NCBI GenBank assembly: GCA_006226595.1
Contig: SBGP01000091.1
Location: 1-64,000, forward strand
Direction: 5' to 3'
Length of the DNA stretch: 64,000 bases
From: Deltaproteobacteria bacterium
Lineage (GTDB): Bacteria; Myxococcota_A; UBA796; GCA-2862545
This document shows, piece by piece, positions 1-64,000 of the stretch. A program made the position numbers and the translations under genes. Numbering within the stretch: the first letter of the stretch is position 1; each line of letters opens with the position of its first letter. Under the pieces are notes generated by a model. The model was not told where the DNA came from. It saw only the letters and a list, made by a program, of their open reading frames with translations, and searched no databases.

Positions 1-160
1 ATGCCGACCGCCATCCGTGGATGGCACCTCCCAGTTTCGAAAAACTGGTCGGCTGGAATCGACGCTTGCGTCTCTCCACTTCTGCCTGAATTTCAAAGAC
101 CGACGCCCGGGGGTCAGGGTGACCCAGCCGGCCGAAGCCCCCGCCTTCTATCCGGCGGGT

Positions 161-189
161 TGCGGCTGTCAAGCCGCATCGTCTTTTTT
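161..189 (+). terminator. Intrinsic terminator, plus strand
   Basis: The stem TGCGGCT/AGCCGCA (7 bp, loop GTCA) is followed after TCGTC by six T. It would end a transcript coming from the left edge of the window, because no plus-strand gene starts nearby. Confidence 0.6.
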
Positions 190-261
190 GGCCCGAGGGC
201 CGCGCCGCCAGGCGTTTCCCCCCAGCGGCGGAGCCCTTTTAACCGAGGGCCTCAGACCGTC

Positions 262-291
262 AAAGAAAAATGCGACCGTTCGGTGACGGTC
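262..291 (-). terminator. Intrinsic terminator of the 383-1255 gene
   Basis: Read on the minus strand, GACCGT/ACGGTC (6 bp, 6-base loop) is followed by GCA and then TTTTTCTTT. It lies about 90 bases past the stop codon of the minus-strand lipoprotein gene, so it probably ends that transcript. Confidence 0.6.
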
Positions 292-382
292 CGCGCGAGA
301 GCAGAGCTTCGCGCGCGGAAGTCGTGCGTGGATCTTTCCGGCGATCGTATGCGCGGTGCGGATCCGCGGGAGCTGGACGCCC

Positions 383-1255
383 CTATTCGAGCCCGAAGAA
401 GTGCACCGATCCGGGGGCCGACACGGCGATCGTGTGACCGTCGGACGAGGAAGTGATCCCCAGGGCTGCCGTCGGCGTGCCGACCCAGGCGTTGATGCTC
501 CCGCTGCCGTCGACGACGACGAGCTCACCGGTGCCGTTCGCCTTCTCGAGCACGACCAGGGCCTCGCCGCGCTCACCCAGCGCCGCGACCTCACGCACGT
601 CGCCGTCGAGGAACACCGCGTGCTGCTCGACACCCGTGGCGTCGAGCACGTGGAGCATGGGCTCGCCAGACTGAGCCGCGAACACGAGTCCGCCGTCCGG
701 AGACACGGCCACGCGGTCGCCGCTCGCGATCGCGACCAGCTGATCGTCCACGACCTTGTAGACCTCGCCGTCCGCGACGAACGCCGTGCCGTCCTGCGCC
801 AGGTCGAAGCTGTCGACCGCGCCCACCGCGAGGGTGCGCCCATCGGTCCACTGCAGCGTGCCGTCCGACAGACCCACCGCGCCCAGGTCGTAGACGAGCG
901 CCCGCTCGAAGGTGCCAGACAGGGAGGCCTCGCTCACGTCGATCGGGTTGTTCGCATCCTGGAGGTGCAGGCCGTCACCCGACTCGATCAGGAACACCTC
1001 GCGACCCTCGATCTCGCCCGCGTCGTGAACGGTCTCGGAGGTCTCGTCGATGTTCAGGTCCGCGCCGATCGCCGCGTTTCGGGTATCGACCGCACAGGTG
1101 GTGCCGTACATGCCGACCTGGCCGCGCAGTCCGTCGAGCGCGAGTCCGACGCCGCGTGCGTCCACCGACAGTTCAGCCTGGTGGTCGAAGGCGCTCTCGG
1201 TCGGCGTGCAGCCAATGGCGAGGGCAGCGACAAGCAGTGAGACGGGACGGTGCAT
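383..1255 (-). CDS. Lipoprotein, beta-propeller-like
   Basis: This 290-residue protein has a lipoprotein signal ending in AIGC, so it is probably anchored to an envelope membrane. The mature part has short repeats such as VAVSPDGGLVFAA and ITSSSDGHTIAVSA. These are typical of PD40/WD40-like propeller blades, although no enzyme motif is visible. An AAGGAG site precedes the ATG. The next gene upstream (1345-2289) encodes a related protein: both share a GTTCA(V/F)D motif shortly after the signal peptide and the same order of repeats, so the pair looks like a tandem duplication. The function is unknown; a scaffold or ligand-binding role is a guess. Confidence 0.75.
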   Translation of the reverse strand: MHRPVSLLVAALAIGCTPTESAFDHQAELSVDARGVGLALDGLRGQVGMYGTTCAVDTRNAAIGADLNIDETSETVHDAGEIEGREVFLIESGDGLHLQDANNPIDVSEASLSGTFERALVYDLGAVGLSDGTLQWTDGRTLAVGAVDSFDLAQDGTAFVADGEVYKVVDDQLVAIASGDRVAVSPDGGLVFAAQSGEPMLHVLDATGVEQHAVFLDGDVREVAALGERGEALVVLEKANGTGELVVVDGSGSINAWVGTPTAALGITSSSDGHTIAVSAPGSVHFFGLE

Positions 1256-1344
1256 GGGCGGACTCCTTCGTCTGGACGATCAGAAGACCATCCCATCACC
1301 GGGGGATCAATCCCTTTTTTGTCACGACATGCGACGGGTGTCGC

Positions 1345-2289
1345 TCAGTCGCCCACGGTCTGGGGCGTCAGGCCGGCCGCCGCCGCAGTCGCATAGAACC
1401 TGGCTTTCGCGCCCTCGTGCTCCACGGAGTACAGGCGCGTCTCCCACTCGGTCACGACGGCGAGCGTCTCGCCGTCCTCCGAGGTCGCGATTTCCTCAGC
1501 GGAGGGCACCGGCAGCTCGTCCACGAGCTCGCCGGTCGTGGCGTCGAGGAACAGGATGCCGCCTTCGTGTGCGCGCTGCACGCTGGCGACGACGAGGCCC
1601 GCAGCACCCATGTCGTCGATGTCGATGAGTCGCCCGTCGACGTCCACCTCCCACAGCGGGCTGCCGTCCGCAGCCGCGGCGTAGAGCGTGTCTCCCCAGT
1701 ACGCGGCGCTGTACACCAGGTTGCTGACCCGGTTCGCGACCACCAGCTCCGCACCCGGCAGCGCGACCTCGCCATCGGCCGTGACGAGACGCGCTCCGCT
1801 GGCCGCGCCGACGACCGCCGCGCCCCCCAGCGCGTCGATCTCGGTTCCGCCGCAGTCCTCTCCGAGCGCCACCGCGGTGACCCCTTCGCCACCGACGAAC
1901 TGGAGCTCACAGCGTCCGCCGAACTCGGTCAGCGCCACCGCGCCGCCCTCGGTGAGGGCCGCGGAGATCACGCCCGGCATCGGCACGTCCCCCAGGTCGT
2001 GGCCGATGAAGTGCAGGCCCTCGGAAGAGCTACCCACGGCCGCTCCGAAGCGCGCATCGTGGATGGCGTCGGTCTCGGTCGGGAAGTCGTAGTCCTCCTG
2101 GAAGTCGCCCACGAGGTCGAAGGCACAGGTCGTTCCCCAGTCCATGCCCATGTGCACGCGCTCGCCGTCGTCCTGGATCGCGACGCCACGCGCCGAGGTC
2201 CACACGGAACCCTCGTGTTCGAGGACGACGCCGCGTCCGGAGCAAGCGGTGGCGAACACGGCGAGAGCGAGAACAGTGGTGCGATGCAT
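1345..2289 (-). CDS. Lipoprotein, beta-propeller-like (paralog)
   Basis: This 314-residue protein starts at the ATG preceded by GGGAGG and spaced as in its neighbours; a longer reading frame upstream lacks such a site. The N-terminus is a lipoprotein signal with an ATAC lipobox. The rest carries propeller-like repeats, for example EIATSEDGETLAVVTEW near the C-terminus, and the GTTCAFD motif shared with the gene at 383-1255. No catalytic signature is seen. The two genes lie in the same direction, 89 bp apart, and may be co-transcribed. Sequence suggests an exported structural or binding protein of unknown function. Confidence 0.75.
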   Translation of the reverse strand: MHRTTVLALAVFATACSGRGVVLEHEGSVWTSARGVAIQDDGERVHMGMDWGTTCAFDLVGDFQEDYDFPTETDAIHDARFGAAVGSSSEGLHFIGHDLGDVPMPGVISAALTEGGAVALTEFGGRCELQFVGGEGVTAVALGEDCGGTEIDALGGAAVVGAASGARLVTADGEVALPGAELVVANRVSNLVYSAAYWGDTLYAAAADGSPLWEVDVDGRLIDIDDMGAAGLVVASVQRAHEGGILFLDATTGELVDELPVPSAEEIATSEDGETLAVVTEWETRLYSVEHEGAKARFYATAAAAGLTPQTVGD

Positions 2290-2413
2290 CGAGCCTCCCA
2301 GGCATTGCCGAGTGCAAAGCAGGAAGCATGCCAGGCGGTAGACCCGCTGTTTTCGGGGGTCGGGACTCGAGCCGTTCACAAGCACGGCGAAAAGCCGGAC
2401 AGCGATGTCAGGG

Positions 2414-5233
2414 CTACTTCACCCGTCCGAGCTCGAAGATCAGCCGCGGCCGCATCAGCTCGGTCCGCTCGCGGGGGGCACCGGGGAGCGCATCGAAGAC
2501 GTCGTCACCATCGATGTCGCCGACGGACACGGTGCTGAGGGGCTGCGCCAGGCGCACCGCCAGGTCCCACCGCGCATCGCGGACGGTACCCCGCAAGACG
2601 AGCCGACCGCCCACGTCTGCGGGAAGCGCACCGCCAGCCGCCCCGAGGTGTCCGTCGACCTCGAAGGTGGCGCCTTCCGCGAAGTATGGCCCCACCATGC
2701 GACGCCACCGCGCCAACGGCACCCGGTAGCCAAGCCGGGCGACGACCAGCGCATCCGCGGCGATCGCCAGCTCGGGGTAGCCGGGAAGGGCCACGGTTCG
2801 GCCGAGCAGCGCCTGATCTCCGAGCCCTCCCGCCCGCGGCATCAGCCACGGATGCACCGAAGTGGAGGCGAGCAGGTCGAGCCCGGCGAGCACCGCGTGG
2901 TGGTGACGCCAGGCGCCGCGGATGGACGAGGGCGCCCGCGCCTCCACGTCGAGATGCATCCACCCCTGGGCGTAGGCCTGCCCCTCGCGGCCCAGCTCGG
3001 CGCCGACCGCGAAGTCGTAGCCCTCGATGGCGAGGTCGACGCGGCGGGCATCGTGGGCGCGCAGCTCCGCGGTCCCCGCCACCAGGCCGAGCTTGCCCGC
3101 TTCGCGAATGCCGATCTCCGCCGCATGCGCGCCGAGGGTGCCCGCCATCACCCCGCGTTCCAGCGTGAGCTCGGCACCGCCCCAGCTCCGCCAGCCCTCG
3201 AGCTTGCGCCGCGGCGTGGGCCGCTCCCAGAGCTGGTGGCCGCCGTCGACCGTGAGCTGCAGCGGTCCCAGTCGTCGCCGGGCGCCGAGCGAACCACCGG
3301 CCTCCTCTCCGAGCCAGAAGGCGCCGTGCACCTCGCGCCCGTCGTCGTAGGCATGCGTCGCGAAGGCCAGTCCCGCGCCGAGGTCGACGTCGTCGGCGGC
3401 TCCCATGGTCACGGCGACGAACGGTGTGATCGCGACCGGGCTGAATCCGGGCCGCGAGAGCACCTCGTACCCGGGGACGGCCAGCGGCACGGCCGTGAAC
3501 GGCATGTCGTGGAAGCGCCCGGTGACCTCCTCGTGGAGCAGGTCGGCCGCGGGAACCCCCGCGAGCGCCACACCCTCGGCCGTCGGTCGGGCGACGAGCA
3601 GGTCCCCCGCCGGGGTCATCGACGGGGTGTGGAGCACACCGCGCTCGTCGGTCAGGCGCTCGATCCGTCCGGTAGCCGGGGTCAGCTGGTAGACCTCGCG
3701 GGCGCCCGCGTAGTCCGCCGTGAACAGGACCTCGCCGGTCGGCGTCACAGCGAGATCCGCTTCGGAGGCGGCGCTGGCGGTCCAGTGGACAACGCGTCCC
3801 TCGGAGACCTCGGCGATCTCGGCCTGGTCGCCAATGCGGTGGACCGCGAGCAGCCGCCCATCGGGTAGGAACACCGGGGTTCGCCACCACTCGCCCGGGC
3901 CGCCGGCGACCTCGGTGTAGGGGCCCTCGACCGGACCGCGCATCAGCGTGCCACCGCCATCGACCGCGCGAACCCAGGCGAGCTCGCGTCCGTCGGGAGA
4001 GAGCACCGGGTCCATGCCGTGCACGGTGTCGGGCAGCGCGCGCGCCCGGTCGCGCACCGCATCGGCCTCGGGCAACCAGTCTCCGGAGAGGTCGACGAGG
4101 AACAGCTCTCCGCGGTCGAGCACCGAGACGTCGAGGCCCGTGCGCAGGGCGTCGCGGCCCACCACCACCGCCACGTCGTCGACCATCGAATACCGGCTAC
4201 CGTAAGAGATAGGGACGACGAGCCGTGGACCCCACACCGCCTCTCCCCCGAGACCCGCCACGCTCTCGGGCTCGCGGGACTCGACGAGCAGGTAGCCGCC
4301 ACCGTGGTACGCGACCCGTCCCTCGCGGCCCTGCGGCCACAGCTCCCAGCGCCCCGGTCGCGTCGCGCCCGCCGGCACCGTGCCCCCGCCGACCCCGACC
4401 TGGAAGTCGGCCCGCAGCTGCCGCTCGCTCAGCCCGGTGAGCGCCCGCAGTGCCGGCCGCACGCCCCCCCGGCGCGCGACCTCGTCCGCGAGCTCGGCGA
4501 TGTCGAGGGCGTACGTGTCCTCGAGCCAGCGCACGAAGGCCAGGCCCTGCTGGTAGGAGCGCTCACTGTCGCCCCAGTCGTCCTTCACGTAGCGGGTGAA
4601 CCACGCGTCCTGAAGCAGGCGATCCCCGTCGGCCGCCGCGGAGACGGTGTGGCGCTGCTCCGCCGAGACCTGGCCGAGGCCCGCGGAGACGCCGACCCCC
4701 TCGGCGCTGCCCTCGGACCACCAGTGGGGGCCCAGGGTGCTCCACTCCAGGGCGGCCTCGGTCGCGACGTTGCTCGGGCCGTGGCGCAGCGACACCGTGA
4801 GCTCCACGCCCTCGACCGGCTCGACCATGCGCTTGGCCTTCTTCAGGTGCAGGAAGTGACCGAGCTCGTGGCGCAACACGAGGCGAAGCGGGTCCATCGG
4901 CCCCCGCAGGCGCTCGAGCACGCCCCCGGGATGATCGGAGAGCACGATCCAGTCCCAGGACGGCCAGGTCCAGCCGTTGATGCCGTCCTCGGGCAACAGC
5001 AACACGTGCACCCGCTCGACCGGGAAGTACTCGACCTCGGCGCACATGGGCAGCCACAGGGCCTCGCCCTCGGCAAGCACCCGCTCGGCGGCGAGCCGGT
5101 CCCCTTCCCCCGAGCGGCGGTCGACGCTGTAGTGCACGACGAAGTGCTCGCTGCGCACCGTCTCCCAGCGCAGGGAAGGCGCCTGCACTTCCTCGATGAG
5201 CGGCGCCGCCAGCGCCAGGCCCAGCCACCACAT
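2414..5233 (-). CDS. Exported zinc metallopeptidase with propeller and C-terminal barrel
   Basis: This is a 939-residue protein. The start is the ATG that overlaps the upstream stop codon as TGATG, giving a short signal sequence (MWWLGLALAAP). Near residue 130 lies LRHELGHFLHL, an HExxH zinc-binding motif of gluzincin type (peptidase MA-like). The central part has TolB/PD40-type repeats such as LSPDGRELAWVRA and MTPAGDLLVARP. The last 300 residues are rich in alternating glycine and aromatic residues and end in LIFELGRVK, as in outer-membrane beta-barrels. The enzyme probably faces the periplasm or cell surface. Its substrate is unknown. Coupling to the small barrel protein upstream suggests that the two act together. 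Confidence 0.75.
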   Translation of the reverse strand: MWWLGLALAAPLIEEVQAPSLRWETVRSEHFVVHYSVDRRSGEGDRLAAERVLAEGEALWLPMCAEVEYFPVERVHVLLLPEDGINGWTWPSWDWIVLSDHPGGVLERLRGPMDPLRLVLRHELGHFLHLKKAKRMVEPVEGVELTVSLRHGPSNVATEAALEWSTLGPHWWSEGSAEGVGVSAGLGQVSAEQRHTVSAAADGDRLLQDAWFTRYVKDDWGDSERSYQQGLAFVRWLEDTYALDIAELADEVARRGGVRPALRALTGLSERQLRADFQVGVGGGTVPAGATRPGRWELWPQGREGRVAYHGGGYLLVESREPESVAGLGGEAVWGPRLVVPISYGSRYSMVDDVAVVVGRDALRTGLDVSVLDRGELFLVDLSGDWLPEADAVRDRARALPDTVHGMDPVLSPDGRELAWVRAVDGGGTLMRGPVEGPYTEVAGGPGEWWRTPVFLPDGRLLAVHRIGDQAEIAEVSEGRVVHWTASAASEADLAVTPTGEVLFTADYAGAREVYQLTPATGRIERLTDERGVLHTPSMTPAGDLLVARPTAEGVALAGVPAADLLHEEVTGRFHDMPFTAVPLAVPGYEVLSRPGFSPVAITPFVAVTMGAADDVDLGAGLAFATHAYDDGREVHGAFWLGEEAGGSLGARRRLGPLQLTVDGGHQLWERPTPRRKLEGWRSWGGAELTLERGVMAGTLGAHAAEIGIREAGKLGLVAGTAELRAHDARRVDLAIEGYDFAVGAELGREGQAYAQGWMHLDVEARAPSSIRGAWRHHHAVLAGLDLLASTSVHPWLMPRAGGLGDQALLGRTVALPGYPELAIAADALVVARLGYRVPLARWRRMVGPYFAEGATFEVDGHLGAAGGALPADVGGRLVLRGTVRDARWDLAVRLAQPLSTVSVGDIDGDDVFDALPGAPRERTELMRPRLIFELGRVK

Positions 5234-6030
5234 CAGAAGTGCACCCGGGCCACGGCCCCGAAGCGACTCGCCCGACCGCCCTGACTCGGGGAGCGCGCGA
5301 GACCGTCTCCCGCGAGGAGCACGTCGCCGACGAAGCCGACCTCGACCCCGCGGGAGGCATGGATCTCCGCGCCGAGATCCAGGCGAACATCGGTGCCGAC
5401 CTCGGCGAGCACCGACACGCCGCCCCGCAGGACGAGCGGACCCCCCTGCAGGCTCAGGTAGGGACGAGCGAGCCACTGCAGCGACAGCCCGTCCGCATCG
5501 TCGGGCACCCACAGGGTCGCTCGCGCCTCGGCCCCGAGCACCATGCCGCCGATCTGGCGCGAGCTGCCGAGCCCAGTCCACACGCCCGGTCCCCCGCGCG
5601 TGAACCGGCGTCCGTCGGGCCCGTAGGGTTCGTCCGGCCCGGAGGCCCCGCTCCACCCGAGCTCGACTGCCACCGAGGTCGTCGGCAGGTCGGTGGCGAG
5701 CAGCTCCCAGCGCGCGCCGAAGTGCGTGTCACCCACGGCGACGCGACCCTCGGCCTCGTGCACGGGCATGCCGCCGAAGACCTCGACGCGCGGCGCGATC
5801 CCGTAGCGCAGCACCAGGTCCTGCCGGTGCTGCTCCCCACCCGTAGTGTGCGTGAGCCCGAGCTCGAACCACCCGCGCGGCAGGACGAGACCGCGCTCGA
5901 TGCTCAGGGCCGGCAGCGGCTCGCGGCTGCGCTTGGGCTCGAACGGACCCGCGTGGGCGCAGAGCAGGGCGACGACTAGGGCGAGCAGCGGACCTCCGTG
6001 CCGAAGGCTAACGCACCGCGACGCCCCCAC
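5233..6030 (-). CDS. Outer-membrane beta-barrel-like exported protein
   Basis: A 265-residue reading from a GTG at 6030. It has a signal peptide (PLLALVVALLCAHA, likely cut after AHA) and a mature part of amphipathic strands such as GWFELGLTHTTGG and GEARATLWV-like segments, ending in FGAVARVHF. A C-terminal Phe is typical of outer-membrane barrels. An alternative start is the CTG at 5988, which has a much better ribosome-binding site (GGAGG plus 4 bases) and gives 251 residues. The stop overlaps the ATG of the metallopeptidase gene by one base, implying translational coupling. It resembles DUF3187/transporter-like barrel proteins; the exact role is unknown. Confidence 0.7.
   Translation of the reverse strand: MGASRCVSLRHGGPLLALVVALLCAHAGPFEPKRSREPLPALSIERGLVLPRGWFELGLTHTTGGEQHRQDLVLRYGIAPRVEVFGGMPVHEAEGRVAVGDTHFGARWELLATDLPTTSVAVELGWSGASGPDEPYGPDGRRFTRGGPGVWTGLGSSRQIGGMVLGAEARATLWVPDDADGLSLQWLARPYLSLQGGPLVLRGGVSVLAEVGTDVRLDLGAEIHASRGVEVGFVGDVLLAGDGLARSPSQGGRASRFGAVARVHF
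5986..5997 (-). promoter_or_regulatory. Ribosome-binding site before a possible CTG start
   Basis: On the minus strand GGAGG is followed by TCCG and CTG. This is the same GGAGG-N4-start spacing seen at most ATG starts in the window. No ATG, GTG or TTG lies at the right distance, so translation of the barrel gene may begin at CTG. Confidence 0.45.
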
Positions 6031-6166
6031 GCGTTCCAACCTCGTCACCCAGCGAATTCGCGCGGAGCTTCCTCGCTTGTGGCGCACCTGGTGTACCCTG
6101 CCGCGACAAAGTGCAGTGGCCGACCCTTCCAGGCGGTTACGCAAGCGCCTTGCCCACGGAGCGCCC

Positions 6167-8017
6167 ATGAGCACGACCGCCCGGATCGAGCCCGGTCCCA
6201 ACGCCTCCCTCGACAGTGTCGTCATCCGATTCGCCGGTGATTCCGGCGACGGCATGCAGCTGATCGGCAACCAGTTCACCCGCACCAGCGCCCTGGCCGG
6301 AAACGACCTCGCGACGCTGCCGGACTTCCCCGCCGAGATCCGCGCTCCCGCCGGTACGCGTGCCGGCGTGTCCGGGTTCCAGCTGCAGTTCGCCAACCAC
6401 GACATCTTCACGCCCGGCGACATCGCCGACGTGCTCGTGGCCATGAACCCCGCGGCGCTGGTGGCGAACCTCGGTCGTCTCAAGGACGGCGGGCTGATCA
6501 TCGTCAACAACGACAAGTTCGCCAGCCGCGACCTCAAGCTCGCCAACCTCGAGCAGAGCCCGCTCGAGGACGGCACGGTCGAGAACTACCGCGTGGTCGA
6601 GGTCGGCATCACCAAGCTGACCAAGGACACGGTCGAGCCGCTCGGCCTGACCACCAAGGAAGCCGACCGCTGCAAGAACTTCTTCGCGCTGGGCATGATG
6701 TACTGGCTGTACAGCCGGAACATGGGTCCCACCGAGGACTGGGTCCGCAGCAAGTTCAAGGGCAAGTACGCCGACGCGAACCTCGCCGCGCTTCGCGCCG
6801 GCTGGTCCTACGCCGAGACCGTCGAGATCTTCGCCGGCCAGCCGTACATGGTGCCCCGCGCCGACGACTTCGACGCCGGTGAGTACCGCAACATCATGGG
6901 CAACGCCGCCCTCGCCGTAGGCCTGGCCGCCGCCGCGACCAAGGCCGACCGCCCGCTGTTCTACGGCACCTACCCGATCACGCCGGCGTCGGACATCCTC
7001 CACGCCCTGGCGCCGTTCAAGAACTACGGCGTGGTGACCTACCAGGCCGAGGACGAGATCGCCGCGGTCTGTGCGGCCATCGGCGCGTCCTGGGGCGGAA
7101 GCATCGGCGTGACCGGCACCTCCGGCCCGGGCATCGCGCTCAAGGCCGAGGCGATGGGCCTCGCGAACATCGTCGAGCTGCCGCTCATCGTCGTCAACGT
7201 CCAGCGCGGTGGACCGTCCACCGGCCTGCCGACCAAGACCGAGCAGTCCGACTTGCTCCAGGTCATGTACGGCCGCAACGGCGACAGCCCGATGCCCATC
7301 CTCGCGCCCAAGACCCCGGCGGACTGCTTCGAGGTCGCCATCGAGGCGGTGAAGATCGCGTTCAAGTACATGACCCCGGTCGTGATCATGAGCGACGGCT
7401 ACATCGCGAACGGCGCCGAGCCGTGGAAGCTGCCCGACCTCGACACCATCCCCGAGATGAAGCCGACCTTCGCGAAGGCCGTCGAGGGCGAGGAGTTCCA
7501 GGCGTACAGCCGCAACCCCGAGACCCTCGCGCGTCCGTGGGCCATCCCCGGCACCCCGGGCCTCGAGCACCGCGTCGGCGGCCTCGAGAAGCAGCACCTC
7601 ACCGGTCACGTCAGCTACGACCCGCCGAACCACCAGTTCATGCAGGAGCTGCGCCGCGACAAGGTGAACAAGATCCGCCAGGACATCCCCGCCACCGAGA
7701 TCCACGGTGACGACAGCGGCCTGTGCGTGCTCACCTGGGGGTCGACCTACGGCGCAGCTCGCACCGCGGTGAACGGCGCCCGCAAGCAGGGCAAGAAGGT
7801 CGGTCACGTGCACCTGCGCTGGCTGAACCCACTGCCGGCCGACCTCGGCGACGTGCTTGCCAAGTACGACCGCGTGCTCGTGCCCGAGCTCAACCTCGGC
7901 CAGCTCGTGAAGCTGATCCGCGCCGAGTACCTCATCGACGCCCAGAGCCTGTCCAAGGTCCAGGGCCAGCCGTTCACCACGAACGAGATCCTCTCCCGCA
8001 TCCTCGAGGAGGTCTGA
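6167..8017 (+). CDS. korA: 2-oxoacid:ferredoxin oxidoreductase, alpha subunit
   Basis: The 616-residue protein joins a gamma-type domain (about residues 15-190, starting VVIRFAGDSGDGMQ) to the alpha, pyrimidine-binding core (from about 245, YPITPASDILH). This is the usual gamma-alpha fusion of KorA-type enzymes. With KorB it oxidises a 2-oxoacid, most often 2-oxoglutarate, to the acyl-CoA with ferredoxin as electron acceptor, as in an oxygen-tolerant or anaplerotic TCA branch. Substrate choice cannot be read with certainty. The ATG follows a GGAG site. Its stop overlaps the start of korB as TGATG, so the subunits are made together. Confidence 0.93.
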   Translation: MSTTARIEPGPNASLDSVVIRFAGDSGDGMQLIGNQFTRTSALAGNDLATLPDFPAEIRAPAGTRAGVSGFQLQFANHDIFTPGDIADVLVAMNPAALVANLGRLKDGGLIIVNNDKFASRDLKLANLEQSPLEDGTVENYRVVEVGITKLTKDTVEPLGLTTKEADRCKNFFALGMMYWLYSRNMGPTEDWVRSKFKGKYADANLAALRAGWSYAETVEIFAGQPYMVPRADDFDAGEYRNIMGNAALAVGLAAAATKADRPLFYGTYPITPASDILHALAPFKNYGVVTYQAEDEIAAVCAAIGASWGGSIGVTGTSGPGIALKAEAMGLANIVELPLIVVNVQRGGPSTGLPTKTEQSDLLQVMYGRNGDSPMPILAPKTPADCFEVAIEAVKIAFKYMTPVVIMSDGYIANGAEPWKLPDLDTIPEMKPTFAKAVEGEEFQAYSRNPETLARPWAIPGTPGLEHRVGGLEKQHLTGHVSYDPPNHQFMQELRRDKVNKIRQDIPATEIHGDDSGLCVLTWGSTYGAARTAVNGARKQGKKVGHVHLRWLNPLPADLGDVLAKYDRVLVPELNLGQLVKLIRAEYLIDAQSLSKVQGQPFTTNEILSRILEEV

Positions 8018-9021
8018 TGACCGTGCCCGTCTACAAGAAGAAGGACTTCGTCTCCGACCAGGTCGTGCGCTGGTGCCCGGGCTGCGGTGACTACTCCATC
8101 CTCTCGCAGGTGCAGTCGACCTTCGCGGGTCTCGGCGTGCTGCGCGAGAACTTCGCCGTGATCTCCGGCATCGGCTGCTCGAGCCGGTTCCCCTACTACA
8201 TGGAGACCTACGGCTTCCACACGATCCACGGCCGTGCGCCGGCGTTCGCGAGCGGCCTCAAGGCCACGCGTCCAGAGCTGTCGGTGTGGGTGATCTCCGG
8301 CGACGGCGACATGCTGTCCATCGGCGGCAACCACATCATCCACGCGCTGCGCCGCAACTTCGACATCAACGTGCTGCTCTTCAACAACCGGATCTACGGT
8401 CTGACGAAGGGCCAGTACTCGCCGACCTCCGAGGTGGGCAAGAAGACGAAGTCGACGCCGTTCGGGTCCATCGATCAGCCGTTCAATCCGATCCAGCTCG
8501 CGCTGGGTGCGGGCGGCACCCTCATCGCGCGCGCCATCGACGTCGATGCGAAGCACCTGCAGTCGATGCTCGAGACGAGCCACGCCCACAAGGGCACCGG
8601 CTTCATCGAGATCTACCAGAACTGCAACATCTTCAACGATGGCGCCTTCGACGAGTACCGCGGCAAGGGCGAGCGCGAGGAGAACGCGCTGTACCTCGAG
8701 CACGGCAAGCCGATGGTGTGGGGCAAGACCGTGCGCAAGGGCCTCATCCTCGAGGGCACCACCTTCAAGGTGGTCGAGCTCGGCGAGGCCTACTCCGAGG
8801 ACGACTGCTGCATCCACGACGAGGGCAACTACATCCAGGCCCAGCTGCTGTCGCAGATCAACGGCAACGGCTTCCCGGTGCCCCTCGGCGTGATGTACCG
8901 CGAGCAGCGCCCGACCTACGAGACCGCGTTCCAGGACCAGGTCACCGCCGCGCGCGGCAAGCTCGGCAACGGCGACCTCGAGGCCCTGGTCAAGGGCGGC
9001 GATACCTGGCGCGTCAGCTGA
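8017..9021 (+). CDS. korB: 2-oxoacid:ferredoxin oxidoreductase, beta subunit
   Basis: This 334-residue protein is the thiamine-diphosphate-binding partner of KorA. It shows the CPGCGDY segment near residue 20 and the thiamine-binding SGDGDMLSIGGNH followed by NVLLFNNRIYG. The length fits KorB of the two-subunit enzymes. No separate delta or ferredoxin-like subunit follows, which also fits the KorAB form. A GAGGAGG site lies inside the end of korA. The stop overlaps the start of the HAD phosphatase gene by one base. Confidence 0.93.
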   Translation: MTVPVYKKKDFVSDQVVRWCPGCGDYSILSQVQSTFAGLGVLRENFAVISGIGCSSRFPYYMETYGFHTIHGRAPAFASGLKATRPELSVWVISGDGDMLSIGGNHIIHALRRNFDINVLLFNNRIYGLTKGQYSPTSEVGKKTKSTPFGSIDQPFNPIQLALGAGGTLIARAIDVDAKHLQSMLETSHAHKGTGFIEIYQNCNIFNDGAFDEYRGKGEREENALYLEHGKPMVWGKTVRKGLILEGTTFKVVELGEAYSEDDCCIHDEGNYIQAQLLSQINGNGFPVPLGVMYREQRPTYETAFQDQVTAARGKLGNGDLEALVKGGDTWRVS

Positions 9022-9806
9022 TGCGTCCCGTCGCGGAGCTGGACCGGGCCCGATGTGAGGGCCTGGTCGGTGTCTTCTGCGACATCGACGACACCCTGTC
9101 CTGGGAAGGCCGCCTGGTTCCGGCGGCCTTCGCTGCGTTGGCCTCGCTCCAGAAGGCGAGGCTGCGCGTGATCCCGATCACCGGCCGCCCAGGCGGCTGG
9201 GTCGACCACATCGCCCGCATGTGGCCCGTCGACGGCGTGGTCGGCGAGAACGGCGGACTGTGGTTCTACATGGACGAGCACGGCCTCGTGCGCCGCTTCC
9301 TGCAGTCCGCGGAGGAACGCGCCGAGAACCGCGCCCGCCTCGATGCCCTGGCCTCCCGCATCCTTCGCGAGGTGCCGGGCACCGCCCTCGCCAGTGACCA
9401 GACCTACCGCGACCTCGACCTCGCCATCGACTTCTGCGAGGACGTCGAGCCCCTCTCCGACGCCGAGATCGACCGCATCGTCGCGTGCTTCGACGAGGCC
9501 GGGTGCACGTCGAAGGTGAGCAGCATCCACGTGAACGGCTGGTACGGCGACTTCGACAAGCTCACCGGCTGCACGCGCCTGGTACAGGACCTGTACGGCG
9601 AGGCGCTCGACCCGGCGAAGTGGGCCTACTTCGGAGACTCCGCCAACGACGAGCCCATGTTCGCCTTCTTCGAGGCGAGCATCGGCGTTGCGAACGTGCG
9701 CGACTTCCTGCCGCGCATGAAGGCGCATCCCGCGTTCGTCACCGAAGGCTCGGGTGGACACGGCTTCGCCGAGGCGATCGCCCACATCCTCGCGATGCGG
9801 GGCTAG
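9021..9806 (+). CDS. HAD-superfamily phosphatase (Cof/sucrose-phosphatase-like)
   Basis: The 261-residue protein has the HAD motif I FCDIDDTLSW (nucleophile Asp plus acid/base Asp), motif II in PITGRPGG and motif IV GDSANDEPMF. A cap insertion between them is typical of class IIB enzymes, which include sucrose-, mannosylglycerate- and trehalose-phosphate phosphatases. It is cytoplasmic. Its ATG overlaps the korB stop, so it is the third gene of the korAB operon. A metabolic link to the oxidoreductase, such as removal of a damaged or side product, is possible but not shown by the sequence. Confidence 0.85.
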   Translation: MRPVAELDRARCEGLVGVFCDIDDTLSWEGRLVPAAFAALASLQKARLRVIPITGRPGGWVDHIARMWPVDGVVGENGGLWFYMDEHGLVRRFLQSAEERAENRARLDALASRILREVPGTALASDQTYRDLDLAIDFCEDVEPLSDAEIDRIVACFDEAGCTSKVSSIHVNGWYGDFDKLTGCTRLVQDLYGEALDPAKWAYFGDSANDEPMFAFFEASIGVANVRDFLPRMKAHPAFVTEGSGGHGFAEAIAHILAMRG

Positions 9807-9816
9807 CCCCCGGCGT

Positions 9817-10320
9817 CTACTCGCAGATCAGCGACACCTGGGTCAGGAAGCCCGCACGAACCGGCACGTCGACCAGCCCATCGGTCGACGACAGGCCCGT
9901 CAGCCCACGACAGCGCAGCTCCGGGTGCACCGCATCCACCGCGTAGACCCCGTCTTCCAGGTTGACCCAGCCGGCCTCGCCGTACGCACTGGTCGCTGCG
10001 AGCTCCCCGTCCGGGCCAAACTCGCCGAGGTACACGGGGCCCACCGCACCCGAGGCAGAGAGGCTCGCCTCCACATCCGGCACATCCGCCGCCCCCGACC
10101 CGAAGTCGCCACCACGCGCCTGCAGGATCACGGCCCCCAGGTCGTCGTCCACGGCCTGGTCGGCGGCGTTCTCCATGCCCGCCCACCACAGGCTCATGGC
10201 GTCGCGGTCGGCGATGGTGATCGCGAAGGCGGTGCCTCCCTCGTCGACAGAAAGCGGTTGCAGCAGGTCCGGGTGCGTCGCGTGCCCGGTGGTCAGCAGG
10301 GTGATGGAATGGCGCAGCAT
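9817..10320 (-). CDS. Hypothetical protein
   Basis: A 167-residue protein with a strong ribosome-binding site (GGAGGGACC before ATG). No clear signal peptide or membrane segment is visible and no family is recognised. It is acidic, rich in Gly, Ala and Asp, and has two Cys residues, one near the C-terminus. The gene faces the korAB operon tail to tail, with ten bases between them. It is read in the same direction as the kinase gene upstream but is separated from it by 166 bp. Coding is supported mainly by the start site and by its codon pattern; the function is unknown. Confidence 0.55.
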   Translation of the reverse strand: MLRHSITLLTTGHATHPDLLQPLSVDEGGTAFAITIADRDAMSLWWAGMENAADQAVDDDLGAVILQARGGDFGSGAADVPDVEASLSASGAVGPVYLGEFGPDGELAATSAYGEAGWVNLEDGVYAVDAVHPELRCRGLTGLSSTDGLVDVPVRAGFLTQVSLICE

Positions 10321-10486
10321 GGTCCCTCCAGGTGGGTTCGCCTGGGGAGACCGAGCACCGGTTCAGATGACTACAACCGGCACCCAAAAAGATCGGTCTT
10401 TCGCCCGGGAGGGCCTCCGGCTGCGTCGTCAGGGCCGAAACCCGCCCTCGGCGAGCCGGGCCCGCGCGACCAAGAAGTGGCGAGAG

Positions 10487-13400
10487 CTACCCGCGACCCC
10501 GCGCGAACACCTCGTCGAGACGGCGGCTCAGCACCGGATCCTCGCGAAGGGCCTGGCCGTTCGCGATCTCGGCCTGGCGGATCCAGTCGAGCGCGCCCTT
10601 GGTCTCCCCCCGGCTCGCGCACACGGCGGCGCGGGCCAGCTGGACCTCGGCGAAGCTGCGGCGGTGCACGCCCTTGAGCTCGCCCTCGGCCTCGTCGAGC
10701 AGTCCGTCGGCGTCGTCGAGTCGCGCCTGGCGCGTGCGCAGCCGAGCCAGCCCGGTGCGCGCTAGTCCACTCGCCACCGGCCACGTGCCCTCGGAGAGGC
10801 GCAGGGCGAGTGCCAGCTCCCGCTCGGCCTCCTCCTCGCGGTCGAGGTGGATGAGCGCGTCCCCGAGGTTCACCCGAGCGAGCGCTTCGTGACCGGCGCC
10901 GCCCGTGCGCGACGCAATCGCCGCCGACAGACTGTGCGCCGCCGCCGCGCGCTCGAACTTGCCCTGCTGCACCATGAGCACGCCGAGGTTGGTGAGCACC
11001 CGGCCCTCGAGCACGGTGTCGCCGAGCCGACGCGCAGCGTCCAGCGCGCGTCGCCCGTGATCGACGGCTTCCTCGATGCGTCCCTGATGGGCGCGCAGTC
11101 CGCTCAGGTGGATGTGCACGTACGGGAGGTCGGTGACGTTGCCCGACGCCTGCAGCAGGTACAGCGCGTGGAGGATGGACTGCTCGGCGGCGTCGAAGGT
11201 GCCGACGTGCTGCTGCACCGCCGACAACTGGCGGTGGAGCTGGGCACGGCGCCACGCCGGGGCGTCCTCTGGCAGTCGGTCGAGGGCGCGCTCGAACCAC
11301 TCCTCCGCCTCCACGGGCTGCCCGCGCTGATGCGCGACGATGCCCAGCCTCAGCAGCGCCTCGGACTCCTCGAGCCGCGCGCCCGCGTGTCGCGCGAGCT
11401 TGTACGCGCGACGAAAGGCCTCCACCGCCTCGGCGTGGCGCTTCGCATCGCGCAGGAACTGACCGAGCACCAGCTGCAGGCGGGACTCGGCGACGGGCTC
11501 GCGAACCTGGGACAGCGCCGCACGCACCCGTGCGATGCCCGCATCGGGGGGCCCCAGACGCGCCCGTACCTCGCACAGCCCCTGGGCACAGCGCACGGCG
11601 GCCTCGGCGTCCTGGGCAGCGATCGCGAGGTCGAGGGCCTGCACCACGTTCTCGGCATCCGCGAGCAGGCGGCGGGTCGCGGTCTCCCCCAGCGGTCCCT
11701 TGCGCAGCGCCAGGCCGCGCTCGCCCGCGAGGTTCGAGGCCCAGGCGACGTGGGCGGCCTCGGCGCGACGCCGCTCCACCGGGTCCATCGCGGCGAGGGT
11801 GAAGGTGCGCACGGCCTCGTAGAGGTGCGCACGGCTCTCGTCGCCGGCGGACCGCACCGTGACCAGGCTCTGCTCGACCAGCCGGTGGAGGATGTCGATG
11901 ACGTCGGGCGCATCCGACCACGGCGAGAGGTCGACCACCGCCTCCACCGCGTCCGCGTACAAACCACCCCGGAACACCGCGCAGCGCCCGAGCACGTGCT
12001 GCTCCCATGGCGACAGGAGCTCCCACGACCACCGCAGCGCCACGTGCATCGCCCGGTCCTGTCCCTCGGCGCGCAACGCGGCGAGCAGGGCCGAGCTGTT
12101 GCCCTCTCCTGCGCGGGCGGCGCCGAGCTCCAGCGCGAGCGGATTGCCCTCGAGCCGCTGGACGAGGGCGTCGAGCAGCGGAAGCTCCGCCTCGGAGACC
12201 TGGAGATGCGGCCGGCGACGACGCACGCGGTCCAGGAACATCGCCTTTGCCTCGTCCGGGGCGAGCGGCCCCAGGTCGTACACGACCTCGCCCTGGGCGC
12301 CGATCGGGCGGCGGCTGGTGACGAGGAAGCGCGCCTGTGGCGCGGCGTGCAGGAGCGCATCGAGCAGGGGCGACAGGGCATCCACGACCTGCTCCGCGTT
12401 GTCGAGCACGATCAGCGCCCGCTCGCGACCGGCGATGGCCCGGGTCAGCGCCTTGACCGGATCGGACTGCGAGAACGGGAGGCCCAGCCCCGCGGCGAGC
12501 GCGATGTACAGGCCCTCGGCCTCGCGCGCCTCGGTCAGGTAGCACTGCACCCAGTCCCAGCCCTTCTTCGCGAGCGACGCGGCGACGCGCCACGACAGGT
12601 GGGTCTTGCCGATGCCCGGTGGTCCACGCAGCGTGACCACGGGGGTGCGGCCGACGAGCCCGACCAGTGCCCGCTCTTCGCCCTGACGCCCGAAGCTCTT
12701 CGGCATGCCGTCCGGACGCTCGGGTCCGGCGTGCGCGACGTCGGTGAGCATCGCGGAGGCGGTGAGCTCGGTCGGCGGCTCCTCCTCGTCGACCTCGAGC
12801 ACCCAGTCCGGAAAGCGCGCGATGCCCTCCCAGGCCTGGCGAAGCTCGGCGATGTCCGCCGGGCGCCGGCGCGCGCTCGGGTCGAGGCCCCAGCGAATCG
12901 CTCGGGCCCAGGCGACCGGTGCCTGCGGTGCGAGCACCTCGACGGGCGCGAAGCGGCCGCGACACGAGCGCTCCACCACCTCGAGCCACGAGGCCCCAGA
13001 GAACGCGCGTCGACCGGTGACCATCCAGTACAACACCGCGCACAGCCCGAACACGTCGGCCCGCTGGTCGACGAGCTCTTCGCCCTGGTGCTGCTCGGGC
13101 GCCATGAACCCCGGCGTGCCCAGCGCCATGCCGCGACCGGCGATGTCGTCGCCCGGACGGAACGGCGCGGACTCGACCGCGATGCCGAAGTCGGTGATCT
13201 TCGCGTGGTACCCGGCGTCGCCCACGGGCTCGAGCAGCACGTTGCCCGGCTTGAGGTCGCGATGCACCATGCCGGCGGCGTGCGCGGCTTCCACCGCGTC
13301 GAACAGCTGGCGGGCCAGGTCGTCGATCAGCGGCAGGTCGAGCGGACCCGTGCGCAGCAGCTGCCTTAGCGACACGCCGTCGACGAACTCGCTGACGAGG

Positions 13401-13645
13401 ACCGGCGAGCCCTCGACGAGCTTCACGTCGAAGAGCTTGACCACGTGCGGATGATCGAGCTGCTTGTGCAGCCGCCCTTCCCGCAGTCCGCGCAGCACAC
13501 CGTGCGAGTCCCGCGGCAGCAGCACCTTGGCTGCCACCTCGACCCCGTCGTCCCGGCGCGCCAGCCACACCTCTCCCTGCCCTCCGACTCCGAGTCGACG
13601 CCGGAGGAGCAGATCGGCGATGCGCGTGCCAGGGCCCAGCTTCAT
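10487..13645 (-). CDS. Ser/Thr kinase fused to STAND NTPase and TPR repeats
   Basis: The 1052-residue protein begins with a complete Hanks-type kinase: Gly loop GVGGQGEV, K40, HRDLKPGN (128-135), DFG (152-154) and APE (182-184). A STAND/AfsR-like NTPase follows, with Walker A GPPGIGKT at 341-348 and a Walker B-like ALIVLDN near 405, then the helical region common to NB-ARC proteins. From about residue 690 onward there are TPR-type repeats. The architecture implies signal-driven assembly in which kinase activity is controlled by nucleotide binding and by TPR contacts. No DNA-binding or membrane segment is seen. It is transcribed away from the histidine kinase gene, sharing a 90-bp spacer. Confidence 0.92.
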   Translation of the reverse strand: MKLGPGTRIADLLLRRRLGVGGQGEVWLARRDDGVEVAAKVLLPRDSHGVLRGLREGRLHKQLDHPHVVKLFDVKLVEGSPVLVSEFVDGVSLRQLLRTGPLDLPLIDDLARQLFDAVEAAHAAGMVHRDLKPGNVLLEPVGDAGYHAKITDFGIAVESAPFRPGDDIAGRGMALGTPGFMAPEQHQGEELVDQRADVFGLCAVLYWMVTGRRAFSGASWLEVVERSCRGRFAPVEVLAPQAPVAWARAIRWGLDPSARRRPADIAELRQAWEGIARFPDWVLEVDEEEPPTELTASAMLTDVAHAGPERPDGMPKSFGRQGEERALVGLVGRTPVVTLRGPPGIGKTHLSWRVAASLAKKGWDWVQCYLTEAREAEGLYIALAAGLGLPFSQSDPVKALTRAIAGRERALIVLDNAEQVVDALSPLLDALLHAAPQARFLVTSRRPIGAQGEVVYDLGPLAPDEAKAMFLDRVRRRRPHLQVSEAELPLLDALVQRLEGNPLALELGAARAGEGNSSALLAALRAEGQDRAMHVALRWSWELLSPWEQHVLGRCAVFRGGLYADAVEAVVDLSPWSDAPDVIDILHRLVEQSLVTVRSAGDESRAHLYEAVRTFTLAAMDPVERRRAEAAHVAWASNLAGERGLALRKGPLGETATRRLLADAENVVQALDLAIAAQDAEAAVRCAQGLCEVRARLGPPDAGIARVRAALSQVREPVAESRLQLVLGQFLRDAKRHAEAVEAFRRAYKLARHAGARLEESEALLRLGIVAHQRGQPVEAEEWFERALDRLPEDAPAWRRAQLHRQLSAVQQHVGTFDAAEQSILHALYLLQASGNVTDLPYVHIHLSGLRAHQGRIEEAVDHGRRALDAARRLGDTVLEGRVLTNLGVLMVQQGKFERAAAAHSLSAAIASRTGGAGHEALARVNLGDALIHLDREEEAERELALALRLSEGTWPVASGLARTGLARLRTRQARLDDADGLLDEAEGELKGVHRRSFAEVQLARAAVCASRGETKGALDWIRQAEIANGQALREDPVLSRRLDEVFARGRG

Positions 13646-13735
13646 GGCCCGCGGTTATGCCACAACCCTGGCCCAACCGCCATGACTGCCACAACCGCAG
13701 TGCCCGATCCGGCTGCCATGTGGTTTGATCCCGCG
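13646..13735. promoter_or_regulatory. Divergent promoter region with direct repeats
   Basis: The gap between the kinase-STAND gene and the histidine kinase gene holds two exact copies of TGCCACAACC, at 13658-13667 and 13687-13696, in the same orientation and 29 bp apart. They could bind one regulator of both genes. Neither gene has a good ribosome-binding site here. Confidence 0.35.
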
Positions 13736-15361
13736 ATGTCGTACATCGACTGGTTCCTGCCCTCCGAAGTCGCGCCGGATCGCTCCGCGCTCGACCGTCG
13801 GCGCGTGCTGGTCCAGGGCAGCTTCGCGGCGGCCGGCGTCACGCTGATCTTCCTCGCGAATCGGTTCACGCTGTACCCCGAGTTCGACTTCGGCCACGCG
13901 AACATGCTGCTGGCGTTCTGGTTCATGGCCAGCTGCCCGTTCGCGATGAAGTTCACCGGTCGCTACGACGTCGCCGCCCACGGGCTCCTCACGGTGATGA
14001 CGCTCACCGTGTGCACGGACGCGTGGCTCTATGGAGGCCTGCACTCGGTCGGCATCGTGGCGCTGTTCGTGATTCCGCTGATGGCCACGTTCTTCCTCGG
14101 ACGACAGATCGGCTGGGGCTACAGCATCGTCCTGCTCGTGGCGCTCGCGGCGATGTACGTCGAGCAGGGCAACGCGGGGCCCATGCCGCCGGCGTGGATG
14201 CTCGACTCGATGCGGGTCGCCGCAGTCGTCGGCATCCTGCTCTTCGTGCAGATCTTCTCGGGCGTGTACGAGCTCGAGAGCGAAGCGGGCGCCGCTCGCC
14301 TGGCGGCGATCACCGACAACCTCCGCGATGGCATCGTCGCCATCGACGAGAACGGCATCGTCACCACCGACAACCCGGCCCTGCGGCGCCTCCTCGACCT
14401 GCACGACCCCGTGGGACGCCCCTACGAGCGCGTGTTCGACGACGTGGTCTGCGCTCTCATCGCCGAGACCCTGGAGAAGGGACGACTCGGAGAGGCGGAG
14501 GTCTCCCTGGCCGGCGGGCGCGTCGGCGCGGCCTCGGCGAACCCCATTCTTCGCGACGGCATCCAGCGCGGCGCGGTCCTCGTGTTCCGCGACCGCACCC
14601 TCGAGCACGAAGTCGACGAGATGAAGAACCTCTTCGTGTCGACGGTCTCGCACGAGCTGCGTACCCCGATGACCTCGGTGCTCGGTTTCGCAAAGCTCAT
14701 CCGCAGCAAGCTGTCGTCGACAGTGTTCCCCGCGGTCCCCGAAGACGCCAAGCGCGCCCAGAAGGCGATTCCGCGCATCGCCGGCAACCTCGACATCATC
14801 ATCTCCGAGGGCGAGCGCCTGACCACGATGATCACCGACCTCCTCGACATCGCGAAGATGGAGGCGGGACGGATGGAGTGGCAGAAGGGCCCCACGGATC
14901 CCGGCGAGGTCGCGCGGCGCGCCGTCGAGGCCACCGGCGGGCTGTTCGAGGACAAGGACGTGCGCCTGCGTGCCGCGATTGGCGACCGGCTGCCCATCCT
15001 CCACGCGGACGAGGCACGCCTGCTCCAGGTGCTGATCAACTTCATCTCGAACGCCGCGAAGTTCACCGAGGCCGGAGAGGTCGAGGTGTCCGCGGTGGCC
15101 AACTTCCAGGGCGTGCGCTTCGCGGTGCGCGACACCGGTCCCGGCATTCCCGAGGACGAGCGCGAGGCCATCTTCGATCGATTCCGGCAGGCCACGGCGA
15201 ATGCCGGCACGAAGGGCACGGGCCTCGGTCTGGCGATCTGCGCGGAGATCGCCACCGCCCACAACGGGAAGGTCGGCGTCGACAGCGAGCTCGGTGTGGG
15301 CAGCACGTTCTGGATGGAGCTGCCGACGCCACCGCGCAGCTTGGTTACTCGGGCTCCATGA
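13736..15361 (+). CDS. Membrane sensor histidine kinase
   Basis: The 541-residue protein has a hydrophobic N-terminal half-domain with about five membrane segments (residues 30-185), a PAS-like segment (from about 190, ITDNLRDGIVAIDENG), a HisKA helix with the phosphorylated His in VSHELRTP (H306) and a HATPase_c domain with N box INFISNAAKF (N439), DTGPGIP and GTGLGLA. It should autophosphorylate in response to a membrane-sensed signal. No response regulator gene lies next to it. In-frame ATGs at 13682 and 13718 are alternatives; I chose 13736 because 13682 falls against the promoter repeat. The last bases overlap the dehydrogenase gene as ATGA. Confidence 0.9.
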   Translation: MSYIDWFLPSEVAPDRSALDRRRVLVQGSFAAAGVTLIFLANRFTLYPEFDFGHANMLLAFWFMASCPFAMKFTGRYDVAAHGLLTVMTLTVCTDAWLYGGLHSVGIVALFVIPLMATFFLGRQIGWGYSIVLLVALAAMYVEQGNAGPMPPAWMLDSMRVAAVVGILLFVQIFSGVYELESEAGAARLAAITDNLRDGIVAIDENGIVTTDNPALRRLLDLHDPVGRPYERVFDDVVCALIAETLEKGRLGEAEVSLAGGRVGAASANPILRDGIQRGAVLVFRDRTLEHEVDEMKNLFVSTVSHELRTPMTSVLGFAKLIRSKLSSTVFPAVPEDAKRAQKAIPRIAGNLDIIISEGERLTTMITDLLDIAKMEAGRMEWQKGPTDPGEVARRAVEATGGLFEDKDVRLRAAIGDRLPILHADEARLLQVLINFISNAAKFTEAGEVEVSAVANFQGVRFAVRDTGPGIPEDEREAIFDRFRQATANAGTKGTGLGLAICAEIATAHNGKVGVDSELGVGSTFWMELPTPPRSLVTRAP

Positions 15362-16308
15362 GCCAGCCAAACACCGTCCTCCGCTGGGGACGCAGCGCCT
15401 ACGAATCCGATCACGCCCTGGCGCTCGAGCGGCAGGCCGCCACCGCGCTCGGCCTCGACTGGAGGCTGAACGAAGACCGGGGAGACCCGGGGGATCTCGC
15501 GGACGTGGCCGCCCTGGTCACCAACAGCGGTGTGCGGGTCACCGAGGCCGTGCTGGCGCGCTTCGCGGGAAGCCTCGTGCTCACGACCACGTCGGGATGG
15601 GATCACATCGACGTCGCCGCCGCCGCCGCGCGCGGAGTCGCAGTCGGACGCTGCCCGATGGCGCGGCGCGACCCGGTCGTCGAGCAGGCACTGACCTGGC
15701 TCATCCGCCTGATGCGGCGCGAACCCGCACTCGACGCCGCTGCACTCGACGGTCGGTGGGCCCGCGGCGAGCTCGTGGGCCTCGGTGGACGCGGAGTGGC
15801 GGGCTCCCGCGTGCTCATCGTCGGCGCAGGCGTGATCGGGAGGCGCATGGGCGAGGTCCTGACGCTGCTCGGCGCCGACGTGTGCTGGTCCGAGCGCGAT
15901 GGCGTACCGGTACCCGGGGAGCGCGTCGACCTCGACGAGGCGCTGCCCCACGTGGATGCGGTGACCCTGCACTGCGGCCTCACGCCGAGCTCGCGAAGCC
16001 TGTTCACGGCCGAGCGCCTGGCGAGGCTCCCGGCGCACGCGGTGCTCGTGAACACCGCCCGCGGCAAGGTCCTCGACGTGCAGGCGGCGGTCGAGGCGGT
16101 GCGAAGCGGGCGCCTTCGGGGCCTGGGCGTCGACGTGTTCCCGCAGGAGCCCTGGCCCGCGATGCGGGAGGCGGCCGAGGTCGAGGGCGTGCTCGTCGCG
16201 CCGCACGCGGCTGGCTACCGCCACGACCTCTCCGAGCGCGTCGCCCGCGAGGTCGCCGCGGGACTCGGCGCCTGGCACCGCGGGGAGCCCCTGCCCCACG
16301 CCGTGTGA
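15358..16308 (+). CDS. D-2-hydroxyacid dehydrogenase, NAD(P)-binding
   Basis: This 316-residue enzyme belongs to the D-isomer-specific 2-hydroxyacid dehydrogenases, which reduce 2-oxoacids with NAD(P)H. The Rossmann motif VLIVGAGVIGRRMG, the catalytic Arg in NTARGKVLD, the Glu in FPQEPWP and the His in APHAAGY are all present in order. Substrate cannot be named: glyoxylate, hydroxypyruvate and phosphonate reductases share these motifs. It overlaps the histidine kinase gene by four bases (ATGA) and is probably translated with it, an unusual pairing. Confidence 0.88.
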   Translation: MSQPNTVLRWGRSAYESDHALALERQAATALGLDWRLNEDRGDPGDLADVAALVTNSGVRVTEAVLARFAGSLVLTTTSGWDHIDVAAAAARGVAVGRCPMARRDPVVEQALTWLIRLMRREPALDAAALDGRWARGELVGLGGRGVAGSRVLIVGAGVIGRRMGEVLTLLGADVCWSERDGVPVPGERVDLDEALPHVDAVTLHCGLTPSSRSLFTAERLARLPAHAVLVNTARGKVLDVQAAVEAVRSGRLRGLGVDVFPQEPWPAMREAAEVEGVLVAPHAAGYRHDLSERVAREVAAGLGAWHRGEPLPHAV

Positions 16309-16415
16309 GCCCCGCGAAGAAAGTTTCCCCGCTTCGAGCCCGGTTCTCGCCAAAAAGCGGAAATCCGGGGGCCGACCAGGGGACGTGGGTGATCCGCGCC
16401 CGTTAGGCGGGGTCC

Positions 16416-17777
16416 ATGGCCAAGTCGAAGACCAAGACGCGGTTCGCGTGCACCGCATGCGGCTACTCCACCCCCAAGTGGATGGGTCGCTGCCCCGAGT
16501 GCGGCGAGTGGAACACCCTCGAAGAAGAGCTCATCGAGGCGGCGGGCGCGCGCCCGTCCCTGTCCCCGAAGAGCATCAGCAAGCCCGTGCCCATCGGCCA
16601 GATCGACGCACACGGCGGCGAGGTCCGCGTCCGCACCGGGCTCTCCGAGCTCGACAACGTGCTCGGCGGAGGCCTGGTCAGCGGCTCGATCACCCTGCTC
16701 GGGGGCGATCCGGGCGTCGGCAAGTCGACCCTTCTGCTCATGGCCTGCGAGCGCTTCGCCTCCAAGGGACTGCCGGTGCTCTATGTGAGCGGCGAGGAGT
16801 CCACGCGCCAGATCCAGCTGAGAGCCCAGCGCCTCGGCGTGACCAGCGACAGCCTGCTCGTGCTCGCCCACACGGACTGGGAGCACATCGAGCGCACCGC
16901 ACGCGAGGCGAAGCCCGTGGTGATGGTCGTCGACAGTGTGCAGACGGTCGCCGTGCCGCACCTCACGTCCATTCCGGGTTCCGTGGGCCAGGTCCGCGAG
17001 GTGGCGCACCGGGCCATGCTGTTCGCGAAGCAGACGGGCACGTCGGTGCTGCTCGTCGGGCACGTGACCAAGCAGGGCGACATCGCCGGCCCGAAGGTGC
17101 TCGAGCACTTCGTCGACACCGTGCTCCACTTCGAGGGCGACGGCCGCTCGGCGCTCCGGGTGCTGCGCACCGTCAAGAATCGCTTCGGCGCGGCGGGTGA
17201 GCTGGGCCTGTTCGAGATGGTCGACCACGGTATGCGGCAGGTGCCCGACGCCAGCGCACGCCTGCTCGCCGAGCGCGTCGCCGACGCGGCCGGAACCGCA
17301 GTCACCGCTGCGCTCGAGGGCTCCCGTCCCATGCTCTCCGAGGTTCAGGCGCTGGTCGGGCCGGCCTCTCCCGGAAACCCGGCCCGCACCTGTGTCGGCG
17401 TCGACCGAACCCGGGTGCTCATGCTCGCGGCGGTACTCGGCAAGTGCGGTATCCCCCTGCACGACCGCGACCTGTTCGTGAACGCTGCCGGCGGTGTACG
17501 CCTCGGCGAGCCGGCCGCCGACCTCGCCATCCTCGCCGCCGCGTCGAGCAGCCTGCTCGACCTCGCCGTGCCCGACGATGTCGTGCTCATCGGCGAAGTC
17601 GGCCTGGTGGGCGAGGTGCGGGCGGTGAGCCACCCACAGCTGCGCCTGAAAGAAGCCGCTCGTCACGGCTTCCGTCGGGTGTTCGGCCCGCGTTCGCTCG
17701 CCGCCGAGGCCCCCGAGGGCGTGCACGTGATCGGGGTGCGCACCGTTCGCGAGCTGCTCGATCAGCTCTTTGGCTGA
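16416..17777 (+). CDS. radA: DNA repair protein RadA
   Basis: The 453-residue protein has the standard RadA layout: a four-Cys zinc finger (C12, C15, C26, C29), a RecA-like ATPase with Walker A GDPGVGKS (97-104), the RadA-specific KNRFG motif in the middle and a C-terminal Lon-like region containing GEVGLVGEVRAV. RadA promotes branch migration in homologous recombination and helps process stalled forks. The length is the usual one. Its stop lies one base from the stop of the glyoxalase gene on the opposite strand, and no terminator is visible between them. Confidence 0.97.
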   Translation: MAKSKTKTRFACTACGYSTPKWMGRCPECGEWNTLEEELIEAAGARPSLSPKSISKPVPIGQIDAHGGEVRVRTGLSELDNVLGGGLVSGSITLLGGDPGVGKSTLLLMACERFASKGLPVLYVSGEESTRQIQLRAQRLGVTSDSLLVLAHTDWEHIERTAREAKPVVMVVDSVQTVAVPHLTSIPGSVGQVREVAHRAMLFAKQTGTSVLLVGHVTKQGDIAGPKVLEHFVDTVLHFEGDGRSALRVLRTVKNRFGAAGELGLFEMVDHGMRQVPDASARLLAERVADAAGTAVTAALEGSRPMLSEVQALVGPASPGNPARTCVGVDRTRVLMLAAVLGKCGIPLHDRDLFVNAAGGVRLGEPAADLAILAAASSSLLDLAVPDDVVLIGEVGLVGEVRAVSHPQLRLKEAARHGFRRVFGPRSLAAEAPEGVHVIGVRTVRELLDQLFG

Positions 17778-17778
17778 G

Positions 17779-18204
17779 CTACCAGGTGCCCTCGTTGGGC
17801 ATCGACGCCCACGGCTCCTGGGTCGGTAGCGGACCACCCGCCTGGAGCAGCTCGACGCTATGCCCGTCGGGCGACTTCACGAAGGCCATGTAGCCATCGC
17901 GGGGAGGCCGGTGGATGGTCACGCCCTGCGCCATCAGTCGCTCGCAGGTCGCGTAGATGTCGTCCACCGCGTACGCGAGGTGCCCGAAGAAGCGACCCGT
18001 CGGGTACGGCTCCTCCTGGTCCCAGTTGTAGGTGAGCTCGATGGTGGCCTCGTCGCCATCCGCTCCCGTGGAGAGGAACACCAGCGTGAAGCGCCCTCCC
18101 TCGCTGTCCTTGCGCCGGGTCTCGACGAGACCGAGCTTGGTGACGAAGAAGTCGAGCGCCGCGTCCAGGTCGCGAACGCGGAGCATGGTGTGCAGGTAGC
18201 GCAT
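17779..18204 (-). CDS. gloA: Glyoxalase I / lactoylglutathione lyase family
   Basis: A 141-residue vicinal-oxygen-chelate protein. It starts [14 protein letters not shown], where the His is the usual first metal ligand, and has [17 protein letters not shown] and [11 protein letters not shown], which carry the remaining ligand positions of GloA-type enzymes. These convert the methylglyoxal-glutathione adduct to S-lactoylglutathione. The ATG follows GGAGG plus 4 bases. Other VOC enzymes share the fold, but length and motifs fit GloA best. It is divergent from the phospholipase-like gene and faces radA. Confidence 0.88.
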
Positions 18205-18296
18205 CGAGCCTCCAGGGCAGCGACCTAACCGCACGGGTGGCGGGTGCACGCGCGTCGAAGTGTTCCTGCTAGAGTGCAGGTTGGACTGGAGTCGAG

Positions 18297-20438
18297 ATGC
18301 TGCGCGCCCCTGCACTGGCCCTGCTCGCGCTGATGACCGCGTGTACGAACACCACCGACCCGGACGGAGACACGGGAACCAGCCAGGACACCGGTGGCGG
18401 CGAGGACACGGGCACCGCCGAAGACACGGGTGACACGCCGGCTCCCCTGCTCGCGCGCCTCGAGATCCACGCCCTCGACATCTGGGGCCAGGCGCTGCCC
18501 GCGGACGAGGCGACCCTCACCGTGACCCGCAACGGCGAGCCCGTCGCGACCAGCGGCTGGCCCATCGCCGTCGTCGAGCTGTACGAGACCGGCACGTACA
18601 TGGCCACCCTCGAAGCCGACCTCCACGAGCCGCTCACCGTCGCGTTCTCGTTCAACGGCAGCCGGGGCACCGACGGCGTGGTGACCAGCACCGACGCCGC
18701 CGGCGACGGCCAGGGTCTCGCGCTCTCCCATGCCACCGAGGCCGGCGTCGACGGGGACATCGGCGTGCACCGCGCCTTCCTCGGGCTGCGGCACGAGTGG
18801 TTCTCTGCGCAAGCGCGTCCCGCACGGCGCGGCAACGAGATCGAGCTGTTCACCAACGGCCAGGATGCGTGGGCTGCGGTGGCCGGGGACATTGGCCAGG
18901 CACGCCAGACCGTTCACTGGGCGACCTGGTGGTGGACCTCGGACTTCGAGCTCGTGCGCGGGCCGAACCACGTGACCTCCACGACCGCAGAGCGCCAGGC
19001 AAACACCGTGCTCTCACGGCTCGAGGCACGGCCGGCCACGAAGCGCCTGCTGATCAACGACTTCGCCCTCGACCTGTCGCTGGACGACGCGATTCGCGAT
19101 CGCGGGGCGGCGGCAGACGACCGCTTCGAGGTCATGCGCCAGGCCAACGAGACCTCCGGCATCTTCTGGTTCGAGGCCTCCCCGTTCTCCTTCGCGGATC
19201 GCGTTCGCGAGCGCGTCGACGGCCAGAGCACCGCGAGCTTCGACAACGAGCCGCTCATCGCCTCGAACGTGCCTGCCCGACAGGTGGACCTCACCGACTG
19301 GCCCATCGACTTCGAGTTCGAGCACGCGACCTACCACCAGAAGTTCGGCGTCATCGACGGCCAGACCGCGTTCGTCGGCGGCATGAACTTTCAGGGCGTC
19401 GACTGGGACACCTCCGAACACCTCGTGTTCGACCCCCGACGCATGCCCTTCGACGCGAGCACCTCCGAACGCCAGGACGTCGAGGCCAAGGATGCCCTGC
19501 CGGAGTTCTCGCCCCGTCGCGACTACATGACCCGCATCCGCGGCCCGATCGTCGAGGACACCGAACAGGTCTTCGCCATGCGCTGGCAGGACCGTCTCGA
19601 CGGCAACGAGGAGTACGCCGAGAACGCCACACCCGCTCCCGTCACGGGCGGACAGGCGGCGAGCAGCAGCGGCGTCCAGGCCCAGATCACCACGACGCTG
19701 CCCGAGCCGTTCTGGGAGCACGGCATCGCCGAGTCCTGGCTCAATGCCGTCGATCAGGCCGAGCAGTACGTGTTCATCGAGGACCAGTACTTCCGCATGC
19801 CCATGGTGGTCGACGCCCTGCTCGCGCGCATGGCCGAGGCCCCGAACCTCGAGGTTGTCGTCATCGTGCGCCCGGTCTCGGAGTGGACGGACACCGGCTG
19901 CGAGTGGACCTACCGTACGCTCAACGACCTCGAGGGCGCCTACCCGTCGCGCTTCCATCCGTACTACCTGCGCAGCTTCGACGTGGTCGAGGTGTTCGCG
20001 CTGTTCGAGGAGACCGAGGCGCGCTTCGCGGATCACGACATCCACAGCAAGCTGCTGATCGTCGACGACCTCTTCCTCTCCGTGGGCTCCGCGAACAAGA
20101 ACAACCGAGGGCTCGTGTACGAGGGCGAGATGAACCTCGCGGTGGTCGACGACGTCTGGGTCTCCGAGCAGCGTCGACGCGTGGTGCAGGGCCTGCTGCC
20201 CCCGGGGGAGACCGCGTCCGAGACCGCCCTGGGTCCGGGCGGTTGGATCGAGCAGCTGCGGGTGATGGCGACATGGAACCAGTCGGTGGTCGACGCCTGG
20301 GATGCGGAGAGCGGCGACCTCGATCTCGATGGCGACCCCCTGCCCGCCCAGTACCAGCCCGCCGGCTTCGTCTACCCGCTCTCGTTCGGCATCCCCGACG
20401 ACTGCTTCATCGAGGGCGTGGGACCAGACGGCGCGTGA
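18297..20438 (+). CDS. Phospholipase D-like lipoprotein
   Basis: The 713-residue protein has a lipoprotein signal (lipobox MTAC) followed by a Thr/Asp/Gly-rich linker with repeated DTG units. Two PLD active-site motifs are visible: [10 protein letters not shown] near residue 345 and [10 protein letters not shown] near residue 580, each with a downstream G(G/S)xN-type segment ([14 protein letters not shown]). This is the complete HKD pair of the superfamily, which hydrolyses or transfers phosphodiesters. It is likely anchored in the envelope and acts on lipids or other phosphodiesters outside the cytoplasm. A cytoplasmic cardiolipin synthase role is less likely because of the signal and linker. 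Confidence 0.88.
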
Positions 20439-20483
20439 CGCGGGTTCGCTGACCACATCCACTGCGCCGGTTACGCCACCGCC

Positions 20484-22208
20484 ATGCTCGCTCTGTTCCT
20501 CGCCTTGAACGCCCACGCCGCCGATCGCGTGCTCGTGCTCCCTCTCGACGGAGACGGCACGCGGCCGGGTCTCGGTGAGGCACTGTCCGTGTGGCTCAAC
20601 GAAGAGCTCGCGAACAGCCCGGAGCTCGCCGTGGTGCCGCGGAGCGAGGTCGAAGCCGCCATGCCGACCGGCGCCTCCGCCCCCATCACGCTCAACCTCG
20701 ACTACGCGATCAGTGGCAGCTGGGCGGTGATCGGCGGGGACCTCTCCCTGTCACTGCGCGTCGGGCCGAGCGAACTCCGCGCCCGTGGAGCGCTCGGTGA
20801 CTTCGTGCTCGTCGAGCAAGACCTCGCAGCCCAGCTCAGGGTCGCGCTGTCGGGCTCGGGCTCGGCGGCGCCGATTCCCACCGAGAAGCTCGATGCCCTG
20901 ACCGCATACGGCCGGGGCCTGGAGGCGCGACGCGCCGGCAAGCAGTCCGAAGCGCGCGCGGCCTTCGCCGACGCCATGGCGCTCGATCCGCGATTCACGA
21001 CGGCTCGCGACGCGCTCGCCGCGCTCGCTGGGGACGAGCTGCCCCAACACCCGATGCGCACCGCACACGACGCGATCTACGCGAAGTACCCGGCGCTCAC
21101 CGCCGCCCCCACGGATCAGGCCGCGCTCGTCGGCTTCGCGCTCCGCCTGATGGCGCTCGAAGGCGATGGCCTGCACTGCCAGCGTGCGGAGGAAATGGCC
21201 GCGTACCTCGGCTTCGTCGACTACCAGGTGTCGCTGCCCAGCGGGCTCACCGATGCGGCCCTCGCCACCGCGGTCGCCACCGAAGCGCGCGCCCTGCGGT
21301 TCACCGCGATGCCTCGCTCGGTCGCCGACCAGCCCGACGGCGTGTACGCGATGCCGCAGCGCCGCGTCGCGGGGCAGTTCTCGACCACCGCCGACTTCCT
21401 GTTCCGCGAGGCAAGCGCTCGCAACACCCTGGGCAGCGGCCTGTTCGGGGCTCTCGCACACTGCCACGCCCCCGCCGAGGCCCAGCGCGAGTTCGCCGAG
21501 CACGCGACGGCCGCTCTCGCCAAAGGGCAGGCCGACCAGCTGCAGCTGGGACGACCCGCACCCGGGTGGACGCTGCGCGAGTCGATCGAGCTCGCATGGG
21601 CCACCCTGCAGGCAGAGCAGGGCAGCACGCCCGACTTCGAGAAGCGCCTCGACGCGCTCACCGCCACACGCAGCGCCAGCGACCCGGTGCAGCAACAGCT
21701 GCTCGACCGCTCTCGGGATCTGCGGGACAAGGCGGGCCGCGCGGTGCGCGTCGACGTGCGGGCCCCCGCGACCGAGCGCGAGGTTCTCGCCGCGCTACGC
21801 GGTGCCGCGGACGGCGCCGCCAACGTCGTCGATGCGGACATCCCCGGGTGCGCCCACGCGCTGGAGTCGCGCCGCGGCGAGCTCTACTCCTGGGTATCGC
21901 AGGTCGGCACGACCTCGATGGAAGACGTGCGGGTGCGTACCGAGCACCAGCGCGAGGGGCAGATCCTCGCATCGGCCCTCGCCGAGCTCGGCTGTCTCCA
22001 GGGCCAACCGCCGGTGCACGCAAGTCCCGAAGCCGCGCGCACGAGCGTGACGCAGCGCCTCGACGCGCTACCGCCCGGTTCGCTGTCCAAGGGCACCTGC
22101 GGGGACCAGAACACGAAGCTCCGGACCCTGCTCGGAACCCCGCCGAGCCCGGAGGCTGCCGTCGACTGGGTGTTCGCGATGCAGCGCATCGAGCACGAGT
22201 GTCGCTGA
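20484..22208 (+). CDS. Exported protein with CsgG/TolB-like N-terminus and TPR
   Basis: The 574-residue protein has a short signal peptide (MLALFLALNAHA, cut before ADR). Residues 15-120 (VLVLPLDGDGTRPGLGEAL, then SWAVIGG and LSLSLRV) resemble the nucleotide-free TolB/FlgO/CsgG-like fold of envelope assembly proteins. A TPR-like pair follows (AYGRGLEARRAGKQSEARAAF, as one unit). The rest is helical, with several Cys, and is not recognised. It is the first plus-strand gene of the block that leads to the cyclase and CHAT genes, 144 bp upstream of the former. Membership in the same transcription unit is possible but uncertain. Confidence 0.7.
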   Translation: MLALFLALNAHAADRVLVLPLDGDGTRPGLGEALSVWLNEELANSPELAVVPRSEVEAAMPTGASAPITLNLDYAISGSWAVIGGDLSLSLRVGPSELRARGALGDFVLVEQDLAAQLRVALSGSGSAAPIPTEKLDALTAYGRGLEARRAGKQSEARAAFADAMALDPRFTTARDALAALAGDELPQHPMRTAHDAIYAKYPALTAAPTDQAALVGFALRLMALEGDGLHCQRAEEMAAYLGFVDYQVSLPSGLTDAALATAVATEARALRFTAMPRSVADQPDGVYAMPQRRVAGQFSTTADFLFREASARNTLGSGLFGALAHCHAPAEAQREFAEHATAALAKGQADQLQLGRPAPGWTLRESIELAWATLQAEQGSTPDFEKRLDALTATRSASDPVQQQLLDRSRDLRDKAGRAVRVDVRAPATEREVLAALRGAADGAANVVDADIPGCAHALESRRGELYSWVSQVGTTSMEDVRVRTEHQREGQILASALAELGCLQGQPPVHASPEAARTSVTQRLDALPPGSLSKGTCGDQNTKLRTLLGTPPSPEAAVDWVFAMQRIEHECR

Positions 22209-22352
22209 TCGCAGCGTCGTAGAGATCGCGCTGTGATCGACATTGCAGGCCCGCGTTCGTCAGCGGCGGAAGACTCGCGCTAAGGTACCGAAGCAAGCTT
22301 CTGTTCGGACCCCCACCCGCGTTGCCCATGCCCGTGTGCGCCAGGACCCCCC

Positions 22353-23978
22353 GTGGCGAATAAGCCTCCCGCGCCGCCGCCGTCCCTTCCGGGCGGCCTT
22401 CGCAGCATCATCCCCAAGGCAGCGCCGGTCACCCGAACGGTCGCACCAGAAGCGTCCGCGCCCGCCCAGGCACCTGCGCCAGTGGCCAAGCCCAGGCCCA
22501 AGGCGGCCCCTCCTCGCGGCGGCATCCCGCAGCTCATTCCCGGAAGCGAGGTCGAGCGCTACGTGATCGAGGCCCGCCTCGGCGCCGGTCGCATGTCGAC
22601 CACCTACCGCGCCCGACACACCATCCTCGACACGTTGCACGCGCTGACCCTGCCGAACGAAGCCAACAAGTCGCTGCACCGCTGGCTGATCAACGGCGCG
22701 AAGACCCAGGCGAGCCTGCACCACGGCACGGTCGTCGGCGTCACCGATGTCGTCGACCACAACGGCATCCCGGGCATCGTCTTCGAGCACGTGGACGGGC
22801 CGACGCTCGAGGACTTCATTGCCTCGCATCAGCTCGACGAGAACGGCGTCGACGCGATCGCCGGCGGCATCATCGACGCGGTGGCTTGGCTCCACCGCAA
22901 CGGCGTGGTCCATCGCAACCTGAAGCCACGCAACATCGTGATCGATCTCGGCGGCGACAACGCCGTGCCGCGCATCACCGACTTCACGCTGGCCAAGGTC
23001 ATGGGCAAGGAGGGTCGTCGCAAGAAGGCCCGCGTCTTCGGCACCGCCTCGTACATGTCCCCCGAGCAGACGGTGAACTCGAACGACGTCGACAACCGCT
23101 CGGACCTGTGGGCCCTCGGTGCGCTGCTCTACCTGCTCGCGACGAAGCGCACGGCATTCCCCGACGGCGAGGACGTGTTCGAGCGCGTGCGCGAAGGTCG
23201 CTACCAGCCGCTCATGCAGCTGCTCCCCAACGCGCCCATGCGCTGGGTCGAGGCCATCGACGCCGCCCTGACCATCGATCTCGACGAGCGCGTGCCCACT
23301 GCCGAGGAGCTCGGCGACCTGTGGTTCGCGGACGTGACCTCGATCACCAAGATGTCGTCGCGCATCGCTCCGGTCGGTCAGGTCACCCTGGTGTTCACCG
23401 ACGTTCAGGGCTCGACGCGCATCTGGGAGAACAGCCCCGAGACCGCGCGCTTCTCCCTCAAGGCCCACGACGCGGTCATGCGCGCCAGCATCGGCCGTCA
23501 CGGCGGCTACGAGGTGAAGACCGAGGGCGATGCGTTCATGGTCGCGTTCGCACACCCCGCACAGGCCCTGGACTTCTGCCTCGATGTGCAACGCAACCTG
23601 CACGAGCACCCGTGGAGTGACGAGCTGCTCGAGCTCCCCGAGGCGTGCGAAGAGGGCGCCTTCCGCGGCATGCGCGTGCGTATGGGCATCCACACCGGCG
23701 AGCCCGAGGTCCGCCCGCACAACAACATGGTCGACTACTTCGGTCCCATGGTGAACCGCGCGGCCCGCATTGCCCACGCAGGCCATGGCGGCCAGGTGCT
23801 CATCTCTCGCGAGAGCTGGGACCTGCTCGACGGCAAGAACACCGAGCCGGTGATCGAGCGCGTGCTCGGCCAGTTCCTGCTCCGCGGCCTGTCCGGCACC
23901 CAGGAGATCCTCCAGGTTCTTCCTGCCGCCCTCTCCGACCGCACCTTCCCGCCGGTCCGCGCCGAACCCGCCAGCTAG
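22353..23978 (+). CDS. Pseudokinase fused to class III nucleotide cyclase
   Basis: A 541-residue protein from a GTG start. After a Pro/Ala-rich linker, residues 68-325 align with the Ser/Thr kinases at 51289 and 63719, but key residues are lost: the ATP-binding Lys is T99, HRD is HRN (187-189) and DFG is DFT (210-212), so it is likely catalytically dead. Residues 343-520 form a class III cyclase: D350 in LVFTDVQGST and D393 in KTEGDAFM bind metal, K389 and D461 match adenine-specifying positions, and N468/R472 in NRAARI stabilise the transition state. It should make cAMP in the cytoplasm. Regulation through the pseudokinase, as in receptor guanylyl cyclases, is inferred. Confidence 0.88.
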   Translation: MANKPPAPPPSLPGGLRSIIPKAAPVTRTVAPEASAPAQAPAPVAKPRPKAAPPRGGIPQLIPGSEVERYVIEARLGAGRMSTTYRARHTILDTLHALTLPNEANKSLHRWLINGAKTQASLHHGTVVGVTDVVDHNGIPGIVFEHVDGPTLEDFIASHQLDENGVDAIAGGIIDAVAWLHRNGVVHRNLKPRNIVIDLGGDNAVPRITDFTLAKVMGKEGRRKKARVFGTASYMSPEQTVNSNDVDNRSDLWALGALLYLLATKRTAFPDGEDVFERVREGRYQPLMQLLPNAPMRWVEAIDAALTIDLDERVPTAEELGDLWFADVTSITKMSSRIAPVGQVTLVFTDVQGSTRIWENSPETARFSLKAHDAVMRASIGRHGGYEVKTEGDAFMVAFAHPAQALDFCLDVQRNLHEHPWSDELLELPEACEEGAFRGMRVRMGIHTGEPEVRPHNNMVDYFGPMVNRAARIAHAGHGGQVLISRESWDLLDGKNTEPVIERVLGQFLLRGLSGTQEILQVLPAALSDRTFPPVRAEPAS

Positions 23979-23994
23979 CGGGCTCACTTGGTGC

Positions 23995-24051
23995 GGCTGC
24001 GTCCCTCGGTGTAAGGAAGGAAGCAGCCTGTCGTTCGAGGTGTCCACCTCG
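23995..24051 (+). promoter_or_regulatory. Two hairpins in the leader of the FecR-CHASE2-CHAT genes
   Basis: The 93-bp gap before the FecR-like gene holds GGCTGC...GCAGCC (23995-24028, with inner TCC/GGA pairs) and a perfect CGAGGTG-TC-CACCTCG (24036-24051). There is no T run, so they are not plain terminators. They could be an attenuator, an RNA-processing site or operators between the cyclase gene and the next four genes. Confidence 0.4.
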
Positions 24052-24071
24052 CACCCGCTCACGGAGGCTCC

Positions 24072-24875
24072 ATGCTCACCCTGCTCCTCGCCTCGGCCCT
24101 CGCCGCCGACCCCGCCGTCGTCGTCACCACGCGCGGCCAGGTGAAGGTCTACGCCGATGGCGCGGCGAGCGAGGCCCCCGCGCCCCCGTTCGCCCTGCAG
24201 GAGGGTCAGGCGCTCGAGGTGCCCGAGGGTGGGCTCGTCGTCGTGCTCTACCAGGGCGCCGCAAACCAGGTACGCGGCCCGGACCGGGTCGAGCTCGCCG
24301 GGCTGCGTCCCGCCGAGGCGGTGAGCAAAGACCAGGTGGGCGTGCTCAACGACCTGTTCTCTCGTGAGCTGTCCACCGAGACCGCGGGCGCCAGCCGAGC
24401 CGGCGACGTGCGCATGGTGCGACCCGTTCCCGGCGGCACGGTGCTCGGTCCCCAGAACTTCGCGTGGGCGTGCAACGGGGTGTGCGGCGAGGAGCAGGTC
24501 AGCGTCTACGACTTCCGCGAGGACGAGGTCGTGTGGACGGCCAAGGGCTCCGGATCCGTCGAGTATGCCGGCCCCGAACTGCACCCCGGTGCGTACACCT
24601 TCATGGTCAGTGGTCGCGAGTTCGCGTTCACCGTGGCTCCGCCGGCGACCCGCGACTCCGCCGAGAAGGCCCGCGCCGCCGCCATGGCCGCCGCGCGCGC
24701 CCTGCCGGCCGACGACCCAGCCGCCGTGGCCGTGCCCGCGACCGTGCTCTACCAGGCCGGGCTCGCGAGCGAGGCGCTGTGGCTGATCGACCAGGCGCTG
24801 GCCAAGCGCCCGGAGAATGCCGAGCTGCAGGCCATGCGCGCCGAGTTCGAGAAGCGAGCGGGCATCGCTCGGTGA
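24072..24875 (+). CDS. Exported FecR-like protein with TPR tail
   Basis: The 267-residue protein starts at an ATG after GGAGG plus 4 bases and has a short signal peptide (MLTLLLASALAA). Residues 14-75 (VVVTTRGQVKVYADG ... LQEGQALEVPEGG) match the FecR-type beta domain found in sensors and surface proteins. The C-terminal third looks like TPR (LYQAGLASEALWLIDQAL as the last unit). In other bacteria FecR-domain genes often sit beside CHASE2 cyclase genes, as here. The stop overlaps the GTG of the CHASE2 gene (GTGA). It is probably periplasmic and may pass signals to or receive them from CHASE2. Confidence 0.8.
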   Translation: MLTLLLASALAADPAVVVTTRGQVKVYADGAASEAPAPPFALQEGQALEVPEGGLVVVLYQGAANQVRGPDRVELAGLRPAEAVSKDQVGVLNDLFSRELSTETAGASRAGDVRMVRPVPGGTVLGPQNFAWACNGVCGEEQVSVYDFREDEVVWTAKGSGSVEYAGPELHPGAYTFMVSGREFAFTVAPPATRDSAEKARAAAMAAARALPADDPAAVAVPATVLYQAGLASEALWLIDQALAKRPENAELQAMRAEFEKRAGIAR

Positions 24876-26317
24876 GTGAGCCCTCCCGCGACGAGCTCCC
24901 ATGGTGGGCGCGACGCCCCCGGGCACGCCGCGGACCCGAGCCGTGGAGCCATGCGTCCCGCCTCGTCGCCTACGAGGTGTACGTCATCCTCACCACTGCG
25001 GTCGCCGCCACGGTGCTCGCCTTCATCGGATTTCGCGGTCAGTTCCTCGACCTGTACACCCGCATGCACCAGGGGGCGCCGGTCTCCGAGGAAGTCGTGC
25101 TCGTCACCATCGGCAGCGAGGCGCTCTACCTGTGGAACAGCGACGAGCCCGAGCCCGAGGTGACCCCTCGTGGTCTGCTCGCCGAGGTCGTGCAGTTCCT
25201 CGATGCCGCCGGCGCCAACGTGATCGTCCTCGACTTCCTGCTCGACCGGCCGACCTCGAGCGACGAGAAGCTCGCCAAGGCCGCGGCCCAGCACGGCGCC
25301 GTGCTCCTCGCCGAGCGCTACCAGCTCGCCGAACCCGGCACCGGGGTCGAGTTCGTCGCGGGCACCACCCCCGAGCTCGTCGAGTCCACCGTCCAGGGAC
25401 TCGCCAACTTTCAGCTCGAGTCGCCCACCGTGTTCAGCGGGGAGAGCGTGGTGCGGCGGGTGCCGCTGGTCCGCCGCGTGGCGCGTGCCCACCTCTCCGG
25501 CATCTTTCCCGCCAACCTCGTGGGCGCGCGCATGAGCGATGCCGAAGTGTTGCCGTCGATGGGCCTCGGCGCCGTGTGGCTGCACCGCGCCCGACAGGCG
25601 GACCCCAAGGCTTCCTACGACACCCTGCTCAAGACGCTCGACAGCCAGTGCTCCGGCCATCCCCTGCGCTGTGAGTCCAGCCCCGCGGACCTGCACGTCG
25701 CGGGGCTTCCGCATGCGGTTCACGAGCCACTGCACATCAACTACCGCGGCTCCGAGCGCGGAGACCGGCTGCCCACCGTGCGCGCCGCGGAGATCTTGCG
25801 CCTCATGGCCGAGCCCGCGCTGCTTGCGGACCTCGGCGTCGCCTCCGAGGTGCCGGTGCCCGACCGCTACAAACAGCTGTTCGACGGCAAGATCGCGGTG
25901 GTCGGTCGCGTCGATGGCAGCGACCACCTGCTCACCCCCTACGCGTTCCCGATGTACCTCCGGCCGGACATGGCCGGCCCGCGCATCCAGGCCCAGGTGA
26001 TCGACACGCTCGCCTCGGGTCGCCACGTGCGCTTCGTGCCGGGGATCTTCGGCTGGTTGCTCGCCGCGGCGCTCGGCGTGGGCGTCGTCCGGAGCGCCCG
26101 ATTCTTGCGGGACGACGTGCACGGCCTGCTGTGGATCGCCGTCAGCGGGGGACTCGCGGTGCTCGGCCTCGGCCTGTTCATCGCCACCGATGGCCTCGTG
26201 TTCGAGCTCGGACTGCCGCTCGGCGCGTGCCTGGGCATGGTCTTCCTCACCCAGCTCCGTGCGTGGGCCGAGTTCGACGTCGGAGTAGGACTCGAGAGCG
26301 GGGATGAGGCATCATGA
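24872..26317 (+). CDS. CHASE2-domain membrane sensor without output domain
   Basis: A 481-residue protein from a GTG overlapping the previous stop. One membrane segment (about 31-53) is followed by a periplasmic CHASE2 domain (about 60-385; RGLLAEVVQFLDAAGANVIV and LDFLLD are typical) and three C-terminal membrane segments (about 390-465). CHASE2 proteins normally end in a cyclase, kinase or phosphodiesterase domain. This one stops about 15 residues after the last membrane helix, so any output must come from a partner. The cyclase encoded two genes upstream is the obvious candidate, by inference. The stop overlaps the next gene as ATGA. Confidence 0.87.
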   Translation: MSEPSRDELPWWARRPRARRGPEPWSHASRLVAYEVYVILTTAVAATVLAFIGFRGQFLDLYTRMHQGAPVSEEVVLVTIGSEALYLWNSDEPEPEVTPRGLLAEVVQFLDAAGANVIVLDFLLDRPTSSDEKLAKAAAQHGAVLLAERYQLAEPGTGVEFVAGTTPELVESTVQGLANFQLESPTVFSGESVVRRVPLVRRVARAHLSGIFPANLVGARMSDAEVLPSMGLGAVWLHRARQADPKASYDTLLKTLDSQCSGHPLRCESSPADLHVAGLPHAVHEPLHINYRGSERGDRLPTVRAAEILRLMAEPALLADLGVASEVPVPDRYKQLFDGKIAVVGRVDGSDHLLTPYAFPMYLRPDMAGPRIQAQVIDTLASGRHVRFVPGIFGWLLAAALGVGVVRSARFLRDDVHGLLWIAVSGGLAVLGLGLFIATDGLVFELGLPLGACLGMVFLTQLRAWAEFDVGVGLESGDEAS

Positions 26318-27093
26318 GTCGGGGGTTTTCAACTCCCATCGGAGTCTTCATGCTGCGCGCACTGCTCGCCCTGTTCCTGCTGCTGCCGAGCCTGGCCCTG
26401 GCCGGGCCGAACACGCTGGCGGTGCTGTACTTCGAGAACACTGGCAACCCCGAGCTCGAGCCTCTCAAGGTGGGCCTCGCCGACATGATGATCTCGGACC
26501 TGCAGGACGCGGAGCCGGTGAAGGTCGTCGAACGTGCGCGACTGCAGTCCATCCTCGACGAGCTGGAGCTCGGTCACAGCGGCGTGGTCGACCCGGACTC
26601 CGCGGCGAAGGTCGGCAAGCTGCTCGGCGCCGAGTGGATGATCCTCGGGTCGTACTTCGAGCTCATGGGCACCCTCCACATCAGCGCCAAGCTCGTCCGC
26701 GTCGAGACCTCGGAGATCGTCCACGCCGAGGTGGTGCGCGACAAGCCGAAGGAGTTCATCGCGCTCGAGCAGCAGCTGTCCGGAAAGCTGCGTGACGCGC
26801 TGTTGAGCCGTACCGCTCCAGCGCCCGCCGCCCCGGAGCCCGCCGGCCGTCGTCGCGACGAGGGATCGACGGGCACTGCCCCCTCCCCCGTGCCGGCGAG
26901 CACGGCCCCGGCCACCGCGGAGGTCGTCGCCGAGGACGCGGACACACTCGCGGCGGCCATCTCGTTCTCCGAGGGCCTCATCTACATGGACAACAAGGAC
27001 ATGGAGCGGGCGCGGGACAGCTTCGAGAAGGCGGTGGCGCAGGACCCCGGCCTCGACGACGCCAAGGCCCACCTCGCCGCCCTCGATCTCTGA
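26314..27093 (+). CDS. CsgG/FlgO-like exported protein with TPR tail
   Basis: The 259-residue reading starts at an ATG overlapping the CHASE2 stop. An ATG at 26350 with an equally good ribosome-binding site would give 247 residues beginning MLRALLALF, which is a cleaner signal peptide. The mature part (NTLAVLYFENTG, VVERARLQSILDE, LGAEWMILGSYF) is like CsgG/TolB-type periplasmic proteins that sense or help assemble envelope complexes. A Pro/Ala-rich linker leads to one TPR unit (DMERARDSFEKAVAQDP). No lipobox is seen. It lies six bases before the CHAT gene. Confidence 0.82.
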   Translation: MSRGFSTPIGVFMLRALLALFLLLPSLALAGPNTLAVLYFENTGNPELEPLKVGLADMMISDLQDAEPVKVVERARLQSILDELELGHSGVVDPDSAAKVGKLLGAEWMILGSYFELMGTLHISAKLVRVETSEIVHAEVVRDKPKEFIALEQQLSGKLRDALLSRTAPAPAAPEPAGRRRDEGSTGTAPSPVPASTAPATAEVVAEDADTLAAAISFSEGLIYMDNKDMERARDSFEKAVAQDPGLDDAKAHLAALDL

Positions 27094-27099
27094 TCGCGC

Positions 27100-29709
27100 A
27101 TGCGCCTACGCCTGCTCGCCCTCGGCCTCTCGCTGGGCCTGCTCCTCGGAGCCGGCCTCGATGACGCGGTGACCGCTGGCCAGAGCGCGTTCGAGCGCGG
27201 CGATCTGGCCGACGCGCTGGTTCAGTGGTCCGTGGGACTCGACCTCGCACGCAAGCAGGGGGACGCCGACGCGGAGCTGGACCTGTCGCTGCGCCTGGCT
27301 GCGGCACATCGCGAGCTCGGCCGCATGAAGACCGCACGCGATCTGCTCGATGCCAGCGAGAAGCTCGCGAGCTCCGACGTGGAGCGCGGGCGCTGGCTGA
27401 CCGCGCAGGGACGCCTCGACCTCGCCCTCGGCGACGCGCGCAGCGCGGAGAGGCGGTTCAAGGACGCGTTCGCGGCCCACCAGCGGGGCGAGGACCCGCG
27501 CGGCGCAGCCAATGCCGCCCTCAACCTGGGCCTGGCCCGCAAGGCGCTCGGCAAGCCCGAGGCCGAGAAGGCGCTGATCGCCGCGCGCGACCTGTTCCAG
27601 ACCCTCGGCGACGACGTAGGCGTCGGCGACGCCCTCACCAACCTCGGCGCGCTGTACCGCAACCAGACGCGACTGGAGCTGGCCCGCACCACGCTCGAGG
27701 CCGCCATCGAGGCCTTCGACCGCGGGAACGACGCGCAGGGCGCGGCGGACGCGATGACCAACCTGGCGCTCGTGTTCGCCGACCTGGCCCGGCCGACTGA
27801 TGCGCGACGTCTGTACGAGTCCGCGCTGTCGACGGCACGGGCCCGCAAGGATGTGCGCCGTCAGGCCACCCTGCTCCTCAACCTCGGCAGTCTCGACGCG
27901 CGCGGCCAGCGCCTCGAGGACGCCGCACGCCGATTCGAGGCCGCCGCGGAGGCGTTCCGAACCGTCGGGGCCGAGCGCGACGCGCTCTCCGCCGAGCTGG
28001 CCCTCGCGGGCCTGGCCCCGAGCGTCGCCGCCTATGACCGTGCCCGCGAGACCGCCGTCAGCCTGGGCGACAAGCGCGCCGAGGCGATCGCCTGCCTGAA
28101 CCTCGCCGCCCTGACCGACGACGGAGAGGCCCGGCGCTACGCCACCCGCGCCAGCGAGCTCGCCGACGAACTCGGCCTCTCGGGGCTGCGCTGGCGAGCG
28201 CTGACGATGAGCGGCATGCTGGAGATCGCGCGCGGCAAGGACAAGGCCGGGATCGCCGCACTCGAGGAGGCCGTTGCGGTGCTCGAGCGGGCCCGACTGG
28301 GGCTCGACCGCGAGGAAGGCGACCGCTTCGTCACCCAGCACAGCGCGCCATACACCGCCCTCGTCGACGCCCTGCTCGGAGCCGGGCGCACCGCCGAGGC
28401 CATGGCCTACGCCGAGCGGCTGCAACGCACCGAGGCCGGCACCGCCTCGCTCGACGGCAGCGCCGGCGAGAAGGCGCGGGCCATCGACCAGGAGCTCGCC
28501 CACGTCGAGGAAGCACTCCAGGCCGAGCTCTCCGCCGCATCGCCGTCCGCCGAGCGCACCGTGGCGCTGCGCAAGCGACTGGCCGAGCTGCACGTGGCCT
28601 TCGCGGACGAGGTGGATCGTCTGCGCGCGGCCCATCCCGAGTTCGCCCAGGCCACCCAGGTCGATCCCGAGGAGCTCCAGGCCCTGCAGAGCGATCTGCC
28701 CGAGGGTGTACTGGTCCTGCAGCCGATCGCGCTCGAGGACCGGCTCGTGCTGATGGTGCTGTCCCGCAAGGGCCTGCGCGCCGTGACCGTCGACGTGCCC
28801 GGCGCCGACGTCGACAAGCAGGTCGGACGCCTGGCGCGTAGCCTGCGCGCGGAGATGACCCAGGACCCCGCGTGGACCGAGGAGATGTGCGACAAGCTCG
28901 GGGCCTGGTTCCTCGCGCCGATCGCCGCCGAGCTCGACGACGCGAAGACCGTGGTGGTGTCGGCGAGCGGCAACCTGCGCCAGCTCCCGTTCGCGCTGCT
29001 TCGGCACGAAGGCAAGTACCTGGTCGAGCGCGCGGCGGTGGCCAGCGTCACGCACATCGGCTCGCTGCAGGCCCACGCGACGATCTCCGAGCGCTTCCAG
29101 GTCGAGGGCCGCACCCTCGGCTTGCTCGGCAACCCGGACGGCAGCCTGCCTGGCGCAGAGGACGAGGTCACCGCGATCGCCAAGCGCTTCCCGGGCTCCG
29201 AGAAGATCGTGGGCGCCGCAAGCCTCGAGCGCTTCGAAGCCCTGGCGCGCGGCAAGCGCACGCTGCACCTCGCGACCCACGGCATCGTCGACCCGATGAC
29301 CCCGACCCAGAGCTACCTGGTGATGGGCCCGGAGGAGCGGCTGTCGTACCGCATGATCCCCGGACTCGCGCCGGATCTCGGGCACGTGCGCATGGTGGTG
29401 CTCTCCGCCTGCGAGAGCGGACTGCCGGTGAAGGCTCGCACCGCCGACGAACAGGGGCTGGTGATCTCGATCAACGGCCTCGCCGCACAGTTCCGGCGCG
29501 CCGGCGTCGAGACCCTGGTGGCGAGCCTGTGGCGCGTCGACGACGACGGGACCCGAGCCCTGATGACGGCGTTCTATGACGAGCTGGGCGCGGGCCGAGA
29601 CGTCGCCGCGTCGATGCGAAGCGCTCAACTCGCACTCCTGGCCGATCCAGCGACGGCCCACCCCTGGTACTGGGCAGGATTCTCGGTGGTCGGCGACTGG
29701 CGTCGCTAA
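27100..29709 (+). CDS. Exported TPR-CHAT caspase-like protease
   Basis: The 869-residue protein has an N-terminal hydrophobic signal (LLALGLSLGLLLGAG), then many TPR units (about 24-430), a helical linker and a C-terminal CHAT domain (about 560-869). CHAT proteins are caspase-related cysteine peptidases. The catalytic pair is present: H727 in LATHG and C771 in LSACESG. Known CHAT proteases are often cytoplasmic, but this one seems to be exported, like its operon partners. Its substrate could be an envelope protein, and the CsgG-like and FecR-like neighbours are candidates for partners. Some CHAT-family proteins lack activity, so proteolysis is likely but not proven. Confidence 0.9.
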   Translation: MRLRLLALGLSLGLLLGAGLDDAVTAGQSAFERGDLADALVQWSVGLDLARKQGDADAELDLSLRLAAAHRELGRMKTARDLLDASEKLASSDVERGRWLTAQGRLDLALGDARSAERRFKDAFAAHQRGEDPRGAANAALNLGLARKALGKPEAEKALIAARDLFQTLGDDVGVGDALTNLGALYRNQTRLELARTTLEAAIEAFDRGNDAQGAADAMTNLALVFADLARPTDARRLYESALSTARARKDVRRQATLLLNLGSLDARGQRLEDAARRFEAAAEAFRTVGAERDALSAELALAGLAPSVAAYDRARETAVSLGDKRAEAIACLNLAALTDDGEARRYATRASELADELGLSGLRWRALTMSGMLEIARGKDKAGIAALEEAVAVLERARLGLDREEGDRFVTQHSAPYTALVDALLGAGRTAEAMAYAERLQRTEAGTASLDGSAGEKARAIDQELAHVEEALQAELSAASPSAERTVALRKRLAELHVAFADEVDRLRAAHPEFAQATQVDPEELQALQSDLPEGVLVLQPIALEDRLVLMVLSRKGLRAVTVDVPGADVDKQVGRLARSLRAEMTQDPAWTEEMCDKLGAWFLAPIAAELDDAKTVVVSASGNLRQLPFALLRHEGKYLVERAAVASVTHIGSLQAHATISERFQVEGRTLGLLGNPDGSLPGAEDEVTAIAKRFPGSEKIVGAASLERFEALARGKRTLHLATHGIVDPMTPTQSYLVMGPEERLSYRMIPGLAPDLGHVRMVVLSACESGLPVKARTADEQGLVISINGLAAQFRRAGVETLVASLWRVDDDGTRALMTAFYDELGAGRDVAASMRSAQLALLADPATAHPWYWAGFSVVGDWRR

Positions 29710-29740
29710 GGCACGCCTGACGCATGTCCACAAACCACCA

Positions 29741-29760
29741 AATCGCGCATGATCGCGATT
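29741..29760. repeat. Perfect inverted repeat after the CHAT gene
   Basis: AATCGCG (29741-29747), six-base loop CATGAT, CGCGATT (29754-29760). It lies between the CHAT stop and the MopE-type gene. There is no T run, so it may be a weak transcript end or a protein-binding site. Confidence 0.4.
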
Positions 29761-29794
29761 GCGACAGGCCAGACCCACGGGTAGCATGCCCGCC

Positions 29795-30928
29795 ATGCGC
29801 ACCCTTACCTTCGCCCTGCTCGCCCTCGCTCCCACCGCCTTCGCCGGCACCGCGACCGCCACGTTTGGCGGGTCCGGCAGCTCGAACGCAGGCAACAACG
29901 ACGTCAAGCTGAACCTGTACACGGTCAGCCAGACGGTGGATCTGATCTCCTTCGAGCAGTTCCTCGCGTCGGACGGCGGTGAGCAGATCACGTGGGTGAT
30001 CTACGAGGGCAACAACGCCGGTGGCTACGACCTGACCTGGTCGTCGGACGCGCAGCTCGGCCAGGCCTCGAACGGCGCCTTCCAGAGCTCCGGTCCGGTG
30101 AACATGACGCTGTCGCCCGGCGTCGAGTACGTGCTCGGCGTGTACCTCGACAACACCGTCGGCTACTTCTGGGATGCGGGCGGTGGCACGCAGCTCGGGA
30201 TCACCCACGGCGGCGCGCTGTACAACGGTAACGGCACCACCGCCTTCCTGCCGGATCCGCTCTACGCGCAGACCTACAGCCACGCCTACAACCAGCGCCT
30301 GACGATCGACACGACCGGCGGTGGCGGTGGTGACAACGACAACGACGGGTACTCCGTCGGTCAGGGTGACTGCGACGACAACGACGCGAGCGTGTTCCCG
30401 AGTGCGCCCGAGACGTGCGACGGTGTCGACAACAACTGCAACGGCGCCGTCGACGAGGGCGTGACCACCACGTACTACAACGACAACGACGGCGACGGCT
30501 TCGGCACCTTCGGCTCGGCGTTCGAGGCGTGCACCGAGCCGTCGAACGCGAGCGACGTGGGCGGCGACTGCAACGACCGTGAGCCGCTCATCAACCCGAA
30601 CGCGACCGAAGAATGCGACGGGTTCGACAACAACTGCAACGGCCAGACGGACGAGGGCTGTGGCGGGGACGCGGACACGGATGCCGACACCGACTCGGAC
30701 ACCGACGCGGACGCCGACAGCGACAGCGACGCCGACAGTGACAGCGACGCCGATACCGACGCGGACAGCGACACCGACACCGACACCGACACCGGGCCGG
30801 TGGATTCGGACCCGATCACGGGGGACACCGACCTCACGCCGCTGAAGTGTGGCTGCAACGCGGGTCCGGCGAGTGGTTCGGCGCTGATCGTGCTCGGCCT
30901 CCTCGCGCTGGTCCGCCGCCGCGACTAG
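29795..30928 (+). CDS. Surface protein with MopE metal-binding motifs and sorting tail
   Basis: The 377-residue protein has a signal peptide (LTFALLALAPTAFA), an N-terminal domain of about 165 residues of unknown fold, then two MopE-type units (DNDGYSVGQGDCDDND, ETCDGVDNNCNGAVDEG, DGDGFGTFGS, EECDGFDNNCNGQTDEGC) typical of calcium- or copper-binding surface proteins. A 42-residue Asp-Ala/Ser/Thr repeat follows. The end, KCGCNAGPASG then a hydrophobic stretch and RRRD, is a MYXO-CTERM-like sorting signal, so the protein is probably displayed at the cell surface. An ATG three codons upstream (29786) is an alternative start. Confidence 0.88.
   Translation: MRTLTFALLALAPTAFAGTATATFGGSGSSNAGNNDVKLNLYTVSQTVDLISFEQFLASDGGEQITWVIYEGNNAGGYDLTWSSDAQLGQASNGAFQSSGPVNMTLSPGVEYVLGVYLDNTVGYFWDAGGGTQLGITHGGALYNGNGTTAFLPDPLYAQTYSHAYNQRLTIDTTGGGGGDNDNDGYSVGQGDCDDNDASVFPSAPETCDGVDNNCNGAVDEGVTTTYYNDNDGDGFGTFGSAFEACTEPSNASDVGGDCNDREPLINPNATEECDGFDNNCNGQTDEGCGGDADTDADTDSDTDADADSDSDADSDSDADTDADSDTDTDTDTGPVDSDPITGDTDLTPLKCGCNAGPASGSALIVLGLLALVRRRD
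30668..30793 (+). repeat. Asp-X dipeptide microsatellite (21 units)
   Basis: The 126 bases encode 21 repeats of Asp plus Ala, Ser or Thr. Codons vary (GAC with GCG, GCC, AGC, ACC, TCG), so the peptide pattern is kept more strictly than the DNA. It forms an acidic spacer before the sorting tail. Confidence 0.85.
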
Positions 30929-30972
30929 GCCTGCGCAGTAGCCACGGCCTGGCATTCGTGCGATAGCCGGGC

Positions 30973-32277
30973 GTGCTCTTCCGCTCCGCGAACGCCGCGA
31001 CCCTGCTGGCCGGCATCTGCTGGGGCGCCGGTCTGTCGACCCCGGTCGGCGTGTGGCTCGGATGGCTCGGCGCCGCCGCCTTTGCCGGCATGCTGCGCGG
31101 GGACCTGCGACGCGACCTCGCGCGCGGCCTCGTGGTCGGCATGCTCACCGCGGCCCTCTGGTATCGGGAGCTGCCGCAGATCTGGAACACGTACGGGGGC
31201 AGCGGCGGCATCTGGCTGTACCTCGCCCTGGTTCCGGTCCAGGCGATTCCTCTCGGCATCGCGGCCGCCGCCGCCGGCCAGTACGACGAGGACGAGCGCT
31301 GGATCGGCCTGGGGCTATCTCTCGCTGCCACCACCCTTCTGGTCCACCTGCTGCCGGTACCGGTCGATCTGGCGATTCTCGGCACTTCGTGGGCTCCCAG
31401 CCTGTGGCCTGTCGCACTCGCGGGCACCTCCGGATTCGCGCTGTTGCTGGGCGTGTTCGGCGGACTCGCCCAGCAGCGGTCTCGCTGGGCGGCGGCTCTG
31501 CTCGCGGGATGGCTGGTGCTCGGTGCGGCGTGGCACGCGGTACCGCTGCCCGAGGCGAACGTCGCCGTGAGCCTGGTGCAGCCGGACATCGACCCGTTCG
31601 ATGCCCGCCGCTCGTCGACTGCCCGCGAACGCGCGAGCCGCGTGCTGCGGCTGGTGCACGCCTCCCAGGGATTGCCGCTGGTACCGGAGACGGCCTGGCC
31701 CTTCCGCGAGCTACCGTCGCCGGCGGCGGTCTTCGGACATGTCGGACCCGCCCCGTCGAATCGCCTGTCCTACGGCGAGCACAGCTTCGACAAGCGCGTG
31801 CTGCTGCCCGTGGCGGAGACGCCGTTCCTCGGGGTCGGCGACACCCACTTCGAGCCCGGTCCTCGTCCCCGAGCGCTGCCGGTCGACGGACTGGTGTTCG
31901 CGCCTCTCATCTGCTTCGAGGACCTCACCGCCAGCGCGCTGTGGGAGGCCGCGCGCGATGGCGGAGGGCCGCTGCTGCTCGCCACCAACGACGGGTGGCT
32001 GGGCCTCGCCGGGGACAAGCACCTCGCGGGTAGCGTGCTCGCCGCCGTCCGCACCCGCCGCTGGGCGGCCCGTCCCGCGAACAGCGGACCGAGCGCGATC
32101 ATCGATCCCCGCGGGCGCATCGTTGCCCGCACGGCCTCGGTCGACTGGCCCGACGGCGAAGGCCAGGTCCTCGAAGGACGCATCGGCACCGCGGCGCCGG
32201 CGCTCAGTGGCATCCTGGTCGAGCCCTTCCTCGCGGTCCTCTGCGCGCTGACCCTCTTCCTGCGGCTGCGGCGATGA
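30973..32277 (+). CDS. lnt: Apolipoprotein N-acyltransferase (Lnt-like)
   Basis: A 434-residue protein from a GTG start. An N-terminal half with several membrane segments is followed by a nitrilase-fold half with the catalytic triad: E239 in VPETAWPF, K274 in FDKRVLLP and C314 in LICFED. Lnt adds the third acyl chain to mature lipoproteins in the inner membrane, which fits the many lipoproteins encoded here. The enzyme is shorter than the common Lnt (about 500 residues) and the spacing between triad residues is compact, so it may be a divergent or specialised copy. It overlaps the next gene by four bases. Confidence 0.85.
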   Translation: MLFRSANAATLLAGICWGAGLSTPVGVWLGWLGAAAFAGMLRGDLRRDLARGLVVGMLTAALWYRELPQIWNTYGGSGGIWLYLALVPVQAIPLGIAAAAAGQYDEDERWIGLGLSLAATTLLVHLLPVPVDLAILGTSWAPSLWPVALAGTSGFALLLGVFGGLAQQRSRWAAALLAGWLVLGAAWHAVPLPEANVAVSLVQPDIDPFDARRSSTARERASRVLRLVHASQGLPLVPETAWPFRELPSPAAVFGHVGPAPSNRLSYGEHSFDKRVLLPVAETPFLGVGDTHFEPGPRPRALPVDGLVFAPLICFEDLTASALWEAARDGGGPLLLATNDGWLGLAGDKHLAGSVLAAVRTRRWAARPANSGPSAIIDPRGRIVARTASVDWPDGEGQVLEGRIGTAAPALSGILVEPFLAVLCALTLFLRLRR

Positions 32278-33371
32278 AGGCCACGCTCTCGGCGTACTAC
32301 GCCGCGTCCATCGGCTCGCTGTCGTTCGTGCCCTTCCTCTCTCCGCTGCTCGCCGCGCAGACCGGAGACGACCGCATCGTCGCAGCGACCCTGGCCCTGC
32401 TTCCCGCTGGACGCCTGCTCGGCGGCACCGCGTGGTCGTGGATCGCCGACGTCTCGGGCCCCAAGCCCATCCTCCGCCTGACCACAGCGGCTGCGGCGCT
32501 GCTCGGCCTCGCGGTGCTCCTCGCACCCGGCCCCGGCTGGCTGGCGATCGCTCTGCTGCTGTTCGCCATCATGCGCGCACCCCAGTTCCCCATCGTCGAT
32601 GCGCTCGCGCTGCGCGCGCTCGGCACCGGCTACGGCAGCGCACGCGCTTGGGGCTCGCTGGCCTACCTGCTTCTGGTGTTGGCGGCGGGAAGCCTGCGAA
32701 CCCTCCACCCCGGCGGCCCCGTCGCTGCCGCCGTCGCACTGCTCGTCCTCGCGGCCGCCTTGGCCTGGCGCCTACCCGCACCCCAGGCTGCGCCCAGGGC
32801 CCTCGCGCTCGCCGACGTGCGCCGCCTGCTCGCCGATCCCGGCCTGCGGGCGGTGCTGCTCGTGGCGCTGTTCCAGGGCATGACGATCACGGCGTACGAC
32901 ACGCTGTTCTCGCTACACATCGAGCGACTCGAGCTCGGCGCGGGCGTGGCGAGCGTCGCGATCGCACTGGGCGTGGCCGGGGAGATCGCGGTGATGGCCG
33001 CTTCGCCGGCCCTGCTCGCACGCTTCGGGCCACGTCGCGTCCTGATCGCCGCCACCCTCTCGGGCCTTCCGCGGTGGGCGATCACCGCCGTCGCCGTGAG
33101 TCCAGCATGGCTCGTACCCACCCAAGCTCTCCACGCGCTGGGCTTCGGCGCGTTCTGGGTCGCCGCCACGCGCCTGATCGCCGACCGCGCCCCCGAGGAA
33201 CTCGCATCGACCGCACAGTCGCTGCTCCCGGCCTCGGGATGGGGCGTCGGCTACCTGGCGTCCATGGCGATCGCCGCGACGCTGCTCCCGGTCGGCGGCA
33301 CCCCGGCGGTGTTTGCCGCGAGCCTCGGGATCGCGTGCTTCGCCACCGTCGCGGCGTTCCGCCTGCCCTGA
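32274..33371 (+). CDS. MFS transporter
   Basis: A 365-residue membrane protein with about 11-12 hydrophobic segments. A typical MFS loop, RLLGGTAWSWIADVSGPK, lies between the second and third helices, and a second, ARFGPRRVLI, lies in the later half. It resembles the nucleoside/3-phenylpropionate permease group (MFS_1-like), but the substrate cannot be deduced. Its ATG overlaps the stop of lnt (ATGA), so the two are co-translated. It ends at a symmetric hairpin shared with the opposing cpaB gene. Confidence 0.85.
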   Translation: MKATLSAYYAASIGSLSFVPFLSPLLAAQTGDDRIVAATLALLPAGRLLGGTAWSWIADVSGPKPILRLTTAAAALLGLAVLLAPGPGWLAIALLLFAIMRAPQFPIVDALALRALGTGYGSARAWGSLAYLLLVLAAGSLRTLHPGGPVAAAVALLVLAAALAWRLPAPQAAPRALALADVRRLLADPGLRAVLLVALFQGMTITAYDTLFSLHIERLELGAGVASVAIALGVAGEIAVMAASPALLARFGPRRVLIAATLSGLPRWAITAVAVSPAWLVPTQALHALGFGAFWVAATRLIADRAPEELASTAQSLLPASGWGVGYLASMAIAATLLPVGGTPAVFAASLGIACFATVAAFRLP

Positions 33372-33375
33372 GCAA

Positions 33376-33402
33376 GAAGACCCGCCACCAGGGCGGGTCT
33401 TC
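33376..33402. terminator. Bidirectional hairpin between convergent genes
   Basis: A perfect 11-bp stem GAAGACCCGCC/GGCGGGTCTTC with loop ACCAG lies between the MFS stop (33371) and the cpaB stop (33420). No strong T run follows on either strand. It probably terminates or stabilises both transcripts. Confidence 0.65.
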
Positions 33403-33419
33403 AGTCCATCAGCAGGTGC

Positions 33420-34319
33420 TTAGTTGTCCTGCTCGAAGGTCACGCGACCACCGCGCTGGATGATCAGGCCCTGCGGCTCCGGCTCCGGCTTCGGTGCGGT
33501 CGGACGCGGCTTCGGCTTCGGCTCCGGCTTGGGCTTGAGCGCCTCCCAGGAGAAGCCCACCACGTCGGCGGCCAGCTCCTCGGGCATCGGCTCCATGCCG
33601 TTGCGGATGAGGATCTGCAGGGTGCCCGAGGTATCCGCCTGTGCAAGCTGCTCGGCCTGCTCCGGCGTCACGGCGAAGGTCACCGACGGAGCACTCTTTC
33701 GGGTGCCGCCCTTCTTGCCCTTCTTGCCCTTCTTGCCCTTGGAGGCGACCTCCTCCTCCTGCTCCTGCCCGGTCTGGTCGTTCACCGCGAGCACGTACAC
33801 CGCCTGGAGCACGGGACGGGTCTCGCGCTCACCCGTGAGGGGGTTCGTGATCGTCACGAGCACATCGACGTAGTTCTCGGGGCGCACGAATCCAGCACCG
33901 GCCTGAGCAGCCTGGATGTTCAGCGAGATCGCCCGGAAGCCACGCGGGATGAGCGCGTTGAGGCCGAGACCGGCCTTGGCGTCGGCCAGGCGCTCCTCGC
34001 GGATGAACTCGTTCGCCAGGATCCGGTCCCGGGGCACGCGTCCGATCACATGGTCCGCAGAGCGGTACACGCCCGCAGGCACGAACTTCTCTTCGATGTC
34101 GACCTGGAAGAGGTCGTCCTCGGTCACCGCGATGCCCTGGAACAGGTCACGCGACGCCACGATCACCTCGATGGTGTCGGGCGGCCTGCGCGCATCCGCG
34201 ATCTTCTCCTCGTAGTACGAGGTCAGCTGGAAGAAGCCATATCCACCAGCACCGAGCATCAAGACGCCGATCGCCAGCACGGCAAGCGCGCGTCGGCCCT
34301 GATTCTCCTGCTTCGCCAT
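33420..34319 (-). CDS. cpaB: CpaB/RcpC-like SAF-domain protein
   Basis: The 299-residue protein has one N-terminal membrane anchor (LAVLAIGVLMLGAGGYGFF), a SAF-type domain (ASRDLFQGIAVTEDDL, VGRV-like IGRVPRDRI) and a CpaB C-terminal part (RAISLNIQAAQAGAGFVRPENYVDV). CpaB/RcpC proteins belong to Flp/Tad pilus machines. Unusual features are a Lys-rich insert (KGKKGKKGKKGG) and a Pro/Lys/Glu-rich C-terminal tail. No other tad gene lies nearby. The next gene upstream encodes a paralog in the same direction. Confidence 0.87.
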   Translation of the reverse strand: MAKQENQGRRALAVLAIGVLMLGAGGYGFFQLTSYYEEKIADARRPPDTIEVIVASRDLFQGIAVTEDDLFQVDIEEKFVPAGVYRSADHVIGRVPRDRILANEFIREERLADAKAGLGLNALIPRGFRAISLNIQAAQAGAGFVRPENYVDVLVTITNPLTGERETRPVLQAVYVLAVNDQTGQEQEEEVASKGKKGKKGKKGGTRKSAPSVTFAVTPEQAEQLAQADTSGTLQILIRNGMEPMPEELAADVVGFSWEALKPKPEPKPKPRPTAPKPEPEPQGLIIQRGGRVTFEQDN

Positions 34320-34383
34320 CTTGTCTCCCCGGCAGCGTCACAGCTACGCCGCAACGCACCGCGCGATGATAACGCACGCGGCG

Positions 34384-35265
34384 CTACAGTGTCTCTCCGT
34401 CCCCCACCGGGAGGACCTCCGTCGTCGTCTTGTCACCCCGGATGATGAACAGCAGTTCCTCTTCCGGCGTGCGCGGGATCGGCCTCCGCACGGGCTTCGT
34501 CGGCACCGGCAGACCGAGTACGTCCCGCATGTCGACTGCGGAGAGCGCCACTCCGAGGTCGTTGTCGATGCGGGACCGCAATGCGAACTGCAGCGATCCG
34601 GTGCGGTCCGCGTGGGTCAGTCTGAGCGCATCGTCGGGCGTGACGAGCATGGTCACCGCTGGCTGCTGCCTTCCGAGCGCCTGAGACTCGCCTGCAATGC
34701 CTGCGGCTTCGGACATGGCCCCGTTCACCGCCAGCACGACCACGTTCTCGAGGAGCACGAAGCTGTGGAGGTCGTCGTCGACCCGCGCGGTGACCTGGAC
34801 GTCGATCTTGTCGCCAGGACGCACGAAACCGGCGCCGCCCGGAGCGTGGGTGATGTTCACCGACAGGGCGCGCCAGCCCACCGGGACGATCGCCGCCAAG
34901 CCCCGCGAGGCGGATGGGTCCGCGAGTCGGCGGCCGCGAATCGGTTCCCCCTCCAGGATCCGCTCGACCGGCACGCGCCCCACGACGAGGTGCTCGCTCC
35001 GCTCGGAGTCCACCGGGGCCAGCGCCACCGGCATGTCGACGACGGTGAGGTCGTCGGGACCGATCTCGAAGCCAGCGTAGAGGTCGGTCGCGGCCACCAC
35101 CACGGGAATGGTCTCGGGGCCCTCCTGGGCACGGCGCAGCGCCTCCACCTCTGCTCGCTGGGCATCGAAGAGCTGGTCGAACCCCACGATCAACAGCGCG
35201 GTGCACAGCAGCGCGGATGTCGCCGCAATCATTGCGCGACGGCGGTTCCTGGTCCGGCGATCCAT
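34384..35265 (-). CDS. cpaB: CpaB/RcpC-like SAF-domain protein (paralog)
   Basis: A 293-residue paralog of the protein encoded at 33420-34319, with the same order: membrane anchor (residues 12-30), SAF domain (AATDLYAGFEIGPDDL, VVGRVPVERIL) and CpaB-type core (RALSVNITHAPGGAGFVRPGDK). The Lys-rich insert is absent and the tail is short. It is the first of the two genes to be transcribed, 64 bp before the second. Two tandem copies outside a tad locus suggest heteromeric assembly or a specialised secretion role; both are inferences. Confidence 0.86.
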   Translation of the reverse strand: MDRRTRNRRRAMIAATSALLCTALLIVGFDQLFDAQRAEVEALRRAQEGPETIPVVVAATDLYAGFEIGPDDLTVVDMPVALAPVDSERSEHLVVGRVPVERILEGEPIRGRRLADPSASRGLAAIVPVGWRALSVNITHAPGGAGFVRPGDKIDVQVTARVDDDLHSFVLLENVVVLAVNGAMSEAAGIAGESQALGRQQPAVTMLVTPDDALRLTHADRTGSLQFALRSRIDNDLGVALSAVDMRDVLGLPVPTKPVRRPIPRTPEEELLFIIRGDKTTTEVLPVGDGETL

Positions 35266-35350
35266 GGCGGCCTCCCACGTGTGGTGACCGCGGCGGGCAG
35301 AGCGGGTTCCCGGAAAAGATCAGGCGCCTCGCCAGGGATTTTTCGGCGTC

Positions 35351-38287
35351 TCAGCTGTCGAAGAGGTCGCGGAGCTCGGTCGCCGAGAGCGCCCTGAGCA
35401 TGCCCCCATCGGCCCCAAGCGCCGCCTCTGCGACGTCCCGCTTGGCTTCCTGCAGCGCGAGGATCCGCTCCTCGACCGTGCCCTCGGCGACGAGCTTGAG
35501 GCTCACCACCGGCTTGTCCTGGCCGATGCGGTGCGCTCGGTCCGTCGCCTGCTGCTCGACCGCCGGGTTCCACCACGGGTCGAGGTGCACGACGTAGTCG
35601 GCGGCAGTGAGGTTGAGGCCGGTGCCTCCCGCCTTCAGCGAGAGCAGGAACACCGGCGGCCCCTTCGGGTCCTGGAAGGCGTCGATCACCGCCTTGCGAT
35701 CGCGGGTACTGCCGTCGAGGCGGACCCACGCGATGCCGAGCTCGCGGAGCCGCACCTCGACCCGGTCGAGCATGCTCGTCCACTGCGAGAACACGAGGGC
35801 CTTGTGGTCGTCCACGACGAGCTCGACGAGCAACTCCTCCAGCCGGTCGAGCTTGGCCGACGGCGCCCCCTGACCGGCCTCGCCCGGGAGCAGGGCCGGG
35901 TCACACGCTGCCTGACGCATGCGCAGCAGGGCCTCGAGCACCGCCAGGGCCTGTCCCTGACGCACCTTGCCGTCGGCGAGGACCTCCTGGACCTTGGCGC
36001 GCTGCGCGAGTCGCACGGCCTCGTAGACCTTGCGCTGCTCGGCGCTCATCTCGCACTCGACGACCATCTCGGTGAGCGGCGGAAGCTCGGTGGCCACCTG
36101 GGACTTCAGGCGACGCAGTACGTACGGCCGAATGCGGCGCCGCAAGCTCGCCGCCGACTGCAGGTCGCCGTTCTCGATGGGGCGAGCGAAACGCTCGCGG
36201 AAGGTGGCCAGGCTGCCGAGGAAGCCCGGGATGAGGAAGTGGAACAGGCTCCACAGCTCCTCGAGGCGGTTCTCGACCGGCGTACCCGAGAGGCACAGGC
36301 GGTGCTTCGCGCGGAGCTTGCACGCGGCGCGCGCGGTCTGCGACTGCGGGTTCTTGATCGCCTGCGCCTCGTCGAGCACCGCGTAGGACCACTCGGTCTT
36401 CACGAGGTCCGCGAGGTCCATGCGCATCAGCGTGTAGCTGGTGAGCACGAGGTCCGCGTCGGGGTCGAGCACGCGCTGCGGGCCGTGGTACACGCAGACC
36501 TTGAGCCCCGGAGCGAAGCGGTTGGCCTCGCGCTTCCAGTTCGAAAGCACCGAGGTCGGGGCGACGACCAGCGAGCGTCCCCCGGCATCGAGGATCGCGG
36601 CGAGCGCCTGGAGCGTCTTTCCGAGGCCCATGTCGTCGGCAAGCACGCCGTTGAGCTCGACCTTGCGCAGGAAGCGCAGCCAGCCCACGCCCGTCGCCTG
36701 GTAGTGGCGAAGGTCGGCGCGCAGTCCCGGCGGCGCGGTGACCTCCTCCATGCCCTCCTCGCCCTCGAGCACCTCGCGCAGCCGCTGCAGGTCGGGCGGT
36801 ACGGTCGCCTGGGTACCCTCGGCGAGGTCCATGAGGGAGGCGAGGCTCTGCTTCGGTACCGTGCCGTCGGACTGGCGCGCTTCGAGGAGCTCGCGCAGCA
36901 CGGCGCCATGCTCCTTGAGCCAGTCCTTGGGAAGCGGTGCGTAGCCGCCATCGAGCAGCGGTACGAGCGGGCGACGGCCCGCCCACGCGCGCAAGACCTC
37001 GACCGGATCGGCGCGTCCCGCCTCGGTGAAGAAGTCGAGGTCGACGGAGTACAGCCCATTGCCCTCGTCCTCGCGCACCGCCATCTGGAACCGTGGCTGC
37101 TCTTGCGCCACCTGGAAGCGCGACACGTCGACACTGCCCTGGACCACACCGTCGAACAGTGGCAGGCGGCGGGTCAGGAACTCGGCGGCCTCGGCGGGGT
37201 GGAAGGTCCGCGTCATGCCGATGCTCATGCTCATCCGCGACGAGAACGCATGGCCGAGGGCCCGCTCCTTGCCCATGTCGCGGGCGGGGACGACGTCGCC
37301 GAGCGCCTTGAGGACCCCCTGCTCGACGCGCGCGACGATAGGATCGCCGTACACGATGCGCGCGCTGACCTCGAGGCCGGCGGCGACCTCGGAGAGCACC
37401 AGCTCGACCCGAGGCTCCAGCGCGCTGTCCTCGGGCAGACGATCGGTGTTCACGTCGACGGGGATCTGCTCGCGAAGCCGCGGCAGGACATCCCCCACCA
37501 GACGGCCGACACGCGAGGGATCGAAGCGCACGCCGGCAATCAGCGTGCGGCGCTGCTCGGCGTCGAGTCGACCGTGCGACGACGGCGACAGCACGCCATC
37601 CTTGAAGGCAGCGCCGCGGAACAGCTCGTCGAGGTTCGGCGGGCGCACCAGACGCAGCAGGAAGCCCTCGTCGTCATCGTCGACGCGCACGCGAAACAGG
37701 GTGGGATCGGACGACAGCTCGATGGGCTCACCGTCCAGCGTCGCCGGCGCGTTCCCCTCGAGGAACACGAGCAACCGCCGCAGGGTCTCACCGGAGAGCG
37801 CCCCGGCGGAGGCCGTCGCAAGCAGGCTCTCGGCCTGCACATCCCCGCGCTCGGCGAGGATCTCGGACCGCGCCAGGGGCTTGGTGAGCGGCTCGACCCG
37901 CCCGTCCCCGTAGAGCAGTACGCGCTTGACCGAGAGCGCCGAGGAGCCCTCGCGACGGAAGTCGTAGCGAACGCGCACCTTGTACGCCTTCTTCGGCTCG
38001 GGCAGCGCTTCTCCGGAGAGTCGACTCTCCCGGGTCGCGATGATGCCCGCGCAGACGTGGAGACAGGCGTCTCCCGGCAGCTCGCAGTCGCAGTCCCAGT
38101 CCTCGTCCTCGGGGAACAGGAACACGTCGTGTGGCGTGGCCCGCCGGCGGCCCTTCACCCGCAGGTGGATCTCGTCGCCATCGTCGGAGACGCCCTGCAC
38201 GGCGCCATCCCGTACGAGCTCCACGGCGGCTCCCCACGCGCGCTCATTGGCCGCGTCTCGGATCGCATCGAGCAGTGCGTCGATCAC
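35351..38287 (-). CDS. SWIM/SNF2-family DNA helicase
   Basis: The 978-residue protein starts at the GTG preceded by GGGAG, while a GTG four codons upstream lacks such a site. The N-terminal part carries a SWIM zinc finger (DCDCELPGDACLHVC). The C-terminal half is a SNF2 ATPase: ADDMGLGKT (Walker A), DEAQ box in LDEAQAIKN, SGTPVENRLEELWSLFHFL, VFSQWTSMLDRVE, SLKAGGTGLNLT and DRAHRIGQ. Bacterial members of this group are thought to remodel nucleoprotein or RNA polymerase complexes, as HepA/RapA does. The gene is alone in its direction between the cpaB pair and the glutaredoxin gene. Confidence 0.93.
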   Translation of the reverse strand: MIDALLDAIRDAANERAWGAAVELVRDGAVQGVSDDGDEIHLRVKGRRRATPHDVFLFPEDEDWDCDCELPGDACLHVCAGIIATRESRLSGEALPEPKKAYKVRVRYDFRREGSSALSVKRVLLYGDGRVEPLTKPLARSEILAERGDVQAESLLATASAGALSGETLRRLLVFLEGNAPATLDGEPIELSSDPTLFRVRVDDDDEGFLLRLVRPPNLDELFRGAAFKDGVLSPSSHGRLDAEQRRTLIAGVRFDPSRVGRLVGDVLPRLREQIPVDVNTDRLPEDSALEPRVELVLSEVAAGLEVSARIVYGDPIVARVEQGVLKALGDVVPARDMGKERALGHAFSSRMSMSIGMTRTFHPAEAAEFLTRRLPLFDGVVQGSVDVSRFQVAQEQPRFQMAVREDEGNGLYSVDLDFFTEAGRADPVEVLRAWAGRRPLVPLLDGGYAPLPKDWLKEHGAVLRELLEARQSDGTVPKQSLASLMDLAEGTQATVPPDLQRLREVLEGEEGMEEVTAPPGLRADLRHYQATGVGWLRFLRKVELNGVLADDMGLGKTLQALAAILDAGGRSLVVAPTSVLSNWKREANRFAPGLKVCVYHGPQRVLDPDADLVLTSYTLMRMDLADLVKTEWSYAVLDEAQAIKNPQSQTARAACKLRAKHRLCLSGTPVENRLEELWSLFHFLIPGFLGSLATFRERFARPIENGDLQSAASLRRRIRPYVLRRLKSQVATELPPLTEMVVECEMSAEQRKVYEAVRLAQRAKVQEVLADGKVRQGQALAVLEALLRMRQAACDPALLPGEAGQGAPSAKLDRLEELLVELVVDDHKALVFSQWTSMLDRVEVRLRELGIAWVRLDGSTRDRKAVIDAFQDPKGPPVFLLSLKAGGTGLNLTAADYVVHLDPWWNPAVEQQATDRAHRIGQDKPVVSLKLVAEGTVEERILALQEAKRDVAEAALGADGGMLRALSATELRDLFDS

Positions 38288-38493
38288 GGGCGCTCCCACG
38301 GGCCGACGTCAGAACCACCCCGCGTGACGCAAAGGGCCCGGACGAAGGTGGAGAGCGAGCGGCGAAGGTGCGGCATCAGGGCGTTCACGGGGAGGAAGGG
38401 AGCACGCCCGGGTCGGGGCGCACAACGGGAAGAGGCCGGCTGAAAGCCGACCTCGCGAGACGATCGGGGCCGCCGCGGCGGCGAAAGCGCGAG

Positions 38494-38817
38494 CTAGGCG
38501 TCGGCCTTCGGGTGGTCCGCGACGAGCTTCTCGAGCTCACCGTTCTGGTAGAGCTCCCAGCAGATGTCCGAGCCACCGATGAACTGGCCATCGATGTACA
38601 GCTGCGGAATCGTGGGCCAGGAGGAGAACTCCTTGATGCCCTGACGGATCTCCATGTCGGAGAGCACGTCGACGGTCTCGAACGGGACACCGAGGGTGTT
38701 GACGATGTTCACCGCGCGCATGGAGAAGCCGCACTGCGGAAAGTTGCGGGTCCCCTTCATGAAGAGGAGCACGCGGTTGTCGTCGACGAGCTTCTGGATG
38801 CGATCCTGAACAGACAT
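38494..38817 (-). CDS. grxD: Monothiol glutaredoxin (CGFS type)
   Basis: A 107-residue Grx4-like protein with the CGFS active site at residues 29-32 and the WPTIPQLYIDGQFIGGSD segment that binds glutathione. CGFS glutaredoxins carry a [2Fe-2S] cluster and pass it to target proteins. They work with BolA, whose gene precedes this one. The start overlaps the bolA stop by one base (TGATG). Length and motifs are standard. Confidence 0.96.
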   Translation of the reverse strand: MSVQDRIQKLVDDNRVLLFMKGTRNFPQCGFSMRAVNIVNTLGVPFETVDVLSDMEIRQGIKEFSSWPTIPQLYIDGQFIGGSDICWELYQNGELEKLVADHPKADA

Positions 38818-39068
38818 CAGCGGTCTCCGTGAGGCCAGGCCTCGGGGGTGTAGGTCTTGAGCGCCAGCGCGTGGATGTCGGTGCCGACATGCGGGCCGAG
38901 GGCCTTGTACACGAGCTGGTGCTGCCGAACGAGGTTCAGCCCGGCGAAGGCCGAAGACACGACCTCGGCCTGGAAGTGCTCGCCATCATTCATCTCGTTG
39001 ATGACGAGGCAGGTGCAGTCGGGAAGCGCGTCCTCGACCATTTCCTTGATGCGCTCAGCGGCGAACAT
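38817..39068 (-). CDS. bolA: BolA family protein
   Basis: The 83-residue protein has the BolA core: DALPDCTCLVINEMNDGEHFQ as a single unit, then VVSSAFAGLNLVRQHQLVY with the conserved R-x-R/H-x-x-V-Y pattern, and HALALKT with the conserved His. BolA proteins pair with CGFS glutaredoxins to form a cluster-bridged complex that regulates or delivers iron-sulfur clusters. The two genes form a tight operon here. A GAGGAG site precedes the ATG. Confidence 0.93.
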   Translation of the reverse strand: MFAAERIKEMVEDALPDCTCLVINEMNDGEHFQAEVVSSAFAGLNLVRQHQLVYKALGPHVGTDIHALALKTYTPEAWPHGDR

Positions 39069-39128
39069 GGGGCTCCTCGGCGAACTGCATGAGTATTCAC
39101 ACCCCTCGCCGCGGGCAAGGCGTCCGCA

Positions 39129-39164
39129 CGCAACGTTGCGATGACGGCGATGACCCGCGGGTCA
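39129..39164. repeat. Two perfect palindromes between bolA and pyrF
   Basis: CGCAACGTTGCG (39129-39140, 12 bp) and TGACCCGCGGGTCA (39151-39164, 14 bp) lie 10 bp apart, the second running into the pyrF stop codon. They could be operators for the bolA promoter, which reads away to the left, or RNA hairpins at the end of pyrF. Confidence 0.45.
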
Positions 39165-40046
39165 GCGTAGACCCGCCACCCGGCCCAGCTCCTCGGCGGC
39201 GGCCTCGGCGCGCGCCCGCACGGCCCCGGCGTAGTCGTCGTCGTCACCCGCCCCGAACAGCACGCCACGCGACGAATTGATCAGCGCGCCAAGACCATCC
39301 TCGCGGAACAGCGGACGCACGTCCTCCGCCCCACCGCCCTGGGCGCCGTAGCCAGGCACCAGGAACCAGCAGTGAGGCATGGCCGCCCGCCACGCCGCCG
39401 CCTCCGCGGGGACCGTCGCCGCCACCACGGCACCCACCGGCCCGAGCCCACAGGCGCCGGCGCGCTTGGCGCTCTCCGCGTCGACCCACGCAGCAATGCG
39501 CTCGGCCACGGGAAGCTCCGTCTGCCACACCGCGGCTCCCGGGTTGGAGGTGCGCACGAGCACCCACACGCCCTTCTCGCCATCACAGCGAGCCAGGAAG
39601 GGCTGGAGGGACTCCGGCCCCAGGTACGGGGCCAGCGTGATCGAGTCGGCGCCGAGCGGACCGTGGTCGTCGAGTGCGCCGACGGCGTAGGCCTCCGCGG
39701 TCGACCCGATGTCGCCGCGCTTCGCGTCGAGCACCACGGGCAGGTCGAGGTCCCGCGCCACGTGCACCAGGCGCTCGAGCGCCACCACGCCGGGCGCACC
39801 GAGCGCCTCGAAGAAGGCAACCTGCGGCTTCACCGCCGCCGCGACGTCGGCGACGGTCTCGAGCACCTGCACGGCCCAGTCGCCCACGGCCATCGCGGTC
39901 GCCTCGCGGCCCGCGCGTCCTTCACGGCCTTCGAACCGCGCGCGCATGTCCGCCGGGAGCCGATGCAGGTGCGGGTCGATGCCCACACACAGCGGGGCGC
40001 GGGTGGCGCGCACACGCGCGGCGAGACGGTCGGCAAAGGGCGTCAT
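39162..40046 (-). CDS. pyrF: Orotidine 5'-phosphate decarboxylase (subfamily 2)
   Basis: The 294-residue enzyme makes UMP from OMP in pyrimidine synthesis. It contains the signature LDAKRGDIGSTA with the catalytic Asp-Lys-Asp array, an early CVGIDPHLH segment and the glycine-rich LVPGYGAQGG phosphate site. The length and N-terminus match the longer subfamily 2 (PyrF of myxobacteria and mycobacteria). The start follows GGAGG plus 4 bases. The gene is divergent from the lipoprotein gene at 40176. Confidence 0.95.
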   Translation of the reverse strand: MTPFADRLAARVRATRAPLCVGIDPHLHRLPADMRARFEGREGRAGREATAMAVGDWAVQVLETVADVAAAVKPQVAFFEALGAPGVVALERLVHVARDLDLPVVLDAKRGDIGSTAEAYAVGALDDHGPLGADSITLAPYLGPESLQPFLARCDGEKGVWVLVRTSNPGAAVWQTELPVAERIAAWVDAESAKRAGACGLGPVGAVVAATVPAEAAAWRAAMPHCWFLVPGYGAQGGGAEDVRPLFREDGLGALINSSRGVLFGAGDDDDYAGAVRARAEAAAEELGRVAGLR

Positions 40047-40175
40047 CGGGCCTCCGGTCCCCCCGGATATCGGCGCGACAGCCGTCAGCAAGCACCGAAC
40101 GCCCTTCGTCACAGGCTCGTCGTGCGCGCGGACGCGGCCTCCTCGCGATACTGTCTGGTCACTGGAGGAACGCGC

Positions 40176-40700
40176 ATGCGCATCCTGGTCATCACCACCC
40201 TGCTCGCTCTCGGCGTCGCGTGCACCGACGACGGCGGCAACAACAACAACGACAGCTCGGACACCGACGACGGCTGCCCCGACGGCCTCTCCAAGGCGAG
40301 CTCCGCCGCCGCGCTGATCAACGGCTACACCCAGAACGGCATCGGGCTCGCGCTCGCCTACGATGCGGACGTCACCACGTCCGGCGGCCAGCCCGCCGCG
40401 TGTGTCAGCAGCGACCGTCGCCTGGCCCAGTGGGTGCTGTCCTCGGCCGGCGAGCCCGCGCTCATCGTGCGGCAGTCGGTGACCAGCTTCGGTAGCCAGG
40501 CCATCGACGGCTCCGACGGTGCGCTGACCCTCGAGATCATCGGCATCGAGACCACTGCCGCCGACGACTGGCAGTCCGCCCTGTGGACCGTCGAGGCCGA
40601 GGGCACCTCCGGCCCGGTAACGTCGGTCATCGACGGCACCGCGATCACCGGAGCCGGCGGCAACTACAGCCTCAACGCCGCCCTCGAAGCCACGCCCTGA
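40176..40700 (+). CDS. Small lipoprotein, unknown function
   Basis: A 174-residue protein with a lipoprotein signal (ITTLLALGVAC), an Asn/Asp/Ser-rich linker with a run of four Asn, and a mature domain with two Cys that may form a disulfide. No family is recognised. GGAGG lies seven bases before the ATG. A hairpin terminator follows the stop codon and is shared with the opposing gene. Confidence 0.7.
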   Translation: MRILVITTLLALGVACTDDGGNNNNDSSDTDDGCPDGLSKASSAAALINGYTQNGIGLALAYDADVTTSGGQPAACVSSDRRLAQWVLSSAGEPALIVRQSVTSFGSQAIDGSDGALTLEIIGIETTAADDWQSALWTVEAEGTSGPVTSVIDGTAITGAGGNYSLNAALEATP

Positions 40701-40749
40701 TCCGCGGGCGGGCGACAACCCACGCGACAACGCCGTCACCAAAACGAGA

Positions 40750-40783
40750 GAAGCCCCGCCGGTCCAGCGACCGACGGGGCTTC
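40750..40783. terminator. Terminator hairpin between convergent genes
   Basis: GAAGCCCCG-C-CGGTC pairs with GACCG-A-CGGGGCTTC around loop CAGC, giving 14 paired positions with one mismatch. On the minus strand it is followed by TCTCGTTTT. It lies between stops at 40700 and 40803 and would serve both genes, best for the minus strand. Confidence 0.7.
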
Positions 40784-40802
40784 GTCGTGAGCGGCGCGGA
40801 GC

Positions 40803-42851
40803 TTACTCCTCGCCCTCGCCCTCGCCCTCTTCGTCGAGCTCGGCATCCTCGCTCGGCTCCGGGGCCTTGCCGTAGGTGACCGAGAACTCGATGGTGACGT
40901 AGTCGTCCTCCTTCTCCTCGTCGGTCTCGACCTCGTGCTCGGGCCAGACGATGTCGTCGATCCGCTTCTTGATGCACTTGCGCATCGGGCGGTTCTCGAC
41001 CTTGGTCTTGCCGTCGACCTCGAACCAGCCGATCTTGCCCTTCTTGGTGACCTCGAAGGACGCCTTGTAGAGGCCCTCGAGACCCTCTTCCTCGCCGAAG
41101 TCGACGGCCTTCTGCTGGCAGTAGGCCAGGGCGTCGACCTCGTAGTCGAGGTAGTCGCCGTAGCCCTCGGGCAGGCGCTTGTCGACGGTCTTGGCGTAGC
41201 GGAGCGGACGCGGGCTCGGGACTTCCCAGCCCTCGACGGCGGTCGCGCGGAAGTCCTCGAAGGTCTCCTGCGACAGCTCGCACCAGGTGCCCTCACGCGG
41301 AACGACGGTGTCGTCCTGCGCGGTCATCAGGCTGGCGAGGCAGTAGTCGGCGACCTGGCGAATCATCGCGCGGTCGTTGACCAGCAGGGTCATGCCCGGG
41401 CTCTCGGTCTGCTCGAACGCAGAGTCGGTCTGCGCGAGCAGGTCCTTCTCTTCGTCGCCGTCGCCGTACCAGCGAACCGGACCGTTGTAGAGACCGCGCT
41501 TGTCGGCGCGGGCCCACAGCTGGTTCGTCGGGTCGGCCTGCGTGGACGCCGCGAGCGGCAGGTAGGCGGCGTTACGGGACATGGCCATCTCGGGCACGTC
41601 CTTGTTGATCTCGCCCATGCGGACGAGGAGCATCGCGCCCGCCGGAGCGGCCTGCATCGCCGTGAACAGGTTCTCGGCCGGCATCGACGCGTTGGCCGCG
41701 AGGAGCACCGGGCGGTTCGAGAGCTGCGCCTGGGCGAGCGGGGTCTCGTCCTCGTCCCAGCCCTGGCCGTTCCACTTGTAGCGGCGAACCCAGGACATGG
41801 TCTGGTCAGCGCCCTCTTCGACCTCGTCCTTCTGGAGGACGAGCAGGTCGCCGAAGCCGCCGCCAGCGGGACGGGCGTCGACGAGCGCGCCCTTCATCGC
41901 GATGGCCGCAGCCGGGAGCTCGACGCCGATCTCGTCGAGAACCTGGACCATCGGGCCGAGGTTACCGACCTCGCGGACCTCCCAGGTCTTGGTGAGCTCC
42001 GCACCACGGGCGACGAGCATCATCGCGGCGAGCGCGGTGATCGCGGCACCATCGATGATCATGTACTTCTGGACGGCCTCGCCGAGCTCCATGAACAGCG
42101 CGCACAGCGCGATCAGGAAGCCGAAGGCCCACGCGATCCAGGAGAGGTTGGTGACGACGTTCATCGTCTCCAGGCCCGCGATCAGCGTGGTGTCGATGGA
42201 GTCCGGGGACGCCTGCAGCGCGTTGTCGATCGCCGTGACCTCGGCGGTCAGCGCGACGTAGTGGCCAATCTGGCCGACCGCGCCGAGGAACGCGACGCCC
42301 GCCGCGAACCGCAGGGCGGCCACGCGCTCGGCGTCGTCGAACAGGCCGCGACGCAGGGAAGCGACGACGATGCCGAAGCCGCCGACCACGACCACACCGA
42401 GGACGGGGGTCATCTGACCGGCCGCGCCCCACTGGCTGCCGAGCACGAGCACGGCAACGGATGCGCCGATGATCAGGATGACGGCGAACACCGCATCGAC
42501 GAAGGTCCAGCCCCAGTCCTTGCCGGAGCGGACGATCGCGGGAATCGCCGCACACCAGGTCGCGAGGACCAGGACGCCCGCGGCGGCCATGCGGCCGGAC
42601 GCGGCGGTAGCGAGCGCGTCACGGAGGCCGGAGTTGGCCAGCATGTCGAGCTGAGTGATGTCACCAGCCTCGAGCCCCGTGAGGGTGCTCGCTCCGACGC
42701 CACGAACGGCGAGGGAGGTGAGGATGAGGACGAGCAGCGGGAGACCGACGTATCCGATGACCGGAACGCGCTTCCCGAGAATGCCGAGACCCAGCATGCC
42801 CAAACAGGCAAGGGCGCCGAGACCAGCGAGTGGAATGATGAGCGAGCTCAT
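40803..42851 (-). CDS. Polytopic membrane protein with TonB/AgmX-like C-terminus
   Basis: The 682-residue protein has about eight membrane segments in its first 290 residues and a long soluble part thereafter. Near the end, FEVTKKGKIGWFEVDG and RKCIKKRIDDIVWPE resemble the AgmX/PglI C-terminal domain, a TonB-like fold seen in myxobacterial motility and envelope proteins. It ends in an acidic tail with repeated Glu-Gly. The central region (300-560) is not recognised. It probably spans the inner membrane and reaches into the periplasm; the role is unknown. A 228-bp gap separates it from the divergent gene at 43080. Confidence 0.7.
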   Translation of the reverse strand: MSSLIIPLAGLGALACLGMLGLGILGKRVPVIGYVGLPLLVLILTSLAVRGVGASTLTGLEAGDITQLDMLANSGLRDALATAASGRMAAAGVLVLATWCAAIPAIVRSGKDWGWTFVDAVFAVILIIGASVAVLVLGSQWGAAGQMTPVLGVVVVGGFGIVVASLRRGLFDDAERVAALRFAAGVAFLGAVGQIGHYVALTAEVTAIDNALQASPDSIDTTLIAGLETMNVVTNLSWIAWAFGFLIALCALFMELGEAVQKYMIIDGAAITALAAMMLVARGAELTKTWEVREVGNLGPMVQVLDEIGVELPAAAIAMKGALVDARPAGGGFGDLLVLQKDEVEEGADQTMSWVRRYKWNGQGWDEDETPLAQAQLSNRPVLLAANASMPAENLFTAMQAAPAGAMLLVRMGEINKDVPEMAMSRNAAYLPLAASTQADPTNQLWARADKRGLYNGPVRWYGDGDEEKDLLAQTDSAFEQTESPGMTLLVNDRAMIRQVADYCLASLMTAQDDTVVPREGTWCELSQETFEDFRATAVEGWEVPSPRPLRYAKTVDKRLPEGYGDYLDYEVDALAYCQQKAVDFGEEEGLEGLYKASFEVTKKGKIGWFEVDGKTKVENRPMRKCIKKRIDDIVWPEHEVETDEEKEDDYVTIEFSVTYGKAPEPSEDAELDEEGEGEGEE

Positions 42852-43079
42852 GAAGGTAGACCCCTCCGAGTGGACCGGCGCAGCCTAGCAGGCCCCGCAC
42901 CACACGACGAGGTGTCGGTGTGCGCTGATACAGCCGGCATAGGCCCTACCCCCACGAAGTGCCGACGCCGTGCGGATCAGCGGGATGTCAGGAACCCGCA
43001 AGGGACCCATGACACCCCCTCCGATCGTGCTGCACCCACCGGGCTGGGCCCTCCCCGGGCCCTGGATTAGGCTGCCGGC

Positions 43080-44828
43080 ATGACCCGTCCGACGCCACTC
43101 GAGCTGCTGCGACGCGGGGGCCTCGGGCTCGGGCTCGGCGCCCTCGACGCGACGTGGACGCTCGCCTCCTCCCCGCTTGGGTGGACCCGCACCGTCGACA
43201 CGGCCCTGGTCGCTCTCGGCGGCTGGATGATGATCGCCCTGTTCGTGGCCCCTCAGCGCCGCGAACCCGCTGAGCACGCCGCTGCGCTGGGTCTGGTCGC
43301 CGCGCTGCTCGCTGCCATCGGCGCGATCCCATGGCCGGCGCCGTGGATGGCCCGGGTGGCCCTCGTGGTCGCGGTTTCCGCCGCCTCCGCGCGCCCCGTG
43401 GCCCCGAGGATCGGCGTCGGTGTCGCGGTCCTCGCCCTGTTCACCTGGCCGCTGCGCGCGCCGTGGACGGCACCGCGGGCGGCATCCGGCGACGGCCCGA
43501 ACATCCTCTTCGTCACCGTGGACACGTTTCGCGCCGACGGCCGATCCAGCGCACGCCACGGACTGGGCGAAGACCTCACGCCGTTCCTCGACAAGCTCGC
43601 CACAAGGGGTTGCGCGGTCGAGCCCGCTTTCTCGACCTCGCCACTGACCGGGCCGAGCCACGCTGCCCTGCACTCGGGCGTGCACCCCATCGACCTCGGG
43701 GTCCTGCTCAACGCCCGTCCACTGCCGACGGACATCCCGTGGCTGGCCGAGGAGCTCGCGGCCGCCGGCTACCGGACCGAGGCCTTCGTGAGCAGCGCCA
43801 TGCTCGACGGCAAGCTCGGCTATGGGCGCGGCTTCGACCGTTACGACGACGACATCGACGGCTGGACGAACGCACGCCGAACCGCACTCGGGTTCGCACT
43901 CGGCACGCCCGACGCCCAGGCCGCCTTCGAGCGCCCGGGAACCGAGACCCTCCACCGCTTCGCCACCTCGGGCTCCGTGGACGGCCCACTGTTCGCGTGG
44001 GTGCACCTCTACGACCCGCACCGCCCCTACACGCCCACGGAGCAAGGCATGGCGGCGGTCACCACGCCGGTCGAGCTGCCAGGAGCCAGCGCCTTCGATC
44101 ACCACCCCGTCGGCCCACCGCCCGTGCGTGGGGCTCCCGGAGGCCAGCTCGCGGCACTCCACACCGAGCTCTTCGGCGGCGTCGGCCGTCGGCCGGCGAC
44201 CGAGCGCGAGATGCGGGACGGCACCGCCTCAGCGGCGGCCGAGCGCTATCTCGGCGAAATCCACGACACGGACGCCCTCGTGGCCGCCGTCTTCGCGGCG
44301 TTCGAGGCGCGGACCGGCGCTCCGCCAGACGCCTGGGTCGTCGTCGGCGACCACGGCGAGAGCCTCACCGAACACCACGAGCTCGGCTCCCACCAGCGGC
44401 ACCTCTACCGCGCGAACACCGAGGTCCCCCTGCTCCTGTCGGGACCATGCCCCGAGGGGCCGGTGTCCACGGTGCACGTGGCCGACGCGGTGCGCGCACT
44501 GGCCGGCCTGAGCGAGCCAACCGCGTGGCAAGGCCCGGCGGTGTCGGCGGTCATGGGCCCTCCGCACGGGGTCGCGGCCGGGCCGCTGGTCCGCAAGCTC
44601 GTGTACCGCGAGGAGGGGCGCGAAGTGCTCGTCACCCTGCCTCCGAGCGGGCGCACCCAGGAGTTCTACGACCTCGCCAAGGACCCGCACGAGCGCTTCC
44701 CGCTGCCCCTGGACCCCGCGATGCTCCAGCGCGTCCAGCCGTGGATCGACCGCCTCGAAGCGAGCCGAACCAGCGACGTGGACGCCGAGATGCGCGAGGC
44801 CCTCGAGGCCCTCGGCTACGTGCAGTGA
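43080..44828 (+). CDS. Sulfatase/alkaline-phosphatase-fold membrane enzyme
   Basis: A 582-residue protein with three to four N-terminal membrane segments and a soluble domain of the sulfatase superfamily (ILFVTVDTFRADG, SPLTGPSHAALHSG, LYDPHRPY, VVGDHGESLTEH). The nucleophile position holds T190 instead of the Cys needed for formylglycine, so a phosphodiesterase or phosphotransferase (for example a lipid or glycan headgroup transferase) is more likely than a sulfatase. The active site should face the periplasm. The gene is in a run of envelope genes; no substrate can be named. Confidence 0.82.
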   Translation: MTRPTPLELLRRGGLGLGLGALDATWTLASSPLGWTRTVDTALVALGGWMMIALFVAPQRREPAEHAAALGLVAALLAAIGAIPWPAPWMARVALVVAVSAASARPVAPRIGVGVAVLALFTWPLRAPWTAPRAASGDGPNILFVTVDTFRADGRSSARHGLGEDLTPFLDKLATRGCAVEPAFSTSPLTGPSHAALHSGVHPIDLGVLLNARPLPTDIPWLAEELAAAGYRTEAFVSSAMLDGKLGYGRGFDRYDDDIDGWTNARRTALGFALGTPDAQAAFERPGTETLHRFATSGSVDGPLFAWVHLYDPHRPYTPTEQGMAAVTTPVELPGASAFDHHPVGPPPVRGAPGGQLAALHTELFGGVGRRPATEREMRDGTASAAAERYLGEIHDTDALVAAVFAAFEARTGAPPDAWVVVGDHGESLTEHHELGSHQRHLYRANTEVPLLLSGPCPEGPVSTVHVADAVRALAGLSEPTAWQGPAVSAVMGPPHGVAAGPLVRKLVYREEGREVLVTLPPSGRTQEFYDLAKDPHERFPLPLDPAMLQRVQPWIDRLEASRTSDVDAEMREALEALGYVQ

Positions 44829-44834
44829 CCCGCC

Positions 44835-45353
44835 CTACCCGCGGGTGAAGGTCCACTCGGTGATGGTCGAGGTGCACGTCGGCGGGCCGGTGTCCTCGTA
44901 GTAGTAGTAGTAGCCATTCGAGCAGCTGATCTGCACGTCTCGAAGGTGCATCTCGCCCGATGTGAAGCTGAGCTCCATGCCCTGACCCGTGCCGCCGATG
45001 GCGACGTGGCGCACACCATCGACCTTGTACACGGCGAAGGACGTCGTGGACGCGTCGTCCCCGCACAGGTCGTCGACGCAGGAGCGCTGCACGATGGCGA
45101 CCGTACCGGTCACCGAGTCGAAGTCGTAGAACACCGACTTGTGGATGGTGTCGTCGTACCAGTTCTGGCAGTCCGTGGGGTCGTAGCCCCACAGCTGGAT
45201 GCACTCGTCGACCTGCGTCGCCGGATAGGTCAGCGCCACGGTGGAAGCGTCGGTGCGGTGGATGGCCGTTCGCGACAGCACCCACGTGCCGTGCAGCCGG
45301 TCCTCGGTCGAGCAGCCGGCCACGCAAAGGACCAGCAGGAGCGCATTCCGCAT
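44835..45353 (-). CDS. Lipoprotein, lipocalin-like size, unknown
   Basis: A 172-residue protein. Two adjacent ATGs exist; the second sits five bases from GGAGG. The signal has lipobox VAGC. The start of the mature part (LHGTWVLS) resembles lipocalin-like or small beta-barrel lipoproteins, but no family can be assigned. There are six or seven Cys in the mature part and a Tyr run (YYYYY). It lies tail to tail with the phosphatase-fold gene. Confidence 0.65.
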   Translation of the reverse strand: MRNALLLVLCVAGCSTEDRLHGTWVLSRTAIHRTDASTVALTYPATQVDECIQLWGYDPTDCQNWYDDTIHKSVFYDFDSVTGTVAIVQRSCVDDLCGDDASTTSFAVYKVDGVRHVAIGGTGQGMELSFTSGEMHLRDVQISCSNGYYYYYEDTGPPTCTSTITEWTFTRG

Positions 45354-45405
45354 CATGGCCTCCTCCGTGAGCAGGATACCCGCTCACCCCGAGAGAATCC
45401 GCGTT

Positions 45406-47022
45406 TCAGCGGCGGCGGCGCACGACGAGCGGCAGGAGCAGGCCCAGCGAGAACAGCGGCAGCGGTCCAGGAGCGCTGGTACACGCGCAGCCGGGCCGCC
45501 CGAAGCGGCGGGCGTCGCGGAGCGCGTCGTCGCGGTAGTCGAACACCACCTCGCCGAGGCCCTCGGCGTCGTAGTCCTCGATGAGGATGGCCGCGGGGTC
45601 CCCGAGCTCCTCGAGGAGCTCGATCTCGGTGACGTCGCGCCTCGACTGCCAGCGAAGCGACGGCAGCTTGATGCGGCGACCGTCGTCGAGCACCAGCGTG
45701 CGCTCGGCGCCCTGCCGGCCCTCGAACACGCCGCAGTTCACCTTCTGCGTGGCGGTGTGCACGTTGCTCACCTCCTGCGGCAGGTCGCGGTTGAACACGA
45801 AGATCGGGTCCGCCGTCATCTCGGCGGCGTCCATCGTCGTGGTCAGCCGAGTGAGGTGGGAGAAGCCGTCGATCGCATCCTGCGCGTTCTCGAGACCGGG
45901 CACGACCTCGGTGGCGATGCGCGCGGCGGCGACCGCCGAGTCCCACTGCGACAGGTCCGGGGTGTCGAAGCAGTCGAGGCACGCGTAGAACGAACCCTCG
46001 GTGATGCCGCTGCCCTCGAGGTTCGCGGGGAACGGGATCAAGTCGGAGAGCACACCGACGACCTCGTCCGAGAACGGCATGCCATCCATCTGCAGCTGGC
46101 GAGTGAACGCGTAGGCGTCGAGCTCGGCGTAGTACGCCTCGTCGAAGGTGCCCTCCCAGACGCGCAGTCCGGTGGGCGCCACGGGCCCCGAGAAGGTGGT
46201 GGTGAACGCCTGACCGCCCGCCTCGTCCGCCGCGCGCGACACGACGTCCGAGAAGTTCGCGCCGCCGCTCCACCAGTCGATGGCCGCGTCGTTGAGGGTG
46301 ACGTGCAGGTAGTTGTCGGGTACGGCGCGCGACTCGCCGAGCACGTACACGTCCACCGGCATGTCGTCGTTGGCCGCGATGGCCGTCAGCTGCAGCGGCA
46401 CCGAGGCCGCGCACCCGTCGTAGCGCATGCCCAGCGGGGTGAGATCACCCGTGTCCTGGCCCGACGCGAGCTTGAGCGCGACGAAGTACTGGTTGTCGGC
46501 GGCATAGGGCTGGAGCGCCGAATCGAGGGTGCTCGGCAGGTCGTAGCCCTCGTTCTGCAGCCAATCGAGCAGCACCGCGCTGTTCAGCGCCTGCAAGACC
46601 ACCGTGTCGTAGGGCCCGACGCGGGCCTCGCTGAGCACGTTCACGCCGTCGTCGAAGCCCGACGAGCTCTCCGCGTCCATCGCGAACTCCGCGCGCGGCA
46701 GCGGCACCTCGCACATGCCCGTCACGTCGGTGTTCAGCTGGTACACCGGGTCCGAGACTCCGCGAATCGCCTGGAACAGCGCACTCGAGCTCGCGAACAG
46801 CTCGGGCTCGCCGACCACGGGCACGATCCACGCGAAGTCGTCCGCACTGCCCTCGTACTGGATGGACACGTGGGTGCTCACCGAGCACGCGTCCTCGTCG
46901 ATGGCGAAGACGATCTCTTCCCCAGCCTGGTACACGGGCTGCTGGGGGTTGCAGAAGAAGCCACCACAGGCGAGCGCCTCGGGCGCGGCAAGGGTCAGGG
47001 CGAGGGTCAGGGCAGTGCGCAA
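45406..47022 (-). CDS. DUF2330 exported protein with sorting tail
   Basis: The 538-residue protein begins at TTG, which is supported by GGAGG exactly four bases upstream. A signal peptide is followed by ACGGFFC, the hallmark of DUF2330 proteins. Other family marks are DDFAWIVPVV near residue 62 and VNCGVF. The end (PGCACTSAPGP, hydrophobic segment, VVRRRR) is a MYXO-CTERM-like sorting signal, so it is probably processed and placed at the outer surface. The function of DUF2330 is unknown. A sigma-54 promoter lies just upstream. Confidence 0.88.
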   Translation of the reverse strand: MRTALTLALTLAAPEALACGGFFCNPQQPVYQAGEEIVFAIDEDACSVSTHVSIQYEGSADDFAWIVPVVGEPELFASSSALFQAIRGVSDPVYQLNTDVTGMCEVPLPRAEFAMDAESSSGFDDGVNVLSEARVGPYDTVVLQALNSAVLLDWLQNEGYDLPSTLDSALQPYAADNQYFVALKLASGQDTGDLTPLGMRYDGCAASVPLQLTAIAANDDMPVDVYVLGESRAVPDNYLHVTLNDAAIDWWSGGANFSDVVSRAADEAGGQAFTTTFSGPVAPTGLRVWEGTFDEAYYAELDAYAFTRQLQMDGMPFSDEVVGVLSDLIPFPANLEGSGITEGSFYACLDCFDTPDLSQWDSAVAAARIATEVVPGLENAQDAIDGFSHLTRLTTTMDAAEMTADPIFVFNRDLPQEVSNVHTATQKVNCGVFEGRQGAERTLVLDDGRRIKLPSLRWQSRRDVTEIELLEELGDPAAILIEDYDAEGLGEVVFDYRDDALRDARRFGRPGCACTSAPGPLPLFSLGLLLPLVVRRRR

Positions 47023-47046
47023 AGGGCCTCCAGGCCCAGGCTACTA

Positions 47047-47061
47047 GCAATAGCGGTGCCA
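47047..47061 (-). promoter_or_regulatory. Sigma-54 promoter of the DUF2330 gene
   Basis: The minus strand reads TGGCAC-CGCTA-TTGC, which matches the -24/-12 consensus at every conserved base with the correct spacing. It lies 25-39 bases before the TTG start, leaving room for the ribosome-binding site at 47027-47031. This indicates activator-dependent control, common in myxobacterial developmental genes. Confidence 0.72.
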
Positions 47062-47153
47062 GACCCGCGAACACTTATGGAAAGCCGCTCGAGCAACGCC
47101 GAGCGCAGGCCGACCTCGCGAAATCGCGACATCCGGATCCGAGACCCGGCGCA

Positions 47154-47609
47154 TCACTGCTCGGCCTTCATCTCCTCGATGGCGGCGCACAGGTCCGGAC
47201 ACTCCATGTTCGCCATCGACACCATGGCCGTCGACGCGCCGTCGACCACGAGCTCCGTGCCCATCGCGGTCATCTTGCGCATCAGCTCGGCCTCCTTGCT
47301 CTGATCGCCGCCGAGTCCGAAGTCGATGATCTCGCCCTGGAGGTTGGTCACGCCGTCGAGCACCTTGAGCGCGAGCTTCTGCTCCGCGACGCACGCGGCG
47401 TAGCCGGGCGAAGGGTTGCACTCGCAGGCGACGAGTCGCGAGCACACGGCCTCGGGCGTACCCGGGAGGCTGCCGTCCTCGAGACGCTCGATGGTCTTCG
47501 GCGGGGCGAGCCCGACCTTGCTCGCGACGGGCACGTCGGTGACCCCACCCTGGCACGCGAGGCTGATGGCGAGAAAGGCGGCGACGCCGAGGGCCGTGGT
47601 GATGCGCAA
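47154..47609 (-). CDS. Small Cys-containing lipoprotein
   Basis: A 151-residue protein from TTG, chosen because GGAGG lies five bases upstream; a GTG six codons earlier lacks such a site. The signal ends in SLAC, a lipobox. The mature part has Cys at CSRLVACECNPSPGYAAC and near the C-terminus (MECPDLC), suggesting disulfides. No family is recognised. It is in the same direction as the DUF2330 gene but separated by 131 bp that contain the sigma-54 site. Confidence 0.65.
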   Translation of the reverse strand: MRITTALGVAAFLAISLACQGGVTDVPVASKVGLAPPKTIERLEDGSLPGTPEAVCSRLVACECNPSPGYAACVAEQKLALKVLDGVTNLQGEIIDFGLGGDQSKEAELMRKMTAMGTELVVDGASTAMVSMANMECPDLCAAIEEMKAEQ

Positions 47610-47663
47610 TGGGTCCTCCCGCGTCACAGACGCGCGACGGCCGAGCTTATTCCAGGCCTGCGC

Positions 47664-48023
47664 TCACATCGCACCTGCCGCCTGCATGTACACCAACGAC
47701 ACGCCGACGAGCGCCAGCTCCAGCGCCAGGTAGGCCGCCCCCGTGGCCGCGCACGCGAGCCCTGCCACGCGCTGATCCGCCGGCGCGCGGAGCGCGAACA
47801 CGCCCCCGCCCACCACCGCCGCAAGCGAGGCGAGCGTCGCGATGGGCCAGATCACCGAGGTGACCACCGCCGCCCCGTGCAGCACGAACAGCCAGCCCGG
47901 GACCTGGGCGCGCGCCTCGGGTGGCATGCGCAGGACGAGCGCCACGCCGAGCCCGGCCACCGCCATCCACCCGAAGGTGCCGCCGATGCCGATCAAGGCC
48001 ACGAGTGCGACGTAGATCTCCAT
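47664..48023 (-). CDS. Small four-helix membrane protein
   Basis: The 119-residue protein has four hydrophobic segments (about 4-31, 43-62, 65-80 and 88-113) and no signal or catalytic motif. It is very rich in Ala, Val, Leu and Gly. No family is recognised. It is placed 21 bp after the radical SAM gene in the same direction and may share its transcript. Confidence 0.65.
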   Translation of the reverse strand: MEIYVALVALIGIGGTFGWMAVAGLGVALVLRMPPEARAQVPGWLFVLHGAAVVTSVIWPIATLASLAAVVGGGVFALRAPADQRVAGLACAATGAAYLALELALVGVSLVYMQAAGAM

Positions 48024-48044
48024 GCGCGGACGCTAGCACGGGGC

Positions 48045-48917
48045 CTACAGCCCGCGATGGGACTCGGGACGCAGTGGGATCTTGCCGTCGAGGGCTGCGT
48101 CGACGATCGCGAGGATGCGCTCGCGGTCCGCCGGCAGGCGCCCGCCGATCGGCAGGTAGTTCGATGCGTGGTTCGTGCGGAACAGCGCGTCGGTCGGGCG
48201 CGCGAGATCGACGAAGGTCCGCAGCTCCCGCAGCAGCCCCGGCGTGTCCGGCAGCTCGAAGCGGTCGCGCTCGACGCGCTTGGCGAGCGGGGTCCCCGGG
48301 ACGACGGTGAGGGTGAGGGCAGCAAGGAACTCGGGGTCCATCGCCGTCGCGAGTCGTGCCGAGCCCTCGGCGTGCGCCTCGCTGCGGGCCACCCCGCCCG
48401 CGCCGAGCAGGAAGATCGCCGAGACCTCCATGCCCGCGGCCTTCGCGCGCTGAGCCGCCTCCACGTGCAGGTCGAAGCCGTCGCCCTTCGCGATCTCCTT
48501 GAGCACCTGCTCGTCGCCGGACTCGGGGCCGATGTACAGGCGCGTCAGCCCGGCCTCCGCGAGCCGTCGCAGCTCGGCGTCGCTCTTCGCGGCGACGTTG
48601 CGGGCCATCGCGTAGCAACTCACCCGCTTGAGCCGGGGCAGTCCCTCGCGCGCGGCGTCGAGGATCGGCAGCCAGTGGTCGAGGTCCATGGTGAGCGCAT
48701 CGCCGTCGGCGACGAACACCTTGGTGACGCGGTCCTTCGCGAGACGCGCCACGGTGTTCAAGTCCTGGAGCGACTCGGAGAGCTCGCGCACGCGAAAGCG
48801 CTTGTCGCGGTACATCGCGCAGTACGTGCAAGCGTTCCAGGAGCAGCCGATGGTCGCCTGCAGGATGTACGCGTCCGCCTCGCTGGGAGGCCGGTAGATG
48901 TCGCCTTCGTATCGCAT
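48045..48917 (-). CDS. Radical SAM enzyme
   Basis: A 290-residue protein with a cluster motif GCSWNACTYC (Cys 25, 30, 33), spaced Cx4Cx2C instead of the usual Cx3Cx2C. It also has a GPESGDEQVL strand typical of the Elp3/oxidoreductase-like radical SAM group and the downstream AMEV-type barrel strands. It should bind a [4Fe-4S] cluster and cleave S-adenosylmethionine. The substrate is unknown and no B12 or SPASM domain is present. The ATG follows AGG a few bases upstream. Confidence 0.85.
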   Translation of the reverse strand: MRYEGDIYRPPSEADAYILQATIGCSWNACTYCAMYRDKRFRVRELSESLQDLNTVARLAKDRVTKVFVADGDALTMDLDHWLPILDAAREGLPRLKRVSCYAMARNVAAKSDAELRRLAEAGLTRLYIGPESGDEQVLKEIAKGDGFDLHVEAAQRAKAAGMEVSAIFLLGAGGVARSEAHAEGSARLATAMDPEFLAALTLTVVPGTPLAKRVERDRFELPDTPGLLRELRTFVDLARPTDALFRTNHASNYLPIGGRLPADRERILAIVDAALDGKIPLRPESHRGL

Positions 48918-48935
48918 CGCCGCCTGATAACGCGC

Positions 48936-49367
48936 CTACTGCGGCTGAATCGGCGTCCAAGCCTCGGTGAGCGCCGCGTGCGTCACCGAGAAGGTCCAGT
49001 CGAGCGGCATGTAGGTGTCGACCCACGTGCCCTGGCACGCCACGCCGAGCTCGAAGACCACGGGGCCGTCGACGCTGTCGGGCGTCACTCGCCACGTGGC
49101 CTCGACCTCACTGACCGACTCGCTCACCGCGGTGCCGCCCGACACGAGCACGCCGCTGTCGAAGGAGTACGCGGCCGGCCGCTCCGGGGTGAACACGACC
49201 TCGACGTCGCCGTCCACCGTCCGCGCGAGCCCGTCCACGCCGCTGCCTTCCCAGCACGCGGAGCCGGTGTCCCCGAAGAACTCGTCGTCGAAGAACACGT
49301 CGGGCTCGGAGAGCCGCCTCGACGAGCACGCGGCCGCGCACACCACGAGGATCCATACGCTGCGCAT
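48936..49367 (-). CDS. Small lipoprotein, third of a tandem family
   Basis: A 143-residue protein with a lipoprotein signal (lipobox AAAC). The mature part shares a pattern with the next two genes: an early acidic stretch, then ACW, a VDGD(V/L)(E/Q)VV(F/L) strand, PxxPAxYxF, SGGTxVxES and a final WTP/WSS segment. The first and last Cys could form a disulfide. It starts within 13 bases of the end of the previous gene and so is translationally linked to it. The function is unknown; members may bind different ligands. Confidence 0.75.
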   Translation of the reverse strand: MRSVWILVVCAAACSSRRLSEPDVFFDDEFFGDTGSACWEGSGVDGLARTVDGDVEVVFTPERPAAYSFDSGVLVSGGTAVSESVSEVEATWRVTPDSVDGPVVFELGVACQGTWVDTYMPLDWTFSVTHAALTEAWTPIQPQ

Positions 49368-49375
49368 CGGCCACC

Positions 49376-49780
49376 TCATTCCGGGTACACCGGCGTCCAC
49401 GCGTCCGCCGAGTAGTCGTCGTAGACGAGGTGGAACTGGCTGGTCACGAGGGAGGCGCCCTCGCAGATCACGCGGGTGCGCAGCACGACGTCCGCCGCGG
49501 GGTCCACGGGGGTGATGCGCCAGGTCGACTCGACATCGCTGGTGGACGAGCTCACTTCGGTACCGCCGCTCACGAGCTCGGCGCTCGCGAAGACGAACAG
49601 GCCCGGCTGCTCCGGCGTGAACACCGCCTCGAGATCGCCGTCGACGGTGCGCACAAGCCCCGTGGCGCCGAGTTCCTCGAAGCAGCGGAAGTCCTCGTTG
49701 GCGAAGGTATCGGCGAAGAACACGGACACGTCTCCGCGGCCGCACCCACCGGCGAGCAGCACCAGGGCCGCCCACCTCAC
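49376..49780 (-). CDS. Small lipoprotein, second of a tandem family
   Basis: A 134-residue protein beginning at a GTG that overlaps the stop of the preceding gene (GTGA). The lipobox is AGGC. It keeps the family pattern of the flanking genes (FRCFEE, TVDGDLEAVFTPEQP, SGGTEVSSS, DAWTPVYPE). Identity to the neighbours is moderate, so the duplication is not recent. It is probably anchored in the same membrane as the other two. Confidence 0.75.
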   Translation of the reverse strand: MRWAALVLLAGGCGRGDVSVFFADTFANEDFRCFEELGATGLVRTVDGDLEAVFTPEQPGLFVFASAELVSGGTEVSSSTSDVESTWRITPVDPAADVVLRTRVICEGASLVTSQFHLVYDDYSADAWTPVYPE

Positions 49781-50193
49781 TGGACCGCCAGCGACGACCA
49801 CGCGTCGGTGAGCTCGGCCGGATGCACTTCGTAGCGCCACTCGGGCGAGCCGGTGTCCCAGTTGTCGTTGTGGCACTCGAGCTGAGCGACGAACACGAGG
49901 GGGGTGGTCGGGGCATCGGGGCTGACCACGAACACCGCCTGTTCCTCGGTGACGGACTCGTCCACCAGCGTGCCGCCCGAAGCCAGCGCCGCGCTCCCGA
50001 ACTGGTACGCCGCGGGTCGCACGGGGCTGAGCACGACCTGCACGTCTCCACCAGCGAGCAGACGACCCAGGCCCGAGGCCTGGTTGCTCTGCCAGCAGGC
50101 CTGATCCATGCCCGTATCGACCCACTCCACGTCGTCCATGATGGGGCCAGTGCAGGCTGTCAGCGCCGCCAAGGCGAGTGGCAGCAAGCGCAT
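49777..50193 (-). CDS. Small lipoprotein, first of a tandem family
   Basis: A 138-residue protein with a lipoprotein signal (LPLALAALTAC) and a GGAG site before the ATG. It holds the family signs ACWQSN, AGGDVQVVLSPVRPAAYQF, SGGTLVDESVTEE and DAWSSLAVQ. It is the first of three overlapping genes transcribed leftward, so it is probably made together with them. The function is unknown. Confidence 0.75.
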   Translation of the reverse strand: MRLLPLALAALTACTGPIMDDVEWVDTGMDQACWQSNQASGLGRLLAGGDVQVVLSPVRPAAYQFGSAALASGGTLVDESVTEEQAVFVVSPDAPTTPLVFVAQLECHNDNWDTGSPEWRYEVHPAELTDAWSSLAVQ

Positions 50194-50246
50194 GAGTTCT
50201 CCGGGGTGCCCGCTTCCAGCGTACCCGGGTGCGCTCCCCTTCGCAC

Positions 50247-51194
50247 CTACCCGAGTCGTCCCTCGGCCTTGTCCGCGGAGAGCTTCTCGTACAGCTCCTT
50301 CAGCGAGGGGTCCAGGGCCGCGAGGCGCGCCTGGGCCTTGGCGCGGCGATGCCGCCAGTAGAGGAAGCCGAGGCCACCGGCGAGCGCGAGGAACACCAGC
50401 GTGAACGGCAGGGTCTCGGGGCGCGCGAGGGCGCGGAAGCCGAGGAGCAGCGCCCAGAACACCTTGAGCTTGCCGCCCTTCAGGCAGATCATCGCGATGA
50501 ACGCGGCGGCGCCGAGCCCGCCCATGCCGAGGCCCTCGAGCGAGGAGTGCAGGTTCTCCTTGGAGAGCTTGTGCGTCGGGTCGACGAGCATCGCGGACTT
50601 GAAGGCGAGCGCCGCATCCTCGTTCTTGCCCTGGCGCTCGAGCGCGACACCGAGGTTGTTCAGCGTGTCCGCGTCCATCGGACGCTGCGCGAGGCTCTCG
50701 CGATAGCGGGCCTCCGCCTCGGGGACCATGCCGAGCTCGAGCTCGACATCGCCCATGTGCCGCAGGAGCAGCGCGTTGTGCGGGTCGTAGGCCAGCGCCT
50801 TGGCCAGCGGGATCTTCGCCTGCGCCGGCTGCCCGAGGTTGATGCGCGCGAAGGCCTCGGCGATGAAGCCGCCGGTCCACTCCGGCTCGCAGGCCTGTGC
50901 CTTCTTGCCGGCCTCGAGCGCCTCCTCGTGGCGGTTCGCGTCGATCAGGCAGTCCGCGCGCACCACGTAGGAGCGGGCGTAGCCGGGAGCGAGGCCGATG
51001 GCGCCATCGCAGGCTGCGAGCGCCTCGTCGCTGCGCCCTTGTGCGGAGAGCACCTTGGCGAGCATCAGGCTCGCATCGGGGTCTTCCGGAAGGTGCGCCA
51101 CGGCGAGCCCGGCCTGACGCAGCGCCTCGTCCAGCCGCCTCAGGTCGTAGGCCACGCGAGCGCGGCGGAGCGCGATGTGCCCGGCATCCGACAT
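50247..51194 (-). CDS. TPR-repeat membrane protein
   Basis: The 315-residue protein begins with seven or so TPR-like units (from about residue 10 to 220; for example SLMLAKVLSAQGRSDEALAA as one unit). Two membrane segments near the end (about 228-260 and 268-285) precede a basic linker (RHRRAKAQAR) and an amphipathic tail. The TPR part is likely cytoplasmic and acts as a scaffold. It is divergent from the PDZ-kinase gene, with 94 bp between the starts. Confidence 0.8.
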   Translation of the reverse strand: MSDAGHIALRRARVAYDLRRLDEALRQAGLAVAHLPEDPDASLMLAKVLSAQGRSDEALAACDGAIGLAPGYARSYVVRADCLIDANRHEEALEAGKKAQACEPEWTGGFIAEAFARINLGQPAQAKIPLAKALAYDPHNALLLRHMGDVELELGMVPEAEARYRESLAQRPMDADTLNNLGVALERQGKNEDAALAFKSAMLVDPTHKLSKENLHSSLEGLGMGGLGAAAFIAMICLKGGKLKVFWALLLGFRALARPETLPFTLVFLALAGGLGFLYWRHRRAKAQARLAALDPSLKELYEKLSADKAEGRLG

Positions 51195-51288
51195 GGACCG
51201 AGCGTATCCGTCGTTCGGCGGGCGCGCCGGCAGGGGTCGGCTACAATCCTCCACACGTGGATTCGCACGTCGAGGAGGCGCCCCCCTG

Positions 51289-54204
51289 TTGCAGCTCCAG
51301 TCCGGTACCGTCGTGGAGCGCTACACGATCGAGGGCACGCTCGGCAGCGGCGGTATGGCCGTGGTCTACCTCGCACGGCACAACCAGCTCGGCAGCCTGC
51401 ACGCGGTCAAGGTGCTGCAGGTCCTCACCCCGAGCATTCGCGAGCGCCTGCTCCAGGAAGGCCGCGTCCAGGGGGCGATGCGCCACCCGAACATCGTCGC
51501 GGTCACCGACATGGTCGAGGTCGATGGCACGCCGGCCCTGGTCCTCGAGTACGTGCGCGGCCCCAGCCTGTCGCAGCTGCTCGGCAGCCGGCGCCCGAGC
51601 CTGGCCCAGGCCGACGAGCTCGCGCGGGGCATCCTCCGCGGCACCGCCTTCGCCCACAAGCACGGGCTCATCCATCGCGATCTGAAGCCTGGCAACGTGC
51701 TCCTCGCCATCCGCGACGGCGAGCTCGCGCCGAAGATCACGGACTTCGGCCTCGCGAAGATCGTCGAGGGCCCGGTCGGAAGGCACGAGACGCGCACCGG
51801 CGTCGGCCTCGGCACGCCGTCGTACATGGCACCGGAGCAGATCCGCGACGCGGCACACGTGGACCAGCGCGCCGACGTGTTCAGCCTCGGAGCCATTCTC
51901 TTCGAGCTCGTCACCGGGAGGCTGTGCTTCGACGGCAGCGACAAGATGGAGACGTTCCAGAAGATCTGCGACGGGCGGTACCCGAACCCGCGCGGTCTCG
52001 TGCCCGAGCTGCCGGAGCGCATGGCCCGCGCCATCGAGGAAGCGCTGCAGGTCGAGGCCTCCGAGCGTCCGCAGTCGGCCGCCGAGCTCCTGGCCTTGTG
52101 GACCGGTCACGCGGAGGGCCTGACCAGCGACCCCCTGGTCAGCCATCCGGGTGATGCCTGGACCGAGGAGATCCTGCGCTCGGCGGAGGATCTGGCGCCG
52201 ACCGACGAGACGCTGAGCCACCCTCCCCTGCCTTCCGGCGAGCCGACCTACGCGGTGTCGCTGGAGTTCACGCCGGCCCCGGCCCCGAAGGCCTCGTATG
52301 GGCCGCCCTCGCTGGACCAGGGCACGCCGCTCACCCCCGCCGATCCGCTGCAGCTCGAGGTGTCGCTGGCACCCGAAGATCCGCGCCACCAGGTGCTCGG
52401 CGCCGGCCTCGCCGCCGCCGCGATCGGCGCACCCTTCCTGCTCGGCACGCTGATCCTCGTGTTCGGCTCGATGTCGGCGGCGCTCGCCGCGCCCGGCGTG
52501 CCCGCGTTCTTCGGGCTCGCGCTGGCGGGCGTCGCCGCTGCCGGCGCATTCTCGGTACAGCCGCCGAAGAGCCTGGTCGCCTGGCTCGCCGCTCCCGGCA
52601 TCCTTGGGGTGGTCGGCAACCTGATCACGGGCAGCCAGGCGCAGAGCGCCCTCGCCGCCGTGCGCGCCGCAACGGTCGAGGAACGCGCCGCGGTGGCGGC
52701 CGCCGGCGTGGCCCAGGCCCTGTCCGCGGACCTCGCCGCCATGGCGATGGTGACCTTCCTGCTGCTCGCGATCGCCGATGCCGCCGCCATCCACGCGGTG
52801 AGAGCCAAGGGAAGCCTCGGCGACCTGATGGCTCCTCGGCGCCTGGCGACCGCACTCGTTGCGAGCCTGGGAAGCGGTGGCCTGTGGCTGTTCGCGAGCC
52901 ACTTCGACGATGGCCCAGGTCCCTTCGTGATCTTCGCGACGCTGTTCATGTGCGGCCTCGCGTGCGCCGCCATCGCGTTCCCGTCCGTGGACGATAGCGA
53001 CAGCATGTCGCGCAGCCGTGTGCTCGTCGGCATTGGCACGACGGTTGGCGTGATCACCGCCGCCAAGGTGCTCTACCTGCAGCAGGTCGCGTGGCAGTTC
53101 GGCCAGGTCCAGAGCGCCGAGGGCGACCGCCTGCTCATCGCCGAGCAGTTCGCGGAGGCGGTCGGAGCGAACCGCCTCGGCATCGTCGCGATGTGGGGCT
53201 CCGTGGCGCTCATCGTCGGACTGATCCCGCTCACCGGAGTCGGACGCCCGCGGCCGCTTGCCTGGCGCCGCGAGATCGCCATCGGCCTGCTCATCCTCGC
53301 GCCGCTCATCGCATCGAAGTGGGCCGCGGACCGCGCGGTGGGTGCGGGTGGCGCCGAGGTCGTACCCGCCTTCCTCGACCTCGAGACCGACCGGATCCTC
53401 GGGATGCGCCTCACCGACGCCGAGGACCACACCCTGCGCATCAACGCCTTCGACGGGGTGGCTCGCGGGGTGAGCCCCGGTGGCGGCTTCCGCGGCGTCA
53501 CCGTGCTCGAGCCGGGCAAGAGCGGACTCGCGGAGGGCGACGTCATCCTCTCGCTCGAGGACCAGCCCATCGCCGGCGTGCGGCCGATGCTGCGCATGCT
53601 CCGGTCGTGCGCGTGCGGCGATCAGGAGGGCTGCAGCCTGACGGGCTGCCTGTCTCCCGGCGACCGGGTCCAGGTCACGGTGATCCACGGCGAGCGCATG
53701 GAGCAGGCCCGCGTGCCCGTGCTCTTCGGGGAGGAGCTCGTCGACGAGGTCGTCGAGACCCGGCTCTATCCCTTCCCCGGCCTCAGCTTCGTCGCGCCGA
53801 CGGAGTGGAACCCCGCCGCCGACGTGATCGACTTCCTCGACGGCAGCATCCTCCAGGTGCTCGCGAACGGAGACGGGGTCGACCTGGCCCTCGCCGAGTA
53901 CCGCGGAGTGAGCACCGGCGTGCCGACCCTCGACGGCTGGGCCGAGACGCAGCTGGCCGTGCTCGGCGCGGACCCCGCCGACGTCCACAGCGCGCCCGCC
54001 GGCTCGCGGAACATCCTCGGCATCACCAGCGCCGCGAAGGCCGTGACCCTGCGCCGCGACACCGGGCAGGAGTACTGGGAGTTCCATCAGGTGAGCGACG
54101 GCGACCGCCAGCTGTTCGTGCGGGTCGCGATGCCGGTGGGACGCAAGGAGGACCACCTCCCGCACTGGGACAAGCTGCTCGAGACGCTCAGCCGCCGCGA
54201 CTGA
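51289..54204 (+). CDS. Ser/Thr kinase with membrane segments and PDZ-like domain
   Basis: The 971-residue protein probably starts at TTG, because its first residues then match those of the kinase at 63719 (both begin about ten residues before RYT). An intact kinase domain (1-265) has LGSGGMAVVY, K41, HRDLKPGN (HRD 129-131), DFG and MAPEQ. A Pro-rich linker leads to about six membrane segments (375-685), then a PDZ-like domain (about 724-815) with an unusual Cys-rich insert CACGDQEGCSLTGC, and a C-terminal domain of unknown fold. The kinase is cytoplasmic; the PDZ part is likely periplasmic and may sense misfolded or ligand peptides. Confidence 0.9.
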   Translation: MQLQSGTVVERYTIEGTLGSGGMAVVYLARHNQLGSLHAVKVLQVLTPSIRERLLQEGRVQGAMRHPNIVAVTDMVEVDGTPALVLEYVRGPSLSQLLGSRRPSLAQADELARGILRGTAFAHKHGLIHRDLKPGNVLLAIRDGELAPKITDFGLAKIVEGPVGRHETRTGVGLGTPSYMAPEQIRDAAHVDQRADVFSLGAILFELVTGRLCFDGSDKMETFQKICDGRYPNPRGLVPELPERMARAIEEALQVEASERPQSAAELLALWTGHAEGLTSDPLVSHPGDAWTEEILRSAEDLAPTDETLSHPPLPSGEPTYAVSLEFTPAPAPKASYGPPSLDQGTPLTPADPLQLEVSLAPEDPRHQVLGAGLAAAAIGAPFLLGTLILVFGSMSAALAAPGVPAFFGLALAGVAAAGAFSVQPPKSLVAWLAAPGILGVVGNLITGSQAQSALAAVRAATVEERAAVAAAGVAQALSADLAAMAMVTFLLLAIADAAAIHAVRAKGSLGDLMAPRRLATALVASLGSGGLWLFASHFDDGPGPFVIFATLFMCGLACAAIAFPSVDDSDSMSRSRVLVGIGTTVGVITAAKVLYLQQVAWQFGQVQSAEGDRLLIAEQFAEAVGANRLGIVAMWGSVALIVGLIPLTGVGRPRPLAWRREIAIGLLILAPLIASKWAADRAVGAGGAEVVPAFLDLETDRILGMRLTDAEDHTLRINAFDGVARGVSPGGGFRGVTVLEPGKSGLAEGDVILSLEDQPIAGVRPMLRMLRSCACGDQEGCSLTGCLSPGDRVQVTVIHGERMEQARVPVLFGEELVDEVVETRLYPFPGLSFVAPTEWNPAADVIDFLDGSILQVLANGDGVDLALAEYRGVSTGVPTLDGWAETQLAVLGADPADVHSAPAGSRNILGITSAAKAVTLRRDTGQEYWEFHQVSDGDRQLFVRVAMPVGRKEDHLPHWDKLLETLSRRD

Positions 54205-54211
54205 CGCCCGG

Positions 54212-54769
54212 CTAGAAGCCCGCGCCGACGCTCACGCCGCCGAAGCCCAGGATGGGTCCGGTCGCACCGGTCACCACCGGGTTGGCGGGGATCACCGCTG
54301 CGCCGACGTTCAGGTCCATCACCATGTAGGTCTTGCCGGTCCACCACCGGACCTTGCCGGACACGGAGCCCTCGGCGCCGGACGCCTCGACCTGGTCTTC
54401 TTCGCGGGCCTGCCCGAACAGGAAGCCGGCCTGGTCCTGTCCGACCTGGACCTCCGCGAAGCCGAGGCCGACGAGAAGCTCGGCATCGATGCGTCCGTCG
54501 TTTGCCTTCAGCGCTCGCACGCGCGTGCGGTAGTGCGACAGCTCCGGTCCCGTCGGGATGTGCCACAAGTTCGCGCCCGTTCCGCAGCCCTCGAGGGAGA
54601 GCCACGCGAGCGGATAGCCCTCGAGGCACACGACCGGCGCATCGAGCGAGGACACGGTGTCGGCGCCGATCCGAAGGTCGAGGACCGGCCGTCCCGCGAG
54701 CGGACGCGGCACGTAGACCTCGGAGTCGGTGGCTCCGGCAAATGCGGCAAGGGTCAGGAGTGTGAGCAT
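54212..54769 (-). CDS. Small exported protein
   Basis: A 185-residue protein with a signal peptide (MLTLLTLAAFAGA) and GGAGG before the ATG. The mature part is beta-rich, contains two Cys (VCLEGY and EGCGTG) and ends in GVSVGAGF, as do small outer-membrane barrel or periplasmic beta proteins. No family is recognised. It ends seven bases from the kinase-PDZ gene on the opposite strand. Confidence 0.65.
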   Translation of the reverse strand: MLTLLTLAAFAGATDSEVYVPRPLAGRPVLDLRIGADTVSSLDAPVVCLEGYPLAWLSLEGCGTGANLWHIPTGPELSHYRTRVRALKANDGRIDAELLVGLGFAEVQVGQDQAGFLFGQAREEDQVEASGAEGSVSGKVRWWTGKTYMVMDLNVGAAVIPANPVVTGATGPILGFGGVSVGAGF

Positions 54770-54868
54770 GCGCCCTCCTAACCTCGCGGAACAGCCCGCA
54801 CCGTGGCCTCGTGCAAGGTCGGCGTCAGCGGCGCCCGTCGATGGCCGCCATGTGCGAGACTGCCGCTC

Positions 54869-55336
54869 ATGGGCTGGGATGACGTCCGACTCTCACGGTT
54901 TCAGGAACGCCGCGGCACCTCGTGGTGGATGGTCCTGCTCGCGCTGATCGTCGGCGCCGCCGGCGGCTACTACGTGGGCCGCAGGAGCGCAGAGCCACCA
55001 CCGCCTCCGCCGCCAGAACCGTCGACGACCGTGGTCGCCAAGGATGGTCCGCGCACACCCCGAGACCCGCTGCTCGCCGCACTGCACGCGTCGAGCCCGG
55101 TCCAGAGCTGCTTCGCGAAGTACGGAAGCCGCAAGGACGAGCACAAGCACGATGTGATCCAGTTCGCGGTGCTCGTGAACTCGGACGGCAGCGTGGAGTC
55201 GGCGTCGATCACCGCGCCGGGCCGCACGAGCCTGCAGGGGTGCCTGATGGAGGCCGTCGGCCAGACCACCTTCCCGCGACAGCGCGCTCAGCGGGACGTC
55301 GGCCTGCACACCGAGATGGGCAGCTGGTTCCGCTGA
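54869..55336 (+). CDS. Membrane-anchored protein with TonB/AgmX-like domain
   Basis: A 155-residue protein with one membrane segment (about 20-36, MVLLALIVGAAGGYYVG), a Pro-rich stretch (seven Pro in a row) and a periplasmic domain (about 70-155). In it, QFAVLVNSDGSVESASI and LQGCLMEAV resemble the AgmX/PglI or TonB C-terminal fold, also seen in the protein at 40803-42851. Such proteins bridge envelope layers. An ATG 22 codons upstream is open but lacks a ribosome-binding site. Confidence 0.75.
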   Translation: MGWDDVRLSRFQERRGTSWWMVLLALIVGAAGGYYVGRRSAEPPPPPPPEPSTTVVAKDGPRTPRDPLLAALHASSPVQSCFAKYGSRKDEHKHDVIQFAVLVNSDGSVESASITAPGRTSLQGCLMEAVGQTTFPRQRAQRDVGLHTEMGSWFR

Positions 55337-55363
55337 GCATGCGCGCTCAGCGAGGGAGCTGCG

Positions 55364-55945
55364 CTACTCGACGACCTTGAGCAGGTCGTCGGTCGGACGC
55401 TCGTTCAGGCAGGCCTGAATGACCGGCTCGAGCACCGCGTCGATCGCGCGGTCCACGTCGTTCACCCCGTCGGTGCCGGCGACGATCGCCAGGCCCACCG
55501 CCGGGAAGGTGATGCGCGACACGAGCGCGCGGCGCTCCTCGAAGCTGAGGTGCGCGGCCCGCGGCACGGCGGCGAGCATCTCGGCCATGCGGTCGCGGAG
55601 GCGGCGCCACTCGGGACGCTGCTTGTTCGGCTGCGACAGGTAGTCCTGCAGCACCCAGGGCTCGGCGAGCGCCGTCTCGACCAGGGCCTTCACGCCGAGA
55701 CGCATCGGGTTCACGAAGAACTCGGGGTCCTGGAGGGTGACGGCGATGCGACCGGTGACGACCGTGCGGAACAGCTCCTCGCGCAGGGCGGGGATGCCGT
55801 CGAAGTGGGAGTAGAAGACCGCCGTGGACGCACCGAGCTCGTCGGCCAGCTTGCGGGCCGTGACCGCTTCGGCTCCCTCGCGCCGGGCGAGCGCGTGGGC
55901 AGCATTCAAGATCTGTTCGCGGGTGAACTTCGCGGGACGCGCCAA
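55364..55945 (-). CDS. TetR/AcrR family regulator
   Basis: The 193-residue protein has an N-terminal helix-turn-helix (FTREQILNAAHALARREG, with the recognition helix around TAVFYSHFDG) and a ligand-binding helical core with no recognised specificity. It probably represses nearby genes or itself. An inverted repeat CTGAC-AAAC-GTCAG lies 117 bp upstream of its start. Targets cannot be read from the sequence. Confidence 0.88.
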   Translation of the reverse strand: MARPAKFTREQILNAAHALARREGAEAVTARKLADELGASTAVFYSHFDGIPALREELFRTVVTGRIAVTLQDPEFFVNPMRLGVKALVETALAEPWVLQDYLSQPNKQRPEWRRLRDRMAEMLAAVPRAAHLSFEERRALVSRITFPAVGLAIVAGTDGVNDVDRAIDAVLEPVIQACLNERPTDDLLKVVE

Positions 55946-56061
55946 GGCTCAGCTCCTTGCAGGCGCGGCGTATACCTCAACCCTCGGCCGGTCGCGAGTG
56001 CGAGCGAGGTCAACTCGCCGGGCGCATCCTCGTCGAACGGCACCAACGGCCGGGTCATGGC

Positions 56062-56139
56062 CTGACAAACGTCAGCAAATGCGAGGACCGATCGTCACGC
56101 TTCCGGGATCCCGTCACCTTTCCGAGGACCAACCGTCAC
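56062..56139. promoter_or_regulatory. Possible operator cluster upstream of the TetR gene and tRNAs
   Basis: CTGAC-AAAC-GTCAG (56062-56075) is a perfect inverted repeat of the size bound by TetR-type proteins. Next come two near-identical direct repeats, GAGGACCGATCGTCAC (56083-56098) and GAGGACCAACCGTCAC (56124-56139), with a third CGTCAC at 56112-56117. They may be sites of the TetR regulator or of a factor controlling the tRNA promoter. Confidence 0.4.
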
Positions 56140-56186
56140 TTCGCGCGAGGGGCTCCGAAATCGGGAGAAAAAACGCAGCGGCGTTG

Positions 56187-56214
56187 TTGACAGGTACCCG
56201 GGAGCAGTTACTTT
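56187..56214 (+). promoter_or_regulatory. Sigma-70-type promoter of the tRNA unit
   Basis: TTGACA (56187-56192, perfect -35) and TACTTT (56209-56214, weak -10) are separated by 16 bp. Transcription would begin near 56221, about 20 bases before the first tRNA. Confidence 0.65.
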
Positions 56215-56239
56215 CGCACCCGCTCCGGGACGAGATTCC

Positions 56240-56311
56240 GGGCGGATAGCTCAATGGGAGAGCTTCTGGTTTACACCCAGACGGTTGGGGGTTCGAATCC
56301 CTCTCCGCCCA
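56240..56311 (+). tRNA. tRNA-Val (anticodon TAC)
   Basis: The 72-base sequence folds into a complete cloverleaf: acceptor GGGCGGA/TCCGCCC, D stem GCTC/GAGC, anticodon stem TCTGG/CCAGA with loop TTTACAC (anticodon TAC at 56272-56274) and T arm with TTCGAAT. The 3' CCA is not encoded. Confidence 0.95.
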
Positions 56312-56335
56312 CTCTCCCGGCGACACATACGAAAT

Positions 56336-56412
<77 letters not shown>

Positions 56413-56425
56413 TTTCACACGAAAG

Positions 56426-56457
56426 CCCGCCTGACCGATTGGTCAGGCGGGTTTTTT
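56426..56457 (+). terminator. Intrinsic terminator of the tRNA unit
   Basis: CCCGCCTGACC, loop GATT, GGTCAGGCGGG (11 bp, perfect) is followed by six T. It lies 13 bases after the tRNA-Asp gene. Confidence 0.92.
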
Positions 56458-56502
56458 CGTTTCCGCGGGCTATACGCCTATCGCATCCCCCCGGAGCGTC
56501 TC

Positions 56503-57012
56503 GTGACGCGGCTCTACCCCGCCCTCCCCTTCCTTCTCGCCCTGCTCGTCCTCACCACGGCCTCCCAGGCCGGGCGGCCCACCAAGCGCCTGAGTGACGA
56601 AGCCCGCGGCGAGCTGCTGTACGACCGCCACTGCATCCAGTGCCACGGTGAGTTCGGCGCCGGTGACGGCCCGCTCGTCCCCACGCTGGTCAAGCCAGTG
56701 CCCGACCTGCGCACCCAGCTGGTCGAGGCCAACCGGGACCGCCACGTGGTCGTCGTGCTCGACGGCAAGCGCAGCATGCCGAGCTTCCGCAACGCCTTCG
56801 ATCGCTACGACGCCGAGCGGGTGATGCGCCACATGGAGCGGATCGCGGTGCCCGGGTACACGCGCCCCGAGCCCGTCGTCGCCCCCAAGCCGATCCCGGG
56901 TATGCCCGGCGCCAGGAAGGCCGAGGACGACACCGACGAGGCCGAGGGGCAGGAAGCCGGTGACGAGCCCGAGGGCAACGAGCCCGAAGGCAACGAGGAG
57001 GGAGCACCGTGA
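56503..57012 (+). CDS. Cytochrome c, class I-like
   Basis: A 169-residue protein from a GTG preceded by GGAG. It has a signal peptide (LLALLVLTTASQA), one heme-binding CIQCH (about residue 44) and a downstream Met ligand in SMPSF. The last 40 residues are an acidic tail with repeated EGNEP units. It is probably a periplasmic electron carrier, or is membrane-attached through its signal region. The stop overlaps the GTG of uppP, so the two are coupled, although no functional link is clear. Confidence 0.87.
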   Translation: MTRLYPALPFLLALLVLTTASQAGRPTKRLSDEARGELLYDRHCIQCHGEFGAGDGPLVPTLVKPVPDLRTQLVEANRDRHVVVVLDGKRSMPSFRNAFDRYDAERVMRHMERIAVPGYTRPEPVVAPKPIPGMPGARKAEDDTDEAEGQEAGDEPEGNEPEGNEEGAP

Positions 57013-57830
57013 GCAGTACCGCGGGCGCCGCCTTCCTCGGATTCCTGCAGGGCCTCACCGAGTTCCTGCCCGTCTCTTCCTCCGGGCACCTGGTCCTCTT
57101 CCAACAGTTCTTCGAGATCGCCGGCGACGAGGTGCTCTTCGACCTCGTGCTGCACCTCGGCACGCTGATTCCCGTCGTCTACTTCTACCGGGACAGCATC
57201 GCCGAGATCGTGCGCGATGCCGTGTCCGGCGAAGGCCCCCTGCTCGAGCGCAAGGGGGTGCGGCTGGCGCTGTGCATCGTCATCGCGACCATCCCCACGG
57301 GCCTCATCGGCGTGCTGTTCAAGGACCTGTTCGAGCAGCTGTTCCAGACGCCCGCCGTGCTCACCGTGACCTTCGCGATCACCGGCTTGTTGCTGTGGTC
57401 CACCCGCGGCCGCTCCCAGGGCACGATCGACGCGCAGACCCTGACCTACGCCCAGGCGGCGCTGCTCGGACTCGCGCAGGGCATGGCGATCACCCCCGGG
57501 ATCAGCCGCAGCGGCACCACCATCGCCGTGGCGCTGATCCTCGGCCTCACCCCGACGTTCGCGGCACGCTTCAGCTTCCTCATGAGCATTCCGGCCATCC
57601 TCGGCGCCGTGGTGCTCAAGCTCAAGGACGTCGGCGATGCCGCGCCCCCCGACGCGACGCAGCTCGTCGTCGGCGGCCTGGTCGCGCTCGTCAGCGGCTA
57701 CTTCGCGCTCGCGTTCCTCGTGGGCCTGGTGAAGCGCGACGGCCTGTCGCACTTCAGCTGGTACTGCTGGCTGGCGGCCACCGCCTCGGGGCTCATCGCC
57801 TACGCAAAGTATGCGGGCATGCTCGCCTAG
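57009..57830 (+). CDS. uppP: Undecaprenyl-diphosphatase UppP
   Basis: The 273-residue integral membrane enzyme recycles the carrier lipid of cell-wall synthesis by removing one phosphate. It shows the two signature motifs, GLTEFLPVSSSGHL near the N-terminus and PGISRSGTT in the middle, and about eight membrane segments. The GTG start overlaps the cytochrome c stop (GTGA). Its stop shares the four bases CTAG with the stop of the opposing AraC gene. Confidence 0.96.
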   Translation: MSSTAGAAFLGFLQGLTEFLPVSSSGHLVLFQQFFEIAGDEVLFDLVLHLGTLIPVVYFYRDSIAEIVRDAVSGEGPLLERKGVRLALCIVIATIPTGLIGVLFKDLFEQLFQTPAVLTVTFAITGLLLWSTRGRSQGTIDAQTLTYAQAALLGLAQGMAITPGISRSGTTIAVALILGLTPTFAARFSFLMSIPAILGAVVLKLKDVGDAAPPDATQLVVGGLVALVSGYFALAFLVGLVKRDGLSHFSWYCWLAATASGLIAYAKYAGMLA

Positions 57831-58618
57831 CGCTCGCGGACGTACGCACCGGGCGTGAGCCCGACCATGCGCTTGAACTCGCGAGAGAAGTGCGCCTGGT
57901 CGCAGTAGCCGAGGGTCAACGCGAGCTCGGCCAGCGGCGGAGGCACGGGCTGATCGAGGCAGTGCAGGGCCTCGTGCACGCGATGGCGGAGCAGGACCTC
58001 TCGCGGCGTCCACCCGAGGGCATCCATGAACCGGCGCTGCAGCGTGCGCTCGCTCACGCCCAGCGCACCCGCGACCTGGGCCACCCCGAGGTCCACCTCG
58101 CCGTCCATCATGCGCTCGGCGAGGTCCACGAGGGTCGCGAGCTCCGGGTCGAGGGCATCGGGGAGCACGGCGCGCAGCCACTCCTGGACCTCGACCTCCG
58201 CGGGCGCGCCATCGGCGAGTCGTGCGGCCACGTGGTCCACGCCCTCCCCGAACACCCTGCGAGCCGGCCAGCGCTGATCGCGCAGCGCGCGGAGGCTCTC
58301 GCCGAGCACGGGCCGGAACGCGCCCGGTCGGAAGTGCACGCCGAACACGCCGCCCTCCCCCACGAGTTCCCGCCGAAAGCGCGTGGACATGGGCCCATGG
58401 ACCATCGCCTGGCCGTCCTCGAACACCACGTGGACGACCGGATACGGCACGGTGAACTGCACGAAGGGCGCGTCCACCCGCCAGCGCACCCACCACAGGT
58501 GCGAGACCCACGGCGCGAGGCCAGCCCCTGGCGCGATGCGACCATGCTCGAAGGGCCTGGGCACCGCCCTCGGCCGGACGATGCCGCGACCACCACGCGG
58601 ACTGTCGGGTTGATTCAA
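57827..58618 (-). CDS. AraC family transcription regulator
   Basis: A 263-residue protein from TTG, supported by GGAGG five bases upstream. The C-terminal 90 residues are an AraC double helix-turn-helix (ALGVSERTLQRRF and LGYCDQAHFSREFKR). The N-terminal region resembles the DUF6597/cupin-like sensor of this family; the ligand is unknown. It is transcribed towards uppP and away from the GFA gene, which could be a target. Confidence 0.87.
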   Translation of the reverse strand: MNQPDSPRGGRGIVRPRAVPRPFEHGRIAPGAGLAPWVSHLWWVRWRVDAPFVQFTVPYPVVHVVFEDGQAMVHGPMSTRFRRELVGEGGVFGVHFRPGAFRPVLGESLRALRDQRWPARRVFGEGVDHVAARLADGAPAEVEVQEWLRAVLPDALDPELATLVDLAERMMDGEVDLGVAQVAGALGVSERTLQRRFMDALGWTPREVLLRHRVHEALHCLDQPVPPPLAELALTLGYCDQAHFSREFKRMVGLTPGAYVRER

Positions 58619-58676
58619 GACCGCCTCCGCTCCCCGAGTGAGCCTATCCGGGTTCGCCCCTCACCCGGAGAGTCCG

Positions 58677-59033
58677 ATGTCCACGACCCATCACGGCGGC
58701 TGCCACTGCGGCGCCGTGCGCTACACCGTCACCCTGCCCGAGCTCGACAAGGCCTATGCCTGCAACTGCTCGATGTGCCGCCGCGCCGGCTGGCTGCTGG
58801 CCTTCGTGCCGGCGACCGCGTTCACGCTCGACCAGGGCGCGGACGCGCTGGCCGTGTACCGCTTTCACAACCACGTGATCGAGCACCTGTTCTGCAAGCA
58901 CTGCGGCATCAAGTCCTTCGCGAGGGGTCCCGGTCACGACGGGGAACCGTGGGCGACCGTGAACCTGCGCTGCCTCGACGACTTCGACACTCAGGGCCTG
59001 GCCATCGAGCTCTTCGACGGCGCCAGCGTGTGA
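58677..59033 (+). CDS. GFA-family zinc protein
   Basis: The 118-residue protein has the zinc-binding pattern of the glutathione-dependent formaldehyde-activating (GFA/CENP-V) fold: GGCHCGAVRY, CNCSMCRRAG and LFCKHCG. Members bind two zinc ions, and some act on glutathione adducts, but most have unproven activities. The ATG follows GGAG plus 6 bases. It is divergent from the AraC gene, only 58 bp away. Confidence 0.88.
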   Translation: MSTTHHGGCHCGAVRYTVTLPELDKAYACNCSMCRRAGWLLAFVPATAFTLDQGADALAVYRFHNHVIEHLFCKHCGIKSFARGPGHDGEPWATVNLRCLDDFDTQGLAIELFDGASV

Positions 59034-59109
59034 GTGCGCGCCGCCGCTTGCCACACAATCGGTCGTGGGGGACTCTTCGAGCCCACCGCTCCGTGGAGGA
59101 ACAGGCCGC

Positions 59110-59325
59110 ATGCTTCTGTGGTTCGATCAGCTGCCGTGGGCCTTCGTGGTCTTCGCGTGCCTCACGCTGGGGCTCGCGCCATTCAACCCGCCCCACATCG
59201 TCGAGAAGATCGGCATGCTTCGCGAGGGAGAGCTGAAGAAGCCCCTCGACATCTTCGACTTCTTCTTTCACCTCGTGCCGTGGCTGATCCTGGTGGGGAA
59301 GGTCGTCGCCACGCTGATCCGCTAG
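59110..59325 (+). CDS. Small membrane protein
   Basis: A 71-residue protein with two hydrophobic segments (about 10-25 and 52-68) separated by a basic and acidic loop (IVEKIGMLREGELKKPLD). It resembles a conserved family of about 70 residues that is often mislabelled an RND transporter; that comparison is from memory and not verified. GGAGG lies about ten bases before the ATG. The function is unknown. Confidence 0.6.
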   Translation: MLLWFDQLPWAFVVFACLTLGLAPFNPPHIVEKIGMLREGELKKPLDIFDFFFHLVPWLILVGKVVATLIR

Positions 59326-59372
59326 GTCGCGAGCTTTCGCACGACGGTGGCGCGTCGCAGCCGACTGTCGCG

Positions 59373-59945
59373 CTACAGATCGAACGGCGGCTCGTCCTCG
59401 TCGTCCACCGCACTCGCCCACGAGTCCACGTACGCATCGTCGAGCGGAGGGCCATCGTCCAGGGGCGGCATCTCGTAGCTCTGCGCGGCGGGGATCTCGT
59501 CGTCGTAGTCGGACGCTGCCTGGCGCTCCTGGCGTGGAGCCGGCGCGTGGCCGTCCTCCTCCTCGCCGAGTGCCTTGCAGAAGCGAGCGTCGAGCCACAC
59601 GGCGTCCTCCTCGCCCTCGGGAGCGTCGTCGCGAACACCGAGACGCTGGCCCGGGCCGTTCCGGCTCTCGCCGATCCAGAACACGGTGCCGGTGCCCTCG
59701 CGGCCCCGCCACTGGAAGCGCACGCGGTCCCCCTTCTCGAAGGTGTCGCCCGCCTCGGGCTCGGGGGCCGGCCCGCTCGCCTTCTCGCAGTCCTTCTCGG
59801 CGACCCAGTAGGTCTGGCCATCGTCGCCGCGCACGCCGAAGCGCTCGCCCTCGCCCCACTTGTTGGGACCCTTCCAGAAGATCTCGCCGGTCTTGCCCTT
59901 GCCGTTGCGGCCACCGATGATGCGGACCCGCGTTCCCTTGTCCAT
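59373..59945 (-). CDS. Protein with duplicated SH3-like domain and acidic tail
   Basis: The 190-residue protein contains two repeats of about 55 residues: GTRVRIIGGRNGKGKTGEIF ending KDCEK, and GDRVRFQWRGREGTGTVFW ending FCKAL. Each is built like a KOW/CAP-Gly or SH3-type barrel. The tail is Asp-rich and Pro-rich and has no signal. Such duplications usually bind protein or nucleic acid. GGAGG plus 4 bases precedes the ATG. No family name can be given. Confidence 0.72.
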   Translation of the reverse strand: MDKGTRVRIIGGRNGKGKTGEIFWKGPNKWGEGERFGVRGDDGQTYWVAEKDCEKASGPAPEPEAGDTFEKGDRVRFQWRGREGTGTVFWIGESRNGPGQRLGVRDDAPEGEEDAVWLDARFCKALGEEEDGHAPAPRQERQAASDYDDEIPAAQSYEMPPLDDGPPLDDAYVDSWASAVDDEDEPPFDL

Positions 59946-59988
59946 GACGCCTCCGGGCGAGCCCCTTAACGTCCGTGACGCCAGGTGC

Positions 59989-61074
<1,086 letters not shown>

Positions 61075-61156
61075 GAGACCTCCATCGGCATTGTGGCACG
61101 GGCCCGGCGACACATCATGACTCGACGTTGCGCCGTTCGTGCCGACCTTTGCTCGC

Positions 61157-62998
<1,842 letters not shown>

Positions 62999-63009
62999 GT
63001 CGCCAGGCG

Positions 63010-63638
63010 CTAGTCGATGAAGCCGGCGTTGCAGAAAGGCACGTCGTCGTCGAACTGGAAGGTGTCGTGTCCATCGAGCACCGCCCAGCTCTCGCCGTTG
63101 CCGCCCTCGAGGTGGAAGCGAGCCTTGAGGTGCGCCCCGCCGCGGGCGTCGTCCTTGCAGGCATAGGGGTTGCCGCGGATGCTGAGGATCTCGAACTCGG
63201 CGGTCTCGAGCGGCCAGCGAACGCCCATCTCGTTCACCGGCACGCCGTCGAGAAGATAGACATCGCCCGGATCGGGCGCGCCGATGGCAGACCAGGTCAT
63301 GGCCGCCGTGAGCGCAGGGTCGTCGAGTGTGTAGGTGCGGCCCTCCCGGAGCTCGGCCCAGGGAATCGAGAACACCAGCCCGAAGTTCGTGGCCATCGCC
63401 CACTCGATGGCGCGGTTGGGGTGGTCGATGGTGACCACCATCTCGATGTATTCGTCCCAGAGGCCCGGCTCTTCTGCCCAGTAGAACCCGAGCTCTCGGT
63501 TGATGACACCTCGCGGTCGAGCTGCGCGAGATACATCGAAATGGCGCTGTGGCCGCTCACCTCCAGGCTTCCACAGTTGCTGCAGCCGCCGACCATGCCG
63601 ACGCTGACCAGCGCGAGTGGAGCAAGACGAGGAGCCAT
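63010..63638 (-). pseudogene. Lipoprotein gene broken by a frameshift
   Basis: From the ATG at 63638, a lipoprotein signal with lipobox VGGC and about 20 further residues is read in one frame. The remaining coding-like sequence (to FCNAGFID at 63010) is in another. Reading passes from LDRE to VINRELGFYWAEE only if one base is added near 63509-63512, so a base is missing there. Downstream, the second frame is open for 143 codons from its own ATG with no stop. The cause could be a real mutation, programmed frameshifting or a sequencing error. The rebuilt product would be a lipoprotein of about 210 residues of unknown function. Confidence 0.6.
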
Positions 63639-63718
63639 GACGCGAGGTTACCGCGCTCGGCCGTGCCTGGGGCGGCGAATTCGCCCATGGCGGCCGCGCG
63701 GCGCGATACGCTTCTCGC

Positions 63719-64000
63719 GTGACCCTGGAAGCTGGCCAGATTGTCGACCGCTACACCGTCGTGGGCCTGCTCGGGTCCGGCGGCATGGCCGACGTCTATG
63801 AGGTGCGCCACAACCTGCTCCGCAGCAGCCACGCCCTGAAGGTGCTGCGCACGCGGGACCCCGAGGTGGCCGAGCGGCTGCTGCTCGAGGGACGCGTACA
63901 GGCCGGACTCCGCCATCCGCATGTCCTCACCGTCACGGATCTGGTCGACATCGCCGGGGCTCCGGGCCTCGTGATGGAGCTGGTCCGCGGCCCCAGCCTC
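63719..64000 (+). CDS. Ser/Thr kinase, N-terminal part (cut by window edge)
   Basis: From a GTG, 94 codons are read to the last base with no stop. They encode the start of a Hanks-type kinase: LLGSGGMADVYEVRHN (Gly loop) and HALKVLR with the ATP-binding Lys. It closely matches the first 95 residues of the kinases at 51289 and, less exactly, the pseudokinase at 22353. All three share RHN/T, HA(V/L), TD(M/L/V)V and GP(S/T)L segments. The rest of the protein is outside the window, so its output domain cannot be judged. Confidence 0.85.
   Translation, partial: MTLEAGQIVDRYTVVGLLGSGGMADVYEVRHNLLRSSHALKVLRTRDPEVAERLLLEGRVQAGLRHPHVLTVTDLVDIAGAPGLVMELVRGPSL

Follow-up and report, generated by a model that had tools for sequence, protein, structure and literature searches.

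A CHASE2 protein without an output domain is encoded with a predicted exported TPR-CHAT protease in a gene block inherited within one bacterial order

CHASE2 sensor domains are common in bacteria, and few of the signals that they detect are known. The CHAT proteases that have been studied in detail are, to our knowledge, intracellular. Several described systems resemble in part the locus that is the subject of this report. In magnetotactic bacteria, mtxA directly precedes a gene encoding a CHASE2-adenylate cyclase (PMC4439547). The Burkholderia BiofilmReg operon encodes a response regulator, a LysM-FecR protein, a CHASE2 histidine kinase, and a DUF4136 protein (PMC5192318). A CHASE2-DUF928 combination has been noted in Nostoc punctiforme (PMC5587647). 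In S. meliloti, a plant protein is sensed by NsrA, an outer-membrane protein, and the signal passes on to CHASE2 cyclases (PMC13001267). Among CHAT proteins, the separase-like TPR-CHAT protein of Craspase acts as a controlled protease (PMC9729208).

The locus lies in a 64,000-nucleotide stretch of deltaproteobacterial DNA (the window). Its genome, a 7.2-Mb draft, probably belongs to Myxococcota or a closely related group. The original prediction for this DNA described four plus-strand genes with overlaps at two junctions (GTGA and ATGA) and 6 bases between the last two genes, and all four open reading frames (ORFs) were found where it had placed them. These genes, which we call the block, and the two genes upstream of them are as follows.

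20484..22208, plus strand: probable fifth component, CsgG/TolB-like with a TPR-like region
22353..23978, plus strand: kinase-like/class III cyclase fusion (Pfam), between the 20484-22208 gene and gene 1
24072..24875, plus strand: gene 1, an ORF of 267 aa; predicted to be exported, MtxA-like architecture
24872..26317, plus strand: CHASE2 gene, 481 aa; its GTG start lies in the GTGA overlap
26314..27093, plus strand: CsgG-like gene, 259 aa; ATGA overlap with the CHASE2 gene
27100..29709, plus strand: TPR-CHAT gene, 869 aa; starts 6 bases past the CsgG-like stop
29278..29280, plus strand: codon of the predicted catalytic His727, in the motif HLATHG
29410..29412, plus strand: codon of the predicted catalytic Cys771, in the motif LSACESG

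Signal peptides were assessed by sequence and hydropathy only; signal-like N termini are present on the products of gene 1, the CsgG-like gene, and the TPR-CHAT gene. Promoter and terminator scans of the block were uninformative (70% GC).

As at the magnetotactic mtxA locus, the gene for an apparently exported protein, here with a modeled Ig-plus-TPR architecture, adjoins the CHASE2 gene, but the CHASE2 protein of the block lacks a cyclase, and genes for the CsgG-like and CHAT proteins are added. The block shares with the BiofilmReg operon a gene for an apparently exported FecR-type protein right before CHASE2 and another gene after it; this is the published pairing (PMC5192318) that the original prediction had correctly called known from other bacteria. 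In contrast to BiofilmReg, the block has no detected histidine kinase or response regulator, and it has in addition a putative protease that is probably exported. The TPR-CHAT protein resembles Craspase TPR-CHAT (Csx29) and separase in that helical repeats precede a caspase/separase-like domain that carries a His/Cys dyad; however, Craspase and separase are cytoplasmic and controlled by RNA or by the cell cycle, whereas the CHAT protein of the block is probably exported, judging from its N terminus. The block does not appear to be a type III-E Craspase, because the NCBIfam Csx29 model scored only 21 bits on the TPR-CHAT protein versus a cutoff of 300, and no Cas7-11/gRAMP was present among the genes annotated from 18 to 33 kb.

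The CHASE2 domain (Pfam; residues 46 to 399; E value, 1.5e-24; 87 bits versus a cutoff of 26.3) sits between an N-terminal transmembrane (TM) segment (TM1, residues ∼36 to 54) and three C-terminal TM segments, which were predicted from hydropathy between residues 388 and 459. Because only 22 residues are left past the last of these segments, the protein has no output domain, as had been predicted. Likewise, no cytoplasmic output domain (cyclase, kinase, or HD-GYP) was found in the CHASE2 protein of the window or in 11 aligned orthologs.

Gene 1 had been called an exported FecR-like protein. That description agrees with its signal-like N terminus, with a weak profile-profile match of its N terminus to the FecR-like neighbors of other CHASE2 genes (E value, 9e-5; probability, 59%), and with its modeled fold, but gene 1 had no Pfam or NCBIfam match, and the FecR profile PF04773 matched none of nine aligned members of the gene 1 family. 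The C terminus matched DUF928 in a profile-profile comparison (E value, 3e-4). The AlphaFold model, the confidence of which is moderate (pTM, 0.55), consists of an N-terminal FecR-like beta domain, an Ig-like domain in which C134 and C138 are conserved in the alignment, and a C-terminal TPR-like helical domain. The best PDB match of the model with Foldseek was the MtxA C-terminal domain, 4z29 (E value, 5e-4), with TM scores of 0.38 (query) and 0.54 (target) from a query model with a pLDDT of 76. That a CHASE2 gene adjoins gene 1 is also as expected of MtxA-like genes, and, going by the model, gene 1 may be better called MtxA-like than FecR. PDB sequence searches with the gene 1, CHASE2, and CsgG-like proteins gave only TPR or chance matches.

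The CsgG-like protein has a hydrophobic N terminus, a CsgG/LpoB-like alpha-beta domain, and a C-terminal TPR. Its Pfam CsgG match (E value, 1e-12; 48 bits versus a cutoff of 20.8) is accompanied by a TPR match and is confined to residues 53 to 113, which cover positions 38 to 97 of the profile (60 of 210). No lipobox cysteine is present in the predicted signal cleavage region. Because of the partial profile coverage and the missing lipobox, the protein is unlikely to be a CsgG pore; the earlier description of an exported CsgG/TolB-like protein holds for the Pfam match and the N terminus but should not be extended to that function. The product of the 20484-22208 gene also has a hydrophobic N terminus and a CsgG/TolB-like domain, followed by a TPR-like region and a long C terminus. 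Counterparts of this gene precede the block in the related loci L016, L026, and L058, and one precedes the CsgG-CHAT pair in L059; none was detected beside the block in the other genomes for which the flank suffices. It is thus a probable fifth component of the block neighborhood in several genomes.

The CHAT domain of the TPR-CHAT protein (Pfam; residues 595 to 866; E value, 4.6e-52; 178 bits versus a cutoff of 24) is accompanied by a TPR match. Both residues that had been named as catalytic, H727 and C771, were confirmed; they are invariant in an alignment of 11 CHAT homologs and belong to a dense run of invariant columns in the domain. In the structural model, TPR-like helix pairs form a long array, and the fold resembles those of separase and Craspase TPR-CHAT/Csx29; the partner proteins carry TPR as well. 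Of the matches listed from a PDB sequence search with the protein, most were TPR chains. Most of the CHAT homologs begin with a signal-like hydrophobic stretch. Tat-like RRDF motifs occur in the CHAT proteins of L022, L024, L025, L032, and L058, and several homologs, that of L058 among them, start with MRRRDF or hold ARRDF or RRRDF, which are typical of Tat signals. These signal-like N termini, Tat-like in one family, support the predicted export, and we infer that the TPR-CHAT protein is exported. The anti-sigma factor DdvA was also among the fold matches; a literature search on DdvA found no paper.

A protein search identified orthologous CHASE2 proteins in 12 of 58 genomes of the order, the window's own included, the relatives having 42 to 70% identity. 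In all 12, the genes stand in the order gene 1-CHASE2-CsgG-CHAT up to the contig ends, at 35 to 70% identity among the relatives, and a 13th genome, L058, found later, has a complete block. The full CHAT partner shares a contig with CHASE2 unless that contig ends first, in which case it lies on another. In L019, ∼2 kb of extra sequence separates CHASE2 from CsgG. In L017, both gene 1 and CHASE2 have an interrupted reading frame, and this copy may therefore be decaying or contain assembly errors. Thus, the expectation that the same gene order would be found across genomes was strongly borne out inside the order, in every genome with an orthologous CHASE2 protein as far as contigs allow. The four genes are one inherited unit within a single bacterial order, and their inheritance within the order appears to be vertical. 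Pairwise distances are correlated among the four proteins (Mantel r, 0.85 to 0.96), as is expected of co-inherited genes; because vertical descent alone suffices to explain this correlation, it is not proof of interaction. Because the 13 block loci are homologous, they count as one or a few evolutionary events.

A scan of the whole collection with the CHASE2 alignment matched only seven relatives of the block and, weakly, one gammaproteobacterial sequence. Because that scan gave few matches, we took the wider spread of CHASE2 from families and neighborhoods. At the thresholds used, CHASE2 was present in 118 and CHAT in 186 of the 380 genomes of the window's phylum. A cyclase was found at 75 of 91 CHASE2 loci fetched from outside the window's order, versus none of 12 fetched block loci, and a FecR-like or DUF928 gene was within 5 kb at 58 of the 91. 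The tallies at these loci are of six-frame profile hits, because mechanical gene calling was sometimes wrong on high-GC contigs. CHAT was within 5 kb at 7 of the 91, some of which were fetched because CHAT was near; in a less biased subset, CHAT was near CHASE2 at 3 of 82 loci versus a rough expectation of 0.4, an approximate value that assumes CHAT genes to average 2.2 per 6 Mb. Thus, the proposed co-occurrence above expectation is strong inside the order but weak, although still above expectation, elsewhere in the phylum. The combination of CHASE2, an exported FecR or DUF928 protein, and CHAT recurs in the phylum in L048 (in the order CHAT-FecR/Ig/TPR-CHASE2 cyclase), L051 (CHAT-CHASE2 cyclase-DUF928), and L052.

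Cyanobacterial plasmids (L149 to L151 and L155 to L158) carry CHASE2-DUF928 with a CHAT gene; they were reached via DUF928 or CHASE2 searches and give no estimate of frequency. Like the block, such loci encode CHASE2, a small exported protein resembling gene 1 in its C-terminal part, and a TPR-CHAT protein that is apparently exported, most of the plasmid CHAT proteins having signal-like N termini. CHAT and two-partner secretion genes often accompany cyanobacterial CHASE2-DUF928, the secretion genes standing where the block has its CsgG-like gene. Cyanobacterial CHASE2 proteins may also bear a C-terminal kinase or N-terminal CHAT or AAA-like sequence, whereas that of the block has neither. An N-terminal CHAT fusion was identified by Pfam in L150 and L151, and the CHASE2 proteins of L154 to L156 have the same His and Cys motifs, the fusion in these being read from sequence. 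Because CHAT precedes the first TM segment in these fusions, it is probably cytoplasmic, and therefore a link between CHASE2 and CHAT need not be periplasmic. Taken with the loci in the phylum, the block in the window is a variant, specific to its lineage and lacking the cyclase, of wider loci that combine CHASE2 with an exported FecR/MtxA/DUF928 protein and, in some cases, an exported CHAT protein.

Our main reading, to which we assign a probability of about 0.5, is that the block encodes an envelope module consisting of a CHASE2 sensor, two adaptors, and a periplasmic TPR-CHAT protease as its putative effector. CHASE2 would be the inner-membrane anchor and sensor, and the MtxA/FecR-like product of gene 1 and the CsgG-like/TPR protein would be periplasmic adaptors. 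TPR-CHAT would act in the periplasm as a cysteine protease that these proteins hold or activate, so that an envelope or extracellular signal would lead to protein cleavage outside the cytoplasm. Such a module probably derived from the more widely distributed loci of CHASE2-adenylate cyclase with FecR/DUF928, the cyclase having been lost and the CsgG-CHAT pair having joined.

An alternative is that output is cytoplasmic, with CHASE2 signaling to a separate partner and CHAT acting upstream to process the signal or an adaptor. The partner could be the product of the gene directly upstream of the block (22353-23978), a soluble protein with Pkinase (1.1e-32) and Guanylate_cyc (7.8e-22) Pfam matches, in which HRN and DFT replace the HRD and DFG of the kinase-like domain. 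Its class III cyclase domain is the usual output of CHASE2 in the phylum, and on a Calothrix plasmid a CHASE2 gene without an output domain adjoins a separate TIR-domain gene. However, the kinase/cyclase gene is not at this place in L016, the nearest relative and of the same genus, and profile searches found no cyclase match near the other block loci; it therefore probably lies outside the conserved block and cannot be a shared output, and we rejected a split of CHASE2 and cyclase as a general explanation. The partly annotated flanks of the blocks revealed no further conserved cytoplasmic gene, and we regard cytoplasmic output as unlikely. It is quite unlikely that TPR-CHAT is chiefly a structural or scaffold protein of the envelope. 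This role would follow the example of HetF, the founding CHAT protein, which localizes to the septum, binds FtsI, and is a divisome partner (PMC8406250), and the abundance of TPR-like repeats in TPR-CHAT and its partners would suit it, but invariance of H727, C771, and their motifs across homologs as divergent as these argues for proteolysis.

The block could also be an envelope-surveillance or cell-death device used in conflict, in which damage or attack would be detected by CHASE2 and the response of the CHAT protease would be to kill or disarm. Consistent with this are the CHAT and AAA-like sequences and the TIR neighbor of cyanobacterial CHASE2 proteins, the published metacaspase-CHASE2 fusion (PMC3501461), and the patchy presence of the block inside the order. 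Nevertheless, no mobile-element or defense-island setting was seen around the window block (18 to 34 kb) and inheritance appears to be vertical, and so we consider this function improbable. Finally, gene 1-CHASE2 and CsgG-CHAT could be two independent pairs that merely share an operon. CsgG-CHAT does occur without CHASE2 in L059 and also, as far as a nearby contig end shows, in L057; these two genomes hold a FecR-like or gene 1-like gene with a CHASE2-cyclase elsewhere (L053 and L056), standing apart in L056. But all block-type CHASE2 loci of sufficient length also carry CsgG and CHAT, the genes are tightly coupled with correlated distances, and CHASE2-CHAT linkage recurs in other lineages, which makes independence highly improbable.

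The block and the related loci of the phylum and the cyanobacteria may form an undescribed family of envelope-signaling systems that couple a CHASE2 receptor to an exported caspase/separase-like protease, which would replace the cytoplasmic messenger enzyme in the window's lineage and supplement it in others. CHASE2-FecR, CHASE2-DUF928, and metacaspase-CHASE2 combinations are already published (PMC5192318, PMC5587647, and PMC3501461), and entries for CHAT-CHASE2 architectures may already exist in curated databases. We found no paper that treats CHASE2 together with CHAT in a search that did not extend to subscription papers. Hence, the original view that the joint system is undescribed stands for the block itself, but the block is not unique, given the wider loci in the phylum and on cyanobacterial plasmids. 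With a CHAT protein that is apparently active and exported beside an output-less CHASE2 protein, the block offers a specific case in which periplasmic caspase-like signaling can be tested, and the same partners on cyanobacterial plasmids lead to cultivable hosts. As a minor observation, a gene neighboring the block contains a MYXO-CTERM motif with a score barely above the cutoff.

Immediately 3' of the four-gene block lies a gene whose product is predicted to bind metal.

Window 29759-30928: MopE-like metal-binding protein with a MYXO-CTERM tail

Its counterpart in the same-genus relative (L016) is 58% identical and occupies the equivalent position; no MopE-like gene of this type was detected 3' of blocks other than these two. 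Upstream of the block, window 22353-23978 encodes a single fusion protein with a kinase-like domain, in which HRD is replaced by HRN and DFG by DFT, and a class III cyclase domain whose metal-binding motifs appear intact. The product is possibly a pseudokinase-regulated cyclase. Contig C33 of the window's genome (L002 and L027) holds a second CHASE2 gene, and the C-terminal region of its product (~573 aa) reads as a class III cyclase.

The signals of the CHAT proteins appear to differ between families of the bacterial order: they are Tat-like, with RRDF, in one family (L022, L024, L025, L032, and L058) and seemingly Sec-like in the family to which the window belongs.

Several cyanobacterial plasmids encode CHASE2 proteins that carry CHAT at the N-terminus.

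L150:5479-7836: CHAT-CHASE2 fusion (Pfam match)
L151:1642-3996: CHAT-CHASE2 fusion (Pfam match)
L154-L156: CHAT-CHASE2 fusions (sequence motifs)

In these fusions, CHAT precedes the first TM segment and retains the His and Cys motifs, and DUF928 adjoins the fusion genes. Two-partner secretion genes (filamentous haemagglutinin and/or ShlB/FhaC) adjoin CHASE2-DUF928-CHAT in L150, L151, L155, and L158. On a Calothrix sp. 336/3 plasmid, at L157:6787-9239, a TIR-domain gene lies immediately 5' of an output-less CHASE2 gene, which is followed by DUF928 and a 1415-residue CHAT protein.
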